Source: Roseovarius sp. MMSF_3281 (GTDB lineage Bacteria; Pseudomonadota; Alphaproteobacteria; Rhodobacterales; Rhodobacteraceae). Taken from it: DNA of 64,000 nt. Position 1 is the stretch's first letter. Every line of letters starts with the position of its first letter. The notes under the pieces are model-generated. The model did not search any database. It saw only the letters and a program-made list of their open reading frames with translations, and was not told the DNA's origin. The DNA lies in contig NZ_JASHIM010000004.1 of NCBI RefSeq assembly GCF_030733685.1, positions 62,001-126,000 on the forward strand, written 5' to 3'. Shown one piece after another: positions 1 to 64,000 of this stretch. Both the position numbers and the translations under genes were made by a program.

Positions 1-1
1 G

Positions 2-1150
2 ACGGCCAAGTTCGACCGGCTTGATCTGACGCCCGAAACGCTGCGGTTTTCCGAAAGTGAAATCAATGACTTGGTCGCACAAGTCCCGGCGCATGAACGC
101 GAGGCGCTGGAACTGGCCGCGGCGCGTATCCGCGCCTATCACGAACGCCAGGTGCCCGCCGATGAAAGCTGGACCGACGAAAGCGGGGCCACCTTGGGCT
201 GGCGTTGGACGCCGGTTTCGGCGGCGGGTTTGTATGTGCCGGGTGGTCTGGCCTCTTACCCGTCTTCGGTGCTGATGAATGCCATCCCGGCCAAGGTGGC
301 GGGGGTCGAGCGGCTGGCCATCGTGGTGCCCACGCCCGACGGGCAGGCCAACCCGCTTGTGCTGTTGGCGGCCCGGATTGCGGGGGTTGACGAGATCTAT
401 CGCATTGGCGGGGCGCAGGCGGTGGCGGCCTTGGCCTATGGCACGCAAACCATTGCCCCCGTTGATAAAATCACCGGGCCGGGCAATGCCTTCGTGGCCG
501 CGGCCAAGCGCCGGGTGTTCGGCAAGGTGGGGATCGACATGATCGCGGGGCCTTCGGAAATCCTTGTGATTGCCGACCGCGACAATAACCCCGATTGGCT
601 GGCCTTGGATATGCTCAGCCAAGCCGAACATGACGAAAGCGCGCAGGCCATCCTGATCACCGATGACCGGGCGATGGCCAAGGCGGTCGAGGCGGCGATC
701 GAGCGTAACCTGATGAGCCTTGAACGCCGCGAGATCGCTGGCGCAAGCTGGCGTGACTTCGGCGCGATCATCACGGTGCAAAACCTTGAAAAAGCAGCGG
801 AATTGTCCAACCGCATCGCGCCCGAACACCTTGAGCTTTGCGTGGCGGATGCCGAAGGCTTGAGCCGGAAAATCACCCACGCGGGGGCGATTTTTCTTGG
901 TGCCTGGACACCCGAGGCCATCGGCGATTACGTCGGCGGGCCGAACCACGTGCTGCCCACGGCGCGCTCGGCGCGGTTTAGCAGTGGCCTGTCGGTCATG
1001 GATTTCGTCAAACGCACCACGCTGGCACGGATGACCCCCGAAGCCTTGCGCGCCATTGGCCCGGCTGCCGAAACATTGGCGATTTCCGAAAGCCTGGAAG
1101 CGCATGGGTTGAGCGTGCGGGCAAGGTTGAATCACCTCAACGAAGGGTAA
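2..1150 (+). CDS. hisD: Histidinol dehydrogenase (5' end outside window)
   Basis: Zinc enzyme that makes the last two NAD-dependent oxidations of histidine synthesis, from histidinol to histidine, in the cytoplasm. The frame is already open at the first base, so the N-terminus lies outside the window; 382 residues are visible, roughly 50 short of a full protein. Family signatures are plain: GPGNAF, AGPSEILVIAD, the ligand segment QAEHDESAQA, PEAIGDYVGGPNHVLPT and the C-terminal EAHGLSVRARL. In many alphaproteobacteria the UPF0262 and small-phosphatase genes follow hisD directly. Here they lie about 4 kb downstream, with unrelated genes in between. Confidence 0.97.
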   Translation, partial: TAKFDRLDLTPETLRFSESEINDLVAQVPAHEREALELAAARIRAYHERQVPADESWTDESGATLGWRWTPVSAAGLYVPGGLASYPSSVLMNAIPAKVAGVERLAIVVPTPDGQANPLVLLAARIAGVDEIYRIGGAQAVAALAYGTQTIAPVDKITGPGNAFVAAAKRRVFGKVGIDMIAGPSEILVIADRDNNPDWLALDMLSQAEHDESAQAILITDDRAMAKAVEAAIERNLMSLERREIAGASWRDFGAIITVQNLEKAAELSNRIAPEHLELCVADAEGLSRKITHAGAIFLGAWTPEAIGDYVGGPNHVLPTARSARFSSGLSVMDFVKRTTLARMTPEALRAIGPAAETLAISESLEAHGLSVRARLNHLNEG

Positions 1151-1192
1151 GGCGAAAGCCGGGTATTGCCTGCCGTCGGGCGCATGGAATTC

Positions 1193-1229
1193 TGTACAAA
1201 ACGTACGTTTTATACAGGCTTTTTGTACA
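1193..1229 (+). repeat. Partial three-box palindromic element (boxes A and B only)
   Basis: Lies between hisD and the exporter gene. A double box TGTACAAAACGTACG (1193-1207, centre 1200) is followed by a single box TGTACA (1224-1229, centre 1226.5). The 26.5-bp step equals that of the four complete elements at 21451, 26424, 26515 and 58985. The third box expected around 1256-1270 is absent. A further half-site TATACA at 1211-1216 keeps the nine-base pitch and makes 1193-1216 nearly a 24-bp palindrome. I read it as a degenerate or minimal copy of the same protein-binding element; that is inference. Confidence 0.6.
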
Positions 1230-1392
1230 TTTCGACGGCGCCGGTCAGAGGGCCCGGGATTTTGCTTGGCGGGATCGGCGGTGTGTCACCCGGCGCGCTG
1301 ATGCCGATCCCGGGCCTGTGGCCGTGGGTGGTCGGGCTGTGGGCCAAGATGGGTCCCGAGATATTGCGTTAAGTATTTCTTATCATGATGCA

Positions 1393-1406
1393 CAAATTTT
1401 AATTTG
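1393..1406. promoter_or_regulatory. AT-rich dyad upstream of the exporter gene
   Basis: The hisD-exporter gap (1151-1460) has no convincing gene. Its last 90 bases turn AT-rich and hold an interrupted palindrome with arms CAAATT and AATTTG about 55 bp before the exporter start. This is a reasonable operator or promoter position. LysE-type exporters are often controlled by a LysR-type activator, but no such gene is adjacent. Weak evidence. Confidence 0.25.
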
Positions 1407-1460
1407 TTTAACCATGTATCAGGCCGTAGGCAAACCCGGACGCAAGGGAAAGGGTGACCG

Positions 1461-2054
1461 ATGCAGGCGGTGATTGATGGGTATCTTCTGGGGTTTTCGC
1501 TGATCCTGGCGATCGGGGCGCAGAATGCCTTTGTCCTGCGGCAGGGGTTGCGGCGCGAGCATGTCTTGCCTCTTGTCGTGCTCTGCGGGGCCTCGGATGC
1601 GGTGTTGATCGCGGCGGGGGTGTCGGGCTTTGGCGCCTTGGCGCGGGCGGCGCCGGGGATTGCGCAGGTGATGTTGTTCGGCGGCGTTGCCTTTTTGCTG
1701 TGGTACGGCGCGCAGAACCTTTTGGCCGCCTGGCGCGGTGGCGAGGTTCTGGAGGCCGGAGAAGCGGCGGGAAGCCTTTGGCGGGCGGTCCTGACTTGCC
1801 TGGCACTGACCTGGCTGAACCCGCATGTTTACCTTGATACGGTGGTTTTGCTTGGGTCAATCTCCGCCCAGTACGACAACCGGCTGGGCTTCGGCGCGGG
1901 GGCGGTGACGGCGAGTTTCAGCTTTTTCTTCATGCTTGGCTATGGGGCGCGGCTTTTGGCGCCGTTTTTCCGGCGGCCGTCCAGCTGGCGGGTGTTGGAC
2001 CTGATCGTCGGGCTGACCATGTGGGCCATCGCCGCCAAGCTTTTGTTGGGGTGA
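1461..2054 (+). CDS. LysE/ArgO-family amino acid exporter
   Basis: Inner-membrane exporter of basic amino acids or similar compounds. The 197-residue length fits the family, with five or six hydrophobic segments. The N-terminal signature LAIGAQNAFVLRQGLRR and the central TWLNPHVYLDTVVLLGS are typical of the ArgO/LysE branch, as opposed to the RhtB branch. The ATG follows a purine-rich AAAGGGTG stretch. It appears monocistronic: an AT-rich control region lies before it and 89 bp separate it from the pirin gene. The substrate (lysine, arginine or another amine) cannot be told from sequence. Confidence 0.88.
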   Translation: MQAVIDGYLLGFSLILAIGAQNAFVLRQGLRREHVLPLVVLCGASDAVLIAAGVSGFGALARAAPGIAQVMLFGGVAFLLWYGAQNLLAAWRGGEVLEAGEAAGSLWRAVLTCLALTWLNPHVYLDTVVLLGSISAQYDNRLGFGAGAVTASFSFFFMLGYGARLLAPFFRRPSSWRVLDLIVGLTMWAIAAKLLLG

Positions 2055-2143
2055 GGCGGCTGCACAGACTATGTGCGGGGGTGCCGTAGCGACCGGGCGC
2101 CAGGATTTGCTATCATCCTTGCAAACCGGACCGGAGAACCGCC

Positions 2144-3076
2144 ATGAGTTGGAACCCCACGTTAGAACCGCAGTGCCCCGAGGCCGGGAGCCTTGACGAC
2201 ATCGAAACCCTTATCGTGCCGCGGGCGCGGGATATTGGCGGCTTCGAGGTGCGGCGGGCCTTGCCCGCGCCACGGCGGCAGATGGTGGGGCCGTTCATCT
2301 TCTTCGACCAGATGGGACCGGCAGAGTTCTTGACGGGGCAAGGGATCGACGTGCGCCCGCATCCGCATATCGGGCTTGGCACGGTGACGTATCTCTACGA
2401 GGGCGAATTCCAGCATCGCGACAGCCTGGGCACCGATCAGATGATTCACCCCGGCGAAGTGAACTGGATGGTGGCGGGCCACGGGGTGACCCATTCGGAA
2501 CGCACCAGCGAAGCGACGCGCAAGGGGCAAAGCCGGTTGTTCGGGGTTCAGACCTGGGTGGCCCTGCCGGAACGGGCCGAGGAGCGTGAGGCCAGTTTCG
2601 AACATCACGGGCAGGGGGCCTTGCCGGTGCTGGAGGGAGAGGGCAAGGAATTGCGCCTGATCATGGGGCGCGGCTGGGGCGCCGAGGCGCCGGTCAGCCG
2701 TTTTTCCGAGATGTTTTATGCCGATGTGGTGATGCAGGCGGGGGCCAAGCTACCGCTGCCGGACGATCACGAGGATCGCGGGGTGTACGTGACCCAAGGG
2801 GCGGTCAGCGTGGCTGGCGAGGTTTTCGAGGCGGGGCAGATGATGGTCTTTCGCCCCGGCGACGCGATCACCCTGACAGCCGGGGAGCAGGGCGCGCGGG
2901 TGATGGCGCTGGGTGGCGAAACCCTGAACGGGCCGCGCTATATCTGGTGGAATTTCGTGGCCTCCAGCCGGGAAAAGATCGAGGCAGCCAAGGCGGCCTG
3001 GGCCGAAGGGGATTGGGCGCATGGCCGGTTTCAATTGCCGCCGGGGGATGACGACGAATTCATTCCCCTGCCATAG
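2144..3076 (+). CDS. Pirin family protein
   Basis: Two-domain cupin protein of 310 residues. Pirins bind one metal in the N-terminal cupin and act variously as quercetin 2,3-dioxygenases or redox-sensing partner proteins. The ligand set is present: H73 and H75 in RPHPHIGLGT, and H117 and E119 in GHGVTHSER. The C-terminal half ends with the usual GGETLNGPRYIWWNFV segment. The ATG follows a GGAGAA stretch. It stands alone between the exporter and a repeat element. Family assignment is firm; the reaction is unknown. Confidence 0.92.
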   Translation: MSWNPTLEPQCPEAGSLDDIETLIVPRARDIGGFEVRRALPAPRRQMVGPFIFFDQMGPAEFLTGQGIDVRPHPHIGLGTVTYLYEGEFQHRDSLGTDQMIHPGEVNWMVAGHGVTHSERTSEATRKGQSRLFGVQTWVALPERAEEREASFEHHGQGALPVLEGEGKELRLIMGRGWGAEAPVSRFSEMFYADVVMQAGAKLPLPDDHEDRGVYVTQGAVSVAGEVFEAGQMMVFRPGDAITLTAGEQGARVMALGGETLNGPRYIWWNFVASSREKIEAAKAAWAEGDWAHGRFQLPPGDDDEFIPLP

Positions 3077-3150
3077 GCGGCCTGACGCAAGCGGGTGCCG
3101 CCCAGGTGTGCCTGACCCACCTGACCGAAAGGAGCGGCTACGCCGCGCAG

Positions 3151-3245
3151 GATAAGCGCGCTTATGCGCGCCGATTGAGGGGCTTTGCCCCTTCGTTGAA
3201 AATGAGATTTTCAACGTACCCCAGGATATTTCGGGCCAGAAGAAA
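3151..3245 (-). repeat. Intergenic hairpin repeat, copy 1
   Basis: Lies between the pirin and EamA genes. Read on the minus strand it runs TTTCTTCTGGCC, a GAAATATCCTGGGGT stretch, a hairpin TTGAAAATCTCATTTTCAA, a second hairpin GGGGCAAAGCCCC, and a third built on GCGCGCATAAGCGCGC. The same modules in the same order occur at 7175-7304 and 14876-14990. Short repeats with a TTTTGGCCAA core are common in Rhodobacteraceae intergenic DNA. A role as terminator, mRNA stabiliser or REP-like element is inference. Confidence 0.7.
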
Positions 3246-3358
3246 GGGGCAGGAGTGGCCATGCAATCCGCTTTTGGGGGTAGGGGGATTCACCTGGGCC
3301 ATCGGCGAAATGCTTTTGGGGGGTTTTCATTCCGGGCAATGCCGCCCTAAATGCGCCC

Positions 3359-4264
3359 ATGAGTTCCGATCAAGGCAATCGCCCCGGCTGGGGCATCTTC
3401 TGGATGGTGGTGACGGGCCTGCAATTCGTGGGCGTGACGGCACTTGTCAAAACGCTGGGCACGCGCATTCCGGCGCCCGAGGCGGCCTTTATCCGTTATG
3501 CGCTGGGGCTGGTGTTCTTGCTGCCGGTCATCGGGCAGTTGCGGCGGTTGCGCCCCGGCAAGCGGGTGCTGTCGCTTTTCGGCCTGCGGGGGCTGGCGCA
3601 TACCGTGGGCGTGGCCCTGTGGTTTTATGCCATGGCGCGGATTCCCATCGCCGATGTGACGGCGATGAATTACCTGGCGCCGATTTACGTTACGCTGGGG
3701 GCGGCGCTGTTTCTGGGCGAGCGTTTGGCGGCACGGCGTATCCTGGCGATCGTGGCGGCGCTTATCGGGGCGCTGATCATTCTGCGGCCGGGTTTTCGCG
3801 AGGTTGGCCCCGGGCATCTGGCGATGCTGTTCACGGCGATTTTCTTCGGGGCGTCTTACCTTGCGGCCAAGCGGTTGTCGCAGGAGGCCGGGCCGGGCCT
3901 GGTGGTGGCGATGCTGTCGATCACGGTGACCATTGGCCTTGCGCCCCTGGCGGCGATGGATTGGGTCTGGCCCACACCATGGGAAACCCTGATCCTGTTC
4001 GCTGTGGCCTGTATAGCAACGGGGGGGCATTTCACGATGACGCTGGCCTTCAGGGCTGCCCCCTTGGCGGTGACGCAGCCGGTGACCTTCCTGCAACTTG
4101 TCTGGGCCGTTGCGCTGGGCGCTTTGGTGTTCAACGAAGGGGTCGATCTGTTCGTGGTTCTGGGCGGCCTGGTGATTGTCGGCGCGATCAGCTTCATCAG
4201 TTGGCGCGAGGCGGTTTTGAAAGGCCGCGCGGTGACGCCGCCGGTGTCGGCCACCAAGGGGTGA
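3359..4264 (+). CDS. EamA/DMT-family transporter
   Basis: Inner-membrane drug/metabolite transporter of 301 residues made of two tandem five-helix EamA repeats; about ten hydrophobic segments can be seen. The first repeat carries PEAAFIRYALGLVFLLP and the motif MNYLAPIYVTLGAALFLGERL, and the second the matching LAFRAAPLAVTQPVTFLQLVWA. Family members export amino acids, nucleotide sugars or other small metabolites; this substrate is unknown. The gene is followed by a cobalamin riboswitch that reads away from it. A longer overlapping frame from 3106 is a shadow, since it lacks the membrane pattern. Confidence 0.88.
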   Translation: MSSDQGNRPGWGIFWMVVTGLQFVGVTALVKTLGTRIPAPEAAFIRYALGLVFLLPVIGQLRRLRPGKRVLSLFGLRGLAHTVGVALWFYAMARIPIADVTAMNYLAPIYVTLGAALFLGERLAARRILAIVAALIGALIILRPGFREVGPGHLAMLFTAIFFGASYLAAKRLSQEAGPGLVVAMLSITVTIGLAPLAAMDWVWPTPWETLILFAVACIATGGHFTMTLAFRAAPLAVTQPVTFLQLVWAVALGALVFNEGVDLFVVLGGLVIVGAISFISWREAVLKGRAVTPPVSATKG

Positions 4265-4327
4265 GGGGTAATCGCGGCACGGGGTGAAAGAATCCTTGCG
4301 TGCGCCCGCGGCCTGCGACAAGGTTTT

Positions 4328-4505
4328 CATATCAAGGTGCTGCCCGTGCGAGATGTCGCAGGGCGGAGAATTGGGAAGCCGGTGAAAGACCGGCGCTGCC
4401 CCCGCAACGGTAAGGTTGGGGGCAAGGGCATCAGGCCACTGGACCGCCGTCATGGTCCGGGAAGGCGCCCTTGCCAGACCCGCCAAGCCCGGAAACCAGC
4501 CTTGT
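4328..4505 (+). ncRNA. Cobalamin (adenosylcobalamin) riboswitch
   Basis: A leader with the conserved cobalamin aptamer order: AAGGTGCTGCCCGTG at 4334, a purine-rich GGAGAATTGGGAAGCCGGTG section, the B12 box CGCTGCCCCCGCAACGG near 4394-4410, a variable paired arm, and the closing AAGCCCGGAAACCAGCC near 4490-4506. Downstream, CTTCCCC (4552-4558) can pair with GGGGAAG (4597-4603), just ahead of the start codon at 4615, which suggests control of translation start by masking the ribosome site. Aptamer call is firm; the off-switch mechanism is inferred. Confidence 0.93.
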
Positions 4506-4614
4506 GTCACGTCAAGCCGCGGGGGGCGGTGTGGGCGCGTGTCATGGACCGCTTCCCCTCGTACCCTTCGCCCCAGTCCGGCCCGGGGTGTGGCCGGGGG
4601 AAGAGAAACGAAAG

Positions 4615-4887
4615 ATGACTGTCACCCGTATTCTGGATGGCTTGGAAGCCATGCCCGCCACCGGGGCCGAGGCTGATACCGCTGCGCGCCTTGGATTCCT
4701 GGAGTGGGCATTCGCCATGCCCGGTGATGCCACGCCGCAGGCCGCGCGCGATGCCCTCAGGACCGAGGCGGCGCAGGAGGCCCGAAGCCCGGCTGCGCGG
4801 GCTTTCGTGGGCTTTTTGCAAGCGGCCTGTGTGCCGGTCGGCGCGGGGCGCGGGCGCGTGGCGCGCCGGGCCCGGGTGCTGCATTAA
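4615..4887 (+). CDS. Unknown 90-residue protein behind the B12 riboswitch
   Basis: The only gene placed to be controlled by the riboswitch. It encodes a 90-residue, alanine-rich, probably soluble protein starting MTVTRILDGLEAMP, with a central segment LGFLEWAFAMPGD and an arginine-rich C-terminus. There is no signal peptide, membrane helix or metal motif, and I do not recognise the family. The ATG lies 12 bases after the GGGGAAG that may be masked by the riboswitch. About 260 bases without a clear gene follow, so no known B12 transport, synthesis or isozyme gene is linked. It may be a B12-responsive small protein or what remains after loss of the original target. Confidence 0.6.
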   Translation: MTVTRILDGLEAMPATGAEADTAARLGFLEWAFAMPGDATPQAARDALRTEAAQEARSPAARAFVGFLQAACVPVGAGRGRVARRARVLH

Positions 4888-5145
4888 CCCCGGGCCCTTG
4901 TGCTTGTATCACCAGTTGGGTCCGGCGGAAGGCGCCTTGCACGACACGGCCCATGACCATGGGGGCGCCCATCCTCGTGGAGGAGGTGGGAAAAGCCGCT
5001 AAGGCAAAGTGACCCGCATCTGGGGGCCGTGCCGCGCCCCACATGCCACAACACCGCAAAATCCCCGGAACGCGTCGCCGCCCTGCATTGCCCAATGGCC
5101 ATGCCTGCGCTAGGGATCCGGCAATAAACGCCGCGAGGGATACCG

Positions 5146-5625
5146 ATGTCCTATATCAGCCATATCGAGTTGGATGATGCCAACCTGCCGCCGCCCACGC
5201 CCGAGATCGAGCAGGAGCGCAAGGTGGCGATGTTCGATTTGATCGAAGAGAATTCCTTTGCCCTGCCCGCGCGCGAAGGGCGCGAGGTGCCGCAGGGGCC
5301 CTATCGCGTGGCCCTGTCGATCCGTGAAAAACGGCTGGTCTTCGATATCCGGACCGAAGGCGATGAGCCGGCGGCAGAGTTTCACCTGTCGCTGTCGCCG
5401 TTCCGGCAGGTGGTCAAGGATTACTGGGCGATCTGCGAAAGCTATTTCGATGCGGTGAAAAACATGCCGCCCAGCCAGATCGAAACCATCGACATGGCCC
5501 GCCGCGGCATCCACAACGAGGGCGCGCGCATCCTTGAAGAACGGCTTGAAGGCAAGGCCAGCGTCGATAGCGACACCGCCCGCCGCCTGTTTACCCTGAT
5601 CTGCGTTTTGCATTTCGGGGGCTGA
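5146..5625 (+). CDS. UPF0262 family protein
   Basis: Conserved alphaproteobacterial protein of unknown function, 159 residues, full length. Recognisable segments are MSYISHIELDD at the start, the RVALSIREKRLVFDI strand, FHLSLSPFRQVVKDYWAICESYF in the middle, and the closing RRLFTLICVLHFGG. It is soluble with no metal site visible. The next gene, a small phosphatase, starts 7 bases after the stop, the usual partner order, so they are probably cotranscribed. Family assignment is firm; no role can be given. Confidence 0.93.
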   Translation: MSYISHIELDDANLPPPTPEIEQERKVAMFDLIEENSFALPAREGREVPQGPYRVALSIREKRLVFDIRTEGDEPAAEFHLSLSPFRQVVKDYWAICESYFDAVKNMPPSQIETIDMARRGIHNEGARILEERLEGKASVDSDTARRLFTLICVLHFGG

Positions 5626-5632
5626 GGCGGGA

Positions 5633-6094
5633 ATGGTGCAGGAGCTTCCCCAATCGGTGCTCTTTTGCTGCGACCACAACGCCGTGCGCTCGCCCATGGC
5701 CGAGGGCATCATGAAGAAGTTTTACGGCACCGATACCTACGTGCAATCGGCGGGTGTCAAAAGCGATCTGGAGATCGACGGGTTTTCCATCGCCGTCTGC
5801 GACGAGATCGGCGTGGAACTGGCCCGCCACCGCACCCGCAGCTTTGACGAGATGGAGCAATGGGGCGACGACCTGTCGTCCTTCGACCTGATCGTGGCGC
5901 TAAGCCCCGCAAGCCAGCGCCGGGCGCTGGAACTGACCCGGGTCTTTCACCTTGAGGTGGTCTATTGGCCGATCATGGACCCGACGGGCCTTGGCGAAAC
6001 GCGCGAGGCCAAGCTGGAGGCCTATCGCCAGACCCGCGATCAAATCATTTCCCACCTCACCGAACGCTGGGGCGATCCAAGGAGCGAGACATGA
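5633..6094 (+). CDS. Low-molecular-weight protein-tyrosine phosphatase
   Basis: Cytoplasmic phosphatase of 153 residues of the LMW-PTP/ArsC fold. The P-loop is C13-DHNAV-R19-S20, a variant of the usual CLGNICRS, and the general-acid aspartate lies in IMDPTGLG near residue 116. Such enzymes act on protein phosphotyrosine; with this unusual loop, an arsenate-reductase-like or other phosphatase role is possible. It follows UPF0262 closely, and its TGA overlaps the ATG of the next gene, so a four-gene unit (5146-7073) is likely. Confidence 0.9.
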   Translation: MVQELPQSVLFCCDHNAVRSPMAEGIMKKFYGTDTYVQSAGVKSDLEIDGFSIAVCDEIGVELARHRTRSFDEMEQWGDDLSSFDLIVALSPASQRRALELTRVFHLEVVYWPIMDPTGLGETREAKLEAYRQTRDQIISHLTERWGDPRSET

Positions 6095-6489
6095 GCAATT
6101 CCACGATCCAGGCCTATTTCGATGCTTTCAACCGGGGCGATGTGGCCGCAATGCTGGCCTGCCTGTCCGAGGACGTGGCGCATCACGTCAACGAAGGCGA
6201 GATACGCAAAGGCAAAGACGCTTTCCGCTCGTTTTGCGAGCATATGAACCGATGCTATCGTGAAAACCTGACCGACATGGTGATCTTCGAGGCCGAGAAC
6301 GGCACGCGCGGGGCGGCGGAATACGTGGTCAACGGGACCTACCTTGAAACCGACGAAGGGCTGCCCGAGGCCGAGGGGCAGACCTATCGACTGCCAGCCG
6401 GGTCGTTCTTTTCGCTCAAGGATGGGCTGATCAGCCGGGTGGTGACCTACTACAACCTTGCCGATTGGATGCAACAGGTCTCCAAATGA
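6091..6489 (+). CDS. SnoaL-like / NTF2-fold protein
   Basis: A 132-residue protein of the NTF2-like superfamily: helix-rich start STIQAYFDAFNRGDVAAMLACL, then EDVAHHVNEGEIRKGKDAFR and a curved sheet ending GLISRVVTYYNLADWMQQ. Members include ketosteroid isomerases and polyketide cyclases, but many are binding proteins without a known reaction. The chosen ATG overlaps the stop of the phosphatase gene by four bases, and its own stop overlaps the ATG of the acetyltransferase gene. Fold firm, function unknown. Confidence 0.85.
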   Translation: MSNSTIQAYFDAFNRGDVAAMLACLSEDVAHHVNEGEIRKGKDAFRSFCEHMNRCYRENLTDMVIFEAENGTRGAAEYVVNGTYLETDEGLPEAEGQTYRLPAGSFFSLKDGLISRVVTYYNLADWMQQVSK

Positions 6490-7073
6490 TCCGGGTGGAG
6501 CGGCTGACCGGTGAGGCCTTGGCCCGCGCGCTGGGCGACGTGGCGCGCCTTCGGATCGAGGTGTTCCGCGCCTGGCCCTACCTCTACGACGGCGATGCGG
6601 CCTATGAAGAGAGCTACCTGCAAACCTACCGCGACAGCGAGGACGCGATCCTTGTGGGGGCCTTCGACGGGGATCGCCTGATCGGGGCCTCGACCGGCAC
6701 ACCGATGCAGGACCACGCCGAAGATTTCGCAGCGGCCTTTGCGAGGCAGGAGATTCCGCTTCGCGATATCTTCTACTGTGCCGAAAGTGTGCTGTTGCCG
6801 GAGTACCGAGGGCATGGCATCGGCCACGCGTTCTTTGACGCGCGAGAGGATCACGCCCGGGCGCTGGGGCACCGGTATTCCGCTTTCTGCGGCGTGCAAC
6901 GACCGGCGGATCACCCCCTGCGGCCCGATGACTACCAACCGCTCGATCCCTTCTGGCGCAAGCGTGGCTATACGCCAGTCGAGGGCGCGGTCGCACGGTT
7001 CGCGTGGAAAGACATCGACCAGGCGCAGGAAACCGACCACCCGCTGCAATTCTGGATCCGCCGCCTGACCTGA
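6486..7073 (+). CDS. GNAT-family N-acetyltransferase
   Basis: Acetyl-CoA-dependent acyltransferase of 195 residues. The acetyl-CoA binding segment is VLLPEYRGHGIGHAFFDARE (residues about 102-121), with conserved R/G-x-x-G, preceded by a strand carrying FYCAES. The C-terminal part has PLDPFWRKRGYTPVEG. The ATG at 6486 overlaps the preceding stop; an in-frame upstream start lies inside the neighbour and is unlikely. It is the last gene of the UPF0262 unit and faces purK across a repeat-filled gap. The substrate is unknown. Confidence 0.87.
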   Translation: MIRVERLTGEALARALGDVARLRIEVFRAWPYLYDGDAAYEESYLQTYRDSEDAILVGAFDGDRLIGASTGTPMQDHAEDFAAAFARQEIPLRDIFYCAESVLLPEYRGHGIGHAFFDAREDHARALGHRYSAFCGVQRPADHPLRPDDYQPLDPFWRKRGYTPVEGAVARFAWKDIDQAQETDHPLQFWIRRLT

Positions 7074-7075
7074 TT

Positions 7076-7311
7076 GAGCGCGCTGTTGCGCGCGCCTGAT
7101 ATCTCGTCATCGGCCTTCGGCCGTTTCCTCGGATGCCTCCGGCGGGAGTGTTTTGGCCAAGAAAAAACCATATGCCTTGGGCTTTTCCTGGATGAAATAC
7201 CCCGGGGGGCTTTGAAAATCTTATTTTCAAAGTGGGGGCAGCGCCCCCGTTTGGCGCGCGAAAGCGCGCTGATCCTGTCGCGCCGCAGGGCGCGTCCTTT
7301 TGACAGCAGGG
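7076..7311. repeat. Intergenic hairpin repeat, copy 2 (probably two facing copies)
   Basis: This gap between convergent genes is almost wholly repeat. From 7175 it has a GAAATACCCCGGGG segment, hairpin TTTGAAAATCTTATTTTCAAA (21 bases at 7211-7231, quoted only as its arms TTTGAAAAT and ATTTTCAAA), a GGGGGCAGCGCCCCC hairpin and GCGCGCGAAAGCGCGC, then CGCGCCGCAGGGCGCG. The order matches 3151-3245 (opposite strand) and 14876-14990. The left part (7110-7170) has a TTTTGGCCAAGAAAAAA core facing the other way. It probably ends transcription from both sides. Confidence 0.65.
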
Positions 7312-8385
7312 TCAGTCCTGACGCGCCACCCGGTTCACGTGGCCCATCTTGCGGCCCGGCTTCACATCGGCCTTGCCGTAGAGGTGCAGTGAGGCGTCGC
7401 GTTCTTTGGCGATGCTTGGCACCTTGTCCATGTCATCGCCGATCAGGTTTTCCATCACCACATCGGCATAGCGGCTGCCATCGCCAAGCGGCCAGCCCGC
7501 CACGGCGCGGATGTGTTGTTCGAACTGATCAACGGTGCAGCCTTGCTGCGTCCAGTGGCCCGAGTTGTGCACGCGCGGGGCGATTTCATTGACCACGAGG
7601 CCCTGCGGTGTCACGAAAAGCTCAACGCCCATCACGCCCACGTAGTCCAGGGCATTGAGGATTTTACCCGCCATCAACACCGCATCGGTGCGCTGTGGGG
7701 TGCTCAGGCGCGCGGGCACGGTGGTTGTGCGCAGGATGCCGCCTTCATGCACGTTCTCGCCCGGATCGAAACAGGCCACATCGCCCGCGGCACTGCGTGC
7801 GCCGATCACGGAGACCTCGTGGGAAAACTCGACAAACCCCTCAAGGATCGCCTCTTGCCCGGCCATATCCGCAAGCGCGCTTGCGGCGTCGCCCGCCTGC
7901 ATGATCCGCGCTTGCCCCTTGCCGTCATAGCCAAAGCGCCGGGTTTTCAGGATCGCGGGCAGGCCGATCTTTTCAATCGCGGCCTCCAGGTCCTCGGCCG
8001 TGGTCACCGCGGCATAGGGGGCCGTGGTCAGGCCCAGTTCCGACAGGAAATCCTTTTCGGTCAGGCGGTCCTGGCTGACGCGCAGGGCCTCGCGCCCCGG
8101 GTGCACCGGCACCAATGATTCGATCAGGTCCAGCGCGGCGGTGGGGATGTTTTCGAACTCGTAGGTCACCACGTCCACCGCCTCGGCAAAGCGGCGCAGG
8201 GCCGCTTCGTCGTCATAGGCGGCCTTGAAATGGAAGTTGGAAACATGGCTGGCTGGGCAATCGCCGCCCGGTTCGAACACACAGGTCTTGAACCCCAGGC
8301 GGGAGGCCGCGACCGAAAGCATGCGGCCCAATTGGCCGCCGCCCAGGATGCCGATGGTGGTGCCGGTGGAAAGGAGGTCAGTCAT
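7312..8385 (-). CDS. purK: 5-(carboxyamino)imidazole ribonucleotide synthase
   Basis: ATP-grasp enzyme of purine synthesis that joins bicarbonate to AIR, making N5-CAIR for PurE. With the start at 8385 it has 357 residues, the usual length. It opens with [18 protein letters not shown] and has the family segments [27 protein letters not shown] and [15 protein letters not shown]. An ATG four codons upstream (8397) is equally possible; both overlap the end of purE, so the two subunits are translated together. Further in-frame upstream codons lie inside purE. Confidence 0.96.
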
Positions 8386-8866
8386 CTTGTGGCTCATCTG
8401 GAATGGAGGCGGAAAGGGCCTCGCGCCATGCGTCGAGGCGGGTGGCAAGGGCATCGTCATGGGTGGCAAGGATACCAGCGGCCATCAACCCTGCATTGGC
8501 GGCGCCAGCCGCGCCAATGGCCATGGTCGCCACCGGAAAGCCCTTGGGCATCTGGACAATGGAATACAGGCTGTCGACCCCCGAAAGGGCCTTGGTCTGA
8601 ACCGGCACGCCCACCACGGGCACACGTGTCTTGCTGGCCATCATGCCGGGCAGGTGAGCCGCACCGCCAGCGCCCGCGATGATCACTTTCAACCCGCGCT
8701 CAGCGGCGGTTTTGCCATAGGTCCACAGGCGGTCCGGCGTGCGGTGGGCCGAGACGATCTTGGTCTCATAGGCCACGCCCAGTTCATCGAGGATAGTGGC
8801 GGCCTCGCGCATGGTGGGCCAATCGGATTGGCTTCCCATGATAATGCCCACTTGGATCTGTGCCAT
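8378..8866 (-). CDS. purE: N5-CAIR mutase, catalytic subunit
   Basis: Class I PurE, which rearranges N5-CAIR to CAIR in purine synthesis; 162 residues. The phosphate-binding loop [13 protein letters not shown], the AHRTPDR segment with the catalytic histidine, and the [14 protein letters not shown] loop are all present. It is the first gene of a purE-purK unit: the purK start lies inside the last codons of purE. The usual alphaproteobacterial arrangement. Confident call. Confidence 0.97.
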
Positions 8867-8914
8867 GTTTCATGCCCCTTGCAATGAAGGGCGCACTATA
8901 CGCATCACGCGGGC

Positions 8915-9139
8915 TTACGCAATAATGTCCGGGTAAAGCCTGTCCTCGATATAGGCGATCATGTCCTTGAGGCGCAGTTTTTGCTGTTTCAGCCGCTTGA
9001 TGGTCAGCGGATCGCGCGCGCCTTTTTCCTCAAGCGCGGTAATCGCCTCGTCCAGATCGCGGTGTTGGCGGCGGAATTCCTCCAACTCGACGTGCAGCAC
9101 CTCGTCGGATTTCATCGACAGATCGCCAAAAGCGTTCAT
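8915..9139 (-). CDS. YdcH/DUF465 family small protein
   Basis: A 74-residue coiled-coil protein of the DUF465 (YdcH) family, common next to purE in alphaproteobacteria. The hallmark basic stretch LTIKRLKQQKLRLKDMIAYIEDRL ends the protein (cited from its ends LTIKRLKQQK and MIAYIEDRL), after a heptad-rich helix HVELEEFRRQHRDLDEAI. It reads in the same direction as purE, 48 bases upstream of it, so it may be cotranscribed. Molecular function not known. Confidence 0.9.
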   Translation of the reverse strand: MNAFGDLSMKSDEVLHVELEEFRRQHRDLDEAITALEEKGARDPLTIKRLKQQKLRLKDMIAYIEDRLYPDIIA

Positions 9140-9202
9140 GGCTTACGATTCCTTATCATGGATAGCCTCTAAGATACTGTATTTGCCCGATTTCGCAAAG
9201 CC

Positions 9203-9231
9203 CTTGCACCATCGCGGGTCAGCCCCCATAT
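9203..9231 (+). promoter_or_regulatory. Sigma-32 (RpoH) type heat-shock promoter
   Basis: CTTGCA at 9203-9208 and CCCCATAT at 9224-9231 are separated by 15 bases. This closely matches the heat-shock consensus CTTGAA, 13-17 bases, CCCCAT. It lies about 70 bp upstream of the small heat-shock protein start, reads toward it, and nothing comparable faces the divergent YdcH gene. It supports RpoH control of hsp20 and the DUF1150 gene after it. Confidence 0.75.
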
Positions 9232-9298
9232 TTTGCCTGTGGGGTCGCCGCGAACGGGGCCGCACACAGGACTGTCGCTTTAGGTGAAGGACGTGTCG

Positions 9299-9712
9299 AT
9301 GACGAAAATGACGCTGGGGTCGCACCCCTACATGCTGGGGTTCGAGCAATTGGAGCGCATGCTGGAACGCAGTGCCAAGTCGGGCAACGAAGGTTACCCG
9401 CCCTTCAATATCGAACAAACCTCGGAGAATTCCTATCGTATCACGCTGGCCGTGGCCGGCTTTGGCGAGGACGATCTGGCGATTACCGTCGAAGATCGGC
9501 AACTGGTGATCCGGGGCCGTCAATCTGACGACAGCGACAACAGGATCTTCTTGCACCGTGGCATAGCCGCGCGGCAGTTTCAGCGTTCTTTCGTGCTGGC
9601 CGATGGTGTCGAGGTGGGCGAGGCGATCATGGAAAACGGTTTGCTGCACGTGGACCTGACCCGCGCCCAACCGGAAACCGTGGTGCAACGGATCAAGATC
9701 AACAAGGGGTAA
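9299..9712 (+). CDS. Hsp20/IbpA-family small heat-shock protein
   Basis: ATP-independent holdase chaperone of 137 residues that binds unfolding proteins as large oligomers. The alpha-crystallin domain covers about residues 30-130: YPPFNIEQTSENSYRITLAVAGF, LAITVEDRQLVIRGRQ and the closing MENGLLHVDLTRAQPE with the A-x-L-like GLL core. The start with GF.QLERMLER is typical of IbpA-type proteins. The ATG at 9299 has GAAGG upstream; a GTG at 9284 is a less likely start. It is preceded by a sigma-32 promoter and followed 5 bases later by DUF1150. Confidence 0.93.
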   Translation: MTKMTLGSHPYMLGFEQLERMLERSAKSGNEGYPPFNIEQTSENSYRITLAVAGFGEDDLAITVEDRQLVIRGRQSDDSDNRIFLHRGIAARQFQRSFVLADGVEVGEAIMENGLLHVDLTRAQPETVVQRIKINKG

Positions 9713-9717
9713 GCGAG

Positions 9718-9945
9718 ATGCAGACACCATATGATTTCGGCGCCGATGCGGGCCGTCCCATCGTCTATGTGCGCGCGGTCAAAGTGGCCGACCTGCCCGA
9801 AGACGTCCGCGAACAGGCCATGGGCAATGATACGCTTTACGCGGTGCATAGCGCCGAGGGCGAACGCCTTGCCCTGGTGCGTGACCGGCGGCTGGCCTTT
9901 ATCCTGGCCCGTCAGAACGACCTGGAGCCGGTGACGGTCCACTAA
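9718..9945 (+). CDS. DUF1150 family protein
   Basis: A 75-residue protein of the alphaproteobacterial DUF1150 family, nearly always found directly behind hsp20. Segments RPIVYVRAVKVADLPEDV, TLYAVHSAEGERLALVRDR and the closing AFILARQNDLEPVTVH match the family pattern. Starting five bases after the hsp20 stop, it must share the heat-shock promoter. A role beside the small chaperone follows from context only. Confidence 0.92.
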   Translation: MQTPYDFGADAGRPIVYVRAVKVADLPEDVREQAMGNDTLYAVHSAEGERLALVRDRRLAFILARQNDLEPVTVH

Positions 9946-10037
9946 CGCCTGTTGGTGGCGCGTCTGCGCCACCTCTTGCGCTTGCCTTGGGATCGTACAG
10001 CGCCTAATCACCCCGGTGTAGATCACCGGAGTATCCC

Positions 10038-10916
10038 ATGCCCCAACAAAAGCCCGCTGTCGCGATCTTGCCCAACCATATCAAGCTGGGCTGGACACCG
10101 GGGGTATTGTCGCTTGACGATATGATCTGGCCCTTGGGGCAGCCCGACCGCCTGAAGGGCGGTGCATTGCGCGACCTCACGCCGGAGGATCATCTGCTCG
10201 TCTTCCCGCGCGGCATGATCCATTGGCGGTTGGGCTTTGGCACCCGTGCCAAGGTGTCGGTCATGATCCTCGAACCGCAAGCGATCCACGGCAAGCATGC
10301 GCGCCGCCTGCGCCTGTCTTATCGGCGCTTTTTCCGGGTGCTGAGCTTTTACGAGGATCTATGCGCAACCCTGCCCAACGCCTTGTTCTTCCCCTTTGGA
10401 AGTACCTGGGTCCCGGATTGGCGGGAGATCGAGGTCGAAAAGGTCGAAATGTGCTCGCTGATCGCATCGGCCAAACGCTCGCTTGAGGGGCACGCCCTGC
10501 GCCACGAAATCGCCGATTGGGCGAATTCCCAAGGCATCGCCCTCGATGTCATGGGCGGGGGGTATCGGCCGTTCAAGGACAAGGCGGACGGGCTTGCGCC
10601 CTATCGCTACTCGGTGGTGATCGAAAACGTGCGAGAGCGGCATTACTTCACCGAGAAACTGGTCGATGCGATCCTTTGCAAAACCGTCCCGATCTACTGG
10701 GGCTGCCCCAATATTGGCGACTATTTCGATACCTCGGGCATGGTGATCTGCGACAGCGCCGAGGATGTAAGGGCGGCGCTTTGCGCGATGTCCGAAGACG
10801 ATTATGCGGCGCGTCTGCCTGCGCTTGAGGCCGCGCGCGGCCAAGCCGACGACTACGGCGATGTCTACGGACGCGCTGCCCGTGCCGTGCTTGAGGCCGC
10901 AGGCCAAATGCCATAG
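10038..10916 (+). CDS. Glycosyltransferase family 10 (fucosyltransferase-like) protein
   Basis: A 292-residue protein. Its C-terminal half has the GT10 signature: YRYSVVIENVRERHYFTEK, then LVDAILCKTVPIYWGCPNIG, the segment that binds the nucleotide sugar in alpha-1,3-fucosyltransferases. In bacteria such enzymes decorate lipopolysaccharide or exopolysaccharide, but the sugar transferred here need not be fucose. No signal peptide; cytoplasmic action at the inner membrane is likely. Its last 52 bases overlap the 3' end of a second glycosyltransferase gene on the other strand. No polysaccharide cluster is nearby. Confidence 0.85.
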   Translation: MPQQKPAVAILPNHIKLGWTPGVLSLDDMIWPLGQPDRLKGGALRDLTPEDHLLVFPRGMIHWRLGFGTRAKVSVMILEPQAIHGKHARRLRLSYRRFFRVLSFYEDLCATLPNALFFPFGSTWVPDWREIEVEKVEMCSLIASAKRSLEGHALRHEIADWANSQGIALDVMGGGYRPFKDKADGLAPYRYSVVIENVRERHYFTEKLVDAILCKTVPIYWGCPNIGDYFDTSGMVICDSAEDVRAALCAMSEDDYAARLPALEAARGQADDYGDVYGRAARAVLEAAGQMP

Positions 10917-11587
10917 CGGCGGGTCAACGCCTCGGCGCAGGCCAGGTTGGCCGCCTGCCGATCTTTGCCGCCGACCCTTGCTGCCTGCAAGGCATGGGCA
11001 TCATCAAAGGCAGGCCGCATCGCGGCACGGGCCCTTGCCACCTCTCGCAGCGCGATCCCCTGCCGGGCCAATTGCCCTGACAGCCATATATCGTCGACGG
11101 GCCATGCCGCATCGGGGGGCACCATGTCCGGGGCCGCCAACCAGGCCGGATCAACGCAGACGCCTGAAAACCCTTGGGCAATATCGGTGAACCCCGGCGC
11201 GGCACGGCTTTGCCGTTTCAAGCGCCCGACCGAAAACCCTTGGCCCGTGCTTGCCACGCCATCGCCCGCGCCCTGCAAAAGCGCCGCCGCCCAGCCGGGG
11301 CCACAGGTCCAATCGTCATCGCAATAGATCAACCGCTTAACCTTGCCGGCCAAGTGCCGCGCGGCGATCATGGCCTTGCCCGCCGGGCCCAAATCCGTGT
11401 CGGACCACAAGACCTTGACCCCATCTGGCAGGGCAGGGGGGCGCACTGTTCCGGTAAATCGCCGGTACCGGCGCGGCAGGCACAGGTAGACAGCCACGGG
11501 CGCGGGCCGCTGTGCCAGAAGAGCGGCCAAGACAGGCCCAAGCCGGTCAAACCGTGGCGGAATCGAGGTCAGCGAAATGGCGTACAT
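10865..11587 (-). CDS. Putative GT-A type glycosyltransferase
   Basis: A 240-residue cytoplasmic protein starting MYAISLTSIPPRFDRLGPVL, typical of a small glycosyltransferase group. LIYCDDDW at about residue 87 resembles the metal-binding DxD motif, and PVDDIWLSGQLARQGI is the usual acceptor-side segment. It is convergent with the GT10 gene and shares 52 bases with it. Both probably act on a surface glycan, which is inference from adjacency. The donor and acceptor are unknown. Confidence 0.72.
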   Translation of the reverse strand: MYAISLTSIPPRFDRLGPVLAALLAQRPAPVAVYLCLPRRYRRFTGTVRPPALPDGVKVLWSDTDLGPAGKAMIAARHLAGKVKRLIYCDDDWTCGPGWAAALLQGAGDGVASTGQGFSVGRLKRQSRAAPGFTDIAQGFSGVCVDPAWLAAPDMVPPDAAWPVDDIWLSGQLARQGIALREVARARAAMRPAFDDAHALQAARVGGKDRQAANLACAEALTRRYGIWPAASSTARAARP

Positions 11588-11607
11588 GCCTTGCGCCTAA
11601 ACGAAAC

Positions 11608-11633
11608 CGGGCCGCCCCGGCAAGGGCGGCCCG
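11608..11633 (-). terminator. Intrinsic terminator after sat/cysC
   Basis: A perfect ten-base stem: CGGGCCGCCC pairs with GGGCGGCCCG around a six-base loop. On the minus strand it is followed by a GGTTTCGTTT tract, so it most likely ends the sat/cysC transcript, 50 bp beyond the stop codon. It also lies just upstream of the glycosyltransferase gene on the same strand and separates the two units. Confidence 0.7.
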
Positions 11634-11683
11634 TGGATTACAAGCGCTCCACAGGCCTTGCGGCCCTTGTCGCGAATGGCGGC

Positions 11684-13396
11684 TCAGCCCGCGATCAGGC
11701 CCATCTGCTCCAGCTTCAGGATTACCTGGTGGGCGCAGTTGTCCACCTCGGTGCCTTCGGTCTCAACCCGCAGTTCGGGATCGGCAGGCACGTCATAGGG
11801 GTCGGAAATCCCGGTGAATTCCTTGATCTTGCCCTCGCGTGCCAGCTTGTACAGGCCTTTACGGTCGCGCCGTTCGCATTCCTCGATCGAGGTGGCGACA
11901 TGCACTTCGACAAAGGCACCGTATTGTTCGACGTCCTCGCGCACGGCGCGGCGGGTGGCGGCATAGGGCGCGATCGGCGCACAGATCGCGATACCACCGT
12001 TCTTGGTGATCTCACTGGCCACATAGCCGATCCGGCGAATGTTCAGGTCGCGATGCTCTTTCGAAAAGCCCAGTTCGCTTGACAGGTTTTTCCGCACGAT
12101 ATCGCCATCCAGAAGCGTCACCGGGCGCCCGCCCATCTCCATCAGCTTGACCATCAGCGCGTTGGCAATGGTCGATTTGCCGGACCCGGAGAACCCGGTG
12201 AAGAACACGGTAAAGCCCTGCTGGCTGCGCGGCGGCTTGGTGCGGCGCAATTCCTTGACCACCTCGGGGAACGAGAACCAGTCGGGAATCTCAAGCCCTT
12301 CCTGCAGGCGGCGGCGCAATTCGGTGCCCGAGATGTTCAGGATCGTGACGTCATCCTTGTCTTCGATCTCGTCGATCGCTTCGTACTGGGCGCGCTCCTG
12401 CACATAGACCATGTGCTTGAAGTCGACCATTTCGATGCCGATCTCGTCCTGGTGCTCGCGGAACAGGTCCTGCGCGTCATAGGGGCCATAGAAATCTTCG
12501 CCTTGGCTGTTCTTGCCGGGGCCCGCGTGGTCGCGGCCGACGATGAAATGGGTGCAGCCGTGGTTGCGGCGGATCAGGCCATGCCAGACCGCCTCGCGCG
12601 GGCCGGCCATGCGCATGGCAAGGTTCAAAAGGCTCATCGTGGTGGTCGAGCCGGGGTATTTGTCCAGCACCGCCTCGTAACAGCGCACGCGGGTAAAGTG
12701 ATCCACGTCCCCCGGTTTGGTCATGCCGACCACCGGATGGATCAACAGGTTCGCCTCGGCCTCTTTCGCGGCGCGGAAGGTCAGTTCCTGGTGCGCACGG
12801 TGCAGCGGGTTGCGGGTCTGGAAGGCGACAACCTTGCGCCAGCCCAGCTTGCGGAAATAGGCGCGCAATTCATTGGGCGTGTCGCGGCGACCGCGGAAAT
12901 CATAGTGCACCGGTTGCTGAATCCCGGTGATCGGCCCGCCCAGGTAAACCTTGCCGGCCGTGTTATGCAGGTAGTTCACCGCCGGATGCGCCTCGTCATC
13001 GGCCCCGAAAACCTTCTCGGCCTCGCGCGATTTGTCGGGCGTCCAGCAATCGGTGACCGTCATCGTGGCAAGGATCACGCCTTCCTGGTCGCGCAGGGCG
13101 ATGTCCTGGCCCAGTTCGACCCCCTCGGCAAAGCTTTCCGAAACATCCAGCGTGATGGGCATCGGCCAAAGCGTCCCGTCGGCCAGCCGCATGTTCTCGA
13201 CAACGCCGTTGTAATCCTCTTGCGAAAGGAACCCCTTCAACGGATTGAACCCGCCATTCATCAAGAGTTCCAGGTCGCAAATCTGCCGTGGGCTCATGTC
13301 CCAACTGGTCAGGTCCGCGGCTTCCACCTTCAATTTCTGTGCGGAGTCGAAAGAAACATAAAGTTCGGGGATAGGGGCCATGTTCGGCTGGTACAT
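11684..13396 (-). CDS. Bifunctional sulfate adenylyltransferase / APS kinase
   Basis: Makes PAPS, the activated sulfate used in cysteine synthesis and by sulfotransferases. Residues about 1-385 are the ATP sulfurylase with Q193-TRNPL-H199-RA-H202 and GRDHAGPGKNSQGEDFYGPY; residues about 393-570 are the APS kinase with P-loop GFSGSGKST (401-409) and DGDIVRKNL. The start at 13396 gives 570 residues and has a GAGAG ribosome site 7 bases upstream. An ATG at 13426 lacks one. The sulfotransferase gene at 26985 would be a consumer of PAPS. No cysD/cysN or cysteine genes are adjacent. Confidence 0.95.
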   Translation of the reverse strand: MYQPNMAPIPELYVSFDSAQKLKVEAADLTSWDMSPRQICDLELLMNGGFNPLKGFLSQEDYNGVVENMRLADGTLWPMPITLDVSESFAEGVELGQDIALRDQEGVILATMTVTDCWTPDKSREAEKVFGADDEAHPAVNYLHNTAGKVYLGGPITGIQQPVHYDFRGRRDTPNELRAYFRKLGWRKVVAFQTRNPLHRAHQELTFRAAKEAEANLLIHPVVGMTKPGDVDHFTRVRCYEAVLDKYPGSTTTMSLLNLAMRMAGPREAVWHGLIRRNHGCTHFIVGRDHAGPGKNSQGEDFYGPYDAQDLFREHQDEIGIEMVDFKHMVYVQERAQYEAIDEIEDKDDVTILNISGTELRRRLQEGLEIPDWFSFPEVVKELRRTKPPRSQQGFTVFFTGFSGSGKSTIANALMVKLMEMGGRPVTLLDGDIVRKNLSSELGFSKEHRDLNIRRIGYVASEITKNGGIAICAPIAPYAATRRAVREDVEQYGAFVEVHVATSIEECERRDRKGLYKLAREGKIKEFTGISDPYDVPADPELRVETEGTEVDNCAHQVILKLEQMGLIAG

Positions 13397-13632
13397 CGCT
13401 ACTCTCGGAATTTGTTTTGCTGTCATATGCTGCTGCTGCGCGGTTCGCGCATGTCGCGCGTGCCATATACCCGATGCTCGCATCGGGGCAAGGCGTGGCA
13501 CTCAGAATTCCGCAAAAGAGGCAAAAAAGACGCGCGGAAAATGAAACCCGGAAATTTGTTCCGGCATCCGCCAATCTGCATTCCGGAATTGACCGGAATT
13601 GACATGGATCAGGGTTCAGCGGCGCGGCCAAG

Positions 13633-13649
13633 TTTAGAATGAATCTAAC
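13633..13649 (+). promoter_or_regulatory. Irr-like (ICE) box upstream of the peroxidase
   Basis: TTTAGAATGAATCTAAC is an imperfect inverted repeat close to the alphaproteobacterial iron-control element bound by Irr, TTTAGAA-N3-TTCTAAA, with two mismatches in one arm. It ends 30 bp before the start of the di-heme peroxidase gene. Irr responds to heme and iron supply, and heme proteins are typical targets, so the match is biologically sensible. Binding is inferred. Confidence 0.5.
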
Positions 13650-13679
13650 GCGCGAGCTTTGACTTCGGAGATTAGCCTA

Positions 13680-14732
13680 ATGCCACATTCCCTGACCGTT
13701 GTCCTCGGCACCGTATCATGTCTTGCGCTGGGCACCGCCGCGCAGGCCTCGGAACTGCGTGACGATGCGCTTGCCATGTTCGCCGCCGTGCCCTCGACCG
13801 TGCCGGCGATGGCCAACAACCCCATCACCCCCGAAAAGATCGACCTCGGAAAGGCGCTGTTCTTCGATCCGCGCATGTCCGCTTCGGGGGTATTTTCCTG
13901 TAACTCCTGTCACAACCTCGCCACCGGCGGCGATGACAACATGCCCACCTCCATCGGCCACGGCTGGCAGAAAGGGCCGCGCAACTCGCCCACCGTTCTC
14001 AACGCGGTGTTCAACGAGGCGCAGTTCTGGGATGGCCGCGCCGCGGACCTTGCCGAACAGGCCAAGGGCCCGGTGCAGGCCGGCGTCGAGATGGCCAATA
14101 CGCCCGACAACGTGATCGCCACGCTCAACTCCATGCCGCAGTATCAGGACTGGTTCAAAGCCTCCTTCCCGGATGAGGAAGACCCGGTCACCTTCGACAA
14201 CTTCGCCAAGGCGATCGAAGCCTACGAGGCGACATTGATCACCCCCGCCCCCTTCGATGCCTACCTCAACGGTGACGATGCCGCCCTCACGGACGCGCAA
14301 AAGGAAGGTCTTGCCCTGTTCATGGACAAGGGCTGTGCCTCTTGCCACAACGGCGTCAACCTTGGCGGTACGGGCTACTTCCCCTTCGGCCTGATCGAGA
14401 AACCCGGCGCCGACGTGCTGCCGCCCGATGACCGCGGTCGCTTCCAGGTGACCGAGACCGCCGACGATTCCTACGTGTTCCGCGCCGCACCGTTGCGCAA
14501 CATCGACCAGACCGCGCCCTATTTCCACTCCGGCAAGGTCTGGGATCTCGAAGTGGCGGTGGCCATCATGGGCACCTCGCAACTGGGCACCGAACTGACC
14601 GCCCCCGAGGTCGATAGCATCGTGGCCTTCCTCGGCTCGCTCACCGGCGAAATGCCCGAGGTGATCTATCCGGTCCTGCCGACCGAAACCCTCGGCACGC
14701 CCCGGCCCACCGGCGAGGTCGTGCCAAACTGA
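13680..14732 (+). CDS. Di-heme cytochrome c peroxidase (CcpA/MauG family)
   Basis: Periplasmic enzyme that reduces hydrogen peroxide with electrons from a small cytochrome c. The 350-residue precursor starts with a Sec signal, MPHSLTVVLGTVSCLALG ending near AAQASE. Two heme c sites, CNSCH (about residue 79) and CASCH (about 220), and the segments LGKALFFDPRMSASG, GRAADLAEQAKGPVQ and FRAAPLRNIDQTAPYFH identify the bacterial di-heme peroxidases. The ATG at 13680 starts the signal peptide; a TTG 21 bases upstream would add a polar extension. An Irr-like box precedes and a strong terminator follows, so it is monocistronic. Confidence 0.94.
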   Translation: MPHSLTVVLGTVSCLALGTAAQASELRDDALAMFAAVPSTVPAMANNPITPEKIDLGKALFFDPRMSASGVFSCNSCHNLATGGDDNMPTSIGHGWQKGPRNSPTVLNAVFNEAQFWDGRAADLAEQAKGPVQAGVEMANTPDNVIATLNSMPQYQDWFKASFPDEEDPVTFDNFAKAIEAYEATLITPAPFDAYLNGDDAALTDAQKEGLALFMDKGCASCHNGVNLGGTGYFPFGLIEKPGADVLPPDDRGRFQVTETADDSYVFRAAPLRNIDQTAPYFHSGKVWDLEVAVAIMGTSQLGTELTAPEVDSIVAFLGSLTGEMPEVIYPVLPTETLGTPRPTGEVVPN

Positions 14733-14755
14733 CCTGGCATTCGGGTAAGTCGACA

Positions 14756-14785
14756 AACGGCGCAGCAAAGCCTGCGCCGTTCTCC
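14756..14785 (+). terminator. Intrinsic terminator after the peroxidase gene
   Basis: AACGGCGCAG pairs perfectly with CTGCGCCGTT across the six-base loop CAAAGC, followed by TTCTCCATTCC. It lies 24 bases after the peroxidase stop codon. A strong stem with a short pyrimidine tail; termination from the plus strand is likely. Confidence 0.75.
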
Positions 14786-14875
14786 ATTCCGCGGCCAAGA
14801 CAGGCGGCACAAACGCCGCTCAGGTCACGACAGACCAATCGTATCGCCCAGCCGGATCAAAACCGTTACCCTTGG

Positions 14876-14990
14876 TTTCTTCTGGCCGAAAATATCCTGG
14901 GGTGAGGCCGCAGGCCGAGGGGCAAAGCCCCTCAAACGGCGCGCAAAAGCGCGCTCAAACCTGCCGCGCCGCAGGCGCGCCCTGTTGGTC
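14876..14990 (+). repeat. Intergenic hairpin repeat, copy 3
   Basis: Sits between the convergent peroxidase and trxB genes. It reads TTTCTTCTGGCCGAAAATAT, CCTGGGGTGAGG, a short GGCCGCAGGCC hairpin, GAGGGGCAAAGCCCCTC, GGCGCGCAAAAGCGCGC and CCGCGCCGCAGGCGCGCC. Module order and several exact stretches match the copies at 3151-3245 and 7175-7304; only the first hairpin differs (GGCCGCAGGCC in place of TTGAAAAT...ATTTTCAA). Such exchange of one stem between copies suggests the structure matters more than the sequence. Confidence 0.7.
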
Positions 14991-14995
14991 AGAGT

Positions 14996-15976
14996 TCAGG
15001 CTTGCGGAACATGGGCCTCGGGGGCCGGTGCGTCATCCTCCATCTCGGCGATGAATTTCTCGGCATCCAGTGCCGCCATGCATCCCATCCCGGCGCTGGT
15101 CACCGCTTGACGATAGATATGGTCGGTCAGGTCGCCAGCGGCAAAGATACCGGGGATCGAGGTGCGGGTGCTGCCCGGCTCGACCTTCACGTAATCGCCG
15201 TGGTGCATCTCCACCTTGCCCTTGACCAACTCGCTGGCCGGGGCATGGCCGATGGCGATGAAAACCCCCTTGCAGGGGATCTCCTGGGTTTCGCCGGTCT
15301 TGCTGTGCTTCACGCGCACGCCTGTCACGCCCTTGGGGTTGTCGTCGCCCAGAACCTCGTCCAACTCGTGGAACCACAGCGGCTCGATCTTGGGATGCTT
15401 GAGCAGGCGGTCCTGCAATATCTTCTCGGCGCGCAATTCGTCGCGGCGGTGGATGAGCGTCACTTTCGACGCGAAATTCGTCAGGAACAGCGCCTCCTCA
15501 ACGGCGGTGTTGCCGCCGCCGACAACCACGATCTCCTGGCCGCGATAGAAGAACCCGTCGCAGGTGGCGCAGGCCGAAACCCCAAAGCCCTTGAAGGCTT
15601 CTTCGCTGTCAAGGCCCAGCCACTTGGCCCGCGCGCCGGTGGCCAGGATCACGCTATCGGCGGTATAGGTGGTGCCGCTGTCCCCCTTGGCCACGAAGGG
15701 GCGGTTGTCGACATCCAGCTCGGTGATGATATCGCCGATGATCTCACAGCCCATTTCCTTGGCGTGGGCCTCCATCCGCACCATCAGGTCGGGGCCCTGT
15801 ACCTCGGTGTCGCCGGGCCAGTTTTCGACCTCGGTCGTGGTGGTCAACTGCCCGCCCGGTTCGATCCCCTGCACAAGGACCGGCTCCAACATGGCGCGGC
15901 TGGCATAGACCCCGGCGGTATAGCCCGCCGGGCCCGAGCCGATGATCAGGGTTTTGGTATGACGGGTTTCGCCCAT
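14996..15976 (-). CDS. trxB: Thioredoxin-disulfide reductase
   Basis: NADPH-dependent flavoenzyme that keeps thioredoxin reduced in the cytoplasm; 326 residues. FAD-binding GSGPAG at residues 13-18, the redox pair C136-AT-C139 in [11 protein letters not shown], the NADPH loop [12 protein letters not shown] and the C-terminal [19 protein letters not shown] are all present. It diverges from an Lrp-type regulator gene 208 bases away. Firm call. Confidence 0.97.
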
Positions 15977-16184
15977 GGGTCACCTGTAGCGTTATCGGGT
16001 TGCATCAAAAGTCGTGGCAGATATAGCCCTGCGGCGCGGCGCATGTAACCCCCACCGACAAGCCGTAAGGGCGCGCGGGTCATCTTTTTGACCTTGAAAT
16101 GATATTGCGCCTTGGCGAAACATTATTGCGCGCATATATGGGCGTGATATAACAATCGCGAAAAACCCCGAAGGATCGCCCAAG

Positions 16185-16685
16185 ATGCCCTCAACCCGCC
16201 TTGACCCCATTGACCGCAAGATTCTGGCTGAACTGCAGGCCGATGGCCGGATGACAAACGTGGAACTGGCCAAGCGCGTGGGGATCTCGGCCCCGCCGTG
16301 CCTGCGCCGGGTGCGCACGCTTGAAGAGCAAGGCTTCATCAAGGGCTACCACGCCGATGTCGACTCCCGCGAGTTGGGCTTCGAAGTGCAGGTATTCGCC
16401 AGCGTCGGTTTGCAGAAGCAGGCCGAGTCCGATCTCAGTGCCTTTGAAGACCTGTGCCATGGCTGGCCGCTTGTTCGCGAATGTCACATGCTCAACGGCG
16501 AGGTGGATTTCATTCTCAAGTGCGTGGCACCTGATCTGTCAACCTTCCAACGCTTCCTGACCGAGGAGTTGACCGCCGCCGAGAATGTCGCCAGCGTCAA
16601 AACCTCGCTTGTCATTCGCGGGGCCAAGGATGAACCCGGTGTGCCCTTCGAGATCCTCGAAGAGCGTTTGGGCCAAAACGCCTAG
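16185..16685 (+). CDS. Lrp/AsnC-family transcriptional regulator
   Basis: A 166-residue regulator with an N-terminal winged helix-turn-helix (LDPIDRKILAELQADGRMTN, then VELAKRVGISAPPCLRRVRTL) and a C-terminal RAM domain for amino-acid binding (about residues 68-150). It is divergent from trxB; the shared gap contains two similar stretches, ATATTGCGC and ATTATTGCGC, near 16100-16132, which could be binding sites. The target amino acid is unknown. Its TAG stop shares the tetranucleotide CTAG with the stop of the Hint-domain gene on the other strand. Confidence 0.93.
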   Translation: MPSTRLDPIDRKILAELQADGRMTNVELAKRVGISAPPCLRRVRTLEEQGFIKGYHADVDSRELGFEVQVFASVGLQKQAESDLSAFEDLCHGWPLVRECHMLNGEVDFILKCVAPDLSTFQRFLTEELTAAENVASVKTSLVIRGAKDEPGVPFEILEERLGQNA

Positions 16686-17482
16686 GCGGCTTCCAAACCC
16701 TCCGGTGACACCAGCGGCAGCCGTAGATGCGACAGGCCGCCAAATTCGTGCGGCGCCCTGATATGCGGAAAGAACGACAGGAACAGGCCAAGCATCTTCT
16801 CGCCCATCTTGCGCTCGAACCCTGATCCGGGGTGATAGCTTTCCACCCAAAGGCCGCCCGCGTTGATCGTGGCGTGTTTTTCAAGGCACAAGTGGTAGAC
16901 CGTCACCGGGCGCGGCGGGGTGATCTCGATCACGCTATTGCCGTCTACAAGGTGGCGCACTGGTGCAAGCACCGGTTCATTGCCCATGTGCTGGCGCAGG
17001 CGCGCCGCCGGGGTCAACAGGCGCGCGCCCGGGCCGAACATCACGTTCGACATCGGTTTTCCCATGCCAAAGGCTTCGGGCATGACGCGTGTCATGCGCG
17101 ACTCGGGCGGGGTGTCGCCATTGGCTTTCGGGACCAGGGTCATCGACCCCACCCAAAGCAGGCGCGTGGGGCCGTATTCGGCCGTCACGACCTGATCGCC
17201 GGGCAGCAAATCCTCGATCGCCACGGGGCCGTTCGTGGTTTGAATCAAGGTGCTGCGCGCGAAGCCCGAAAAGGCCGCCTCGAACAGGGGCAAGGCCGGG
17301 CCGATCTGTTCGGACTGGTGAATCCCGCCATCGGGGCGCAGGGATGAAATGTGATATTTCCGCATGACCAGCGAGCGGCGCGGCCCGGCTGGCGTGGATG
17401 TGGCGTGCGGCGAAACCGGGCGCGGAAGGGCCGGCGAATGGGCGGCCGCCGAGAGGCGGGCGGCCGTGGAGGGGGTAGTCAT
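16682..17482 (-). CDS. Hint-domain protein
   Basis: A 266-residue protein whose core (about residues 77-215) is a Hedgehog/intein-type Hint domain: FARSTLIQTTNGPVAIEDLL, PGDQVVTAEYGPTRLLWVG, and later LTPAARLRQHMGNE and VTVYHLCLEKHATINAGGLW. Such standalone Hint proteins are frequent in Rhodobacteraceae, often attached to secreted repeat proteins; here there is no repeat partner and no clear signal peptide. The ATG at 17482 has AAGGTG upstream; the 40 proline/alanine-rich residues before MRKYHISSL are poorly conserved in character, so a later start is possible. Self-cleavage is unproven. Confidence 0.82.
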   Translation of the reverse strand: MTTPSTAARLSAAAHSPALPRPVSPHATSTPAGPRRSLVMRKYHISSLRPDGGIHQSEQIGPALPLFEAAFSGFARSTLIQTTNGPVAIEDLLPGDQVVTAEYGPTRLLWVGSMTLVPKANGDTPPESRMTRVMPEAFGMGKPMSNVMFGPGARLLTPAARLRQHMGNEPVLAPVRHLVDGNSVIEITPPRPVTVYHLCLEKHATINAGGLWVESYHPGSGFERKMGEKMLGLFLSFFPHIRAPHEFGGLSHLRLPLVSPEGLEAA

Positions 17483-17569
17483 GATGCGTCACCTTTTCAG
17501 GTCGTCACACCCGCGTCGGCCCCCACCGACAACGACAGACTGACGAGATACTGTTTACGTCTTCTGAAA

Positions 17570-17618
17570 ACAATAGGACGCGATCATCGCCATTCGGTCA
17601 AATTCTTGTACCTATTGT
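17570..17618. promoter_or_regulatory. Spaced inverted repeat in the gap 17483-17818
   Basis: ACAATAGG at 17570-17577 and its exact complement CCTATTGT at 17611-17618 lie with centres 41 bp apart, about four helical turns. The surrounding gap has no gene and is AT-richer than its neighbours. The pair is 90-140 bp upstream of the Hint-domain start and could be a looping operator or the arms of a long stem. Weak but exact. Confidence 0.35.
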
Positions 17619-17732
17619 CATGAATGGGCAGGCAATGCCGCCGTCTTCCCGGATTTGTTTCAGGAAAGTTAACGCAACTGCCACAATCCATGGGCTCACC
17701 CACGCCGAATCATAGAATCGGGGAAAATAAAA

Positions 17733-17762
17733 ACGGGGCCTTCCCAATGGGAAAGACCCCGT
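17733..17762 (-). terminator. Intrinsic terminator of the 43-residue gene
   Basis: ACGGGGCCTTCCC and GGGAAAGACCCCGT form a long stem with one mismatch and one bulge around the loop AAT. On the minus strand it is followed by TTTTATTTTC, a good U tract. It ends the transcript of the small gene at 17819-17950 and supports that gene as real. Confidence 0.8.
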
Positions 17763-17818
17763 CCAACCGATACCCGGAGCAATGGATAAAACTGTGCCGG
17801 GCCGCGCGGCCCCTGCGT

Positions 17819-17950
17819 TCAGGCGGTCTTGAGCTTGGCCATCGACTGAAGACCCGGGCGCGCTTTTTGTTTCGCGTTGCGTTGAAACGGCAGGGCCGGG
17901 GCCTCTTGCTTGCTGGTTTCGATGACGCTTTTCATCCAACGCTTTTTCAT
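17819..17950 (-). CDS. Conserved-looking 43-residue basic protein
   Basis: A small gene with its own signals: the ATG at 17950 is preceded by GAGGACGAGACC, a good ribosome site, an AT-rich promoter-like region lies further upstream (18105-18140), and an intrinsic terminator follows. The product begins MKKRWMKSVIETSKQEAPAL and ends with a lysine-rich tail, net charge strongly positive. It resembles short hypothetical proteins starting M-K-R/K-R-W-M-K-S-V that I have seen in Rhodobacteraceae. No function is known to me. A longer in-frame extension upstream crosses the AT-rich region and is unlikely. Confidence 0.65.
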   Translation of the reverse strand: MKKRWMKSVIETSKQEAPALPFQRNAKQKARPGLQSMAKLKTA

Positions 17951-18218
17951 GGTCTCGTCCTCGGTTCTGATCGGCCCGCTGCGGGCGTTGATGTCTGATT
18001 GAACCCAAGCATGCCCCCGTTTTGCGGCCATGTTTTGACGCCATCCAAGAAAATCGGCGGTTTCTCGACCCGGCTTCAGGGCAATTTCGACAAGTCTGCC
18101 AAATTCCCTTAAATTCATGGAAATAAATAATAAACTTCCGCGGCCGGTTGCCAATTCACGGGTTTTCAATGGAATTGTTTCCACCAAATAGGGCAAACCT
18201 GCCCCCTTTTGGCCCGAT

Positions 18219-18974
18219 TCAAAGCCGTATGGCGGAAATCAGGCGGCCATAATCGGCCTCGCCCGCATGGGTGGCCCGCCGGTAAGAGAAAAACCGCTCC
18301 GCATCCGAATAGGTGCAATGCCGCGTCCATTCCGCGGCCCCCACGCCCGCCTGCCGCATCCGGTGAAGGCCAAACGCGGGCAGGTCGAACAAATAACGAT
18401 CCCCCTCGCCATTGGCGAAAAACCGGTGGTTTTCCGGGTCTTCGGCCATGAAATCGTCCAGGAACTCCGGCCCCACCTCATAGGCGCGCTGACTGATCGA
18501 CGGGCCTATGACCGCGCGGATCGCCTCGCGCTTGGCCCCCAGACCCTCCATCGCGTCGATGGTGGCCTCCAAAACACCGTCCAGCGCCCCGCGCCACCCG
18601 GCATGGGCCGCCCCGATAACGCCATTCTCGGCATCGGCAAACAGCACCGGCTGACAATCGGCGGTCAGGACGGCCAGCGCAACGCCCGGCGTGGCCGTGA
18701 CCATGGCATCGACCTTGGGGCGCTCTTTTATCGGGCCGTCCACGATCGCCACCTCCGGCGAATGCACCTGGTGCACGGTGATCAGGTTCTCTGGCGGCAC
18801 CTCCATTGCCTCGGCCACCCGTGCGCGGTTGATCGTCACGACCGAGCTTTGGTCGGATGACCCCTGCCCACAGTTCAACCCATGAAACACCCCCGACGAG
18901 GCCCCGCCCTTGCGGGTAAAGAACCCGTGCCGTAGCGGTGCAAGGCTGTCGGCTGTCAGGATTTCCAATGTCAT
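18219..18974 (-). CDS. pgeF: Multicopper-oxidase-like purine nucleoside phosphorylase (laccase domain, YfiH)
   Basis: A 251-residue member of the YfiH/PgeF family. The metal-binding core is ITVHQVHSPEV, LTADCQPVLFAD and GAAHAGWRGALDGV, with conserved H, C and H. Members were called polyphenol oxidases, and later shown to cleave purine nucleosides or to edit peptidoglycan precursors carrying serine. Its ATG overlaps the stop of the methyltransferase gene by four bases, so it closes an lgt-midA-pgeF operon, a usual arrangement in this group. Family firm, reaction uncertain. Confidence 0.93.
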   Translation of the reverse strand: MTLEILTADSLAPLRHGFFTRKGGASSGVFHGLNCGQGSSDQSSVVTINRARVAEAMEVPPENLITVHQVHSPEVAIVDGPIKERPKVDAMVTATPGVALAVLTADCQPVLFADAENGVIGAAHAGWRGALDGVLEATIDAMEGLGAKREAIRAVIGPSISQRAYEVGPEFLDDFMAEDPENHRFFANGEGDRYLFDLPAFGLHRMRQAGVGAAEWTRHCTYSDAERFFSYRRATHAGEADYGRLISAIRL

Positions 18975-20035
18975 GCCTCGAATCCCGGTGGTGGTGCGGC
19001 GCCTTCGGGATAAAGCGCCATGGCTTTGAAGAGCGTCCCCATTTCCTGCGGGTGGGTCAAGCGCCGATGTGCCGCGGTATGCTGTGTCAGCGCCTCGCCA
19101 CTCATCCCCTTGGCCAGGGCCTGTGCGCGTTGCGTGATGCCAAGCCGCTCCAGAAACACGCCCTGTGGGGTCAGGCGGCTATGGGCGCAAGGCGCGGCCA
19201 AGGCCAGCGCCTCGAAATCCACATGCGCCGTCAGGTCCGCCATTCCGGGGTCTGTAAAAGGGTTCACCGGCTCATGCGCTTGCAACGCCTGAAAGGTATC
19301 GCCCAAGGACCGCCAATCGCCATAATCCACGATCACCGCCGCGCCGCCCCGTGCCTTGATCTTCGCGCCGATGCTGGCGGCCACGGCCTGTGCGGGCGGC
19401 GAAAATTCCACCACGTCGCCGGGGCGCGAATCCTCCAGCCGATGGTCCAGGGCGGGCAGGGGGCTGGCCTCGCTCAGGCCAAGGGTCAACGCCCCCTCTT
19501 GCAGCCCGACCGAACGTTCGCGCCACATCTCGGCCTCGGCGCGCTCCACCTGCCGTACCGGCAGGGCATCGAAGAATTCGTTCGCCACAAGGAAAAGCGG
19601 CGCATCGGGCAAATCCTCAACACCCTCGTGCCAGGTCACATTCCAATGGGCCAGGGTCTCGGCCTGCACATCGCGCAGGGTTGCGGAGGTCTCGACCAGA
19701 TGCACCGACAAGGCGGCGTGAAACCCCGGCACCGCGCGGGTCGCCCGCAATATATCGGCCATCAATGTGCCGCGCCCCGGCCCAAGCTCGGCCAGTGTAA
19801 ACGGCTTCGGCGCGCCCTGATCCAGCCACGCCTGCGCCAATGTCAGGCCGATCAATTCGCCGAACATCTGGCTGATCTCGGGGGCGGTGGTGAAATCGCC
19901 CTTGGCCCCCAAGGGGTCGCGCGTTGTGTAATAGCCATGCTCGGGGTGCATCAGGCAAAGCGCCATGTATTCCGACAGGGGCATCGGCCCCTCGGCCCCG
20001 ATCCGCGCGGTGATGACCTCGCGCAGGGGGCTCAT
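18971..20035 (-). CDS. MidA/NDUFAF7-family SAM-dependent methyltransferase
   Basis: A 354-residue class I methyltransferase related to mitochondrial NDUFAF7, which methylates an arginine of complex I. The start [20 protein letters not shown] and [20 protein letters not shown] are the family hallmark, followed by the SAM loop [17 protein letters not shown] and [13 protein letters not shown]. It lies between lgt and pgeF with four-base overlaps on both sides, so the three are translated together. Complex I methylation here is inferred from family only. Confidence 0.92.
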
Positions 20036-20919
20036 GTCTCATGCCGCCGGGCAATCAGCAACAGGAACAGGCCCAGGGCGACCATCGGCAGTGACAAAAG
20101 CTGCCCCATGCTCAGGCCCCAATTGCCCAGATGTACGACATATCCCATCGGGTTGTCGGGCGTGATGAACTGTGCATCCGCCTGCCGGAAAAACTCCACC
20201 ACGAAACGCGACAGGCCATAGCCGATGAAAAACACGCCCGCGACCAGCCCCGGCATCCAAAGTGCCCGGTGCCGCCAAACCAGCCAGAGAATCACCGCGC
20301 CCAGCAAAAGCCCCTCAAGCCCCGCTTCATAAAGCTGCGAAGGATGGCGCGCGCAGGGGCCCTCCACCCCCGGGCAATCCTGTGCCGCCGCCGTTGGGAA
20401 CACCACGCCCCAAGGCGCATCGGTGGGCCGGCCCCAAAGCTCGGCATTGATGAAATTGGCAATCCGGCCCAGCAACAGCCCGACGGGGGCGGCCATGCAC
20501 AGAAGATCAGCCAGCGAAAGAAACCTGATGCCGCGCGACCACGCAAAGCCCAGGCAGGCCAGCATGACGCCCAGCAATCCACCGTGAAAGGCCATGCCGC
20601 CTTGCCAGACCTTCACGATCTCAACCGGGTTCTGCAAATAATATCCCGGCTGGTAAAACAGGACAAAGCCCAACCGCCCGCCAAGGATCACCCCAAGGAT
20701 CACCCAGGTCAGCAGGTCTTCGATATCGCGCACGCTTAACGGGGCCTCGCCACCCCGCCACAGGTGCCCGCGCCGCACCGCCATCACCACCAGGCGCCAG
20801 CCCAGAACGATGCCGACGATATAAGCCAGCGCATACCAGCGCAGGGCAAATTCCATGCCAAAAAGCGAGATGCTGAAAATCTCGGGCGAAATATCGGGGA
20901 AGGGGATCACGGCCTGCAT
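20032..20919 (-). CDS. lgt: Prolipoprotein diacylglyceryl transferase
   Basis: Inner-membrane enzyme that transfers diacylglycerol from phosphatidylglycerol to the lipobox cysteine, the first step of lipoprotein maturation. 295 residues with about seven hydrophobic helices. The Lgt signature [20 protein letters not shown], with its essential arginine and asparagine, and the early [17 protein letters not shown] are seen. First gene of the lgt-midA-pgeF operon; divergent from ubiK. Confidence 0.96.
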
Positions 20920-21016
20920 GTGCGTCTCTGTGCCTCTGGTTTGCCGGGGAAGTCAATCCTTGTCCCCCGTGCCTCATACGCCCATATAGGGACAAAGCGA
21001 AACCGGAGTGTGACCG

Positions 21017-21256
21017 ATGCAAAGCCGTAACAAAGTGCTCGACGATATCTCGCAGTTGATGACCAATGCCATGGGCGTGGCGCAGGGCGCGAAAGACGAG
21101 GCCGAAACCGCCATGGCGTCGATGATCGACCGTTGGCTGGCCGACCGTGATTTCGTCACCCGCGAAGAATTCGACGCCGTCCGCGCCATGGCCCAAAAGG
21201 CGCGCGAGGAAAACGAGGCGCTCAAGGCCCGGATCGAGGCATTGGAGAAGAAGTAA
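21017..21256 (+). CDS. UbiK/YqiC accessory factor (BMFP domain)
   Basis: A 79-residue helical protein of the BMFP/UbiK family, an accessory factor of ubiquinone synthesis that links the Ubi complex to membranes. It consists of an amphipathic N-terminal helix (NKVLDDISQLMTNAMGVAQG) and a C-terminal coiled coil (REEFDAVRAMAQKAREENE, then LKARIEALEKK). Length and layout match the family. It diverges from lgt and is followed by a 321-base gap with a three-box palindromic element. Confidence 0.9.
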   Translation: MQSRNKVLDDISQLMTNAMGVAQGAKDEAETAMASMIDRWLADRDFVTREEFDAVRAMAQKAREENEALKARIEALEKK

Positions 21257-21450
21257 GGGAAAGCAGTGGGCTTGTCTAAGGGCATGCTTTCATGGCTGGC
21301 GACCCTTTCCCGGCTCAGGCCCGTCCAATCCCGTCTGCAGGGCCGAACACACTCACTTCGCCAATGCCCGGGGCTTTTTGCAGGCTTCTTGCGACCTGGT
21401 CGTGCCGCGCCTCGCCGTGTCTAAAGTGACGCCTGTTAAAGCGCCGGTTT

Positions 21451-21528
21451 CGTACGACTCGTACGACATGCCCACGGGTCGCCGGGATTTTCGTACGAAA
21501 ACCGGGGTGTAAACGTACGACTCGTACG
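21451..21528 (-). repeat. Three-box palindromic element, copy on the minus strand
   Basis: Boxes at 21451-21465 and 21514-21528 read CGTACGACTCGTACG, the minus-strand form of CGTACGAGTCGTACG, and a single TTTTCGTACGAAAA is centred at 21494.5. Read on the minus strand the centres follow the order double, 26.5 bp, single, 36.5 bp, double, exactly as in the plus-strand copies at 26424 and 58985. It lies in the gap 21257-21577 between the 3' ends of ubiK and the CII-like gene, so it is not in a promoter position. The rest of that gap shows no gene. Confidence 0.85.
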
Positions 21529-21577
21529 AAAATTTTCGGCCAAACGGGGCCCAATCGGCGCGAAGATTCCGGCTGAA

Positions 21578-22036
21578 TCAGCTCGCCTCTTCCTCGAGAT
21601 GGATCTTCATATCAATCAACACCTGCTGTAGTTGCGAGGTCTCGCGCAGCAGGCGCTTGGCCTCGTTCACGGTGATAATTCCATCTTCTATGGATTGCTG
21701 GTATTCGGCCATAAGCATCGCAAATCGTTGAGATAATGCGATCACGTCGCTGTTTACGCCACCCTCGCGGTCGGTGTTGCGGCGGGGGCCTTCGAAGGTC
21801 AGGCCGATCCCCTTCAACTCCGCCAGGGCCCCGGTCACATGCGGATAGCTTGCCGCCTCTTCCAGGGCCGCCACCGCATCAATCGGCATAAACCGATCCG
21901 CATGTTCGTCATGATCCGAATAATAACGCCCCAAAGTCGCCTTTGACTTGCCTGTCAATTCGCAGGCAGGTTCGATTCCGACATCTTTCACAAGCGCCTC
22001 GGTATGCTTCTTCAGATAGCTTCCGATCTTCGACAT
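21578..22036 (-). CDS. Phage-CII-like putative DNA-binding protein
   Basis: A 152-residue protein, MSKIGSYLKKHTEALVKDVG at the start, then ACELTGKSKATLGRYYSDHD with the look of a helix-turn-helix (about residues 25-45), an alanine-rich segment FMPIDAVAALEEAASYPHV, and a C-terminal helical coil. The arrangement resembles phage regulatory CII/CP76 proteins, but no prophage genes are around it. It may be a domesticated regulator. Monocistronic; upstream lies a dyad ATCCCG-GGTTT-CGGGAT. Confidence 0.55.
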   Translation of the reverse strand: MSKIGSYLKKHTEALVKDVGIEPACELTGKSKATLGRYYSDHDEHADRFMPIDAVAALEEAASYPHVTGALAELKGIGLTFEGPRRNTDREGGVNSDVIALSQRFAMLMAEYQQSIEDGIITVNEAKRLLRETSQLQQVLIDMKIHLEEEAS

Positions 22037-22129
22037 TCACTCATCCTCACGGCCGGTTTCCGCACTGCGGGGAAGTCCCGGATTTCTTTCCCATTCAGGG
22101 CTTTATCACAATATGCAAGCTTCAACGCA

Positions 22130-22146
22130 ATCCCGGGTTTCGGGAT
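22130..22146. promoter_or_regulatory. Dyad upstream of the CII-like gene
   Basis: ATCCCG and CGGGAT flank the five bases GGTTT about 95 bp before the CII-like start, in the gap 22037-22311. It could be an operator for that regulator or a small hairpin. The remainder of the gap holds a weak TGGGC-TTTTT-GCCCA stem near 22248-22263, a possible terminator for the FabH-like gene. Weak evidence for both. Confidence 0.25.
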
Positions 22147-22311
22147 AAGCCTATGCCCGACGTCCCCAGCGGCGGGCAGAGGGGGGCGGACGCAAGATGC
22201 GACCTTCTCCCGGCCGCCTGTTCGCGGTGTCGGATTTCCATCCCCTGGGCTTTTTGCCCACCCGGCCCAGTCGGACAGGCGGCCCAGTGCCCGGAAAAAC
22301 GCTTGGCTCTC

Positions 22312-23433
22312 TCAACCCCTCTCGACAAGTACGGACCCCACCGAATACCCCGCCCCGAACGAGCAGATCAAACCATGGTCGCCCGGTTGCAAGTCACCAG
22401 AATACTTGGAAAATGCCACGATCGACCCCGCCGACGAGGTATTGGCATAGTCCTGCAGGATGTTGGGCTGTTCCTCGGGTGTCGGTACCCGGCCCAGGAC
22501 CTTCTTGCCGATAAAATCGTTCATCGACTTGTTGGCCTGATGCAGCCAAAGCCGCTTGAGGTCATCCGGGGTCACGCCCGCCGCGTCCAGATGCGTGGCG
22601 ATGTGCTTGGAGACCAGCGGCAGCACCTCCTTGAATACCTTGCGCCCTTCCTGAACGAACTGCATGTCGCGCCGGTCTTCCATGCCCTGTGGACGGCTGC
22701 GGCGCAGGAAGCCGTTGTTGTTGCGGATATTATTGGAAAACTGGGTGGCGCATCGGGTGGACCGGACGATGAAATGCGCGCCCCGCGCTTCCTCGGCGCG
22801 TTCCAGGACAACCGCCGTGCAGACATCGCCGAAGATAAAATGGCAATCCCGGTCGCGCCATTCCAAGTGGCCCGAGCAAATCTCGGGGTTCACGACAATC
22901 GCGCAACGTACCGAGCCCGAGCGGATCATATCCGCCGCCGCCTGTATGCCGAAGGTGGCCGAAGAACAGGCGACATTCATATCGAATGCAAAGCCAACCG
23001 TGCCCATAAGTTGTTGAATTTCAATGGCAATCGCGGGGTAGGGGCGCTCGTGGTTCGACGCCGCGCAAATCACCAGATCGACCTCGTCGGCCCGTCGCCC
23101 GGCCTGCTCGAGTGCCTTGCCGCAGGCCTCAAGCGCCATTTCGGCCATGATGCCCGGCTCTTCGTTGCTGCGCTCACGCAGCAGGGGGTGCATCACGGCC
23201 GGGTCCAGCACCCCGGCCTTGTCCATCACGTAGCGCTGTTCAATCCCCGAGGCGCCGACGATGAATTCGGGCGACGAAGGCCCCTTGGCCTCGACCTCGC
23301 CTTTGGCGATCGCTTGGGCATTCTCGGCGTTGAATTTTTCCGCGTAGGCATTGAACGCCTCGACCAATTCCTCGTTGGTGATGACCTGATCGGGCGTGAA
23401 GACGCCGCTACCGGTGATCGCGGGGGTATGCAT
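22312..23433 (-). CDS. Beta-ketoacyl-ACP synthase III-like enzyme (FabH superfamily)
   Basis: A 373-residue thiolase-fold condensing enzyme. The catalytic triad is clear: C156 in MNVACSSATFG, H298 in LWLHQANKSMN and N330 in YANTSSAGS. It is about 50 residues longer than housekeeping FabH because of an insertion after ITNEELVEAFNAYAEKFNAE, the pattern of the Pseudomonas PA3286 type that uses octanoyl-CoA and feeds fatty acid synthesis from beta-oxidation. Start chosen at MHTPAITGSG; the longer frame upstream lacks homology. Monocistronic. The acyl substrate is inferred. Confidence 0.85.
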   Translation of the reverse strand: MHTPAITGSGVFTPDQVITNEELVEAFNAYAEKFNAENAQAIAKGEVEAKGPSSPEFIVGASGIEQRYVMDKAGVLDPAVMHPLLRERSNEEPGIMAEMALEACGKALEQAGRRADEVDLVICAASNHERPYPAIAIEIQQLMGTVGFAFDMNVACSSATFGIQAAADMIRSGSVRCAIVVNPEICSGHLEWRDRDCHFIFGDVCTAVVLERAEEARGAHFIVRSTRCATQFSNNIRNNNGFLRRSRPQGMEDRRDMQFVQEGRKVFKEVLPLVSKHIATHLDAAGVTPDDLKRLWLHQANKSMNDFIGKKVLGRVPTPEEQPNILQDYANTSSAGSIVAFSKYSGDLQPGDHGLICSFGAGYSVGSVLVERG

Positions 23434-23514
23434 GGTTGGTCTCCCGAAAATATCGGAACAGATCAACCTATGCCTGCCCTCGCGTCAAGCCTGACGGTGC
23501 GGAACTCTGCGCGC

Positions 23515-24474
23515 CTATTCAATCAGGTTCGGAGGGGTCTCGCCCGCAAGCGCGGCGCGCAGGTTTTCAACGGCCAGAAATCCCATGGCCTCGCGCACCT
23601 CAAGGGCCGCCGTGCCAAGATGCGGCAGAAGGGTGACATTTTCCATATCTATCAAGGCCTTGGGAACGTCTGGTTCCTTCTCGTAGACATCGAGACCGGC
23701 CCCGGCAATCTGCCCATTTTGCAGGGCTTTGATCAAGGCGGACTCCTCCACCACATCGCCGCGGGCAATATTGATGAAATGTCCCGTTGGTTTCATTACG
23801 TCAAAAACGGGCGCACCGATCAGGTGATGGGTATCCGCCCCGCCGGGGACGGCCACCACGACGATATCGGCCTTGGCGGCCAGTTGTGCCATGCTGTCGG
23901 CGCGGGTGGCGGGAATGTCCAGCTCCTTGGCCGAGCGATTGAAATAGACAACTTTCATGCCGAAGCCCATATGACAGCGCCGGGCAATCGCCTGTCCGAT
24001 CCGGCCCATGCCGATGATCCCCACTGTCTTGCCCGAGACATGCAGGCCCAGCATTTGGGTGGGGTGCCAGCCGCTCCACTCTCCCGCGCGGACCATGCGT
24101 TCGCCTTCGCCTGCACGCCGGGCGCTCATTAAAATAAGGGTCATGGCGATGTCGGCAGTGGCATCGGTAACAGCACCGGGGGTGTTGGTCACCATGACGC
24201 CCGCGCCCTTGGCGGCCTCTGTGTCGATATGGTTATAGCCCACCCCGAAGTTGGCCAGCACCTTGCAACGCGGGTTTTGTGCCTCGTCGAACACTTCGGC
24301 CGAGAACATATCGCCCAAGGTTGGCAAAATCCCGTCATAAAGGTTAAGCGCGGCGCGCATTTGTCCGATTTTCAAAGGTGCCGTGTCTTCGCGCACCTCC
24401 ACGTCATCGAACAATTCGCGCGCCCGGGTCAGAACGGCCTCGGGCAAGGGACGGGTCAGGTAGACGCGGGTCAA
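23515..24474 (-). CDS. D-2-hydroxyacid dehydrogenase (glyoxylate/hydroxypyruvate reductase type)
   Basis: NAD(P)H-dependent dehydrogenase of 319 residues. The nucleotide-binding loop is VGIIGMGRIGQAIARR (about residues 147-162). Catalytic residues are the arginine of INIARGDVVEE, the glutamate of DVYEKEPDVP and the histidine of LLPHLGTAALEVREAMG. The N-terminal half has LANFGVGYNHIDTEAAKG. Closest in type to glycerate or glyoxylate reductases. It is followed upstream by a four-base overlap with the tRNA-binding protein gene, so proC, that gene and this one form one unit. Confidence 0.88.
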   Translation of the reverse strand: MTRVYLTRPLPEAVLTRARELFDDVEVREDTAPLKIGQMRAALNLYDGILPTLGDMFSAEVFDEAQNPRCKVLANFGVGYNHIDTEAAKGAGVMVTNTPGAVTDATADIAMTLILMSARRAGEGERMVRAGEWSGWHPTQMLGLHVSGKTVGIIGMGRIGQAIARRCHMGFGMKVVYFNRSAKELDIPATRADSMAQLAAKADIVVVAVPGGADTHHLIGAPVFDVMKPTGHFINIARGDVVEESALIKALQNGQIAGAGLDVYEKEPDVPKALIDMENVTLLPHLGTAALEVREAMGFLAVENLRAALAGETPPNLIE

Positions 24475-24812
24475 TGCATTTTCTCCCCGTTTTCAACAGG
24501 TTGGTCCGGCCGCAACAGGACGATCCCGCCCTCGGTATCCGACAGGCCCAGAACGAGAACCTCGGACATGAAGGGCCCGATCTGGCGCGGGGGGAAGTTG
24601 GTGACGGCCATCACCTGCCGCCCCGGAAGATCCTCGGGGCTGTAGTGCGCGGTGATCTGGGCCGAGGTCTTCTTTTCCCCAAGCTCCGGGCCGAAGTCGA
24701 TCCAGAGCTTGATCGCGGGCTTGCGCGCCTCGGGGAAGGGGGCGGCACGGGTGATTGTTCCGACGCGAATATCGACCTTCAGGAAATCCTCGATACCAAT
24801 CTCATCAGCCAT
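24471..24812 (-). CDS. CsaA/YgjH-type tRNA-binding-domain protein
   Basis: A 113-residue single OB-fold protein of the tRNA_bind family, like CsaA. The pattern IEDFLKVDIRVGTITRAAPF, then FGPELGEKKTSAQITAHY and VTNFPPRQIGPFMSEVLVLG matches. CsaA-type proteins have been described as tRNA-binding or chaperone-like. Its ATG overlaps the end of proC by 8 bases and its stop overlaps the start of the dehydrogenase gene by 4. Confidence 0.88.
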   Translation of the reverse strand: MADEIGIEDFLKVDIRVGTITRAAPFPEARKPAIKLWIDFGPELGEKKTSAQITAHYSPEDLPGRQVMAVTNFPPRQIGPFMSEVLVLGLSDTEGGIVLLRPDQPVENGEKMH

Positions 24813-25620
24813 CCCGCAACTCCCGTGACCGGTCGGCGGCGGCCTTGACCGTGCGTTGCATCAAGTCAGGCAAGCCGTTGTTTTCGTTCATTAACACCTC
24901 AAGTCCGGCCTGCGTGGTGCCATTCGGGCTGGTGACGTTCTTGCGCAGTTGCGCAGGTGTTTCATCAGCGGCTTCGGCAAGCGCGCCCGCGCCGGCCACG
25001 GTGGCCTGGGCCAGTTGCATGGCAAGCTCCGGGGCCAGCCCCTCGGCCTCGCCCGCGCGGGCCATGCATTCGATCATGTGAAAGACATAGGCCGGGCCCG
25101 AGCCGGACACGCCGGTGACGGCATCCATCTGGTCTTCGCTGTCCAGTCGCACGACTTGCCCGACCGCTTCGAGAAGCGATTGCGACAGGTCCAGATGCGC
25201 GGGCGTGGCATGCGCGTTGCCGATGATCGCGGTGATCCCCCGGCCCACGGCGGCGGGGGTGTTCGGCATCGCGCGGATCAACGGGGTTTTATCGCCAAGC
25301 ACTTGTTCAAAAACGGAAATCGGCGTTCCGGCCGCGACCGAAACGAACAGCGTTTCACCGTTCCCCATGGCTGTGATCGCGGGCAGGGCATCGCCCATCA
25401 TCTGGGGTTTCACGGCGATCAGGACGATGGCGGGGGTGGCGGGAAGATCGGCGTTGATGTGAACGCCGGTGCCTTGCAGCCAGTCGGAGGGGTTGGGGTC
25501 GATCACCCAGACGGAGGTGTTGGGTAAGCCCTTGGCAAGCCAACCTTCCAGCATGGCCGAGCCCATCTTACCGCAGCCCAGTAGCACCAGCCCGTTGCGG
25601 CTGACATGGTCCATGTCCAT
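24805..25620 (-). CDS. proC: Pyrroline-5-carboxylate reductase
   Basis: Last enzyme of proline synthesis, NAD(P)H-dependent; 271 residues. The dinucleotide loop is LVLLGCGKMGSAMLEGWL, followed by AVKPQMM, RAMPNTPAAVGRG and the P5CR signature DAVTGVSGSGPAYVFHMIE. ATG 25620 has AGGGAG upstream; the track-like extension further upstream is not conserved. First gene of a three-gene unit with the tRNA-binding protein and the hydroxyacid dehydrogenase. Confidence 0.94.
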   Translation of the reverse strand: MDMDHVSRNGLVLLGCGKMGSAMLEGWLAKGLPNTSVWVIDPNPSDWLQGTGVHINADLPATPAIVLIAVKPQMMGDALPAITAMGNGETLFVSVAAGTPISVFEQVLGDKTPLIRAMPNTPAAVGRGITAIIGNAHATPAHLDLSQSLLEAVGQVVRLDSEDQMDAVTGVSGSGPAYVFHMIECMARAGEAEGLAPELAMQLAQATVAGAGALAEAADETPAQLRKNVTSPNGTTQAGLEVLMNENNGLPDLMQRTVKAAADRSRELRDG

Positions 25621-25715
25621 GAATTCACTCCCTTTTTTCCTGTCGGCCTTGTGGCGTGTTTCCCTAGGATTACGCCGACAGAAGGGCTTGTGCAATGGGG
25701 CGGGCGAAAGGCTGC

Positions 25716-26216
25716 TCAGGCGCGGCCGTAGGCTTCGGCGATGGCCACTTGCAATGCGTCCTGCGGTGTGCGGTCACCCCAGATAACCAATTGAAATGCC
25801 GGGTAAAATCGCTCTGCGCTCAGGACGGCGGCCTTGATCAGCGTATCCACCTGGTCGGGGCTGACGCCTTGGCCGCCGGCCATGACCAGACCGTAGCGAT
25901 AAACCATCAGTTTCTGCTCGGCCCAATAGGTGAAGGCCCCGGCCCAGCATTGATCGTTCACGTCGTTAAGTGTTTGATACAAAACGGGAAGTTTGTCCTC
26001 GGGGGGCTCCATTTCGAAGGTGCAGACCATGCGCAGCGTTTCGTCATACCCCGACCAGGCGAGGGTGATGGAGTAGGTGCGCCATTGGCCTTCGACGGCC
26101 ATTGCGATCTGATCGTCGGCGATGCGGTCGAAGTCCCAATCATGGTGTTCGGCCAAATGTTCAACGATATCAATGGGATGAAGGTCTTCTTGGAAGAAAT
26201 GCTCGGACAGTGCCAT
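25716..26216 (-). CDS. YbjN-domain protein
   Basis: A 166-residue soluble protein of the YbjN family (a type III secretion chaperone-like fold). Typical segments are MALSEHFFQEDLHPIDIVEH, GQWRTYSITLAWSGYDETLR and VLYQTLNDVNDQCWAGAFTY. Family members are conserved beside proC in many Rhodobacteraceae, without an established function. The start at 26216 has GAGGTGGGCC upstream. It lies 95 bases upstream of proC on the same strand. Confidence 0.85.
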   Translation of the reverse strand: MALSEHFFQEDLHPIDIVEHLAEHHDWDFDRIADDQIAMAVEGQWRTYSITLAWSGYDETLRMVCTFEMEPPEDKLPVLYQTLNDVNDQCWAGAFTYWAEQKLMVYRYGLVMAGGQGVSPDQVDTLIKAAVLSAERFYPAFQLVIWGDRTPQDALQVAIAEAYGRA

Positions 26217-26353
26217 GGCCCACCTCACTTGGTTGTAGCGCGCGGAGATGGCAGCACCCCAAGCGCTATGTGCCTGCTCTATGGGAAGGGGCTAACCCCC
26301 TAGCCCATACAAGATATGGTGCGGGCAGAAATGCCGTCTGTAAAGCTATTTGT

Positions 26354-26382
26354 TGTGGATAACCGCAATAAGTTGTGGATGA
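26354..26382 (+). promoter_or_regulatory. Pair of DnaA-box-like sites
   Basis: TGTGGATAA at 26354-26362 is an exact complement of the DnaA box TTATCCACA, and TGTGGATGA at 26374-26382 has one mismatch. They are in the same orientation and exactly 20 bp apart, two helical turns. They lie in a locally AT-rich stretch of the long gap 26217-26984, just left of the tandem palindromic elements. Two sites alone do not make an origin and no origin-linked genes are nearby; DnaA titration or regulation is possible. Confidence 0.4.
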
Positions 26383-26423
26383 CATCAAAACTTCATCAAG
26401 ATTAAGCGGCTACCATGGAGTTT

Positions 26424-26501
26424 CGTACGAGTCGTACGCAAGAGGGCGGAGTTTCGTACGAAAATCGGCGCGGTCGCGGGGACAGTCGTACGAGTCGTAC
26501 G
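26424..26501 (+). repeat. Three-box palindromic element, CGTACG type
   Basis: Double box CGTACGAGTCGTACG at 26424-26438 (centre 26431), single box TTTCGTACGAAA centred at 26457.5, and a second double box of the same sequence at 26487-26501 (centre 26494). Spacings 26.5, 36.5 and 63 bp are the same as at 21451 (minus strand) and 58985. The double boxes are two CGTACG hexamers on a nine-base pitch; at 10.5 bp per turn the outer boxes face the same side of the helix and the single box the opposite side. Probably a multi-dimer protein-binding site. Confidence 0.88.
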
Positions 26502-26514
26502 AAACTTGCGGCGC

Positions 26515-26592
26515 TGTACAGTCTGTACATTTTCTACGCGGGATCTGTACGGAAATCGGGGGCGGCGGAGGGGGGAATGTACAAGTTGTACA
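26515..26592 (+). repeat. Three-box palindromic element, TGTACA type, in tandem
   Basis: Directly behind the preceding element the same geometry returns with another hexamer: TGTACAGTCTGTACA (26515-26529, centre 26522), TGTACG (26546-26551, centre 26548.5) and TGTACAAGTTGTACA (26578-26592, centre 26585). Centre distances are again 26.5, 36.5 and 63 bp. The two tandem copies are 91 bp apart centre to centre of first boxes. The change of the outer base in each hexamer with exact spacing suggests selection on layout and perhaps a paralogous binding protein. Confidence 0.8.
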
Positions 26593-26730
26593 GATATGGG
26601 CCCGTGGTTCGGTTGTTTAAGGTGATGTTAAGGCTTTGGGGCGAGGGTGTGTGCGATGGGTAGAGCGCCACGCCTTCAACCTGTGACATCGGCGAGAGGC
26701 GGGGCGCGTGCAACGATTGAGTGGAGCACC

Positions 26731-26746
26731 GCGTTTCGCGAAACGC
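26731..26746. promoter_or_regulatory. Perfect 16-bp palindrome in a gene-free stretch
   Basis: GCGTTTCGCGAAACGC is self-complementary and lies in the gap between the tandem elements and the sulfotransferase gene. It shares GTTTC/GAAAC with ParB parS sites but has two central bases where parS has four, so it is not parS. An operator is plausible. The stretch 26593-26984 holds no gene I can support. Confidence 0.4.
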
Positions 26747-26914
26747 TTTGGGAGGTGTGTGATGTGATTGCCTTGTTTCAGTCCGAAGCGGACAACGATA
26801 GCTGCGAGGCGGTATGCCACCGCAGGTCGCCCGAATTTTTACCGCGCCGTGTTAGCGGGGCTGTTAGCTATTCTGAGAGACTATTGACCGCAGGACTTCC
26901 TTCGGCAAGTTTGA

Positions 26915-26938
26915 CCCCGAGCAGCTTGCCGCTCGGGG
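26915..26938. terminator. Hairpin upstream of the sulfotransferase gene
   Basis: CCCCGAGC pairs with GCTCGGGG around the loop AGCTTGCC, followed by GG and no T tract. It lies 46 bp before the sulfotransferase start codon. It may insulate the gene or form a leader structure; a Rho-independent stop is not certain. Confidence 0.35.
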
Positions 26939-26984
26939 GGGGTGTCGAAACATCGAGCTGAGAGGCCGCAAACATGAAGCTATA

Positions 26985-27758
26985 ATGCGGTGGGATCGCG
27001 ACGTGAATTTTCAGACTCTCAAGAAAAATTACCACAGCAAGCGGCATTTTCTGCAAAATTTGCACCTGGCAAACCCGGGCGTGTCGGCAAGGCCATTCGT
27101 TTACATGAAGAACCACAAGGCCGCGTGTTCAACCATCATTGCCACTCTACTTCGACAAACGACGGCGCATGACGGGGCCGCGATCGGCGAGCTTGATGCG
27201 GCAACGATCCATAGCCCGCCAAAACGGCTGCTTGCCACCGGCGAAAGGGGGCTGAACGTCGATCAGGCCGAACAGGCATTAAACAACAAGGCCACATTCA
27301 AATTCACTTTCGTACGCGATCCGGTGTCACGCACAGTGTCGGCCTTTGCCGACAAGATGGGGGCAGGCAGCGTCAATAAAAGACGGCTGATGCAGTATGT
27401 CGGACGCCCTGAAGAGGATACTATCACTTTATCTGAATTCCTTGATATCATCGCGCAGGATGCCGGCGCCCTGGACCTGGACCGGCATTGGCGCCCGCAA
27501 TCGAAAGAGATTTCGTATGATCAGATCGCATACGACTTTATCGGACGGGTGGAAAATTTGACTGCCGATCTGGGCCACGTGGTGCAGACCTGCTTTTCCA
27601 TCGAGAAACCGATGATCGAGGACACTCGAAAGACGATCCGCCACACCTCGGATAGTCGAAAGTTGAAACAGACGCTGACCAGAGAAGACAAACGCAACCT
27701 CGAAACGGCGCTTGAAGCTGACCTTGCGATGTATGACCGGGTTAGCATGGCGGTGTGA
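26985..27758 (+). CDS. PAPS-dependent carbohydrate sulfotransferase-like protein (sulfotransferase family 2)
   Basis: Transfers sulfate from PAPS to a sugar or other hydroxyl. The 257-residue protein has the 5'-phosphosulfate loop FVYMKNHKAACSTI (about residues 38-51) and the 3'-phosphate motif FVRDPVSRTVSAFADKMG (about 107-124), with VENLTADL later, as in the HNK-1/chondroitin sulfotransferase family. No signal peptide. It is less GC-rich than its neighbours, stands alone, and is preceded by the tandem palindromic elements, which suggests acquisition by transfer. The acceptor is unknown; PAPS can come from the sat/cysC product. Confidence 0.82.
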   Translation: MRWDRDVNFQTLKKNYHSKRHFLQNLHLANPGVSARPFVYMKNHKAACSTIIATLLRQTTAHDGAAIGELDAATIHSPPKRLLATGERGLNVDQAEQALNNKATFKFTFVRDPVSRTVSAFADKMGAGSVNKRRLMQYVGRPEEDTITLSEFLDIIAQDAGALDLDRHWRPQSKEISYDQIAYDFIGRVENLTADLGHVVQTCFSIEKPMIEDTRKTIRHTSDSRKLKQTLTREDKRNLETALEADLAMYDRVSMAV

Positions 27759-27897
27759 CCGGGCAAGTCGGCCCCCGCTGAACGCCGTTTTACCTGCTGT
27801 CGCCTACGAGGAAACTGTCCGACCGTGGCCGCCTTGATAAGAAGCCCTAGCGACTTTTGGCGCGGCCCGGGGGCGCTTCAAGGGGCTTTATCCCCCA

Positions 27898-28866
27898 TCA
27901 TCTATACGTCCGCTCTTCCATCGGGGTGGCCTCGATCCGGGCCAGCAGCCGATCAAGCAGGGATTGTTCGGCCCGGTTCAGCGTCGCCTTGGGGTTCCAG
28001 ACCACGTGCACGTCGATCGCCGGGGGCTGGTCGTAGGGCGGCAATTGCCAAAGGAGGTCATCCTCGACGTCGCGCTTGGCGACATGGACGGGCAGGGGGC
28101 CGATGCCGAGGCCCGCGATTATCATGCGGCGCACTTCCTCAAGGTGGCTGGAGGTGCCGACCACCAATTCGCCCATATCCGCCTCGGCGCGCATCACGGC
28201 CACGGGTTTCAGCGCATCCTGCAAACGGTCGGTGTCGAAACTGACCGCCGATTGCCCGGCCAGGTCGGCGCGGGTCAGGTGGCGTTGACCGAAAAGCGGG
28301 TGTGGCGGGCCGCAGAAGAGACCGAAAAATTCGCGGTAGAGCCGCCGGTATTCCAGTTTCGGATCGCGCCGGTTTACAAGGCAAATGGCGAAAGAGGAGA
28401 ACCGCCCCGAAACGCTGTCGACCGCCTCGGCGGAGGACAGCACGTCAATGTCGAGGGTGGCACGGGGATGCCCCGCGTGGTGTTCGGCCAGCACCGCGTC
28501 GAACAGGGGGCAGACCACGTGGCTGGCCAGGGCCACGCGTACATGGCCCGTGACCTCGTCGGTCATGTCGCGCATCAGGGTGGAGAGCCGCAGGATCGAG
28601 CCCTGGATATCCATCGCCTCGCGGTAAAGCACCTCGCCGGCCTGGGTCAGTTGGAAATGCCCCGGCTTGCGATCAATCAGGCGCTTGCCCACCCGATCCT
28701 CCAGCCGTTTGAGCGCGGCCGAGACAGAAGGCTGCGTCAGGCGCAGTTTATGGGCGGCCTCGGTGATCGACCGCGATTGCGCCAGAACCACGAAGCTGCG
28801 CAGCAGGTTCCAGTCAAGATCGCGCATCATGCGTTCGGGGCGGGGGCTATCGTCCATAGGTTTCAT
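27898..28866 (-). CDS. LysR-family regulator of the amine operon
   Basis: A 322-residue LysR regulator: winged helix (LDWNLLRSFVVLAQSRSITE, then AAHKLRLTQPSVSAALKRLE) at about residues 14-75, then a periplasmic-binding-protein-like effector domain with LVNRRDPKLEYRRLYREFFG. It is divergent from the ABC transporter operon across about 100 bp that hold an ATAG-CTAT dyad, the normal layout for control of that operon. Several start codons are close together (MKPMDDSPRPERMM); the outermost is used. Confidence 0.92.
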   Translation of the reverse strand: MKPMDDSPRPERMMRDLDWNLLRSFVVLAQSRSITEAAHKLRLTQPSVSAALKRLEDRVGKRLIDRKPGHFQLTQAGEVLYREAMDIQGSILRLSTLMRDMTDEVTGHVRVALASHVVCPLFDAVLAEHHAGHPRATLDIDVLSSAEAVDSVSGRFSSFAICLVNRRDPKLEYRRLYREFFGLFCGPPHPLFGQRHLTRADLAGQSAVSFDTDRLQDALKPVAVMRAEADMGELVVGTSSHLEEVRRMIIAGLGIGPLPVHVAKRDVEDDLLWQLPPYDQPPAIDVHVVWNPKATLNRAEQSLLDRLLARIEATPMEERTYR

Positions 28867-28868
28867 CT

Positions 28869-28892
28869 ATAGTTATCATTCTGATTATCTAT
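28869..28892. promoter_or_regulatory. Candidate LysR operator in the divergent gap
   Basis: ATAGTTA and TATCTAT are nearly complementary arms 10 bases apart, in an AT-rich stretch between the LysR gene and the transporter operon. The site starts two bases after the LysR start codon, so binding would also repress the regulator. LysR sites commonly show T-N11-A in such dyads. No effector can be named. Confidence 0.4.
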
Positions 28893-28968
28893 TTGATTAA
28901 TGCTTAGCGGCTTTGCATCGTCAAGTCCAAGCTCCGGCCAAAACGGGGTATGGAAAAAGGGGAGATAC

Positions 28969-29835
28969 ATGTCGGTCGAAGCCCGTGAGGCGCGACAGCC
29001 TTGGATTTTGCTGTCGCCCGCTTTGACGGCGGTGGCGTTGCTGTTGTTCGTGCCGCTTTTGTTTATCGTGGTTTATTCCTTCTGGCTGCGCACGGCGACG
29101 GGCGCGGACGAGGTGGGGTTCTTCCTTGATAACTGGCAGGAGGCGCTGACCGATGCCTTTTACCGCGATATCCTTCTGAACACCCTGAAGATCGCCGCGA
29201 TCACCACCCTGGCCTGTGCCGTGATGGGCTATCCGGCGGCCTATTTCATCGCCCGCAGCAAGGGCAACAAGGCAATATTGTTGCTGCTTTTGATGCTGCC
29301 CTTCTGGATCAGCTACATCATTCGCACGATGAGCTGGATCAACATCCTTGGGGTGTCGGGGGCCTTCAACACGGCGATGATGGCGCTGGGCATCATAGAT
29401 GAGCCGATACAGATGCTGTATAACGAGGTGACGGTGATCCTTGGGCTGGTGCATTTCCTGCTGCCTTTCATGGTGCTGAATGTCTTTGTCAGCCTCGATG
29501 GTATCGACACCAACCTTGAGGATGCGGCCAATTCGCTGGGGGCCACCCGCTGGCAGGCCTTTACCAATGTTACGTTGCCTCTGTCGCTGCCCGGCCTGGC
29601 CGCCGGTGGGTTGCTATGTTTCGTGCTGGGCGCGGGGACATATATCACGCCGCTGGTTCTGGGCGGGCCGACCGATGCGATGTTCGCCAACCTTGTGTTC
29701 GAGGCCATCATCACGCAATTGAACTGGCCGCTTGGGTCGGCCCTGAGCCTGATGCTCTTGGTGGTGCTGGGGGCCTTGGTGCTGATCTACAATCGCTATC
29801 TTGGCATGGCGCAACTGATGAAGGGGCTGGGCTGA
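28969..29835 (+). CDS. Polyamine-type ABC transporter permease (PotB-like)
   Basis: First membrane subunit of an importer for spermidine/putrescine-like amines; 288 residues, six hydrophobic helices. MLPFWISYIIRTMSWINILG and the EAA loop LEDAANSLGATRWQAFTNVT are typical of PotB. The ATG at 28969 follows AAGGGGAG; an in-frame ATG 69 bases upstream lacks a site and adds a polar tail. Its TGA overlaps the ATG of the second permease. First gene of a ten-gene operon reaching 38262. Confidence 0.93.
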   Translation: MSVEAREARQPWILLSPALTAVALLLFVPLLFIVVYSFWLRTATGADEVGFFLDNWQEALTDAFYRDILLNTLKIAAITTLACAVMGYPAAYFIARSKGNKAILLLLLMLPFWISYIIRTMSWINILGVSGAFNTAMMALGIIDEPIQMLYNEVTVILGLVHFLLPFMVLNVFVSLDGIDTNLEDAANSLGATRWQAFTNVTLPLSLPGLAAGGLLCFVLGAGTYITPLVLGGPTDAMFANLVFEAIITQLNWPLGSALSLMLLVVLGALVLIYNRYLGMAQLMKGLG

Positions 29836-30620
29836 TGGGCTGGAACCTTGTGCGCATCTGGACCGTTCTGGTCTATCTGTTCATGTTTCTGCCGGTGGCG
29901 GTGGTTGTCCTGTTGTCGTTCAACGCCAGCCAGTTCGGCAGCTTCCCGATGACCGGTTTTTCCTTTCGCTGGTTCGTGGAGCTGGCCCAGAACGAGGCGA
30001 TCCTGCGGGCCTTTCGCACCTCGATCGTGCTGGGGCTGTTGACGGCGATGATCTCGACCACCTTGGGGGTTTTGGCCAGTCTTGCGCTGGTGCGGTATCG
30101 TGTGCCGGGGTCGAACCTGATTTCCACGCTGCTGATTGCGCCGATCTTGGTGCCCGAGGTGGTTTTGGCGGTGGCGCTGTTGTTGTTCCTGAATTTCCTT
30201 CAGATCAACAAGAGCTTTACCCTGCTGCTGCTGGGCCATGTGATTTTCACCCTGCCGTTTGTAATACTGGTGGTGCAGGCGCGGCTGGTGTCGATCAAGC
30301 GCGACGTGGAAGAGGCGGCGATGAGCCTTGGGGCCAGCCCGCGCCAGACGTTTTTCCAGATCACCCTGCCGCTGATGCTGCCCGCCGTGCTGGCCGGGGC
30401 GCTGTTCGCCTTTACCATCAGTTTCGACGACATCACCGGCACCCTGTTCTGGAAGCCCGGCGGGGTGGAAACCGTGCCGACACAGATTTTCGCCATGCTG
30501 CGCAATTCCATCAGCCCCGAGATCAACGCGCTGGGCACGGTGATGATCGTGATGACGGTGGGCCTGCCGCTGCTGGGCCTCGCCATCGCGCGACAAGTTG
30601 CAAAAAAGAGCGGCGGCTAG
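29835..30620 (+). CDS. Polyamine-type ABC transporter permease (PotC-like)
   Basis: Second membrane subunit; 261 residues with six hydrophobic helices. The EAA loop VEEAAMSLGASPRQTFFQIT and the closing FTISFDDITGTLFWKPGG are typical of PotC. It starts at the ATG inside TGATG, one base of overlap with the first permease, so the two are made in equal amounts. A longer frame reaching back to 29616 is inside the neighbour and is rejected. Confidence 0.93.
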   Translation: MGWNLVRIWTVLVYLFMFLPVAVVVLLSFNASQFGSFPMTGFSFRWFVELAQNEAILRAFRTSIVLGLLTAMISTTLGVLASLALVRYRVPGSNLISTLLIAPILVPEVVLAVALLLFLNFLQINKSFTLLLLGHVIFTLPFVILVVQARLVSIKRDVEEAAMSLGASPRQTFFQITLPLMLPAVLAGALFAFTISFDDITGTLFWKPGGVETVPTQIFAMLRNSISPEINALGTVMIVMTVGLPLLGLAIARQVAKKSGG

Positions 30621-30662
30621 AACCGCCCGATCCACATTGATCCAACCAACAAGGAGAGACGA

Positions 30663-31817
30663 ATGACAAGGAAGATGGATAACACAACCCGCTATGAGCG
30701 CCTGCGCGAGCGGTACATGAACGGCGATATAGATCGCCGCGGTTTCCTTGGCCTGATCGGGGCCGCCGGTCTGGCTTATGGTGTGCAGACGCCCTTTGCC
30801 AAATATGCCAACGCCCAGACCGTTGCCCAAGTGCGCTTTGACGGTTGGGGCGGCGTGGTGTCCGAGGCGCTGCGCGAAAACGCCTTTGACCCGTTTCAGG
30901 CCGAAACCGGTATCGACGTGGTCGATGGCACCTTCGGCGGGGGCGATGAATACCTCAGCCGTGTGAAGGCCAGCCAGGAAGGCGAATACAACATCGCCCA
31001 CCTGTCGGGCGTCTTCGACTATGCCCGGTATCACAATCTCGGGCTTTCCACGGTTCTCAACGAGGATAACATCCCGAACTTGCAATACGTCATCCCCAAG
31101 CTGGTCGACGTCTTCCGCAAGGTGACCGACGGCAAGCTGTCCTGTGTGCCGTATGACTATGGGACCACGGGCCTTGCCTATAACCGCAAGTATATCTCGG
31201 ACGAGGAAATGCAGGAGAAAGGCGCCAAGATCCTTATCGACGAGGCGCACAAGGGCAAGATCGCCGGGTGGAGCGATTGGCGCACCCGCCTGTGGTATGC
31301 CGCCCTGCAAACCGGGCAAGACCCGAACAACATCGAGGATGTCGAGGCCGCATGGGAAGCGGTGCGCGCGCATCGTGACCTGAGCCTGAAATACTGGGGA
31401 TCGGGCGCCGAGTTGATGAGCCTTCTGGCCGAGGAGGAAATCCATGTCACCGAAGGCTGGTCGGGCCGCATCTACGCGTTGCAGGAGCAGGGCCACGACA
31501 TCGGCTACATGGACCCGCCCAACGGCTTTGGTTGGCAGGAATGCATGTTCGTCATCAAGGGCAGCCCGATGGAAGCCTGCGAAGAACTGTTGAACTTCAT
31601 GCTGGCGCCGGAAACCTCGATCGCGGTGGCCGAAGGGCAGAACTATCCGCCCGCGCTTGACCCGCAGAAGGTGGACCTTGGCGACAAGATCCCGACCCTG
31701 CCGGCCTTCGACCCGACGGGCAAACTGGACGGTTTGACCTTTGCCGACCCGGCCTATTGGAACGGCAATGAGCAAGAGTGGTCGAAAACCTTCGGTCGCG
31801 TGCAAAAGGGCTATTGA
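30663..31817 (+). CDS. Extracellular polyamine-type solute-binding protein (Tat signal)
   Basis: Periplasmic binding protein of the PotD/PotF group, 384 residues. It has a twin-arginine signal, DIDRRGFLGLIGAAGLAYG, with cleavage near YANAQT, rather than the usual Sec signal. Later segments YDYGTTGLAYNRKYI and EEIHVTEGWSGRIYALQEQG are typical of the group. It lies 42 bases after the permease genes. The ligand is unknown; the enzymes downstream point to an acetylated or amino-acid-like amine. Confidence 0.92.
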   Translation: MTRKMDNTTRYERLRERYMNGDIDRRGFLGLIGAAGLAYGVQTPFAKYANAQTVAQVRFDGWGGVVSEALRENAFDPFQAETGIDVVDGTFGGGDEYLSRVKASQEGEYNIAHLSGVFDYARYHNLGLSTVLNEDNIPNLQYVIPKLVDVFRKVTDGKLSCVPYDYGTTGLAYNRKYISDEEMQEKGAKILIDEAHKGKIAGWSDWRTRLWYAALQTGQDPNNIEDVEAAWEAVRAHRDLSLKYWGSGAELMSLLAEEEIHVTEGWSGRIYALQEQGHDIGYMDPPNGFGWQECMFVIKGSPMEACEELLNFMLAPETSIAVAEGQNYPPALDPQKVDLGDKIPTLPAFDPTGKLDGLTFADPAYWNGNEQEWSKTFGRVQKGY

Positions 31818-31857
31818 CGCCCGCCGCCCAAGACCGTCCCGCCCCGACCGCCGCGCC

Positions 31858-31901
31858 GGGGCCTCGGATCAAGCCACGAGGCCCCGGGCCATGCCCGGGG
31901 C
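31858..31901. repeat. Two overlapping competing hairpins between binding protein and ATPase genes
   Basis: GGGGCCTCG (31858-31866) pairs perfectly with CGAGGCCCC (31877-31885), and GCCCCGGGC (31881-31889) pairs perfectly with GCCCGGGGC (31893-31901) around the loop CAT. The stems share five bases, so only one can form at a time. Such stems often protect the upstream mRNA and lower expression of downstream genes, here giving more binding protein than ATPase. The CCCGGGC-type sequence also resembles the inverted repeat at 45882. Confidence 0.6.
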
Positions 31902-31936
31902 GGGATATCCCAGACGCCTGAGCAAGGACAGTGCAG

Positions 31937-33007
31937 ATGAGTTCCGTCACCCTGAATAATATCGTCAAACGCTTCGGCAATTTTACTGCCGTGCACCAAA
32001 GCTCGCTTGAGATTCCCGAGGGGGCGTTCATCACCCTGTTGGGGCCGTCGGGCTGTGGCAAGACAACCAATCTGCGGATGATCGCCGGGCTTCTGGACCC
32101 GAGCGAGGGCGAAATCCTGATCGGGGGCAAACGGGTCAACGATGTGCCGATTCACAAGCGCAACCTTGGCCTTGTCTTTCAGAATTATGCGCTGTTTCCG
32201 CATAAGACCGTGGCCGAGAACGTGGCCTTTGGCCTGAAATACCGCGATGTACCGACAGAGGAAATTCCCAAGCGGGTGCAGGATGCGCTGGACCTGGTGC
32301 AGCTTCCGAATGTGGGGGATCGCTATCCCAAGGAACTGTCGGGCGGGCAGCAACAGCGCATCGCGCTGGCCCGTGCCATCGTGATCGAACCCGATGTTCT
32401 GTTGCTGGATGAGCCGCTTTCGGCGCTGGATGCCAACCTGCGCGAGGATATGCGGGTTGAGTTGAAGCGTATTCAGGAACGGATCGGTGTGACCACGGTT
32501 TTCGTGACCCACGACCAATCTGAGGCGCTGGCCATGTCGGACCAGATCGTGGTGATGTCGGAAGGCCGGGTCGAGCAGGTGGGCGCACCGGAAGAGGTGT
32601 ATAATACCCCGGCCTCGGAATTTGTCGCCAACTTCCTTGGGGCCTCGAATATCCTCGAGTCCCGCTGTACCGGCACGGGCGATGGCGTGGCCATCGACGC
32701 GCCGATTTTCGGGCAAATGACCATTCCCGCCGAAAAAGCCCCGCGCATCACCGGCGAGGGCCCTGCAAAACTGGTGGTTCGGGCCGAGAAGCTGCAGCTT
32801 TCCGATCAGCCCGCGCCCGACGGTTCGGTCTCGGTGCCCGCCACCGTGGAAACGGTGGATTACCAGGGGCAGGCGGTGCGCTATTTCGTGCGCGCGGGGG
32901 ATACACAACTGCAGGCGATCAACATGATTGACGGCCATCCTTTTGCCGAAGGCGCCGAGGTGCATTTGCACCTGCGCCCGCAGGACTGCGCGGCCTTGCC
33001 GGGATAA
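31937..33007 (+). CDS. Polyamine-type ABC transporter ATP-binding protein (PotA-like)
   Basis: Energises the importer; 356 residues. Walker A is GPSGCGKTT (about residues 36-44), signature LSGGQQQRIALARA, Walker B VLLLDEPLSALDANLR and switch histidine in FVTHDQSEAL. A C-terminal TOBE domain follows (about 270-350). Start ATG 31937 after AAGGACA; a GTG six bases upstream is less likely. It lies 119 bases after the binding protein, with hairpins between, and 4 bases before the aminotransferase gene. Confidence 0.94.
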   Translation: MSSVTLNNIVKRFGNFTAVHQSSLEIPEGAFITLLGPSGCGKTTNLRMIAGLLDPSEGEILIGGKRVNDVPIHKRNLGLVFQNYALFPHKTVAENVAFGLKYRDVPTEEIPKRVQDALDLVQLPNVGDRYPKELSGGQQQRIALARAIVIEPDVLLLDEPLSALDANLREDMRVELKRIQERIGVTTVFVTHDQSEALAMSDQIVVMSEGRVEQVGAPEEVYNTPASEFVANFLGASNILESRCTGTGDGVAIDAPIFGQMTIPAEKAPRITGEGPAKLVVRAEKLQLSDQPAPDGSVSVPATVETVDYQGQAVRYFVRAGDTQLQAINMIDGHPFAEGAEVHLHLRPQDCAALPG

Positions 33008-33011
33008 TACC

Positions 33012-34364
33012 ATGACTGAACGACCAAGCCACCTGTTTTACCAAGGGCGACAACGGCGGCCCGTGCTGGACCAAGCGCGCGGCGTCTACATGTGGGATGT
33101 GGACGGCAAGCGCTATCTTGATGGCTCCAGCGGCGCGATGGTGTGCAACATCGGCCATTCCAACGAGAACGTGCTTGAGGCGATGCGCCGCCAGATGGAG
33201 AAAAGCACCTTTGGCTACCGGTTGCATTTCGAGACCGAGGCCTCGGAAAAACTGGCCGCGAAAACGGCGGCACTTTGCCCCGAGGGGTTGAACCGGGTGT
33301 TCTTTGTCTCGGGCGGGTCCGAAGCGGTGGAAAGTGCCATGAAGCTGGCCCGGCAATACGCGATTGCCGTGGGGCAGGAGAGCCGGTGGAAGATCATTTC
33401 CCGCGCGCCCAGTTATCATGGCTGTACGCTGGGGGCCTTGGCGCTGACCTCTTACGATCCGCTGACCAAGCCCTTTGATCCGATGATGCAGTCCATGCCC
33501 AAGGTGCCCGCGCCGACGGCGTACTTGGATGGGCTGGATGCGCAGGACGAGGCGACGGGCCATCATTATGCCGATATGCTGGAGGCCAAGATTTTGCAGG
33601 AAGGCCCCGACAGCGTGCTGGCCTTCATGGTCGAACCTGTCGGCGGGGCCTCGACCGGGGCCTTGCCGCCGCCCAAGGGCTACATGGAGCGGGTGCAGGA
33701 GATTTGCCGCAAATACGGTGTTCTGCTGATCTTGGACGAGGTGATGACAGGCGCGGGGCGCACCGGTGCTTTCCTTGCCTCGGAGCATTGGAATCTTGAA
33801 CCCGATATCGTGGTGATGTCCAAGGGGTTTGCCGCCGGTTACGTGCCGCTTGGGGCCATGGCCGCGCATGAACGCCTGGTCGAGGCGGTTCTGGATCAGG
33901 GCGGGTTCCTGCATGGCTATACCTATGCCGGGAATCCCTTGGCCTGTGCCGCCGGGGTGGCCGTGATCGACGAGATCGAGCGGCAGGGGCTGGTGCAGAA
34001 TGCCGCCCGGATGGGCGAGAAGCTGATGGCCCGGCTTGAGGGCTTGATGCAGCGATACCCGATCATCGGTGACGTGCGCGGCATGGGGTTGCTTACGGCC
34101 TTTGAATTCATGGCCGACCGGGGCAGCAAGACGCCCTTGCCCAAGCACCTCAAGGCCTTTGACCGGTTCGTGAACATCGCCTATGACAACGGGCTGATCG
34201 TCTATTCGCGGCGCACCCGCAACGGGGTGGAAGGCGATCACATCATCGTTGCCCCGCCGATGATCGTGAACGATACGCATCTGGACGAAATCACCGGGAT
34301 GCTGGATACCTCGCTTGCGCAATTCACCGATGAAATCCGGCCCGAGCTGGACAAGATCGCATAA
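33012..34364 (+). CDS. Class III (omega-amino acid type) aminotransferase
   Basis: PLP enzyme of fold type I that moves a terminal or beta amino group to a keto acid; 450 residues. PLP phosphate site GGSEAVESA, aromatic stacking SYHGCT, cofactor aspartate D242 in LLILDEVMTGAGRTG and the Schiff-base lysine K271 in VMSKGFAAGYVPLG. The group includes beta-alanine, taurine and adenosylmethionine-type transaminases. Four bases after the ATPase gene and nine before BKACE, so it probably makes the beta-keto acid that BKACE cleaves; that link is inference. Confidence 0.9.
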   Translation: MTERPSHLFYQGRQRRPVLDQARGVYMWDVDGKRYLDGSSGAMVCNIGHSNENVLEAMRRQMEKSTFGYRLHFETEASEKLAAKTAALCPEGLNRVFFVSGGSEAVESAMKLARQYAIAVGQESRWKIISRAPSYHGCTLGALALTSYDPLTKPFDPMMQSMPKVPAPTAYLDGLDAQDEATGHHYADMLEAKILQEGPDSVLAFMVEPVGGASTGALPPPKGYMERVQEICRKYGVLLILDEVMTGAGRTGAFLASEHWNLEPDIVVMSKGFAAGYVPLGAMAAHERLVEAVLDQGGFLHGYTYAGNPLACAAGVAVIDEIERQGLVQNAARMGEKLMARLEGLMQRYPIIGDVRGMGLLTAFEFMADRGSKTPLPKHLKAFDRFVNIAYDNGLIVYSRRTRNGVEGDHIIVAPPMIVNDTHLDEITGMLDTSLAQFTDEIRPELDKIA

Positions 34365-34373
34365 AGGCCCGAG

Positions 34374-35300
34374 ATGCGGAAAATCCTGATCACCTGTGCC
34401 GTTACCGGCTCGATCCATACGCCCAGCATGTCACCGCACCTGCCGGTGACGGGCGAGCAGATTGCAGACCAAGCCATTGGCGCGGCCAAGGCCGGTGCGG
34501 CCATCCTGCACCTGCATGCGCGCCACCCCGAGACCGGGCGGCCATCGGCCGAGGTCGAGCATTTCATGGGCTTTCTGCCGCGTATCCATGAAGGGTGCGA
34601 CGCGGTGCTGAACCTGTCGACCGGGGGCAGCGCGATCATGAGCCTTGACCAACGGCTTGCCGCGCCCAAGCGGGTGGAGCCGGAAATGGCCTCGCTCAAC
34701 ATGGGGTCGATGAATTTCGCGCTTTACCCGATGGCCGAGCGCATCACCGATTGGCAGCACGATTGGGAAAAGCCCTTTCTTGAGGGCACCGACGATCTGG
34801 TCTTCAAGAACACCCCGCGCGACATTGGCCGCATCCTGACCGAACTGGGAAAGGAGCGCGGCGCGCGGTTCGAGTTTGAATGTTATGACCTGTCGCATCT
34901 CTACATGCTCAGGCATTTCGTGGACCGCGGTTTTGTGCGGGCGCCGCTGTTCATCCAGTTCGTTTTCGGCGTGCTGGGCGGTATGGGGCCGGACCCGGAA
35001 AACCTGACCCATATGGTGCGCATCGCCGATAAACTTTTCGGCGAGGATTACATGTTCTCGGTGCTGGCGGCGGGGCGGCATCAAATGCCGCTGATCACCA
35101 TGGCGGCGGCCATGGGCGGGCATGTGCGCGTGGGGCTGGAGGATAGCCTGACCATCGCGCGCGGCACCTTGGCGGAGAACAATGCCCAACAGGTTGAAAA
35201 AATCCGCAGCATCGTCGAAGGCTTGGGCCGCGAGGTGGCCACCCCCGACGAGGCGCGGGATATCCTTGGCCTCAAGGGCGCGGACGAAATGGCGATTTGA
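34374..35300 (+). CDS. Beta-keto acid cleavage enzyme (BKACE, DUF849; Kce-like)
   Basis: Zinc enzyme of 308 residues that combines a beta-keto acid with acetyl-CoA to give acetoacetate and a new CoA ester. Zinc ligands H46 and H48 are in ILHLHARHP, the same positions as in 3-keto-5-aminohexanoate cleavage enzyme, with E256 in VRVGLEDSLTIARG. NLSTGG and FGVLGGMGPDPENLTHMV are family segments. BKACEs act on carnitine-, lysine- or other amine-derived keto acids; the true substrate depends on residues I cannot model. Confidence 0.92.
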   Translation: MRKILITCAVTGSIHTPSMSPHLPVTGEQIADQAIGAAKAGAAILHLHARHPETGRPSAEVEHFMGFLPRIHEGCDAVLNLSTGGSAIMSLDQRLAAPKRVEPEMASLNMGSMNFALYPMAERITDWQHDWEKPFLEGTDDLVFKNTPRDIGRILTELGKERGARFEFECYDLSHLYMLRHFVDRGFVRAPLFIQFVFGVLGGMGPDPENLTHMVRIADKLFGEDYMFSVLAAGRHQMPLITMAAAMGGHVRVGLEDSLTIARGTLAENNAQQVEKIRSIVEGLGREVATPDEARDILGLKGADEMAI

Positions 35301-35301
35301 G

Positions 35302-35790
35302 ATGAGCGAGATTTCCCTGCGCGTGGTGGATACATCCGACGATCTGCCCCTGTTGGACGAAGGCCTGAGGCGGCTGAGTGCCGATCTGGGCGATGAGCAC
35401 AAGGGCGACGTGGCCCTGTTGGAACAGGCGCTTTTCGGCGTGCACCCCTCGGCCTATGCGACGCTGGCGATGGCGGGCGAGGATTTGCGCGGCGTGGCCC
35501 TTTACAGCCCCACGCTTTCCACCGTGCGCGGCGCGGCGGGGGTTTACGTGTCGGACCTTTGGGTTGCGCCCGAAGGCCGGGGTCATGGCCTTGGGCGGCG
35601 CTTGCTGGCAGGGGCGGCGATGCTGGCGGCGCATTGGTGGAACGCGAAGTGGCTTTCGCTTGCGGTCTATGAACATTCGACCGAGTCGCGCAAATTCTAC
35701 GAGCGGCTGGGCTTTGGCCCGCAAACCGGCGCGACGGTGATGAAACTGGATGCGGAAGGCTTCGAAAACCTGAAAGGGCATGCAAGATGA
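35302..35790 (+). CDS. GNAT-family N-acetyltransferase
   Basis: A 162-residue acetyltransferase. The acetyl-CoA loop is VAPEGRGHGLGRRLLAGAA (about residues 90-108), preceded by VYVSDLWV and followed by SRKFYERLGFG. ATG 35302 begins one base after the BKACE stop; the four-base overlap with the next gene couples it to an amidohydrolase that removes acetyl groups. Polyamine or amine acetylation is a fair guess. A long upstream extension would run inside BKACE and is rejected. Confidence 0.87.
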   Translation: MSEISLRVVDTSDDLPLLDEGLRRLSADLGDEHKGDVALLEQALFGVHPSAYATLAMAGEDLRGVALYSPTLSTVRGAAGVYVSDLWVAPEGRGHGLGRRLLAGAAMLAAHWWNAKWLSLAVYEHSTESRKFYERLGFGPQTGATVMKLDAEGFENLKGHAR

Positions 35791-36809
35791 AAGCGATCTT
35801 CGACGAGCGGCAATGGCACCATGACCCCAAGCATTTCATGGCCAATGGCAAGCGCCTGCCGTGCCCCGAACAACCTGCGCGGATCGACAAACTGCTGAGC
35901 GGGGCCAAGGCCGCGCAATGCGAGGTTGCGGCCCCCACCGACCACGGCCAAGGGCCTATCGCGGCGCTTCATTCGCCCGAATACCTGACCTTTCTGCGCA
36001 ATATCTATACCCGCTGGCAACGCATCCCCGATGCGGGCGACGAGGTGATCCCCAATATCCACCCTGCCAACCGCAGCGACAGCTACCCGCGTTCGGCGGT
36101 GGGACAGGCGGGGTTTCACCAGGCCGATACGGCCTGTCCCATCGGCGAAGGCACATGGGAGGCGGCCTATTGGTCGGCGCAAACGGCCCTGACCGCCGCC
36201 GATCTGGTGGCGGGGGGCGAAATGGCGGCCTATGCGCTGTGCCGTCCGCCGGGGCATCATGCCTTCGGCGACCTGGCGGGGGGCTTTTGTTTCCTGAACA
36301 ATTCGGCCATCGCCGCCGAGCACCTGCGGATGAAGGGCCTGCGCCCGGCGATCTTGGACGTGGACGTGCATCACGGCAACGGCACCCAAGGCATCTTTTA
36401 TGACCGCGACGATGTGCTGACGGTGTCGATCCATGCCGACCCGGTGCGCTTTTACCCTTTCTTCTGGGGGCATGCGCAGGAGCGCGGCGAGGGGCGGGGC
36501 CTTGGCTATAACCTCAACCTGCCACTGCCGCGCGGCACCGATGACAAGGCCTTTTTGCAGGCGCTTGATACCGGCCTTACCCGCATCGCCGATTTCGGGG
36601 CCGACGTGGTTGTCGTGGCGCTGGGCCTTGATGCGTTCGAGGGCGACCCCTTCCAAGGGTTTGCCGTGACCACCACAGGATTTGGCCGCATCGGCGCGGC
36701 GATTGCCAAGCTGGGGCTGCCCACGCTTTTCGTGCAGGAGGGCGGATACCTTTGCGACGAGTTGGGCGAGAACCTTACCGCCACACTGACAGGGTTCGAA
36801 GACGCATGA
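35787..36809 (+). CDS. Acetylpolyamine amidohydrolase-like (histone deacetylase superfamily)
   Basis: Zinc hydrolase of 340 residues. Catalytic pair H157-H158 in RPPGHHAFGDLAGGFC, zinc ligands D193 and H195 in DVDVHHGNGT and D282 in ALGLDAFEGDPF. Bacterial members with the FYPFFWGHA segment and this length act on acetylated polyamines. It is tied by four-base overlaps to the acetyltransferase before and the oxidoreductase after. Role proposed: removing an N-acetyl group from the imported amine. Confidence 0.9.
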   Translation: MKAIFDERQWHHDPKHFMANGKRLPCPEQPARIDKLLSGAKAAQCEVAAPTDHGQGPIAALHSPEYLTFLRNIYTRWQRIPDAGDEVIPNIHPANRSDSYPRSAVGQAGFHQADTACPIGEGTWEAAYWSAQTALTAADLVAGGEMAAYALCRPPGHHAFGDLAGGFCFLNNSAIAAEHLRMKGLRPAILDVDVHHGNGTQGIFYDRDDVLTVSIHADPVRFYPFFWGHAQERGEGRGLGYNLNLPLPRGTDDKAFLQALDTGLTRIADFGADVVVVALGLDAFEGDPFQGFAVTTTGFGRIGAAIAKLGLPTLFVQEGGYLCDELGENLTATLTGFEDA

Positions 36810-37915
36810 CACATCCCGATATCATCGTCATCGGCGGCGGTATCGCCGGGATCAGCGCGGCGGCGGAAATGGCCGCCGAGGCCAATGTGCTGGTCTTGGA
36901 GGGTGAGGCGCAGATCGGCTATCACGCGACGGGGCGGTCGGCAGCGATCTTTATCCGCAACTACGGCAATGCCACGCTGCGCGCGCTCAATGCCGCCGCC
37001 GCGCCGATCTTCGAGGCGCCCGAGGGGATTTCCGACCGCTCGCTTTTGTCGCCACGCGGCGAATTGATGGTGGCGGGCGAGGCCGAGATCGACACGCTGG
37101 ACGCCTATTGCGAGGGCGCCACGGGGATTGAGCGGCTGACAGGGGGGGAGGCGGCGGAGCTTGTGCCGATTTTCAAGCCCGGCCTGATCGCGGGCGCGGT
37201 TCTGGAACGCGATGCACAGGATATTGATGTGGACCGCCTGTTGCAGGGTTATGCGCGGCTTTTGAAATCGCGTGGCGGGCGCGTGGTGACGGCTGCGCAG
37301 GTCGAAGGCATCGCGCGCGGCCATTCGGCGTGGCAGGTCACGGCGGGGGGCGAGACCTATACCGCGCCGGTGGTTGTCAACGCGGGCGGCGCTTGGGCCG
37401 ATCCGGTGGCACAGATGGCCGGCGTGCAGCCATTGGGGATACAGCCCTATCGCCGTTCGGCGGCGATCATCCCCGCGCCAGAGGGCTATGACGTGGAAGA
37501 CTGGCCGCTTTTCGGGTCGATCACCGAGACATGGTATGCCAAGCCCGAGGCTGGCAAGCTGATGGTCTCGCCTGCCGATGAAGACCCCGTCCCCCCGCAT
37601 GATGCATGGCCCGACGACATGGTGCTGGCCGAGGGGCTTTACCGCTTTGAACAGGCCGTGACGCATCCGGTGACGCGATTGGAACATTCCTGGGCGGGGT
37701 TGCGCAGCTTTGCCCCCGACCGCACCCCGGTCGTGGGATTCGACACCGGGGCCGACGGGTTTTTCTGGCTTGCCGGGCAGGGCGGTTACGGGGTGCAGAC
37801 CTCTCCGGCGCTGTCGCGGCTGACGGCGGCCCTGATCACCGGCCAGACGCCCGATTTAGACCCGACAACCGTGGCGGCCCTTTCGCCCGAACGCTTTAGG
37901 AAGGATACCCAATGA
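36806..37915 (+). CDS. FAD-dependent oxidoreductase (D-amino acid/glycine oxidase family)
   Basis: A 369-residue DAO-fold flavoprotein. The FAD loop is IIVIGGGIAGISAAAEMA at the N-terminus, then GYHATGRSAAIFIRNYG, and near the C-terminus FAPDRTPVVGFDTGADGFFWLAGQGGYG. DAO enzymes oxidise an amine to an imine that RidA then helps hydrolyse, and the RidA gene overlaps this one by four bases. The amine substrate is unknown. Confidence 0.88.
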   Translation: MTHPDIIVIGGGIAGISAAAEMAAEANVLVLEGEAQIGYHATGRSAAIFIRNYGNATLRALNAAAAPIFEAPEGISDRSLLSPRGELMVAGEAEIDTLDAYCEGATGIERLTGGEAAELVPIFKPGLIAGAVLERDAQDIDVDRLLQGYARLLKSRGGRVVTAAQVEGIARGHSAWQVTAGGETYTAPVVVNAGGAWADPVAQMAGVQPLGIQPYRRSAAIIPAPEGYDVEDWPLFGSITETWYAKPEAGKLMVSPADEDPVPPHDAWPDDMVLAEGLYRFEQAVTHPVTRLEHSWAGLRSFAPDRTPVVGFDTGADGFFWLAGQGGYGVQTSPALSRLTAALITGQTPDLDPTTVAALSPERFRKDTQ

Positions 37916-38262
37916 GCAATGTAACCCGCACCCATACCAATCAACGCATGAGCCAGATCGTTACCCATGGCGATACGATCTACTTGGCGGGCCAGGTGGG
38001 CAACCCCGGCGATAGCGTGGCCGGGCAGACGACGACCTGTCTTGAAAAGGTCGAGGCGCTTTTGGCCGAGGCCGGATCGGATGCCACGCGAATCCTGCAA
38101 TGCGTGATCTGGCTGGCCGATATGGCGGATTTCGCCGAGATGAACGCGGTCTGGGATGCATGGGTGCCCGAAGGCCACGCCCCGGCGCGGGCCTGTGGCG
38201 AGGCAAAGCTGGCCACGCCGGAATTGAAGGTGGAACTGATCGTGGTGGCGGCCAAGGGATAA
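37912..38262 (+). CDS. RidA/YjgF-family enamine/imine deaminase
   Basis: A 116-residue trimeric-barrel protein; RidA proteins hydrolyse reactive enamines and imines released by PLP and flavin enzymes. Segments GDTIYLAGQVG, LEKVEALLAEAG, RILQCVIWLAD and the signature PARACGEAKLATPELKVELIVVA (given here by its ends PARACGEAKLA and KVELIVVA) carry the conserved arginine and glutamate. Last gene of the operon, overlapping the oxidoreductase gene. Confidence 0.92.
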   Translation: MSNVTRTHTNQRMSQIVTHGDTIYLAGQVGNPGDSVAGQTTTCLEKVEALLAEAGSDATRILQCVIWLADMADFAEMNAVWDAWVPEGHAPARACGEAKLATPELKVELIVVAAKG

Positions 38263-38313
38263 GGCCGCTCGCCCCTCGTTTCGCAGTAGTTTCTTTCAGG
38301 AAACCGGCGCTGG

Positions 38314-39450
38314 CTAAAGCGTTCCGGCATGTGCCTCCAGTGCCAGTGTTTCGAACTCTGAAAGGCTTTCGGAGAGGGTTTCGAGGCCCAGCCCCGGGGC
38401 CTTGGAAAGGTGGAAAGCCCCGTCGCGCAGCGTGCCTTGGGGCAAGAGATCGTCGCGCAGGGGGTTGGCGTTGATGTCAAGTTCCAGAAGCCCCGCGCCA
38501 CCCGCCGCGGCCAGAAGGTGGGCCGAGGCCAGAAGGCCCAAACCGCCGCCCAGGAAATGCGGGCAATAGGTGCGGCCCGCTTGGGTGATGGCTTGCGCGG
38601 CCTCAAAACACCCTGTCACCCCGCCCCATTTGGCGACATCGGGTTGGATGTAGCCGAGGTGCTTGCCGGCTTTTTCGAAGTTTTCGACCCCGGTGATGTT
38701 TTCTCCACCTGCCAAGGGGGGCTGGCCCAGAGCGGCAAGGCGCGCCCAATCGGTGGCGGGGGCGTCGGCGGCGATGGGTTCTTCCAGCCATCCGATATCC
38801 AGATTCTTGGTGGCCTGCATGAACTGCTGTGCGGTGGGGGCGTCCCATGCCTGATTGGCGTCGGTGAACAGGCGTTCGTTGTCCTGCAGACCCGCGCTTA
38901 GCTTTTCCAGCGTGGCAAGGTCGCTTGCCATGTCAAAGCCGACCTTGACCTTGAAAGCCGTGATGCCTTGGGCGCGGGCGGCTGCGATTTCGCCCTCTGC
39001 CTCGGTGATCTTGATGCCGCTGGCGTAGACCGGAACGGAAAGCGCGGCCTTGGGATTGAGCGCCTTGGCCAAGGGCAGGCCCGCCCGGCGCGCGGCCAGA
39101 TCGTGACAGGCGGTATCAAGCCCGGCGAGTACCTGCGCGAAGGGCCCCCATTCGCCGCATTGCAGGGCGCGGATATGGGTTTTGCGCGTGAGATCGTGCC
39201 AGAGCGTGGCGGGATCATTTGAGGGCTGGCCGAGGACCAGCGGCGCGATGTCTTGGATCAACAGCTGCGCGCGGTGTTCGGCCCCGGCAGCGGGCCAATT
39301 GGCGAAAACCTCGCCCCAGCCGAAGGCGCCGTCGGCGGCGGTGAGGCGGACAAACACGGCGGGCCGGTCGCGCATTACCCCAAAGGAGGTGGCGACGGGG
39401 CGCGGGGTAGGGGCGCGGAAGACGCGCACCTGGATATGCTCGATGGTCAT
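38314..39450 (-). CDS. Mandelate racemase/muconate lactonizing-type enzyme (enolase superfamily)
   Basis: Magnesium enzyme that removes a proton next to a carboxylate; 378 residues. The K-x-K base motif is in FKVKVGFD, the three metal ligands are in FTDANQAW, WLEEPIA and GGENI, and the C-terminal barrel ends with CPHFLGGGLGLLASAHLL. Members are sugar-acid dehydratases, racemases or cycloisomerases. Start at 39450; a much longer frame upstream runs through the tauE gene and is rejected. Four-base overlap with tauE. Substrate unknown. Confidence 0.9.
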   Translation of the reverse strand: MTIEHIQVRVFRAPTPRPVATSFGVMRDRPAVFVRLTAADGAFGWGEVFANWPAAGAEHRAQLLIQDIAPLVLGQPSNDPATLWHDLTRKTHIRALQCGEWGPFAQVLAGLDTACHDLAARRAGLPLAKALNPKAALSVPVYASGIKITEAEGEIAAARAQGITAFKVKVGFDMASDLATLEKLSAGLQDNERLFTDANQAWDAPTAQQFMQATKNLDIGWLEEPIAADAPATDWARLAALGQPPLAGGENITGVENFEKAGKHLGYIQPDVAKWGGVTGCFEAAQAITQAGRTYCPHFLGGGLGLLASAHLLAAAGGAGLLELDINANPLRDDLLPQGTLRDGAFHLSKAPGLGLETLSESLSEFETLALEAHAGTL

Positions 39451-40193
39451 GTCAGTGCTCTTATCATCAGGATGATCCCTGACAGCAGGCACATTGAGAT
39501 CAAGAGCCTGCGGAAGAGATCGTCGGAGAGGCGGCGAAAGACCGAGATGCCGATCTGTGCCGAAATCATGGTGGCGGGCAGGGCGATGGCGAGGTTGATC
39601 AGCACCTCGCGGCTGTAAGTGCCTTGCCACCAGAGCATGACGGCCGTGAGGCCGAGGATTGCCACGTTGAAAGGTTGCAGCACGGCGCGGGTTTCGGCCT
39701 TGGGCCATGGCCGCATGGAGCACCACATGGTGGGCAATGCGCCCGAAAGCGAGGCGGCGCCACCGAGGATACCGCCGGCAAAACCCACGGTCATGTCGAT
39801 GAAGGGGGTGGGCCGCTCGAACTTGGGCAGGGCGCGACGCAGGCTGAAGAAGCCGCCGTAGATCAGCAGGAATGCGGCAATCACCAGTTTCAGGGTTGCC
39901 GCGTCGATGATGTAGAGGGCGGCGATCCCTAGCGGGATGCCGATAATACCGGGGCCGAGGAAACGGGCCATGCGGCGGGGATTGTCGAAAATCGCGTGAC
40001 GGACGATCCAAAGGCCCTGCAACCCGCTGGCGACCGAGAGCACGACGACAACGGCCACGGCCTGTGGCGGGGTCATGACCGTAAGGAAAAAGCCGAGCGC
40101 GAAAAGCGCCGTGCCGAAGCCTGCCAGCCCGTTGATAAAGCCGCCCGCCGCCGCGCCGAGGACGACCATGAGGATAGTGTCATTCGAGATCAT
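39447..40193 (-). CDS. TauE/SafE-family permease
   Basis: Inner-membrane permease of 248 residues, about eight hydrophobic helices, family of sulfite, sulfoacetate or organic-anion exporters. Glycine-rich VLGAAAGGFINGLAGFGTAL at the start and VGFAGGILGGAASLSGAL in the middle are the two repeat signatures. It lies between the LysR and enolase-superfamily genes with four-base overlaps on both sides. Direction of transport and substrate are unknown. Confidence 0.88.
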   Translation of the reverse strand: MISNDTILMVVLGAAAGGFINGLAGFGTALFALGFFLTVMTPPQAVAVVVVLSVASGLQGLWIVRHAIFDNPRRMARFLGPGIIGIPLGIAALYIIDAATLKLVIAAFLLIYGGFFSLRRALPKFERPTPFIDMTVGFAGGILGGAASLSGALPTMWCSMRPWPKAETRAVLQPFNVAILGLTAVMLWWQGTYSREVLINLAIALPATMISAQIGISVFRRLSDDLFRRLLISMCLLSGIILMIRALT

Positions 40194-41095
40194 GTGGCCC
40201 CCAGTGAATTCGGGTCGAGTTTTCCAATTGCGGCGCTGTCGAGCAGGACGCTTTCGATTTCCTGCAACATATTGAGGCGCAGGCTGTCGCGACGGTAGAT
40301 CAGCCCGAGGTGGCGCATCGGGGCGTCAGGGCCGAGGGAAAAGCGTTCGACGGCCAGTGGGTTTTGCGAGGGCACGCAACTGGCCGGAACGATGGAGACC
40401 CCGAGATTTGCAAAAACCATGCTTGAAATGGCTTCGAGACCGTCAAGTTCCATGCTTTCCTGCACGCGGATGCCTTTGCGTTGCAGCCAGCTTTCGATCA
40501 TCTGGCCGACCACGGCATCGCGGTTGAAGCGGATGAAGGGGCGGGAGGCCAGAAGCTCGAGCGGGTCGTCGCAGGTGGTGCCCTTGGCGGCCAGAAGTTG
40601 CAGGGGTTCGTCGGCGATGTGGCGATAGTCGAAATCCGGCGGCAGGACAGGCGGGCGCGCGACGATGGCGGCATCCAGCGTGCCGCGTTCGATTCGCGAG
40701 ATCAGCGGTGTGGTCAGGCCCGGATGGACCTGCACGTGGAGCTTGGGAAAGGCGGACTTGAGTCGCGAGACGGCCAGCGGTACGAGGCCCGTGAGGGTGG
40801 TGGGCACGGCCCCAAGCGCAATGTCGCCTTCGAGGGTGTCGGAGTCGACCACCGAGGGGACGATGTTATCATAGGCGCGGACCACTTCGCGGGCCTTGGC
40901 GACGATGGCGCGGCCAACGGGCGTGAGTTCGGGAGTGCGTTTCGAGCGGTCGAAGAGGGCGATTTGCCATTCGTCCTCGAGCGCGCGCATTTGCTGGCTG
41001 ACGGCGGCGTGGGTGACATGCACCGCCTCGGCGGCGGCGCTGAAGGTTTTCTGCTCTTCCACGGCAATCAGGGTGCGCAACATGCGGATCGACAA
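40190..41095 (-). CDS. LysR-family regulator of the tripartite-transporter cluster
   Basis: A 301-residue LysR protein with N-terminal helix-turn-helix (MLRTLIAVEEQKTFSAAAEA, then VHVTHAAVSQQMRALEDEWQ) and a substrate-binding domain with LGAVPTTLTGLVPLAVSRLK. It starts the minus-strand set lysR-tauE-enolase and diverges from the transporter genes. The 156-bp gap holds a GTTAGCTAAC palindrome. It probably controls both sides. Confidence 0.92.
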   Translation of the reverse strand: MSIRMLRTLIAVEEQKTFSAAAEAVHVTHAAVSQQMRALEDEWQIALFDRSKRTPELTPVGRAIVAKAREVVRAYDNIVPSVVDSDTLEGDIALGAVPTTLTGLVPLAVSRLKSAFPKLHVQVHPGLTTPLISRIERGTLDAAIVARPPVLPPDFDYRHIADEPLQLLAAKGTTCDDPLELLASRPFIRFNRDAVVGQMIESWLQRKGIRVQESMELDGLEAISSMVFANLGVSIVPASCVPSQNPLAVERFSLGPDAPMRHLGLIYRRDSLRLNMLQEIESVLLDSAAIGKLDPNSLGAT

Positions 41096-41115
41096 AGGGA
41101 GGCTCCTGCTGATAG

Positions 41116-41125
41116 GTTAGCTAAC
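41116..41125. promoter_or_regulatory. Palindrome in the LysR/transporter gap
   Basis: GTTAGCTAAC is a perfect 10-bp palindrome 21 bp upstream of the LysR start, followed by an AT-rich stretch with TATTATTACTTCTATTAAG and CCTTAACGTTATA. It is the best candidate operator in this divergent gap. Not proven. Confidence 0.4.
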
Positions 41126-41251
41126 GGTTTTGGTAAGCTATTATTACTTCTATTAAGTTCACCTTAACGTTATACCGAAGTCAAGGGCGGCTGATAAGAA
41201 GCAAATAACTCAAGCCTGGACTAACTAGACGTCGATTAATGGGAGGACGAC

Positions 41252-42229
41252 ATGAACTTCAAATCAATCCTTGCAGCAGGCACCATGGTGGCCGGGCTGA
41301 CGGCAACGGCGGCCTTTGCGGAATACCCCGAACGGCCGATCAACATGGTGATCCCGTATGGCGCGGGTGGTGCAACGGATATCTCCGCGCGCAGCATTGC
41401 AGAGCCTTTGGGCAATGCCGTCGGCAAGCCGTTGGTCATGGCCAATGTGACCGGCGCGGGCGGGGCCACCGGATCGGTGACCGTGCAGAACGCCGAGCCC
41501 GACGGGTACCGGATGCTGTTTGCGCGGGTCGGTTCGCACTCGGTCAGCCCGGCGATGAAGGCGACGCTGCCCTATACGCTGGATGATTTCCGATTCGTGA
41601 CGGTTTACGAGATCAACCCGGTGGCCTGCGCGGTGAACCCGTCGTCGGGGATCGAGAACATGGACGACCTGATTGCCAAGGTGAAAGAGGGTGGCGTTAC
41701 CTATAGCTCTTCCGGGGTTGGGTCGCTGCTGCATCTGGCGGGGGCCATGGTCTTGCGCGAATTCGGGGTCGAGAATCCGCTGGAAGCGGCCACGCATATT
41801 CCGCTTAAGGGCGGTGGGGCCGCGGCAACGGCGGTGTTGAATGGCACGGCCACGTTCATTTGCACCAACTCCTCGGCCTTGGCGAGTTTCGTTTCCAACG
41901 ATCAGTTGGACCCGATTCTGGTGACCACCGCCGAGCCGGTGCCGGGCTTCGATGCGCCGACCGCGGCGGATCTGGACAAGCCCGCGTTGCATCAGCTTGT
42001 CGGCTGGACCGGGATTGCCGGGCCGGATGGCCTGCCTGACGATGTCGCGGCCAAGTGGGGCGAATGGATGGCCGAGGCCACTGCCGACGAAGGCTTCCTT
42101 GAGAAGATGACGGCGCGTGGGTCGGTTATCCGCCTGATGGACCCCGAGGAGGCCAATGAGTTCATCGAAACGCAGTACAACACCTTCCGCGAGCTGGTGG
42201 ACGAGTTGGGCATGCGGGTCGAAGGGTGA
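41252..42229 (+). CDS. Tripartite tricarboxylate transporter substrate-binding protein (TctC family)
   Basis: Periplasmic binding protein of 325 residues for carboxylates. Sec signal MNFKSILAAGTMVAGLTATA ends near AFAEYP. The family pattern YPERPINMVIPYGAGGATD, then ARSIAEPLGNAVGKPLVMAN and GAGGATGS is clear. It is followed by a hairpin and the TctB and TctA genes. The ligand could be citrate-, phthalate- or sulfonate-like; the neighbouring enzymes do not settle it. Confidence 0.94.
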   Translation: MNFKSILAAGTMVAGLTATAAFAEYPERPINMVIPYGAGGATDISARSIAEPLGNAVGKPLVMANVTGAGGATGSVTVQNAEPDGYRMLFARVGSHSVSPAMKATLPYTLDDFRFVTVYEINPVACAVNPSSGIENMDDLIAKVKEGGVTYSSSGVGSLLHLAGAMVLREFGVENPLEAATHIPLKGGGAAATAVLNGTATFICTNSSALASFVSNDQLDPILVTTAEPVPGFDAPTAADLDKPALHQLVGWTGIAGPDGLPDDVAAKWGEWMAEATADEGFLEKMTARGSVIRLMDPEEANEFIETQYNTFRELVDELGMRVEG

Positions 42230-42261
42230 GCTTTCGGCACTAAGCTTTTGACATGATACCG

Positions 42262-42285
42262 CGCCGGGCCTTTCATGGCCCGGCG
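42262..42285 (+). terminator. Intercistronic hairpin between tctC and tctB
   Basis: CGCCGGGCC pairs perfectly with GGCCCGGCG around the loop TTTCAT. There is no T tract, so it more likely stabilises the tctC message or gives partial termination, making more binding protein than membrane subunits. It ends 24 bp before the likely tctB start. Confidence 0.6.
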
Positions 42286-42308
42286 TATAAGCCATGAGGG
42301 AGGGGCAG

Positions 42309-42803
42309 GTGAGCGAGCGTCGCCTACAAATGCAGCTTGGGATCGGGGCCTGCCTAGCCTCGGCGTTTCTGATATTCGCGGCAATCCCGAATTGGGTGGC
42401 CGCCCCGAGCAACATCAAGAATATTTTACTGTCACCGATGTTCTGGCCCTATGTTCTGGCCGGCTGTACCGGCGTGGTGGGCCTTGGCCTGATCGCGGCG
42501 GGGTATCGGACGGCCGAGGGACCATCGGAAGACTTCGTGGATGCGCATGACGAGGGCATGGGCGCATGGGTGCGCATGATCGGTATGGCCCTGATCATGG
42601 TGGGCACGATGGCCTTGATGCCGCGGCTTGGCATGGTCTGGACGTCGATGCTGTGCTTTGCGCTGACGGCGTTTCTGGTCAAGACGCGCCACCCGGTGGC
42701 GGCGGTGATCTGTGCCGTGGTGCTTCCCCTGGTGCTTTATGCCTTTTTCGCGCATGTGGCGGGGGTTGCGATCCCGCAGGGCAATTTCGTGAGGCTGCCA
42801 TGA
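42309..42803 (+). CDS. Tripartite tricarboxylate transporter small membrane subunit (TctB family)
   Basis: Small four-helix membrane subunit, 164 residues from the GTG at 42309, which has GGGAGGGG directly upstream. An ATG 15 bases earlier would place that site inside the gene and is less likely. Hydrophobic segments lie near ACLASAFLIFAAIP, MFWPYVLAGCTGVVGLGLIA, MIGMALIMVGTMALMP and VICAVVLPLVLYAFF. The ATGA overlap with tctA couples their translation. Confidence 0.88.
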   Translation: MSERRLQMQLGIGACLASAFLIFAAIPNWVAAPSNIKNILLSPMFWPYVLAGCTGVVGLGLIAAGYRTAEGPSEDFVDAHDEGMGAWVRMIGMALIMVGTMALMPRLGMVWTSMLCFALTAFLVKTRHPVAAVICAVVLPLVLYAFFAHVAGVAIPQGNFVRLP

Positions 42804-44311
42804 GTTTTATCGACAGCTTGATGGCGGGGCTTTCGCTTGTCGCCAACCTGGAGTCTTTCCTTGCGCTGGCCGGTGGTGTCGCCATCGGGGTGTTCGGCGG
42901 TGCGATTCCGGGGATGTCGGCCACGATGGCCGTGGCCCTGACATTGCCGTTCACCTTCGCGATGCAGCCCATCACCGGCATCCTGTTGCTTTTGGGTGTC
43001 TACAAGGGCGGGATTTTCGGCGGTTGTATTCCCGCGATTCTGATCAAGACGCCCGGAACCCCAGCCTCTTCCGCCACGATCCTTGACGGCTACCCGATGG
43101 CGGAAAAGGGCGAGGCGGGCCGCGCGTTGGGCATGGCGCTTTGGGCCTCCTGTACGGCGGATGTGATTTCCAACCTCGCGCTGATCGTCTTTGCCGGTTG
43201 GCTGGCCTCTTTTGCGTTGAGCTTCGGGCCGCCGGAGTTCTTCACCCTGATCCTGTTCTCGCTGACCATCATCGCGGGCGTGTCGGGCGACAGCCTGCTG
43301 CGCGGGGCGTTGTCGGCCATCCTCGGGCTGTTGCTGGCCACGGTGGGGCTTGATCTGATCTATGGGACCAACCGCTTTACCTTTGGCGATCCGAACATGA
43401 TGGGCGGGTTGAATTTCATTGCCGTGCTGATCGGGCTTTTTGCGATCCCCGAGGTGCTGGCCATGGTGTGGCACCCGACGGCGCATTTGGGCAAGGCGCG
43501 GAGCCTTGGCAATAACTGGGTCAGTTTCGACGACTACAAGAAGAGTTTCCGGTCGATCGTGCGCGGTAGCCTGATCGGTGTTTTCCTTGGCTCGATTCCC
43601 GGTATCGGCGCGGCGCCTTCGGCATTTTTGAGCTATTCCGAGGCGCGGCGCAAATCCAAGAACAAGCCGAATTTCGGCAAGGGCGAGGTCGAGGGCGTGG
43701 CCGCCTCGGAGGCTGGCAACAACGGCGTGGCCGGTGCCACGCTGATCCCGCTTTTGGCGCTGGGTGTGCCGGGGGATGTGATCACCGCGATCATCATCGG
43801 CGCCTTCATGATCCACGGGTTGCAGCCGGGGCCGATGATGTTCGTCCTGAACGTCGACCTGATTTACGGGTTGTTCATCGGCCTGATCGTCAGTTCGATC
43901 TGCCTGTTCTTTGTCGGCTCGGTGGCGATCAAGGGGTTCAAATACGTGGCGGATGTGCCCAAGCGGCTGTTGATCCCCGGGGTTCTGGTGCTGTGCGTCT
44001 ACGGGGTGTACGCGGTGAACAACAACATCTTTGATGTGGGCGTGATGTTTGCCATGGGCTGGGTCGGCTATGCCATGATGCGTTGGCGGATTCCGGCGGC
44101 GCCCTTCCTGATCGCCTTTATCCTTGGGCCTTTGCTGGAGGACAATTTCCGGCAGGCCATGCTGATGTCGGGCAGCGATTGGAAGGTGTTTTTCCGGGGA
44201 CCGATTACCTGGTTCTTCTGGACGGTCACCGCGATCACCATTTTCGCCATCGTGCGGATGGGGGTGAATGCGGCCCGCGAGGGGCGCAATCAGCCCGAGA
44301 AAGAGAGTTGA
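42800..44311 (+). CDS. Tripartite tricarboxylate transporter large membrane subunit (TctA family)
   Basis: Main transport subunit of 503 residues with about twelve hydrophobic helices. Hallmarks are FGGAIPGMSATMAVALTLPF, ILLLLGVYKGGIFGGCIPAI with the ILIKTPGTPASSAT loop, and LGSIPGIGAAPSAFLSY with AASEAGNNGVAGATLIPLLA. It starts in the TGA of tctB. The thiamine-diphosphate enzyme gene begins four bases after its stop, so import and metabolism are linked. Confidence 0.95.
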   Translation: MSFIDSLMAGLSLVANLESFLALAGGVAIGVFGGAIPGMSATMAVALTLPFTFAMQPITGILLLLGVYKGGIFGGCIPAILIKTPGTPASSATILDGYPMAEKGEAGRALGMALWASCTADVISNLALIVFAGWLASFALSFGPPEFFTLILFSLTIIAGVSGDSLLRGALSAILGLLLATVGLDLIYGTNRFTFGDPNMMGGLNFIAVLIGLFAIPEVLAMVWHPTAHLGKARSLGNNWVSFDDYKKSFRSIVRGSLIGVFLGSIPGIGAAPSAFLSYSEARRKSKNKPNFGKGEVEGVAASEAGNNGVAGATLIPLLALGVPGDVITAIIIGAFMIHGLQPGPMMFVLNVDLIYGLFIGLIVSSICLFFVGSVAIKGFKYVADVPKRLLIPGVLVLCVYGVYAVNNNIFDVGVMFAMGWVGYAMMRWRIPAAPFLIAFILGPLLEDNFRQAMLMSGSDWKVFFRGPITWFFWTVTAITIFAIVRMGVNAAREGRNQPEKES

Positions 44312-44315
44312 CGTG

Positions 44316-45869
44316 ATGCGCGGTGCAGACCTTTTGGTGAAAACGCTGGCGGCCTCGGGAGTGAGGCGGATTTTTGCCCTGTCGGGCAATCAGATCATGC
44401 CGATTTTCGATGCTTGTCTCGATGCCGGGATCGAGTTGATCCACACGCGGCACGAAGGTGCGACGGTGTTCATGGCCGAAGCCTATGCGCAACTGACCGG
44501 GCAGGTCGGGGTGGCCTTGGTTACCGCGGGCGGCGGCTTGGCCAATAGCGTTGGGGCCTTGGCCTCGGCGCGGGCGTCGGACACCCCGGTTTTGCTTTTG
44601 TCGGGCGACAGTCCGCGCGGGCAGGATGGCACCGGGGCCTTCCAGGAAATGGACCAGGTGGCGATCACGCAGGCGGTGACCAAGTATTCCTATCGCTCGG
44701 AGGCGTCGGAGGGGCTTGGCCGCGATGTGGCTTGGGCAATCGAAAGCGCCGTGACCGGGCAGCCGGGGCCGGTGCATCTGGCCCTGCCCTTTGACGTGGT
44801 CAAGGCGGAGGCCGATGGCCCGGCGCTGACGGCGGACCTGTCGGAGCGGCCTGCCAGCGCCGAGGATCTGGAGGCGGTGCAAACCCTTGTGGCACAGGCC
44901 GCGCGGCCCCTGGTGTTGCTGGGGCCGTCATTGACGCCGACGCGGCAGGCTGGACTTGAGCAGAGACTGGGCGCGGCTTTGGGCGCGCCGGTATATGCGA
45001 TGGAAAGCCCACGCGGATTGCGTGACCCCAGCCTTGGCCGGATTGCCGAGGTCGTCGCGCGGGCCGACCTGGTGCTGAGCCTGGGTAAGCGCGTGGATTT
45101 CACGCTTGGCTTTGGCGCGGGCGAGGCCGAGTGGATCACGGTGAGCGCCGATGGCGCGGATCATGCTGTGGCGGCCAGGAACCTGGGTGCGCGACATCGG
45201 GCCGGGGTCGTGGCCCCGGCGCGGGTGATGGCGCGGGCGTTGTGCGACAGCGCGGCCCCGGCGCGTGAGGCGTGGTGCGCGGAAGCGGCAGAACTGACGG
45301 CTGTGCAGCCCGACGTGGGGGGCGGTTTGACATCGGCCAGCCTGTGCGCGGCAGTACAGGAGGTTGCAAGCGCCTGTGACGAGAGCGTGATTGTCTGCGA
45401 TGGCGGGGAATTCGGCCAGTGGGCGCAGGCCCTGACCCGTGGCACGGCGCGGGTGATCAACGGCGTGTCGGGCGCGATCGGCGGTGGGTTGCCCTATGCC
45501 ATGGCGGCGCCCGTGGCGCGGCCCGGGGCCACGGTTTTCGCGCTGTCGGGGGATGGCTCCATCGGGTTTCATTTCGCCGAGTTCGAGACGGCGGCGCGGC
45601 ATGGGTTGCCCCTTGTCATGGTGATCGGAAATGACCAGCGGTGGAATGCCGAACATCAGATCCAGTTGCGCGATTATGGCGAGGGGCGGCTTTCGGGCTG
45701 TGGCCTGACGGCGGCGCGCTATGACTTGTCGGCCGAGGCCATGGGCGCGCATGGCGAGTTCGTGACCGATGAGGCGGAGTTGCGGCCCGCGCTGGAGCGC
45801 GCCGTGGCGAGCGGCAGGCCCGCCTGTGTCAACGTGATGATCGAGGGGCTGCCCGCACCAGTGGTTTAG
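44316..45869 (+). CDS. Thiamine-diphosphate-dependent decarboxylase/acetolactate synthase-like enzyme
   Basis: A 517-residue enzyme of the acetolactate synthase/benzoylformate decarboxylase family. The catalytic glutamate is in IHTRHEGATVFMAEAYAQLT (about residue 48), and the cofactor-binding motif is LSGDGSIGFHFAEFE followed by VMVIGND. Members decarboxylate or ligate 2-keto acids. It is the last gene of the transporter unit and probably acts on the imported acid or a product of the enolase-superfamily enzyme. ATG 44316 has a GAGAG site; a GTG just before is possible. Confidence 0.85.
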   Translation: MRGADLLVKTLAASGVRRIFALSGNQIMPIFDACLDAGIELIHTRHEGATVFMAEAYAQLTGQVGVALVTAGGGLANSVGALASARASDTPVLLLSGDSPRGQDGTGAFQEMDQVAITQAVTKYSYRSEASEGLGRDVAWAIESAVTGQPGPVHLALPFDVVKAEADGPALTADLSERPASAEDLEAVQTLVAQAARPLVLLGPSLTPTRQAGLEQRLGAALGAPVYAMESPRGLRDPSLGRIAEVVARADLVLSLGKRVDFTLGFGAGEAEWITVSADGADHAVAARNLGARHRAGVVAPARVMARALCDSAAPAREAWCAEAAELTAVQPDVGGGLTSASLCAAVQEVASACDESVIVCDGGEFGQWAQALTRGTARVINGVSGAIGGGLPYAMAAPVARPGATVFALSGDGSIGFHFAEFETAARHGLPLVMVIGNDQRWNAEHQIQLRDYGEGRLSGCGLTAARYDLSAEAMGAHGEFVTDEAELRPALERAVASGRPACVNVMIEGLPAPVV

Positions 45870-45881
45870 GGCGTGCCGCGC

Positions 45882-45937
45882 CCCGGGCTTGACCCGGGGC
45901 CACTTGGCCCGCTGCAAGGTCCCGGGTCAAGCCCGGG
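45882..45937. terminator. Long inverted repeat between convergent genes
   Basis: CCCGGGCTTGACCCGGG (45882-45898) is exactly complementary to CCCGGGTCAAGCCCGGG (45921-45937); each arm is also partly self-complementary. It fills the 78-bp gap between the 3' ends of the thiamine enzyme and SulP genes. It can end transcription from both sides. Repeats of this kind are common in alphaproteobacterial intergenic DNA. Confidence 0.7.
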
Positions 45938-45947
45938 ACGGGTGCGC

Positions 45948-47663
45948 TTAGCCCTCGCGCAGGGCTTGCCATGCCGCGTATTGCGACAGGTACACGGTGC
46001 CGCCCAGTTCTTGCAGGAAATGACTGCGTTTCAGGCGGTCCATGACCGGGCCTTTGACCTCGGAGAGGTGCAGCTTGATACCCATGGCCTTGAGGCGGGT
46101 GTTGATGGCCTCAAGGCTTTCCAGCGCGGACATATCGACCTCGTTCACCGCGGCGAAATGCAGGATGACGTGCTTGACGGCGCAGTCTTCGGTGATGCGG
46201 TCGGCGATGTAATCCTCAAGGAAGCGGGCATTGGCGAAATAGAGGCTTTCATCGACCCTTAGGGTGACGACGCTGGGGTAGGTGATGACCTTGTGGCGCT
46301 TGATGTTGCGGAAATGCTCGGTTCCCGGAACGAGGCCCACCTCGGCCACGTGGGGTTTGGAGGTTTTGTAGAGGTGGAGCGCGATGGAGAGCACCACCCC
46401 GGCAGAAACGCCGATTTCCACGCCGAACCCGAGGGTCAGCAGGATGGTTGTCAGGATCGCCGCGAAATCGGCACCGGAATAGGCCCATGCGCGTTTCAGG
46501 ATCGAGAGGTCAACAAGGCTTAGGACGGCGACGATGATGGTGGCGGCCAGCGTGGCCTTGGGCAGAAAGTAGATCAGCGGCGTGAGGGCAAGTGCGGCGA
46601 TGGCAAGGCCGATGGCGGTGAAGGCCCCGGCGGCGGGGGTGGCGGCGCCCGCGTCGTAGTTCACCACCGAGCGGGCGAAACCGCCGGTCACCGGGTAGCC
46701 GCCGCTGATGGCTGCGCCGAGGTTGGCGGCGCCAAGCCCGATAAGTTCCTGGTTGGGGTCGATGCGCTGGCGTTTCCTGGCGGCGAGCGTTTGCGCGACC
46801 GAGATGGATTCGACAAAGCCGATGATCGAGATCAGCACGGCGGGCAGGAGCAGCGCCTTGACCAGGTCAAGCGAGGCATCGGGCAGGGTGAAGGGCGGCA
46901 GGGATTGCGGCACGGTGCCGACGATGGCGACGCCTTGGGTATCGAGGCGGAAAAGGCCGGCGGCCAAGGTGGTGACGACCACGGCGGCGACGGGGCCGGC
47001 CTTGGTCAGCACATCGGCGAGGCGTGGGCCAAGCCCAAAGCTTAAAAGCAGGGGGCTGAGGCCCTTGCGAACCCAGAAGAGGAACGCCGCCGCTGTGCCC
47101 CCGATCAGCAGGGTGATCAGGTTCACGCCGCCAAGCCCGGACCAGAGGCTATGTAGAAGGTGCGGCAGGGTATGGCCGGAGGTTTTCAGCCCGAGGATAT
47201 GGCCCAATTGGCTGAGCGCGATGAGGATGCCGCTGGCGTTGATGAAGCCCGCGATGACGGGGTGCGAGAGGAAGTTTGCCAGGAACCCCAACCGCAGCAG
47301 GCCAAGGCCTAGAAGGATCAGCCCCGACAGCCCCGCCAGCGTGAGCGCCGCCGTGGCGTAGCCCGCGGTGCCTTGCTGGGCCACTTGCCCAATGGCTGCC
47401 GCCGTCATCAGCGAGACCACGGCCACCGGCCCCACGGCGAGCACCGTCGAGGTGCCGAACAGCGCGTAAAGCATGATCGGCAGGATCGAGGCGTAAAGCC
47501 CCGCCTCGGGCGGCAGGCCCGCCAGCAGGGCGTAGGCCAGCGATTGCGGGATCAGCATGATCGTCACGATCAGGGCCGCGATCAGGTCCTGGGCGAAGGC
47601 AGAGCGGGAATAGGCCCGGCCCCATGTGAGGATGGGCAGGTAGCGGGCAAGCAAGCGGGGCAT
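45948..47663 (-). CDS. SulP-family anion transporter with STAS domain
   Basis: Inner-membrane sulfate/bicarbonate-type transporter, 571 residues. The SulP signature VTIMLIPQSLAYALLAGLPP and GLYASILPIMLYALFGTS lie near the start; after about 11 hydrophobic helices comes a C-terminal STAS domain (about residues 430-560) with ILHFAAVNEVDMSALESLEA. The ATG at 47663 fits family N-termini; a GTG at 47723 touching the hydrolase stop would add 20 residues. Last gene of the sulfur operon. Confidence 0.92.
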   Translation of the reverse strand: MPRLLARYLPILTWGRAYSRSAFAQDLIAALIVTIMLIPQSLAYALLAGLPPEAGLYASILPIMLYALFGTSTVLAVGPVAVVSLMTAAAIGQVAQQGTAGYATAALTLAGLSGLILLGLGLLRLGFLANFLSHPVIAGFINASGILIALSQLGHILGLKTSGHTLPHLLHSLWSGLGGVNLITLLIGGTAAAFLFWVRKGLSPLLLSFGLGPRLADVLTKAGPVAAVVVTTLAAGLFRLDTQGVAIVGTVPQSLPPFTLPDASLDLVKALLLPAVLISIIGFVESISVAQTLAARKRQRIDPNQELIGLGAANLGAAISGGYPVTGGFARSVVNYDAGAATPAAGAFTAIGLAIAALALTPLIYFLPKATLAATIIVAVLSLVDLSILKRAWAYSGADFAAILTTILLTLGFGVEIGVSAGVVLSIALHLYKTSKPHVAEVGLVPGTEHFRNIKRHKVITYPSVVTLRVDESLYFANARFLEDYIADRITEDCAVKHVILHFAAVNEVDMSALESLEAINTRLKAMGIKLHLSEVKGPVMDRLKRSHFLQELGGTVYLSQYAAWQALREG

Positions 47664-47724
47664 TTGGGGGGACTTTCGGGAGAGAGGGGCGGACAGGCGC
47701 AAGGGCACCTGCCCCAGCGGCACA

Positions 47725-48609
47725 TCAGAGCTTGTTGACCGGCACCTTGAGCATCGGGTTGCCGTCGGAGTCGGTGGGCACGTCGCCCGCGCGCATGTTC
47801 ACTTGCAGCGAGGGGATGATGAGGCGCGGCATGGCCAGCGTTGCATCGCGTTCGGTGCGGAACTTGATGAACTCTTCGCGGGTCTTGCCGCCGCCGACGT
47901 GGATGTTGTGCGTCTTCTCCTCGGCCACGGTGGTTTCCCACGCGATATCACGGCCGTTTGGGCCGTAATCGTGGCACATGAAAAGGCGCATGTCGTCGGG
48001 CAGGGCCAGCACCTTCTGGATGCTGTCGTAAAGCGTGCCCGCATCGCCGCCGGGGAAATCGGCGCGGGCCGAGCCGCCATCGGGCATGAAGAGCGTATCG
48101 CCCACGAAGGCCGCATCGCCCATCACGTGGGTCATGCAGGCGGGCGTGTGGCCGGGGGTGTAGAGGGCCACGGCCTGCATCTGGCCGATTGTGTAGGTAT
48201 CGCCATCCTCGAACAGGGCGTCGAATTGCGAGCCGTCGCGCTGAAACTCGGTGCCTTCGTTGAAGATTTTGCCGAAGGTATCCTGCACCACGAGGATTTT
48301 TGAGCCGATGCCGATTTTGCCGCCCAGCTTTTCCTGAATGTAAGGCGCGGCCGAGAGGTGATCGGCGTGGACGTGGGTTTCGATGATCCACTCCAGCTTG
48401 AGGCCCTGTTTCTTGATCTGGGCGATCAACTCGTCGGCGTGGTCATAGGTGATGCGGCCAGCGGCATAGTCGATGTCCATCACCGAATCCACGATGGCAC
48501 AGCTATCGGAGGCGGGATCCTTGACGATGTAGGAGATCGTATTCGTGGCCTTGTCAAAGAAGGCCTGAACCTGCGGTTTGATGTCCATGTTGACGTGGTG
48601 GTTGGTCAT
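47725..48609 (-). CDS. Persulfide-dioxygenase-like MBL-fold hydrolase (Blh/ETHE1 type)
   Basis: A 294-residue metallo-beta-lactamase-fold protein. Metal site THVHADHLSAA, then TPGHTPACMTH, VGDTLFMPDGGSARADFPGG and CHDYGPNGR, the pattern of ETHE1/Blh persulfide dioxygenases, which oxidise glutathione persulfide to sulfite. ATG 48609 follows AAGGAG. It lies between the YeeE/YedE pair and SulP, as in sulfide-responsive operons where sulfur compounds enter, are oxidised and sulfite/sulfate leaves. Confidence 0.9.
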   Translation of the reverse strand: MTNHHVNMDIKPQVQAFFDKATNTISYIVKDPASDSCAIVDSVMDIDYAAGRITYDHADELIAQIKKQGLKLEWIIETHVHADHLSAAPYIQEKLGGKIGIGSKILVVQDTFGKIFNEGTEFQRDGSQFDALFEDGDTYTIGQMQAVALYTPGHTPACMTHVMGDAAFVGDTLFMPDGGSARADFPGGDAGTLYDSIQKVLALPDDMRLFMCHDYGPNGRDIAWETTVAEEKTHNIHVGGGKTREEFIKFRTERDATLAMPRLIIPSLQVNMRAGDVPTDSDGNPMLKVPVNKL

Positions 48610-48632
48610 GGCGGACTCCTTGTTTTGGTGTC

Positions 48633-49061
48633 TCAGGAATGGGCGCGGGCTTGCAGCGCCTTGGCGATGAAGATGCCTGCGATCAGGGCGGCGGCGAAGA
48701 TCAGCACCTCGGGCTTGAGGGAGCCGACGGCGGGCAGGGCCCCACCCGGGCAGAAGCCCGCGATACCCCACCCCAGGCCGAAGACGGCCGAGCCGCCCAG
48801 AAGGCGGGTGTCTATGGTGCGGTTTTGCGGGATTTGGAAGGTTTCGTCCATGACGGGTTTCTTCGGGCCTTTCCCGAAAATCAGGCGGTAGCCAATGAAG
48901 GTGACCACAAGGGCACCGCCCATGACGAAGATGAGCGAGGGATCCCACGTGCCTGCCACGTCGAAGAAATTGAGCACCTTGGCCGGATTGGCCATGCCCG
49001 AGATCATGATGCCAAGGCCGAAAGTGAGGCCGATGAGGTAGGTGATGACGATACGCAGCAT
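48633..49061 (-). CDS. Half-size YeeE/YedE-family transporter, second subunit
   Basis: A 142-residue membrane protein with four hydrophobic helices. The motif GWGIAGFCPGGALPAVGS carries the cysteine typical of the second half of YeeE/YedE thiosulfate/sulfur transporters. With the preceding gene it makes up a split YeeE. Four bases after the first subunit and 23 before the hydrolase gene. Confidence 0.88.
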   Translation of the reverse strand: MLRIVITYLIGLTFGLGIMISGMANPAKVLNFFDVAGTWDPSLIFVMGGALVVTFIGYRLIFGKGPKKPVMDETFQIPQNRTIDTRLLGGSAVFGLGWGIAGFCPGGALPAVGSLKPEVLIFAAALIAGIFIAKALQARAHS

Positions 49062-49065
49062 TGGC

Positions 49066-49497
49066 TTAGCCCCCGATCACGTGGCGCAGGATGTAGACGG
49101 TGATGCCGGTGAACAGCATGAAGGTCAGCGTGGCGGCGATGGAGCGCGGCGAGAGCCGGGCATTGCCGCAGACGCCGTGGCCGCTGGTGCAGCCCGAGCC
49201 ATAGGTGACGCCGATACCCACGAGGATACCGCCCACGACCAGCATCGGGATGCTGACCGGCACGTCGATGGCGGGCATGTGACCGGTTGTCAGCAGCATC
49301 AGGCCGGGGGCGGTGACCATCCCTGCCAAAAGGGCGGCGCGCCATGACCAATCGCGCGGCGAGCTGGGTTGCATGAAGCCTGCCAGAATGCCGGTGGCCC
49401 CCATGACGCGGCCCAGTGTCAGCATCAGCAAGACGCTGGCCAGTCCGATCAGCGACCCGCCGACAAGCGATTGGAAGGGTGTGAATTCGGTTATCAT
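49066..49497 (-). CDS. Half-size YeeE/YedE-family transporter, first subunit
   Basis: A 143-residue membrane protein with four hydrophobic helices. [20 protein letters not shown] is the first-half YeeE/YedE signature with two cysteines. First gene of the operon: AAAGGA precedes the ATG and an AT-rich promoter-like stretch lies 60-85 bp upstream. The pair probably imports thiosulfate or another sulfane-sulfur compound. Confidence 0.9.
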
Positions 49498-49555
49498 GTC
49501 ATGCGTTTCCTTTGGTGTCCTTGTTCCGGGGCCGCGCGGCCCGGATTTTGAGGGA

Positions 49556-49582
49556 TGATATATATAATAATTGGAATATGTC
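49556..49582 (-). promoter_or_regulatory. AT-rich promoter region of the sulfur operon
   Basis: A tract with ATGATATATATAATAATTGG and ATATG stands out in GC-rich surroundings, 60-85 bp before the first YeeE gene. Between it and the gene a GCCGC-GCGGC hairpin sits in the leader. Related operons are controlled by BigR/SqrR; I looked for ATTC-N8-GAAT and did not find it, so the regulator is open. The remaining gap to 49719 holds nothing else I can support. Confidence 0.4.
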
Positions 49583-49719
49583 TAGCCCGCGGTTTGAAAT
49601 CGCCGTGTTCAAGATAGGGTTTGCCGGATGTTTCCATGGAACCCCGGGCTTGCTAAGCGTAAGGTTGCCTGAGTTTTAATGGTTTCATGGCACAATGAAT
49701 TCTTGCGGAGTGTTTTACG

Positions 49720-50985
49720 GTGATCATTCCTTTTCACGTAACCGAGATGCTGCGCCGGGTGATGGCGCGTTATGACGCGGAAAAGACGCCGCAAAAGATG
49801 GCGCCCAACGATGACGCCTTTAGCCTGCTGCGCCCCATGCGCAAGATTACTGCGGCGACGGTTGAAAAATACTGGGCGCGCCTGAAGCCCATGGCGGGGG
49901 AGGCGGATCAGGCGGCGCTGGCCGACCCCGCGACCATGGAACAGGCCGAGCAATACAGCGCCAATATCGAGAATTTCATCGGCACGGTGAAACTTCCGGT
50001 GGGGATCATCGGGCCACTGCGCCTGACGGGGATGAATGCCAACGGCGATTATCACGTGCCGCTGGCCACCAGCGAGGCGGCCTTGGTGGCCTCTTATGCG
50101 CGGGGGGCGGCGGCGGCCACCAAGGCCGGTGGGATCAGTACCGCCGTGTTATACGAGGGCGTCATTCGCACGCCCGCTTTCGTGATGAAAGACCTTCTGA
50201 GCGCGGGCCAATTCGTGGAATGGGTGGTGCGCAATGTCGAGGATTTGCAAGCGGCGGCAGAGGCCACCACGCGGCATGGCAAGCTGGTCTCGCTGGAGCC
50301 TTTTATCGACAACAATATCGCCTTTCTGATTTGCCGCTACACCACCGGCGATGCGGCGGGGCAGAACATGGTGACGATCGCCACCGATGCCCTGTGCAAA
50401 CGGATATCCGAGGCGTGCCCCGTGCCGATCGAGGCGTGGTATATCGAGGGGAATTTCTCGGGCGACAAGAAAGCCTCGGCTTTGGGGATGGTCACCGGGC
50501 GGGGGCGCAAGGTGAGCGCCTCGGTTACCTTGCCGCGCGAGGTGGTGGAGCAGGTGCTGGGCACCACGGTTGACGGCATGCTGGCCTATGGGCGGGTGGC
50601 GAACTTGGGCTCTCTTTTGTCGGGGCAGTTGGGCGCGCAGGCGCATTATGCCAATGGGTTGGCAGCGCTTTACATCGCCACCGGGCAGGATGCGGCCTGT
50701 GTTGCGGAAAGCGCCATGGGGGTGACGCGAATGGAGCCGCGGGGCGAGGATTTATACGTGTCCGTGACCATGCCGAATATCCTTGTCGGATCGGTCGGGG
50801 GTGGCACGGGCCTGCCCAGCCAGTCGGCGGCGCTGAATATTCTTGGGTTGAAGGGCGCGGGCCACGGTGCGGCCTTGGCCGAAATTGCGGCGGCGACCTG
50901 TTTGTGTGGGGAAATATCCATCGTGGCGGCAATCACGGCGGGGGATTTTACCCGCGCGCATGAAAATCTGGCGCGGCAAAGATGA
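49720..50985 (+). CDS. Hydroxymethylglutaryl-CoA reductase, class I-like
   Basis: Reduces HMG-CoA to mevalonate with two NAD(P)H; 421 residues, soluble, without the membrane domain of eukaryotic enzymes. Catalytic residues can be placed: E119 in LATSEAALVA, the lysine of GNFSGDKKAS (250/251), D324 in TGQDAACV and H414 in TRAHENLARQ. The substrate site ENFIGTVKLPVGIIGPL and the cofactor site TTGDAAGQNMVTIATDAL resemble class I (DAMGMN) rather than class II enzymes. GTG start after GCGGAG; first gene of a seven-gene overlapping operon. No other mevalonate gene is in the window. Confidence 0.92.
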   Translation: MIIPFHVTEMLRRVMARYDAEKTPQKMAPNDDAFSLLRPMRKITAATVEKYWARLKPMAGEADQAALADPATMEQAEQYSANIENFIGTVKLPVGIIGPLRLTGMNANGDYHVPLATSEAALVASYARGAAAATKAGGISTAVLYEGVIRTPAFVMKDLLSAGQFVEWVVRNVEDLQAAAEATTRHGKLVSLEPFIDNNIAFLICRYTTGDAAGQNMVTIATDALCKRISEACPVPIEAWYIEGNFSGDKKASALGMVTGRGRKVSASVTLPREVVEQVLGTTVDGMLAYGRVANLGSLLSGQLGAQAHYANGLAALYIATGQDAACVAESAMGVTRMEPRGEDLYVSVTMPNILVGSVGGGTGLPSQSAALNILGLKGAGHGAALAEIAAATCLCGEISIVAAITAGDFTRAHENLARQR

Positions 50986-51893
50986 GTTTTTTGACCCGTC
51001 TTTGGACTTATCAGGCCGAGCGCTTTCCGCTCAAGAAAACCGCGCCCTTGCTGGCGGCGTTTTCGGCAGCGAGCATTTGCGTTTCGGCGCAATTGGCGGG
51101 GCGGGATTTGCCCGGCTGGCCCGTGTTCGTGGCGGGTTTCGTCGTGGCCATGGCGCTGTTTTTCCAGATGCGGGTTTGCGATGAATGGAAGGACGCGGCG
51201 GATGACAGGCTTTACCGGCCCGAGCGGCCCATTCCGCGTGGGTTGATCGCGCAGGGTACGGTGCTCTGGCTCGGGGCGGCGACGCTGCCCTTGGCGGCGG
51301 GGGCGGTTTGGTTGTGGTATCCGCCCGCCTTGTGGTTGTTGGCGCTGGTCTGGCTTTGGCTGGCGGCGATGACCTTGGAGTTTGGCGCGCCGGAGTGGCT
51401 CAAGGCGCGGGCGGTTTTGTACCTGCTGAGCCATATGATGATCATGCCGCTGATTGACCTGCTGCTGACAGGGCTTGAGTGGCTGCCCGGCGGTGGCCCC
51501 GCGCCGCAGCTTTGGCTGTTTCTGGCGCTGTCCTTTGTGAATGGCTGTGTGCTGGAGATCGGTCGGAAGCTTTGGGCGCCGGAGAACGAGATTGCCGGGG
51601 TCGATACCTATTCGGGCCTTTGGGGGCCGGGGCGCGCGGCGCTGATCTGGATGGGCTGTGTCGGGGTGTCTGCCGCCTTGCTGGTTGGCACGGGGGTAGC
51701 CACCGGGGTTGGATGGATCACCCTTGGCTTGGCCGCTTTGGCGCTTTTGGCCTGTCTTCGGGCGGCGACGGCTTATCGCGCAAATTCCACGGTCAAGGCG
51801 CAGGAACGGATGGATGCCGTTGCCGGGCTTTGGGTGTTTTTCTGTTACGCAACGGCGGGTTTCCTGCCCTTTGTCATCGGGTGGTTCGGATGA
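50982..51893 (+). CDS. UbiA-family prenyltransferase
   Basis: Membrane prenyltransferase of 303 residues with about eight or nine hydrophobic helices. The first aspartate-rich motif is RVCDEWKDAADDRLYRPERP (D67, D71, D74, D75) followed by IPRG; the second region is EIGRKLWAPENEIAGVDTYS. UbiA proteins join a polyprenyl diphosphate to an aromatic ring, a glycerol phosphate or another acceptor. It overlaps the HMG-CoA reductase gene by ATGA and the next gene likewise. Donor and acceptor unknown. Confidence 0.88.
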   Translation: MSFLTRLWTYQAERFPLKKTAPLLAAFSAASICVSAQLAGRDLPGWPVFVAGFVVAMALFFQMRVCDEWKDAADDRLYRPERPIPRGLIAQGTVLWLGAATLPLAAGAVWLWYPPALWLLALVWLWLAAMTLEFGAPEWLKARAVLYLLSHMMIMPLIDLLLTGLEWLPGGGPAPQLWLFLALSFVNGCVLEIGRKLWAPENEIAGVDTYSGLWGPGRAALIWMGCVGVSAALLVGTGVATGVGWITLGLAALALLACLRAATAYRANSTVKAQERMDAVAGLWVFFCYATAGFLPFVIGWFG

Positions 51894-54346
51894 GTTTTAT
51901 TCTGTCTCAGGATCAGGCGAAGGATGCCGGGGTGGTTGGCGGCAAGGCGGCGGCGCTGTCGCGGCTGGCGCGGGAAGGCTTTGCGCCGCCCGCGTTTTTC
52001 GTGATCCTGCCGGGGGCGTTCAACCATGGCAAAACCGGGCCGGTGATGGCGAAGGGGGTGAAATCGCAAGTAACTCGCGCCTTGGAAGATTTGGGCGCGG
52101 GGCCTTATGCGGTGCGCAGTTCGGGACGCGCCGAGGATGGCGCCGAGCATAGCCATGCCGGGCAGTTCGATACGGTGCTGAATGTCCAAGCGGACGCGGT
52201 TTTGGCGGCGGCCAAAAAGGTCTGGCAATCGGGATTTGGTGACACGGTCGAGACCTACCGCGCCAAGACCACGGGCGATGGGGCCGAGGCCCCGGCAGTG
52301 ATCGTGCAGCGGATGATCGCCGCGCGCGCCTCGGGCGTGGCGTTTTCCGCCGATCCGGTGAGCGGGCAGCGCGGGCGCGTCGTGATCTCGGCCATTCAAG
52401 GGCTTGGAGAGCGGTTGGTCTCGGGCGAGGCCGATGGCGAGGACTGGGCTTTGGATGACCAGGGGCAGGTGGTGAATGCCCCCGATACGCCCGAGGCCTT
52501 GACGCTTGAAAAGGCCCAAACCGTGGCCGATCTGGCGCGGCGGGCCGAAGCGGCGTTTGGCCATCCGCAGGATATCGAATGGGCGATGGATGGTGACGGC
52601 CTGCATATCCTGCAAGCGCGCCCCATCACCACGGCGCTTTTGCCCGCAGCGCGGCCTGACGAGACCCTGACGATTTTCGACAATTCCAACATCGTCGAAA
52701 GCTATCCGGGGATAGTCAGCCCGCTGACCTATTCCTTTGCCCTGCATGTTTACGCCCGGGTCTACCGCGCCTTCGTGCGGCTTTTGGGGGTGCGCGAGGC
52801 GGTGGTGGCCGAGAATTCGGCGGTTTTCGACAACATGCTGGGCCGGGTCGATGGGCGGGTCTATTACAACCTTGTGAACTGGTATCGGGCGCTGGCGCTG
52901 TTGCCGGGGTTTGCCCTGAACCGGGATCACATGGAAACCATGATGGGCGTGTCCGAGCCGATGCCGCGCGAGGTGACCGATGCGATTGGCCCGCCGCCCG
53001 CGAAAGGCGTGGCGCGGCTGTGGGAATATGCCAATCTGGCGCGCGTTGGCGCGGGGCTTTTGTGGCAGGCCGTCCGCTTGCCGCGCACCCGGCGGGATTT
53101 TTACGCGCGGCTGAATGCGGCCTTGGAGGGCGATTTGGATGTCGCCACGGCCAATGCCAGCGATCTGGCCCGCGAATACCGGCGGATCGAAAGCACGCTT
53201 TTGGACCGGTGGGATGCGCCCTTGGTCAATGATTTCCTGTGCATGATGGCCTTCGGGGCCTCGCGGAAACTGATGGAGCGTTGGCTGGGCGAGGCGGGCG
53301 TGCAACTGCATAACGATGTGATGATCGGGCAGGGCGATATTGTCTCGGCGGAACCGGCGCAGCGGATTGCACGGATGGGGGCGATGGTGCGCGACGCCGG
53401 GCTGGCCGAGGATATGCGGGCGAAGGGCATGGCGGCGCTTGACGATGCGCCGGAGATCCGCGCCGAGGTGGAGGCCTATCTGGCGCGCTTCGGGGATCGC
53501 TGCACCGAGGAGTTGAAGCTGGAAAGTATCCCGCTGAGCGAAGACCCCAGCAGCCTTTTGGCCGCTGTGGCGGCTTCGGCAGGGCGCGCAGAGGGGGCCA
53601 AGCACGCGGTGCGGGAGCCGGATTGGCAGGCCCTGTTTCCGGGCAAGCCGGTAAAGCGTGTTCTGGCGCGATGGATCATCGGCTGGACCAAGGCACGGGT
53701 GCGCGACCGGGAAAACCTGCGGTTCGAACGCACGCGGATTTTCGGCCATGCGCGGCGGGTGTTTCTTGGCATTGGTCGTGAATTGACGTCGCGCGGGCAT
53801 CTGTCGGCGCCGCGCGACGTGTTTCACCTGACCACGCAGGAGGTTCTGGGCGCGGTTGAGGGGTTCAACCTGTCGCCGGATTTGAAGGGTATCGTGGCGA
53901 TGCGGCAGGCCGAAGATGCAGCTTCGGCCCAGCGGCCCGATCCGCCGGAGCGGATCGAGGTGCGCGGCCCCGCGATTTTGCCGCGTTGGGAGGCGGGCGA
54001 GGTTGCCCGTGATGACAGCCGCCGCAAGACCGGGACGGGCTGTTCGGCGGGGCAAGTGCGGGCCAAGGCGCGGGTCATTCGCGACCCCCGGACCGAGGCG
54101 CTGGAGCCGGGGGATATTCTGATCGCACGGCACACCGACCCGGGCTGGATCGCGGTGTTTTCCAATGCCTCGGCCATCGTGGTCGAGCGCGGCTCGCTTT
54201 TGTCGCATTCGGCGATTGTCGCACGGGAATTGGGCATTCCATGTGTTGTGGGCCTGAAGGGCGCGACGCAGTGGATCGCGGATGGCGAGATGCTGGCCGT
54301 CAACGGGGCCACCGGAGAAGTGGAGCGGCTTGATGGCGACAAGTGA
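51890..54346 (+). CDS. PEP-synthase/rifampicin-phosphotransferase-like dikinase
   Basis: An 818-residue three-part phosphotransferase. Residues about 1-290 are the ATP-binding domain of PEP synthase/PPDK: GGKAAALSRLAREGF, YAVRSSGRAEDG and DIEWAMDGDGLHILQARPIT. A long central region (about 300-700) does not look like the pyruvate barrel of PPDK but like the variable domain of rifampicin phosphotransferase. The C-terminal swivelling domain has H773 in LLSHSAIVARELGIPCV. Such enzymes move the beta phosphate of ATP to a small molecule through the histidine. In this operon an isoprenoid or lipid acceptor is conceivable. Confidence 0.85.
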   Translation: MSFILSQDQAKDAGVVGGKAAALSRLAREGFAPPAFFVILPGAFNHGKTGPVMAKGVKSQVTRALEDLGAGPYAVRSSGRAEDGAEHSHAGQFDTVLNVQADAVLAAAKKVWQSGFGDTVETYRAKTTGDGAEAPAVIVQRMIAARASGVAFSADPVSGQRGRVVISAIQGLGERLVSGEADGEDWALDDQGQVVNAPDTPEALTLEKAQTVADLARRAEAAFGHPQDIEWAMDGDGLHILQARPITTALLPAARPDETLTIFDNSNIVESYPGIVSPLTYSFALHVYARVYRAFVRLLGVREAVVAENSAVFDNMLGRVDGRVYYNLVNWYRALALLPGFALNRDHMETMMGVSEPMPREVTDAIGPPPAKGVARLWEYANLARVGAGLLWQAVRLPRTRRDFYARLNAALEGDLDVATANASDLAREYRRIESTLLDRWDAPLVNDFLCMMAFGASRKLMERWLGEAGVQLHNDVMIGQGDIVSAEPAQRIARMGAMVRDAGLAEDMRAKGMAALDDAPEIRAEVEAYLARFGDRCTEELKLESIPLSEDPSSLLAAVAASAGRAEGAKHAVREPDWQALFPGKPVKRVLARWIIGWTKARVRDRENLRFERTRIFGHARRVFLGIGRELTSRGHLSAPRDVFHLTTQEVLGAVEGFNLSPDLKGIVAMRQAEDAASAQRPDPPERIEVRGPAILPRWEAGEVARDDSRRKTGTGCSAGQVRAKARVIRDPRTEALEPGDILIARHTDPGWIAVFSNASAIVVERGSLLSHSAIVARELGIPCVVGLKGATQWIADGEMLAVNGATGEVERLDGDK

Positions 54347-55433
54347 AATCGAGGCCCGCGCCGATTTTGACCACATCCGCTATGCGCAATTGTGGGAAGA
54401 TGCCGATGTGCTGACCCAAGGGTTGGGGGAGCAGGCGGGCCGGACGCTGGTTTCCATTTGCTCGGCGGGGGATAATGCCTTGGCGATGCTCACGCTGGAC
54501 CCGGCGAAGGTGGTTGTTGTGGACCTTTCGCCGGCGCAGATCGCCTGTTTGAAGGTGCGGATCGGGGCGTACCGCAGGCTATCGCACACCGAATTCCTGG
54601 AACTGATGGGTTCGCGCCCCAGCACGCGGCGCGCGGCGCTTCTGGCGCGGGCCTGTGAGAATTTGGACGCGAAAACGCGGGCCTTCTGGCAGGGTCTTGC
54701 GCCTGAAGTCGAGGCGCATGGCCTTGGCGGGGTGGGCAAGTTCGAACGCTATTTCCGCATTTTCCGAAAGTGGCTTTTGCCGCTTGTGCATTCGCGCCGG
54801 ACGGTTGAGGCGATCTTTGAGCCGCGCGACCGGCAGGCGCGGGAGGTTTTCTTTGACACGCGGTTCAACACATGGCGTTGGCGGCTTTTGTTGCGGGTAT
54901 TTTTCTCGCGCGTCGTGATGGGGCGGATGGGCCGCGACAAGGCGTTTTTCGACCATGTCGAGGGCAGCCCGGCACAGCATGTGGCGCGGCGGTTGCGCCA
55001 TGCGGGCGTTGACACCGCCCCGTCGCAGAACCCTTACCTGCACTGGATCATGACCGGCACCCATGGGGATGCTTTGCCCATGGCGTGGCGGGCAGAGCAT
55101 TACGAGGTGATCCGCGACCGGCTGGACCGGCTGGACATTCGCCCCGGATCGTTGGAAGCCTTTGTTTCGACAGGGGAAAAGGCCCATGGCTTCAACCTGT
55201 CGGATATTTTCGAATACATGTCGGCGGAGGTTTTCGCGCAGGTTTACGGCACGATCCTTGGGGCCTCGACCCCCGGGGCGCGGCTGGTTTACTGGAACAT
55301 GATGGCGCCGCGCCGGGTGCCTTCGGAGCATGCCGAGAAGGTCGAAACCTTGCTTGAAGTGGAAGACCGATTGAAAGCTCAAGACATGGCGTTTTTCTAT
55401 TCCGATTTCGTGGTGGAAGAGGTGCGCGGGTGA
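54333..55433 (+). CDS. DUF3419/BtaA-like 3-amino-3-carboxypropyl transferase
   Basis: A 366-residue protein of the BtaA family, which transfers the aminocarboxypropyl group of S-adenosylmethionine to diacylglycerol in betaine-lipid synthesis. Matching segments are IRYAQLWEDADVL, VSICSAGDNALAMLTLDPAK with VVVDLSPAQIACL, and later HGFNLSDIFEYMSAEVFAQV. It overlaps the preceding gene by 14 bases and the next by 4. No BtaB methyltransferase lies beside it, so betaine lipid is not the obvious product. Confidence 0.85.
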   Translation: MATSEIEARADFDHIRYAQLWEDADVLTQGLGEQAGRTLVSICSAGDNALAMLTLDPAKVVVVDLSPAQIACLKVRIGAYRRLSHTEFLELMGSRPSTRRAALLARACENLDAKTRAFWQGLAPEVEAHGLGGVGKFERYFRIFRKWLLPLVHSRRTVEAIFEPRDRQAREVFFDTRFNTWRWRLLLRVFFSRVVMGRMGRDKAFFDHVEGSPAQHVARRLRHAGVDTAPSQNPYLHWIMTGTHGDALPMAWRAEHYEVIRDRLDRLDIRPGSLEAFVSTGEKAHGFNLSDIFEYMSAEVFAQVYGTILGASTPGARLVYWNMMAPRRVPSEHAEKVETLLEVEDRLKAQDMAFFYSDFVVEEVRG

Positions 55434-56734
55434 GCGTTGTGGCGCAAATCGTGCTTGCCCTGGCCTCGGTTGCGGTGCTGTTGGGCTTGATGGCGGTGGT
55501 GCGGCGGGGCGCGCGGGCCATGGGCCTTGGGGCCGAGGTGCAAAGAAAATTGGTGCACGTCGGCACAGGGCTCTATGCGCTTGTTCTGCCTTGGATTTTT
55601 CCGGATCGCTGGCCGGTTTACATGCTGATCGGGCTGACCCTTTTGGTGATGGTCGCCCTGCGCCTGCCACGCTTTGCCAAGGGGATCGGTGGCGCGCTGC
55701 ATGGGGTTGAGCGCAGCTCTTATGGCGATTTCCTGTTGGCGGTCTCGGTGGGGCTTTGTTTTTTCCTCGCCGATGGTCAGGCGCTTTTATACGTGTTGCC
55801 CTTGGCGGTTTTGACGCTGGCCGACGCGGCGGCGGCCCTGGTGGGCACGCGCTATGCCACGCGGCTTTACAATGTCGAGGATGGCCACAAGAGCCTTGAG
55901 GGAACAGCGGCGTTTTTCGCGGTGACGCTGGTCTTGTCGATCCTGTGCCTGGTGGGGTTTACCGATCTGCCGGTCGCCAATGTCTTGGCGCTTGCGCTGA
56001 TGGTCACGGGGTTTGGCACGCTGGTCGAAGCGCAAAGCTGGCGCGGGTTCGACAACCTGTTTTTGCCGCTGGGCCTGTTGCTGTTCCTGTCGGTGCATTT
56101 GGAAAGCAGTCTTTTGGAACTCATTGTTTTAGCAGTGATTTTCCTGATCGCCTTGCTGGGATTTCATGCCGTTGGCGCGCGCGTGGGGCTGAGCGGGCAT
56201 GCCAGCCGGGTTTACGTGGTGGCGATGTTTCTGGTGCTTGCGGTGACCGCGCCGCAGAACGCGGTCTTGCCCGCGCTGGTGCTTTGCGCGCATGTCTGGG
56301 CGCGGGTGCAGGCCCCGGGGCGTGATACCTATGGCGACTTGGATGTTGCTGCTGCCTTGGCCTTGATCAGCTTTGGCTGGCTGGCGGTGGGCAATGCCGT
56401 GGGGGCAAGCGCGATTGGCTTTTACGGCTTGACCGCCATGGGCCTTTGCATGGGGCTTTCGGTGATCGCGCTGCGCGGCTATGTGCCGTGGATCATATTG
56501 ATTTCATTGGGCCTTTTCGCGCTGCGCGAGGCGGTTGTCATGCTGAACCCCGCGCTGTCGAACTGGGCCGAGCCCTTGGGCGTTGTGGCGGGGGTGAGCC
56601 TTGTGTTTATAGCGGGGCTACCGCTTATTTTGCCGGGAATGTTTGCCCGTGACAGGGTGATGAAGATGACCGCTATGTCGCTGGTTTTTCCCGTTATATC
56701 ATATGTTTACATGGTTCTTGGAGGTGCCGTTTGA
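55430..56734 (+). CDS. Phytol/dolichol-kinase-like membrane protein
   Basis: A 434-residue polytopic membrane protein. The N-terminal half has the VTE5/SEC59-type pattern: QRKLVHVGTGLYAL, then LADAAAALVGTRYATRLY and DGHKSLEGTAAFFAVTLV, typical of CTP-dependent polyprenol kinases and related to phosphatidate cytidylyltransferases. The C-terminal half adds about seven hydrophobic helices of unknown role, making it longer than usual. GTG start in GTGA overlap. Proposed action: phosphorylating an isoprenoid alcohol. Confidence 0.8.
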   Translation: MSVVAQIVLALASVAVLLGLMAVVRRGARAMGLGAEVQRKLVHVGTGLYALVLPWIFPDRWPVYMLIGLTLLVMVALRLPRFAKGIGGALHGVERSSYGDFLLAVSVGLCFFLADGQALLYVLPLAVLTLADAAAALVGTRYATRLYNVEDGHKSLEGTAAFFAVTLVLSILCLVGFTDLPVANVLALALMVTGFGTLVEAQSWRGFDNLFLPLGLLLFLSVHLESSLLELIVLAVIFLIALLGFHAVGARVGLSGHASRVYVVAMFLVLAVTAPQNAVLPALVLCAHVWARVQAPGRDTYGDLDVAAALALISFGWLAVGNAVGASAIGFYGLTAMGLCMGLSVIALRGYVPWIILISLGLFALREAVVMLNPALSNWAEPLGVVAGVSLVFIAGLPLILPGMFARDRVMKMTAMSLVFPVISYVYMVLGGAV

Positions 56735-57573
56735 CAAAGGATTTGGTGAAAACGGATGGTGCAAAACTGTCGATCTTTTGGGATGGCCCGAAGTGGGGGG
56801 GGCGGGCCACGGCGAGTTTCGGCGAGGTTGCGTTCAAATCCCTTGAGGCAGGGACGGAGGTGTTAACGCGGGCGATCGAAATGGTTAAGAACGCCGGGTT
56901 AACACATGTTGTCGGCCCGATGGACGGAGATACATGGCATTCATATCGCTTTGTCAGTGAAAGCGATGGATCACCGGCCTTCTTGATGGAACCGAAAGAC
57001 GCGCCCGTGGCGCGGGAGGTGTTTCAGGCCGCAGGGTTCGAACCCATCGGGCGTTATTTCTCGGCCCGGCAAAGCCTGTGTGATATCGGCACGGCACCGC
57101 CCGAAAGCGGGGCCTTCCGGATTGAAACATGGGATGGGAACGACCCGGAAGCCCTGTTTATGCAGGTGTTTGAATTATCTGTTCAAGCTTTTGAAAACAA
57201 TGCATTTTACAAACCGATCTCGCCCGAGGATTTCCTGGCGATGTATATGCCCATCGTGCCGATGCTGAAGAAAGACCTGATCTTTTTCGCGCGCAGGCCA
57301 GAGGGCGAATTGGCGGGGTTCCTGTTTGCCATTCCCGATTATGCGCAGGGGCCGGAGAGTGACACGGTGATCCTGAAAACCTATGCCAGCCTTCTGCGGG
57401 GGGCCGGGCGGGGTTTGGTGCAGGCTTGCCAGACATCCGCCAAGACATTGGGGTATAAGAATTTAATCCACGCCTTGATTCATGATTCAAACCAGTCGGC
57501 AGAGCGCAGCGAAAAAGAGGGCGGCCAGATTTTCCGCCGGTACGAATTGCTTGGGTTGAGGTTAAGTGACTGA
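56731..57573 (+). CDS. Putative acyltransferase (GNAT-like)
   Basis: A 280-residue soluble protein with two halves; HVVGPMDGDTWHSYRFVSES near residue 66 and the closing GQIFRRYELLGLRLSD are seen in a little-studied group of GNAT-related proteins. Start is TTG at 56731, four bases before the preceding stop, with a perfect GGAGGT five bases upstream, which makes this rare start convincing. It overlaps the ligase gene by eight bases. Reaction unknown; acyl transfer to the operon product is inference. Confidence 0.65.
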   Translation: MTKDLVKTDGAKLSIFWDGPKWGGRATASFGEVAFKSLEAGTEVLTRAIEMVKNAGLTHVVGPMDGDTWHSYRFVSESDGSPAFLMEPKDAPVAREVFQAAGFEPIGRYFSARQSLCDIGTAPPESGAFRIETWDGNDPEALFMQVFELSVQAFENNAFYKPISPEDFLAMYMPIVPMLKKDLIFFARRPEGELAGFLFAIPDYAQGPESDTVILKTYASLLRGAGRGLVQACQTSAKTLGYKNLIHALIHDSNQSAERSEKEGGQIFRRYELLGLRLSD

Positions 57574-58984
57574 TCTACTTGACCATTTCGACGCGGCGGT
57601 GGCCCGGCACCCGGAGCGGGTGGCGATTGTCGACGGTCGCGGCCAAGCGGTCACCTTTAGGGAATTACAAAGCCTTTCCAACGGGTTAGTCGAGAAATGG
57701 CGATGTAAGGGCGTGCAACCCGGCGACCGTGTGCTTTTGGCGATGGGAGTGAGTGCCGAACTTTACGCCAGCCTTGCGGCGCTTTGGTCCTTGGGGGCTA
57801 CAGTGGTCTTGCCGGAACCGGCCATGGGGCTGAAAGGGCTGCGCCACGCGGTGGCGACGACCAAGCCAAAATTCTTTTGTGCCAACGGGTTATATTGCTG
57901 CCTGAAAGCGCTGCTGCCGCCGCTTTGGCCGCTGCCCCTGTTGCGGGCCAGTGGGCCTCGGGAGGTAACCGAGGTTAAAGAGCGGGTTAACACGGAGGTG
58001 GCGTTAATCTCTTTCACCTCGGGCACGACCGGGGCGCCGAAGGCCATCCCGCGCAGTCATTTTTTCCTTATGGCGCAACATGATGCGGTGGCCCCGATAC
58101 TTGAAAGCGAGGCGGAAGAGCGTGATCTGGTCGCCTTCCCGGTCTTTACCTTGGTAAATCTGGCGGCGGGGCGAACCTCGATCCTGCCGGGGTGGAAGAT
58201 GAGCCGCCTGGCCGATGTGACGCCTGCGCGCTTGGGCGATTGGCTGCGCCGAACCGGGGCCACGCGGGCGCTGTTGCCGCCGTCATTGGCGGGGCTTTTG
58301 CCGCAGGCCGGGCAGACCGATCTGCGCCATGTCTTTACCGGCGGCGGGCCGGTTTTTCCCAACGTGGTCAGAGCCATAAAGGACGATCTTGGAGCCGCGG
58401 TGACCTGTGTCTATGGCTCAACCGAGGCCGAACCGATTGCCCATCTGGAGGCGCATGAAATCAGCGCGCAGGATGCCGCGCATATGGCCCAAGGCGCGGG
58501 GCTTCTGGTGGGCCATCCGGTGCCGGAACTGCGGTTAAGACTTTGCGAAGGCGAGATCGAAGTTACCGGAGATCACGTTAACAAGTCTTACCTCGACCCG
58601 GCACAAACCCTTGAAAACAAGGTGGTCGCGGGCGGTGAGGTTTGGCACCGCACGGGCGATGCCGGGCGGCTGGATGCGCAAGGGCGACTTTGGCTTTTTG
58701 GGCGCGTGGGCGATGAGGTTTCGGGACGAAACGGCCCGATCCATCCTTTTGCCGTGGAAGTGGCGGCGCAGGATTGGCCGGGGCTAAGCCGTTGTGCCTT
58801 AATGGAAAAATCGGACGGTCCAATATTGGCGGTCGAAGGGAATGCGGCCTGTTTGCAAAACTGGAGCGAGCGGGCGCGGGCCTTTGGCATTGAGCGGGTC
58901 GAGGCAATCTCGGCCATGCCGATGGACGCGCGGCACCATTCGAAAATCGACCGGGTGAAACTGGCCGACCTGTTGAAAGGTTAA
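57566..58984 (+). CDS. AMP-forming acyl-CoA/amino acid ligase
   Basis: An ANL-superfamily enzyme of 472 residues that activates a carboxylic acid with ATP. Motifs: ISFTSGTTGAPKAIPRSH (A3), VYGSTEAEPIAHLE (A5), WHRTGDAGRLDAQG (A7), FGRVGDEVSGRNG (A8) and the C-terminal lysine in HHSKIDRVKL (A10). Shorter than most acyl-CoA ligases (about 500-550). GTG start with GAGG before it, 8-base overlap with the preceding gene. Its stop codon directly touches a three-box palindromic element. Confidence 0.87.
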   Translation: MTDLLDHFDAAVARHPERVAIVDGRGQAVTFRELQSLSNGLVEKWRCKGVQPGDRVLLAMGVSAELYASLAALWSLGATVVLPEPAMGLKGLRHAVATTKPKFFCANGLYCCLKALLPPLWPLPLLRASGPREVTEVKERVNTEVALISFTSGTTGAPKAIPRSHFFLMAQHDAVAPILESEAEERDLVAFPVFTLVNLAAGRTSILPGWKMSRLADVTPARLGDWLRRTGATRALLPPSLAGLLPQAGQTDLRHVFTGGGPVFPNVVRAIKDDLGAAVTCVYGSTEAEPIAHLEAHEISAQDAAHMAQGAGLLVGHPVPELRLRLCEGEIEVTGDHVNKSYLDPAQTLENKVVAGGEVWHRTGDAGRLDAQGRLWLFGRVGDEVSGRNGPIHPFAVEVAAQDWPGLSRCALMEKSDGPILAVEGNAACLQNWSERARAFGIERVEAISAMPMDARHHSKIDRVKLADLLKG

Positions 58985-59062
58985 CGTACGAGTCGTACGT
59001 TTTACCCCCGGTTTTCGTACGAAAATCCGGCTGGGTGCGACAGCTTTCGTACGAGTCGTACG
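58985..59062 (+). repeat. Three-box palindromic element touching the end of the lipid-type operon
   Basis: Double box CGTACGAGTCGTACG at 58985-58999 (centre 58992), single TTTTCGTACGAAAA centred at 59018.5 and a second double box at 59048-59062 (centre 59055). Spacings 26.5, 36.5 and 63 bp are identical to the copy at 26424. The first base of the element follows the TAA stop codon of the ligase gene. The gap (58985-59176) separates convergent genes, and the part after the element holds no gene. Confidence 0.88.
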
Positions 59063-59176
59063 AAACGTCATGTCGAAACGAGGTCTTTCAGCGGCATTCG
59101 AGGGCCGTCCTTGGTGGCGAAGCTGGCGGTCATGTGACGCGGTACGGCGGTTATCGCGGCCTGACCTTCGCCGGTG

Positions 59177-61327
59177 TCAACGCGTGGGGGCCACGTTCAA
59201 CTCGAATTGCCGGACACTGGCCTTGGGGCTGTCGTCCTGCGTGAGGCTGGAGCCGCCGCGCATGGTTGTCCCGAAGGCGGCCACGTCCAGGGCGGAGGCG
59301 ATATCGGACAGGTTGGCCGGGGTGCCTGCGTTTTGCTCCCGGGTCGTGATCACGCTGTCCTGTTCCAGAAAGGACAGGTCCTGTATCAGGGTGCCGCGCG
59401 CGGCAGGGGAGACAACCACGACCAGACGCTCGCGGCCAAAGGCGCTGTCGGTGATGCCGACCAGCCCCTTGTCGAGGCGGTCGCCGGGTTGCATCCGGCC
59501 CTTCCACATGTGGCTGATGCTGTAATTGGCGTCGATGTAGAGCGCGTTGAGGTCCACGGCCTGACCCATGTTGTTCAGCGCCATGATATGCAGTTCATCC
59601 CCCGGGATCATGCGTGGCACCTTGGCGGTGCTGATCGGGGTCAGCTCTGTCTTGCCCGCCTCGTTGGGGTTGCGGGTTTGCAGTGTGACCTCGACATCCA
59701 GCGAGGCGGCGCCAAAGGCATCGCCCATGCGCATGACATTGAGGGCGCGGGCCATTTTCGACAGGGTGTCGCCCATGGCCGAGGTCAGTGCCCCGGTGTC
59801 CTTGTCCGCCGTCGAGATGGAGGGCGCTTGCGGATCGAAGAGGCCGGAGGCGGGCAGCACCCAGACCGCATCGGGCCGGGGGCTTTGCGGGGCGATGGCA
59901 AGGCGCAGGTCGGCGGGGGCGCCGGGATCGACGAAGGTGATGCGCGGCCCCAGGGTGCCGTTTGCCGCAAGTGCGCGCGTGGCCGCGTGCGCGGCCTGTG
60001 TGGCGGGGCCGTTCAATTCGGGCAGGGCGATCTGCAATTGGAAGTCGAGGCCGGTTTCGAGTTTGCGCAGGTAGGCCCCACGCGGGATATCACCCAGTGC
60101 GAGGGCGTCCCGGGTTTCGGTGGCAATCGGCGCGGCGTTGGCCTCAAGCGCGCTGGCGCGGGTAATCCGGGCATGACCCAAGGCGGCGGTCCCCGGATCG
60201 GCGGGAGAGGCCATGATGGCCAGCCTGTCGCCCTCGTTCAGCCCAAAGAGCGTGCCCGCCGGGATTGAGACCGTGCCGGTTTCATAGTCGGGCGTGAGCG
60301 GCCATTGGGCAAGGCGGCCCGCATCGCCCCGCCCGAAGACCGGGCGATCCAGATCGCCTTCGAAGTAAGGGGTGGAGCGGGCCAGCCGCGAGACGGCATA
60401 GCGGCGCAGCACCTCTTGGCCCAGTTGTTCGTAGGTCATGTTGCCGTTCGCGGCCAGCGACTGGAACAAGGTGAAGGTGAAGACCCCATGGGGTTTGCGG
60501 CCCGTCTTGCCGGGGGGCATGTTCATCTCGGGCGTGGGTTCATTGGTTTGCGCGGCGTAGAAGGCCACGAAGGCGCCTTTTTCCTGCGCGTTGCCGGGCA
60601 GGGCGCGCGTGGTGGGGGCGCCGGCGATGTCGAGGGCGGTATCCTCGGGCGTGACCGGCAGGGTGTTGCCGGGGATGCCAAGCACGTCGGGGCCCAGTTT
60701 GCGCATCACGACCTTGTCTTCGCCGCTGGGCGCGCTGCGGGTGACGGTGCCGGAGTGGCAACTGTCGAACACCGCCCAGACATTGGCCCCGCGGGCGCGC
60801 AGGGCGGCGATCCTTTGGCCGATCTCATCGTCCACGAGGGCGTTTTCGACCTTGCCAGCCGCGTTTGCCCATGGGCCGATATCGACGGGCAGGAACAATT
60901 CGTCCAGACCGTCGATTTCCGTTGCCGGGTCGCGGGCCGGGGCCTGTGTGCCGTGGCCTGCGAAGTGCAGATAGACGAAATCTCCCGGGGCGACGGAGGT
61001 TTCGAGCGCGTCGAAGGCGGCGCGGATACGCGCCAGCGTTGCCGGGCCGTCGGCATTGTCGGTTTCGCCCAGAAGGGTGATGTCTTGCGGGGTGAAGGGA
61101 ATGGGGGCCGCATTCACAAGGTAATCGTGGACAAGCGCGACGTCGTTGGTGGTGCCCTTGAGCCAGTAGCGTTCGTCGAGGGCCGGATAGGTGGCGGCCC
61201 CAACAAGCAGGGCGTGATTGTTCCCGGCCAAAACGGGTGACGCGTGCAGCGGGCCCCAAAGTGCCAAGGTGAAGAGCCCGGAAAAACGGCAGACGGTTTG
61301 GCAAATGCCAAGAATTCGGGACAGCAT
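59177..61327 (-). CDS. Exported caspase-fold (peptidase C14) protein with C-terminal DUF4384-like domain
   Basis: A 716-residue protein. Residues 1-30 look like a Sec signal (LFTLALWGPLHA). The caspase domain (about 35-330) has the catalytic pair H125 in YLHFAGHGTQ and C190 in VFDSCHSGTV, and the usual start NNHALLVGAATYPALDE. The C-terminal part (about 590-690) with RMIPGDELHIMALNN, YIDANYSISHMWKG and ERLVVVVSPAARG resembles DUF4384. Start at 61327 with AGGTG upstream. It diverges from a Sel1-repeat protein gene 131 bp away; the two probably work together outside the cytoplasm. Confidence 0.87.
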   Translation of the reverse strand: MLSRILGICQTVCRFSGLFTLALWGPLHASPVLAGNNHALLVGAATYPALDERYWLKGTTNDVALVHDYLVNAAPIPFTPQDITLLGETDNADGPATLARIRAAFDALETSVAPGDFVYLHFAGHGTQAPARDPATEIDGLDELFLPVDIGPWANAAGKVENALVDDEIGQRIAALRARGANVWAVFDSCHSGTVTRSAPSGEDKVVMRKLGPDVLGIPGNTLPVTPEDTALDIAGAPTTRALPGNAQEKGAFVAFYAAQTNEPTPEMNMPPGKTGRKPHGVFTFTLFQSLAANGNMTYEQLGQEVLRRYAVSRLARSTPYFEGDLDRPVFGRGDAGRLAQWPLTPDYETGTVSIPAGTLFGLNEGDRLAIMASPADPGTAALGHARITRASALEANAAPIATETRDALALGDIPRGAYLRKLETGLDFQLQIALPELNGPATQAAHAATRALAANGTLGPRITFVDPGAPADLRLAIAPQSPRPDAVWVLPASGLFDPQAPSISTADKDTGALTSAMGDTLSKMARALNVMRMGDAFGAASLDVEVTLQTRNPNEAGKTELTPISTAKVPRMIPGDELHIMALNNMGQAVDLNALYIDANYSISHMWKGRMQPGDRLDKGLVGITDSAFGRERLVVVVSPAARGTLIQDLSFLEQDSVITTREQNAGTPANLSDIASALDVAAFGTTMRGGSSLTQDDSPKASVRQFELNVAPTR

Positions 61328-61458
61328 GGGGCACCTGTTCGCGCTAAGAAGGCTTGAGCGGCAAAGTGTTAGTGATTTTTCCCGACCCGTCAAATCCGGC
61401 GCGTGGCTTGGCTTGGCCTTGCATCGAATCCCCTGCCGTCTATCATTCGGGTTTGACC

Positions 61459-64000
61459 ATGATGAGGCGGCCGATCCACGTGATACGTTTTTATTCCCTA
61501 CTTGTGGCAGGCGTGCTTGCCTTGGTGCCGGCCACGGGGTGGGCTGCGTCCTGTGCCGAACTGGCGGCCCCGATGCAATCCCCGGCGATCGGGGTGCGGT
61601 TCGATGACATCAGGACCGAGGCCGCCTTGCTAGCCTGCGAGGCGGCGGTTGAGGCAGACCCCGCCGACCATGCAAGCCGTGCCCATCTGGCGCGGGTTTA
61701 CAACAAGCTGGGCCAGCAACGGCGGGCTTTTGACCTGCTGGACGATATCCGCGACAGCGATGACCCCGATGCCTTGGCCTATCTCGGGGTGATGTTCGAC
61801 GACAAGGATGAACCCTGGGCCGATCCGGCATTGGCCTTCGGGTATTTCGAGCGCGCGGCGGCGGCGGGCAACCTGTTTGCCATGTCGAACCTTTCCAACA
61901 TGCTAATGGACGAGGATGGCGCCTTTTACGACCCCGAGCGCGGCCAAGCGGTGCGGCGCAAGGCCGCCGAGGGCGGCAACCCCTTTGCCGCGGAGAACCT
62001 TGCCCGAAACCTGATGTATGGCGATGACGCCAATGAGGCACATATGGCGGAGGCGGTGACGTGGTACAAGCTTGCGGCCAAGGGCCGGTCACCGCGTGCC
62101 ATGGCCGAGCTGGGGCGGGCTTACCGGTATGAGAAAGGGGTCAAGCGCGACGATGCCGTCGCGCGGGCGTGGTGGGAAAAGGGGGATGCGCTGGGGAACA
62201 ACTATTCCACTTATCAACTGGCAAACCTCTATCGTTTCGGCAACGGGGTTGCGAAAGACCTCGACAAGGCCGCCGCGCTGTTCACCAAGGCGGGCGACAA
62301 TGGCTATGCCAAGGCCTATTACGCCTTGGGCAGATTGTATCGGTTCGATACTGCCGGGGCGCATGAGAAAGCCGTCAAAGCATGGCGCAAGGCCGCGAAA
62401 CTGGGGTATGCCGCCGCCTATGACGAGCTTGGGGTGGCCTATTACTTCGGGCGTGGTGTGCCGCAGGATTATGCCGAGGCCGCGCGGCTGAGCATGATCG
62501 GGGCCGAGATGGGGAACCGCCGGACGCAGGCGACGATTGCCGACATGTTGTTCAACGGCATCGGCGTGACCCGCGACGAGCAGACCGCCGTGAAGTGGTA
62601 CCAGGAGGCGGTTGAGGACGGATACGCCTATGCCATGCATAAACTGGCGATTGCCTATGGTGATGGACGCGGGGTTGAGCAGGACCTTGAAAAGGCATTC
62701 GAGTTGTATTCGCAAGCCGCGCAAAAGGATGAAGAGCGGGCCTTTCTGTCGTTGGGTTATGCGCTGACCAATGGGGCGGGTACCGAGGCCGACCCCGAGG
62801 CGGGGATCAAGTGGTATTTCAAAAGCAATAGTGCCGTCGCCAAGTCCAACATCGCCGAGCTTTATCAAAAGGGTCTGGGGGTGGAGCAGAGCGACAAGAA
62901 GGCAAGGTATTGGTATCGCCGGTCTTCCAATCAGAAGCATCCGCGCGCCATGCGCAAATATGCCGAGATACTGATCGAGGATGGCACGCCCGACGCCTTG
63001 CAAGAGGCGGCCGCGTTGTACCTGACGGGGGCGTCGCGGGGGGATATCAAGGCCGAGCGGCGCTTGAACCGGGCGTTCGCGCAAGACGATGATCCCTTGG
63101 CGCCGGTCTTGCAGGCGGTGTTCGACGAGAACACCAAGGATGTGATCAAGCTGGGCCGCCGGTACGAAGAGGTGCGCGTGAGTTGCCTTGTTCTGTTGGT
63201 GGATTGTGGCAAGCTGGCCAAGCAGAAGCTGCATTTGGCCAATGCCGCCAACTGGTATCGCCGGGCGGGAGGGGCCCCGGAGGCGCAGTTCCGCCTTGGC
63301 CGGTTGCTGAGCGCCAATCCGCAGGTTGCGCAAGGCCCGACCGAAGCGGCGGATGTCTTGGCCGCCGCCAAGGCGGCGGGCAATGCCGATGCGGGCCTGT
63401 GGCTGGCCATGCAGGGGGGTGCGTCACCGCGGGACGCTTCCGAGGCCATGCGCGGCGCACTGGATGGATTGGAGGCGGAGGAGGCCGCGCGGCTGGCGCT
63501 GTTGTCGGTGGTGGGCCGGTTCGGGGATGATGCCATCGGCCCGGGCTGGACATGGTTGGAGGCCAAGGCGGACGCGGGCGAGGCCGAGGCGCAGGCGGCA
63601 ATCGTGGGCGCGGCGCTGTTCCTGGGCAATTTCGACATGGCCGCCAAGCGGATCAAGGCGCTGGGCCCGGGGGCCGCCAGCTTCGATCTTGAGGCGGTGG
63701 ATTACACGTTGCGCCAGGCGCTGACCTTCCTGATGGGGTCCGTGCGCGACGGGGTGACGCCGGATGCCGGGCAATTGGACGATATCGGCACGCTTTTGGA
63801 TGTGCTGGCCGAAACCCGCGCCGAACAGACCGGTGAATTGCGCCTGATGCTGAAGGAGGTGCGCTATCGCCTGGCGACGCGGGAGGATTTCACCCCGCTT
63901 CGGATCGAAAGCACGCAGCCTGCCGATCTGCGGTTGACGGGTATCGACGAGCGTATCGCGGACAAGACCAAGGGGCTGGGAGAATCGGCTTTGCTTGTGC
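61459..64000 (+). CDS. Long Sel1-repeat protein, exported (3' end outside window)
   Basis: The frame stays open to the last base: at least 847 residues. It begins MMRRPIHVIRFYSLLVAG with an N-terminal signal ending near GWAAS. From about residue 120 to 520 it is a run of about 36-residue Sel1 repeats, for example AVTWYKLAAKGRSPRAMAEL, AVKWYQEAVEDGYAYAMHKL and ARYWYRRSSNQKHPRAMRKY; a second, less regular helical region follows. Sel1 repeats are protein-binding solenoids. Divergent from the caspase-fold gene, sharing its control region; it may scaffold or regulate that protease. The first of two adjacent ATGs is used. Confidence 0.85.
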   Translation, partial: MMRRPIHVIRFYSLLVAGVLALVPATGWAASCAELAAPMQSPAIGVRFDDIRTEAALLACEAAVEADPADHASRAHLARVYNKLGQQRRAFDLLDDIRDSDDPDALAYLGVMFDDKDEPWADPALAFGYFERAAAAGNLFAMSNLSNMLMDEDGAFYDPERGQAVRRKAAEGGNPFAAENLARNLMYGDDANEAHMAEAVTWYKLAAKGRSPRAMAELGRAYRYEKGVKRDDAVARAWWEKGDALGNNYSTYQLANLYRFGNGVAKDLDKAAALFTKAGDNGYAKAYYALGRLYRFDTAGAHEKAVKAWRKAAKLGYAAAYDELGVAYYFGRGVPQDYAEAARLSMIGAEMGNRRTQATIADMLFNGIGVTRDEQTAVKWYQEAVEDGYAYAMHKLAIAYGDGRGVEQDLEKAFELYSQAAQKDEERAFLSLGYALTNGAGTEADPEAGIKWYFKSNSAVAKSNIAELYQKGLGVEQSDKKARYWYRRSSNQKHPRAMRKYAEILIEDGTPDALQEAAALYLTGASRGDIKAERRLNRAFAQDDDPLAPVLQAVFDENTKDVIKLGRRYEEVRVSCLVLLVDCGKLAKQKLHLANAANWYRRAGGAPEAQFRLGRLLSANPQVAQGPTEAADVLAAAKAAGNADAGLWLAMQGGASPRDASEAMRGALDGLEAEEAARLALLSVVGRFGDDAIGPGWTWLEAKADAGEAEAQAAIVGAALFLGNFDMAAKRIKALGPGAASFDLEAVDYTLRQALTFLMGSVRDGVTPDAGQLDDIGTLLDVLAETRAEQTGELRLMLKEVRYRLATREDFTPLRIESTQPADLRLTGIDERIADKTKGLGESALLV

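What the first reader, a model, noticed from the sequence alone, without database searches (positions are those of the whole stretch)
26424..26501. An oriented 78-bp element of three palindromic boxes with fixed spacing, in complete form at three separate loci
At 26424-26501 (+), 58985-59062 (+) and 21451-21528 (-) the same layout appears: double box CGTACGAGTCGTACG, single box TTTCGTACGAAA, double box. Centres are 26.5 and 36.5 bp apart in every copy, 63 bp in total, and the minus-strand copy is the exact mirror image, so the element has a direction. With 10.5 bp per turn the outer boxes lie on one face of the helix (6.0 turns) and the middle box on the opposite face (2.5 and 3.5 turns). Sequence between boxes varies much more, though GAAA and AATCCGG-like flanks recur. 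I know no described element of this form. A protein that binds as tandem dimers (ribbon-helix-helix proteins do this on 8-9 base pitches) is a good candidate.
Basis: seen in the sequence. Interest (0 to 1): 0.88.

Follow-up and report, generated by a model that had tools for sequence, protein, structure and literature searches.

The report
Polar border marks in Roseovarius chromosomes
A short, strictly spaced pattern of mirror-image DNA words is repeated about 66 times in this marine bacterium, and the way each copy points tends to show on which side the stable genes lie and on which side the changeable ones, so it looks like an undescribed signpost of chromosome organisation.

Summary
The exact layout (GTAC at 0, +9, +31, +63, +72) occurs 66 times in the window's 4.3-Mb Roseovarius genome, 0 in the reversed control. 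The left half, with an extra box at +18, occurs in 13 of 84 Roseovarius genomes and in none of 197 other genera of the family. Species have their own dialects; copies stay at orthologous places while spacers drift, so the boxes are under selection as DNA.

The new result is polarity. Along the element's direction third-codon GC steps up in 56 of 57 copies tested in G007, 30 of 34 in G000, 20 of 20 in G034, 19 of 20 in G073; strand skew shifts too. Where only one flank is conserved between species it is the upstream one, 20 to 1 for G007. The copies look like borders of conserved blocks, pointing into variable blocks.

Mechanism is inferred: a protein array directing recombination-linked DNA synthesis. 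One genome without these boxes also shows local skew swings, so the boxes alone do not explain the skew.

The parts
26424..26501 (+). Complete element, CGTACG boxes: double box 26424-26438, middle box 26452-26463 (TTTCGTACGAAA), double box 26487-26501
26515..26592 (+).
21451..21528 (-). Complete element, CGTACG boxes
58985..59062 (+). Complete element, begins right after the stop codon of the gene at 57566-58984
1193..1229 (+). Left half of the element (boxes at 0, +9, +18 as ATAC, +31); no right double box
25716..26216 (-). YbjN-family gene on the upstream side of the 26424 element, next to proC (24805-25620, -)
26985..27758 (+). Sulfotransferase-family gene on the downstream side of the 26515 element
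57566..58984 (+). AMP-binding enzyme gene, upstream neighbour of the 58985 element
59177..61327 (-). Caspase-domain protein gene, downstream neighbour of the 58985 element
71..1150 (+). Histidinol dehydrogenase gene, upstream neighbour of the left-half element at 1193
20032..20919 (-). lgt, a conserved gene on the DOWNSTREAM side of the 21451 element: does not fit the simple border rule

Best explanation
The element is a polar border mark. A dedicated DNA-binding protein, most likely as tandem dimers on the 9-bp pitch, sits on it at the edge of a conserved gene block, and the mark points into the neighbouring variable block. Shown here: layout, copy number, dialects, boxes kept while spacers drift, composition step along the element's direction, conserved upstream and replaced downstream flank. 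Inferred: the protein array fixes where recombination-linked DNA synthesis starts, for example by stopping resection of a DNA end that comes from a break in the variable block. The kept 3' strand would lie upstream for 1-2 kb and new synthesis would run from the border into the variable block. Repeated over evolution this would give a strand bias that begins 1-2 kb upstream, runs downstream for roughly 20 kb and declines steadily between facing elements.
For: 66 exact copies, control 0. Third-codon GC steps up along the element in 56 of 57 copies tested of 65 in G007, 30 of 34 tested of 66 in G000, 20 of 20 tested of 21 in G034, 19 of 20 in G073. Gene-direction-corrected third-position strand component rises from about 0.03-0.04 at -4 to -2 kb to 0.12-0.20 downstream in G007 and G000, likewise in G034; raw skew rises in 50 of 56, 26 of 33 and 15 of 20 copies. 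The effect is the same with a sense or an antisense upstream gene. 17 copies in 800 kb against 1000 random intergenic sets: 4 reach the step, 1 the local value. Flank conservation 20 upstream-only against 1 downstream-only for G007 versus four genomes, 59 pairs with both. Steady fall of the strand component across facing intervals, and low third-codon GC between diverging copies.
Against: G016, without left-half matches, shows strong local skew swings in the 100 kb read, with the same downstream sign at two orthologous junctions, so the boxes alone do not make the skew. hemE over 30 genomes: no relation between GTAC boxes after the stop codon and skew (p 0.86). Raw skew step absent in G073 (10 of 20, p 0.87). 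In the window the 58985 copy has higher skew upstream than downstream, and the 21451 copy has only a small GC step with lgt on its downstream side. GC differences may simply be those of conserved and variable genes. The 30 proteins scanned do not divide cleanly into housekeeping and accessory. No protein, break or synthesis was observed.
Confidence: 0.35

Rival explanations
1. Border of chromosome folding or of a one-way spreading nucleoid protein. The oriented array blocks a loop-forming complex or nucleates a protein that spreads into the variable block; composition differences follow from block content.
For: Oriented arrays at block borders, facing copies around high-GC3 intervals and diverging copies around low-GC3 ones; independence from gene direction.
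Against: Does not by itself explain a strand-specific shift that begins 1-2 kb upstream; orientations do not alternate more than chance (30 changes of 54, p 0.30).
Confidence: 0.2
2. Start site for DNA transfer or packaging (like oriT or pac) that begins in the conserved flank and runs into the variable block.
For: Same geometry: 1-2 kb of conserved flank, then the variable side.
Against: No transfer or packaging gene was tied to the element; about 66 such sites per genome would be unprecedented as far as I know.
Confidence: 0.15
3. Transcription terminator or insulator between operons, by protein roadblock or hairpin.
For: 35 of 66 copies abut a stop codon within 15 bp (counted) against 548 of 6600 random intergenic positions; some copies have a GC-rich stem around the middle box.
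Against: 27 of 66 have a 5' end as upstream neighbour; stem pairing is mostly near expectation; cannot explain polarity over several kb independent of gene direction.
Confidence: 0.12
4. Noc/ParB-like site set for segregation or division control; the middle box TTTCGTACGAAA differs from parS and NBS only in the central four bases.
For: parS TGTTTCACGTGAAACA and NBS TATTTCCCGGGAAATA; a similar scattered placement.
Against: Of 14 genomes, carriers G007, G030 and G073 have only two ParB_N matches, and no ParB set separates carriers from non-carriers; overlapping boxes at 9-bp pitch do not suit one 14-bp dimer site.
Confidence: 0.05
5. Mobile repeat (REP/RAYT-like or MITE).
For: Dispersed intergenic palindromic repeat, often at 3' ends, with dialects.
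Against: No Y1 transposase match in G000, G007, G030, G014, G034, G073 or G064; one borderline match in carrier G028 and one in non-carrier G001. 54 of 66 copies sit at the same place and orientation in G007 while spacers diverged.
Confidence: 0.03

Closest known systems
Noc-binding sites (NBS) and parS
   Same: Palindromic sites scattered over the chromosome; middle box shares TTTC....GAAA (sequences from passages of PMC7383237)
   Different: Here five to six boxes in fixed order on a 9-bp pitch, orientation carries information, no distinguishing ParB paralog found
AIMS and KOPS, strand-biased octamers
   Same: Orientation follows leading-strand-like composition (AIMS: abstract of PMC5993296; KOPS recalled)
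   Different: 8 bp against 78 bp; here orientation follows local composition and the borders of blocks; copy numbers of KOPS were not looked up
Chi
   Same: Polar site whose upstream strand becomes single-stranded and from which synthesis can run downstream (recalled; abstract of PMC8022716 seen)
   Different: Chi is short and read by the nuclease itself; here palindromic boxes at one copy per about 65 kb
REP/REPIN repeats with RAYT transposases
   Same: Extragenic palindromic repeats with lineage-specific sequence (listing)
   Different: No Y1 transposase in seven of eight carriers tested, conserved positions, drifting spacers
Human skew N-domains and oriented CTCF borders (recalled)
   Same: Upward skew change at borders, steady decline between, facing marks around a domain
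   Different: Bacterial, tens of kb, no origin or loop shown; resemblance of shape only

Membership tests
Noc/ParB site | 14-16 bp palindrome TTTC-N4-GAAA | tested here: inconclusive
   Middle box fits in the G000/G007/G030 dialect, not in G014
Noc/ParB site | ParB-family protein special to carriers | tested here: not met
   PF02195 in 14 genomes: canonical ParB in all, no set separating carriers
REP/RAYT | Y1 (RAYT) transposase in the genome | tested here: not met
   0 matches in 7 of 8 carriers tested, borderline in G028
Mobile repeat | Near-identical copies at non-orthologous places | tested here: not met
   Spacers diverge, positions kept for 54 of 66
Structured RNA / Rfam element | Match to a curated family | tested here: not met
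   0 matches: 10 loci at E <= 1, 4 loci at gathering score
Intrinsic terminator | Conserved stem with compensatory changes | tested here: not met
   153 copies: most stem pairs beyond the box near expectation (e.g. 87 against 84.7); excess only at a few, such as 29-36 (117 against 94.2), 26-39 and 20-45
AIMS | 8-bp word, leading-strand biased, denser toward terminus | tested here: not met
   78-bp layout; terminus gradient not tested
Chi | Recognition by RecBCD or AddAB and stimulation of recombination | not testable with these tools
   No experiment
RHH tandem-dimer operator | Cognate ribbon-helix-helix protein binds the boxes | not testable with these tools
   PF13467 gene beside one element in three related genomes, but present in 14 of 14

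The most novel reading that the evidence does not exclude
Roseovarius chromosomes carry an oriented, protein-read border mark that separates conserved from variable blocks and fixes the direction of DNA synthesis or recombination into the variable blocks: a bacterial counterpart of oriented domain borders, whose sequence changes in concert at some 60 sites as the reading protein changes.
Probability: 0.25. Interest if true: 0.95.

Novelty: categorically new. Interest (0 to 1): 0.85.

Why it matters
No bacterial site that I know of, and none listed in nine paper searches, has an orientation that predicts on which side the conserved genes lie. If the polarity is causal it gives a handle on how bacteria keep a stable gene backbone while blocks between its parts are exchanged. 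It would also mean that local strand skew, usually read as one origin and one terminus, can record a second process. The concerted change of sequence at dozens of fixed sites is a natural case of co-evolution between a DNA-binding protein and all its sites.

Tried and rejected
RNA hairpin around the middle box: pairing mostly near expectation over 153 copies. Even spacing along the chromosome: only slightly more even than random, CV 0.79 against 0.97, p 0.04. Alternating orientation: 30 changes of 54, 27.1 expected, p 0.30. Skew due to gene direction: not supported by regression or by splitting on neighbour orientation. Skew due to one oriented word: top words are many G-rich ones; the most one-sided, CGAGAG 71 against 4 downstream in G007, was not followed. 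Inversions between elements: rejected by argument only, since they average to zero downstream. Chromosomal origin at 26.4 kb: two DnaA-box-like words (recalled consensus) lie at about 26350-26380, but ten proteins scanned there and nearby show no origin genes. ParB/Noc and REP/RAYT. hemE test of causality: no relation (p 0.86), although the five highest skews belong to genomes with half, TTAC-type or degraded-looking elements.

Not evidence: one search used a pattern with a spacing error of one base; a wrong regular expression, repeated. Two notebook slips: the genome counts in the entry, and the distance 'about 20 bp' in the entry (it is 5 bp from stop codon to GTAC).

Rows dropped or limits of counts: four single matches outside Roseovarius (L074, L090, L101, L125) were left out after inspection. 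Orthology pairs need exact copies on both sides, so degraded copies do not count. GC3 and skew tests use only copies with enough sequence fetched. In one search the contig is taken as circular, one overlapping copy (2769135) is left out, and one copy with a one-base deletion is added for the 800-kb intervals. Genes come from a simple caller of my own. Pairs over ten genome comparisons are not independent.

Full report
OBSERVATION. The three copies are real. The window holds a fourth exact copy at 26516-26591 (+); 100 shuffles give none. The whole genome G000 has 66 exact copies and none for the reversed pattern. The genus is Roseovarius, judged from the named contigs of other carriers.

ANATOMY. 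In 112 distinct copies with flanks the GTAC cores demanded by the pattern are joined by conserved box edges, TTTC...GAAA around the middle box and AAATCSG on its right; positions 48-59 carry little information. Many copies have a further GTAC at +18, so the left arm runs 0, +9, +18, +31. Each carrier has its own dialect of the layout: CGTACGAGTCGTACG in G000, G007 and G030, other edge bases in G014, R. litorisediminis and OX638333. G034 and G060 show left halves without the right double box in the loci read. G019, G024, G074 and G094 have one to three copies each with TTAC/GTAA cores at the same spacing, 4 of 83 genomes. The GTAC left half is found in 13 of 84 Roseovarius genomes and in none of 197 other genera of the family, one genome each.

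SELECTION. Of 66 copies in G000, 54 have an exact copy at the orthologous place and orientation in G007, while spacer positions 47-61 differ in 33-63% of pairs. Around these copies the upstream flank beyond 40 bp differs by 10-15% and the downstream flank by 23-37% (48 pairs with both flanks, gaps counted). Only exact copies were eligible. Whole copies switch between CGTACG and TGTACA type between orthologs, with intermediates. Stem pairing around the middle box is mostly near expectation, so selection appears to act on DNA rather than on an RNA hairpin.

PLACEMENT. Left neighbours present their 3' end in 39 of 66 cases, 28 of these stop codons within 15 bp; 27 copies lie between convergent and 10 between divergent genes. 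Counting either side, 35 of 66 abut a stop codon within 15 bp, against 548 of 6600 random intergenic positions.

POLARITY. On the element's own strand GC skew within 1.5 kb is positive for 61 of 65 copies in G007 and 64 of 68 rows in G000, where 68 includes repeated loci. The third-position strand component, corrected for gene direction, rises in G007 from 0.04 at -4 to -2 kb through 0.10 and 0.17 to 0.16-0.20 downstream; in G000 from 0.03-0.04 to 0.12-0.16; in G034 from 0.03-0.06 to 0.18-0.19 and then falls to 0.09 at 6-9 kb. Raw skew rises in 50 of 56, 26 of 33 and 15 of 20 copies (p 1.7e-9, 5.6e-6, 7e-4). In G073 the component rises from 0.00-0.03 to 0.07-0.13, but raw skew does not (10 of 20). 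The effect is the same for sense and antisense upstream genes among 127 copies. GC3 steps up in 56 of 57, 30 of 34, 20 of 20 and 19 of 20 copies tested in G007, G000, G034 and G073. In 800 kb of G007, 17 copies exceed all but 4 of 1000 random intergenic sets for the step and all but 1 for the local value. In the window GC3 rises at all four copies (by 0.017 to 0.088), skew at three of four.

BLOCKS. In those 800 kb, intervals between diverging copies have GC3 0.702-0.767 (7), between facing copies 0.787-0.817 (6), between copies in tandem 0.783-0.799 (4). Over G007 contig C1 diverging gaps are shorter than facing ones (medians 21 and 49 kb, 15 each, p 0.0014). The strand component falls steadily across facing intervals, 0.05 to -0.16 in six steps (6 intervals). 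Among 20 low-GC3 proteins scanned are both glycyl-tRNA synthetase subunits, homoserine dehydrogenase, glpX and folE2, but also MatE and nickel transporters. Among 10 high-GC3 proteins are a molybdopterin dehydrogenase, penicillin amidase and an MFS transporter, but also a LeuA-like enzyme. So the reading 'conserved against variable' rests mainly on flank conservation: for G007 against G000, G034, G073 and G014, 59 pairs keep both flanks, 20 only the upstream and 1 only the downstream one (p 2e-5). Over all ten comparisons, which share genomes, it is 79, 31 and 3.

LIMITS. G016, with no left-half match, shows skew swings from +0.11 to -0.14 to +0.18 in the 100 kb read while GC3 stays 0.83-0.89; at two orthologous junctions the downstream skew has the same sign as in carriers. 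Hence the boxes do not by themselves make the skew. hemE gives no relation to GTAC boxes. GC3 differences may belong to gene content. The copy at 21451 has lgt on its downstream side.

MECHANISM. A strand bias beginning 1-2 kb upstream, leading-strand-like composition (G over C, T over A) running downstream for roughly 20 kb (20 copies) and a steady decline between facing marks are what recombination-dependent DNA synthesis starting at block borders would give. This is inference. Folding border, transfer start and terminator remain open; no protein is known. The PF13467 gene 5 bp before one element in three related genomes is universal in the 14 genomes tested.

NOVELTY. Nine paper searches listed no described element of this form. 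I read the abstract and outline of two papers and three passages of one; otherwise listings only. Most subscription papers are not held, so absence from print is not proven.

Noticed in passing
G007 contig C1 470001-1270000 (L291-L310, L331-L350), e.g. 510675+, 761843+, 847744+, 904203-, 1055257-, 1159770+, 1190598+: A second intergenic repeat of about 165 bp: GTAC boxes at 0, +13, +22, then about 11-bp repeats ACCGACG-N4, then TTAACC and GATTCG. Ten matches to the repeat core in 800 kb, one of them without GTAC boxes. No Rfam match in 4 loci.
   Followed up: partly
G000/G007 orthologous pairs, e.g. G000 C33:115809 and G007 C1:1296131: Whole elements switch from CGTACG to TGTACA boxes between orthologs, all five boxes together, with intermediates elsewhere.
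   Followed up: partly
G034 loci L264, L277, L233: In place of the right double box G034 has a long palindrome of the kind TTGCGTCCATNATGGACGCAA.
   Followed up: no
G000 L020, G007 L049, G030 L089; G014 C5:58041-58244: Small ribbon-helix-helix (PF13467) gene directly before an element in three related genomes; another PF13467 match lies 169 bp from an element in G014.
   Followed up: partly
window 26350-26380: Two words like DnaA boxes (TTGTGGATAA, TTGTGGATGA; consensus recalled) just upstream of the 26424 element.
   Followed up: partly
G016 C1:402001-502000 (L379-L383): Local skew swings of tens of kb in a genome without the boxes, so multi-domain skew may be a wider trait of the genus.
   Followed up: partly
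window 59177-61327 (-): A 716-aa caspase-domain (Peptidase_C14) protein.
   Followed up: no
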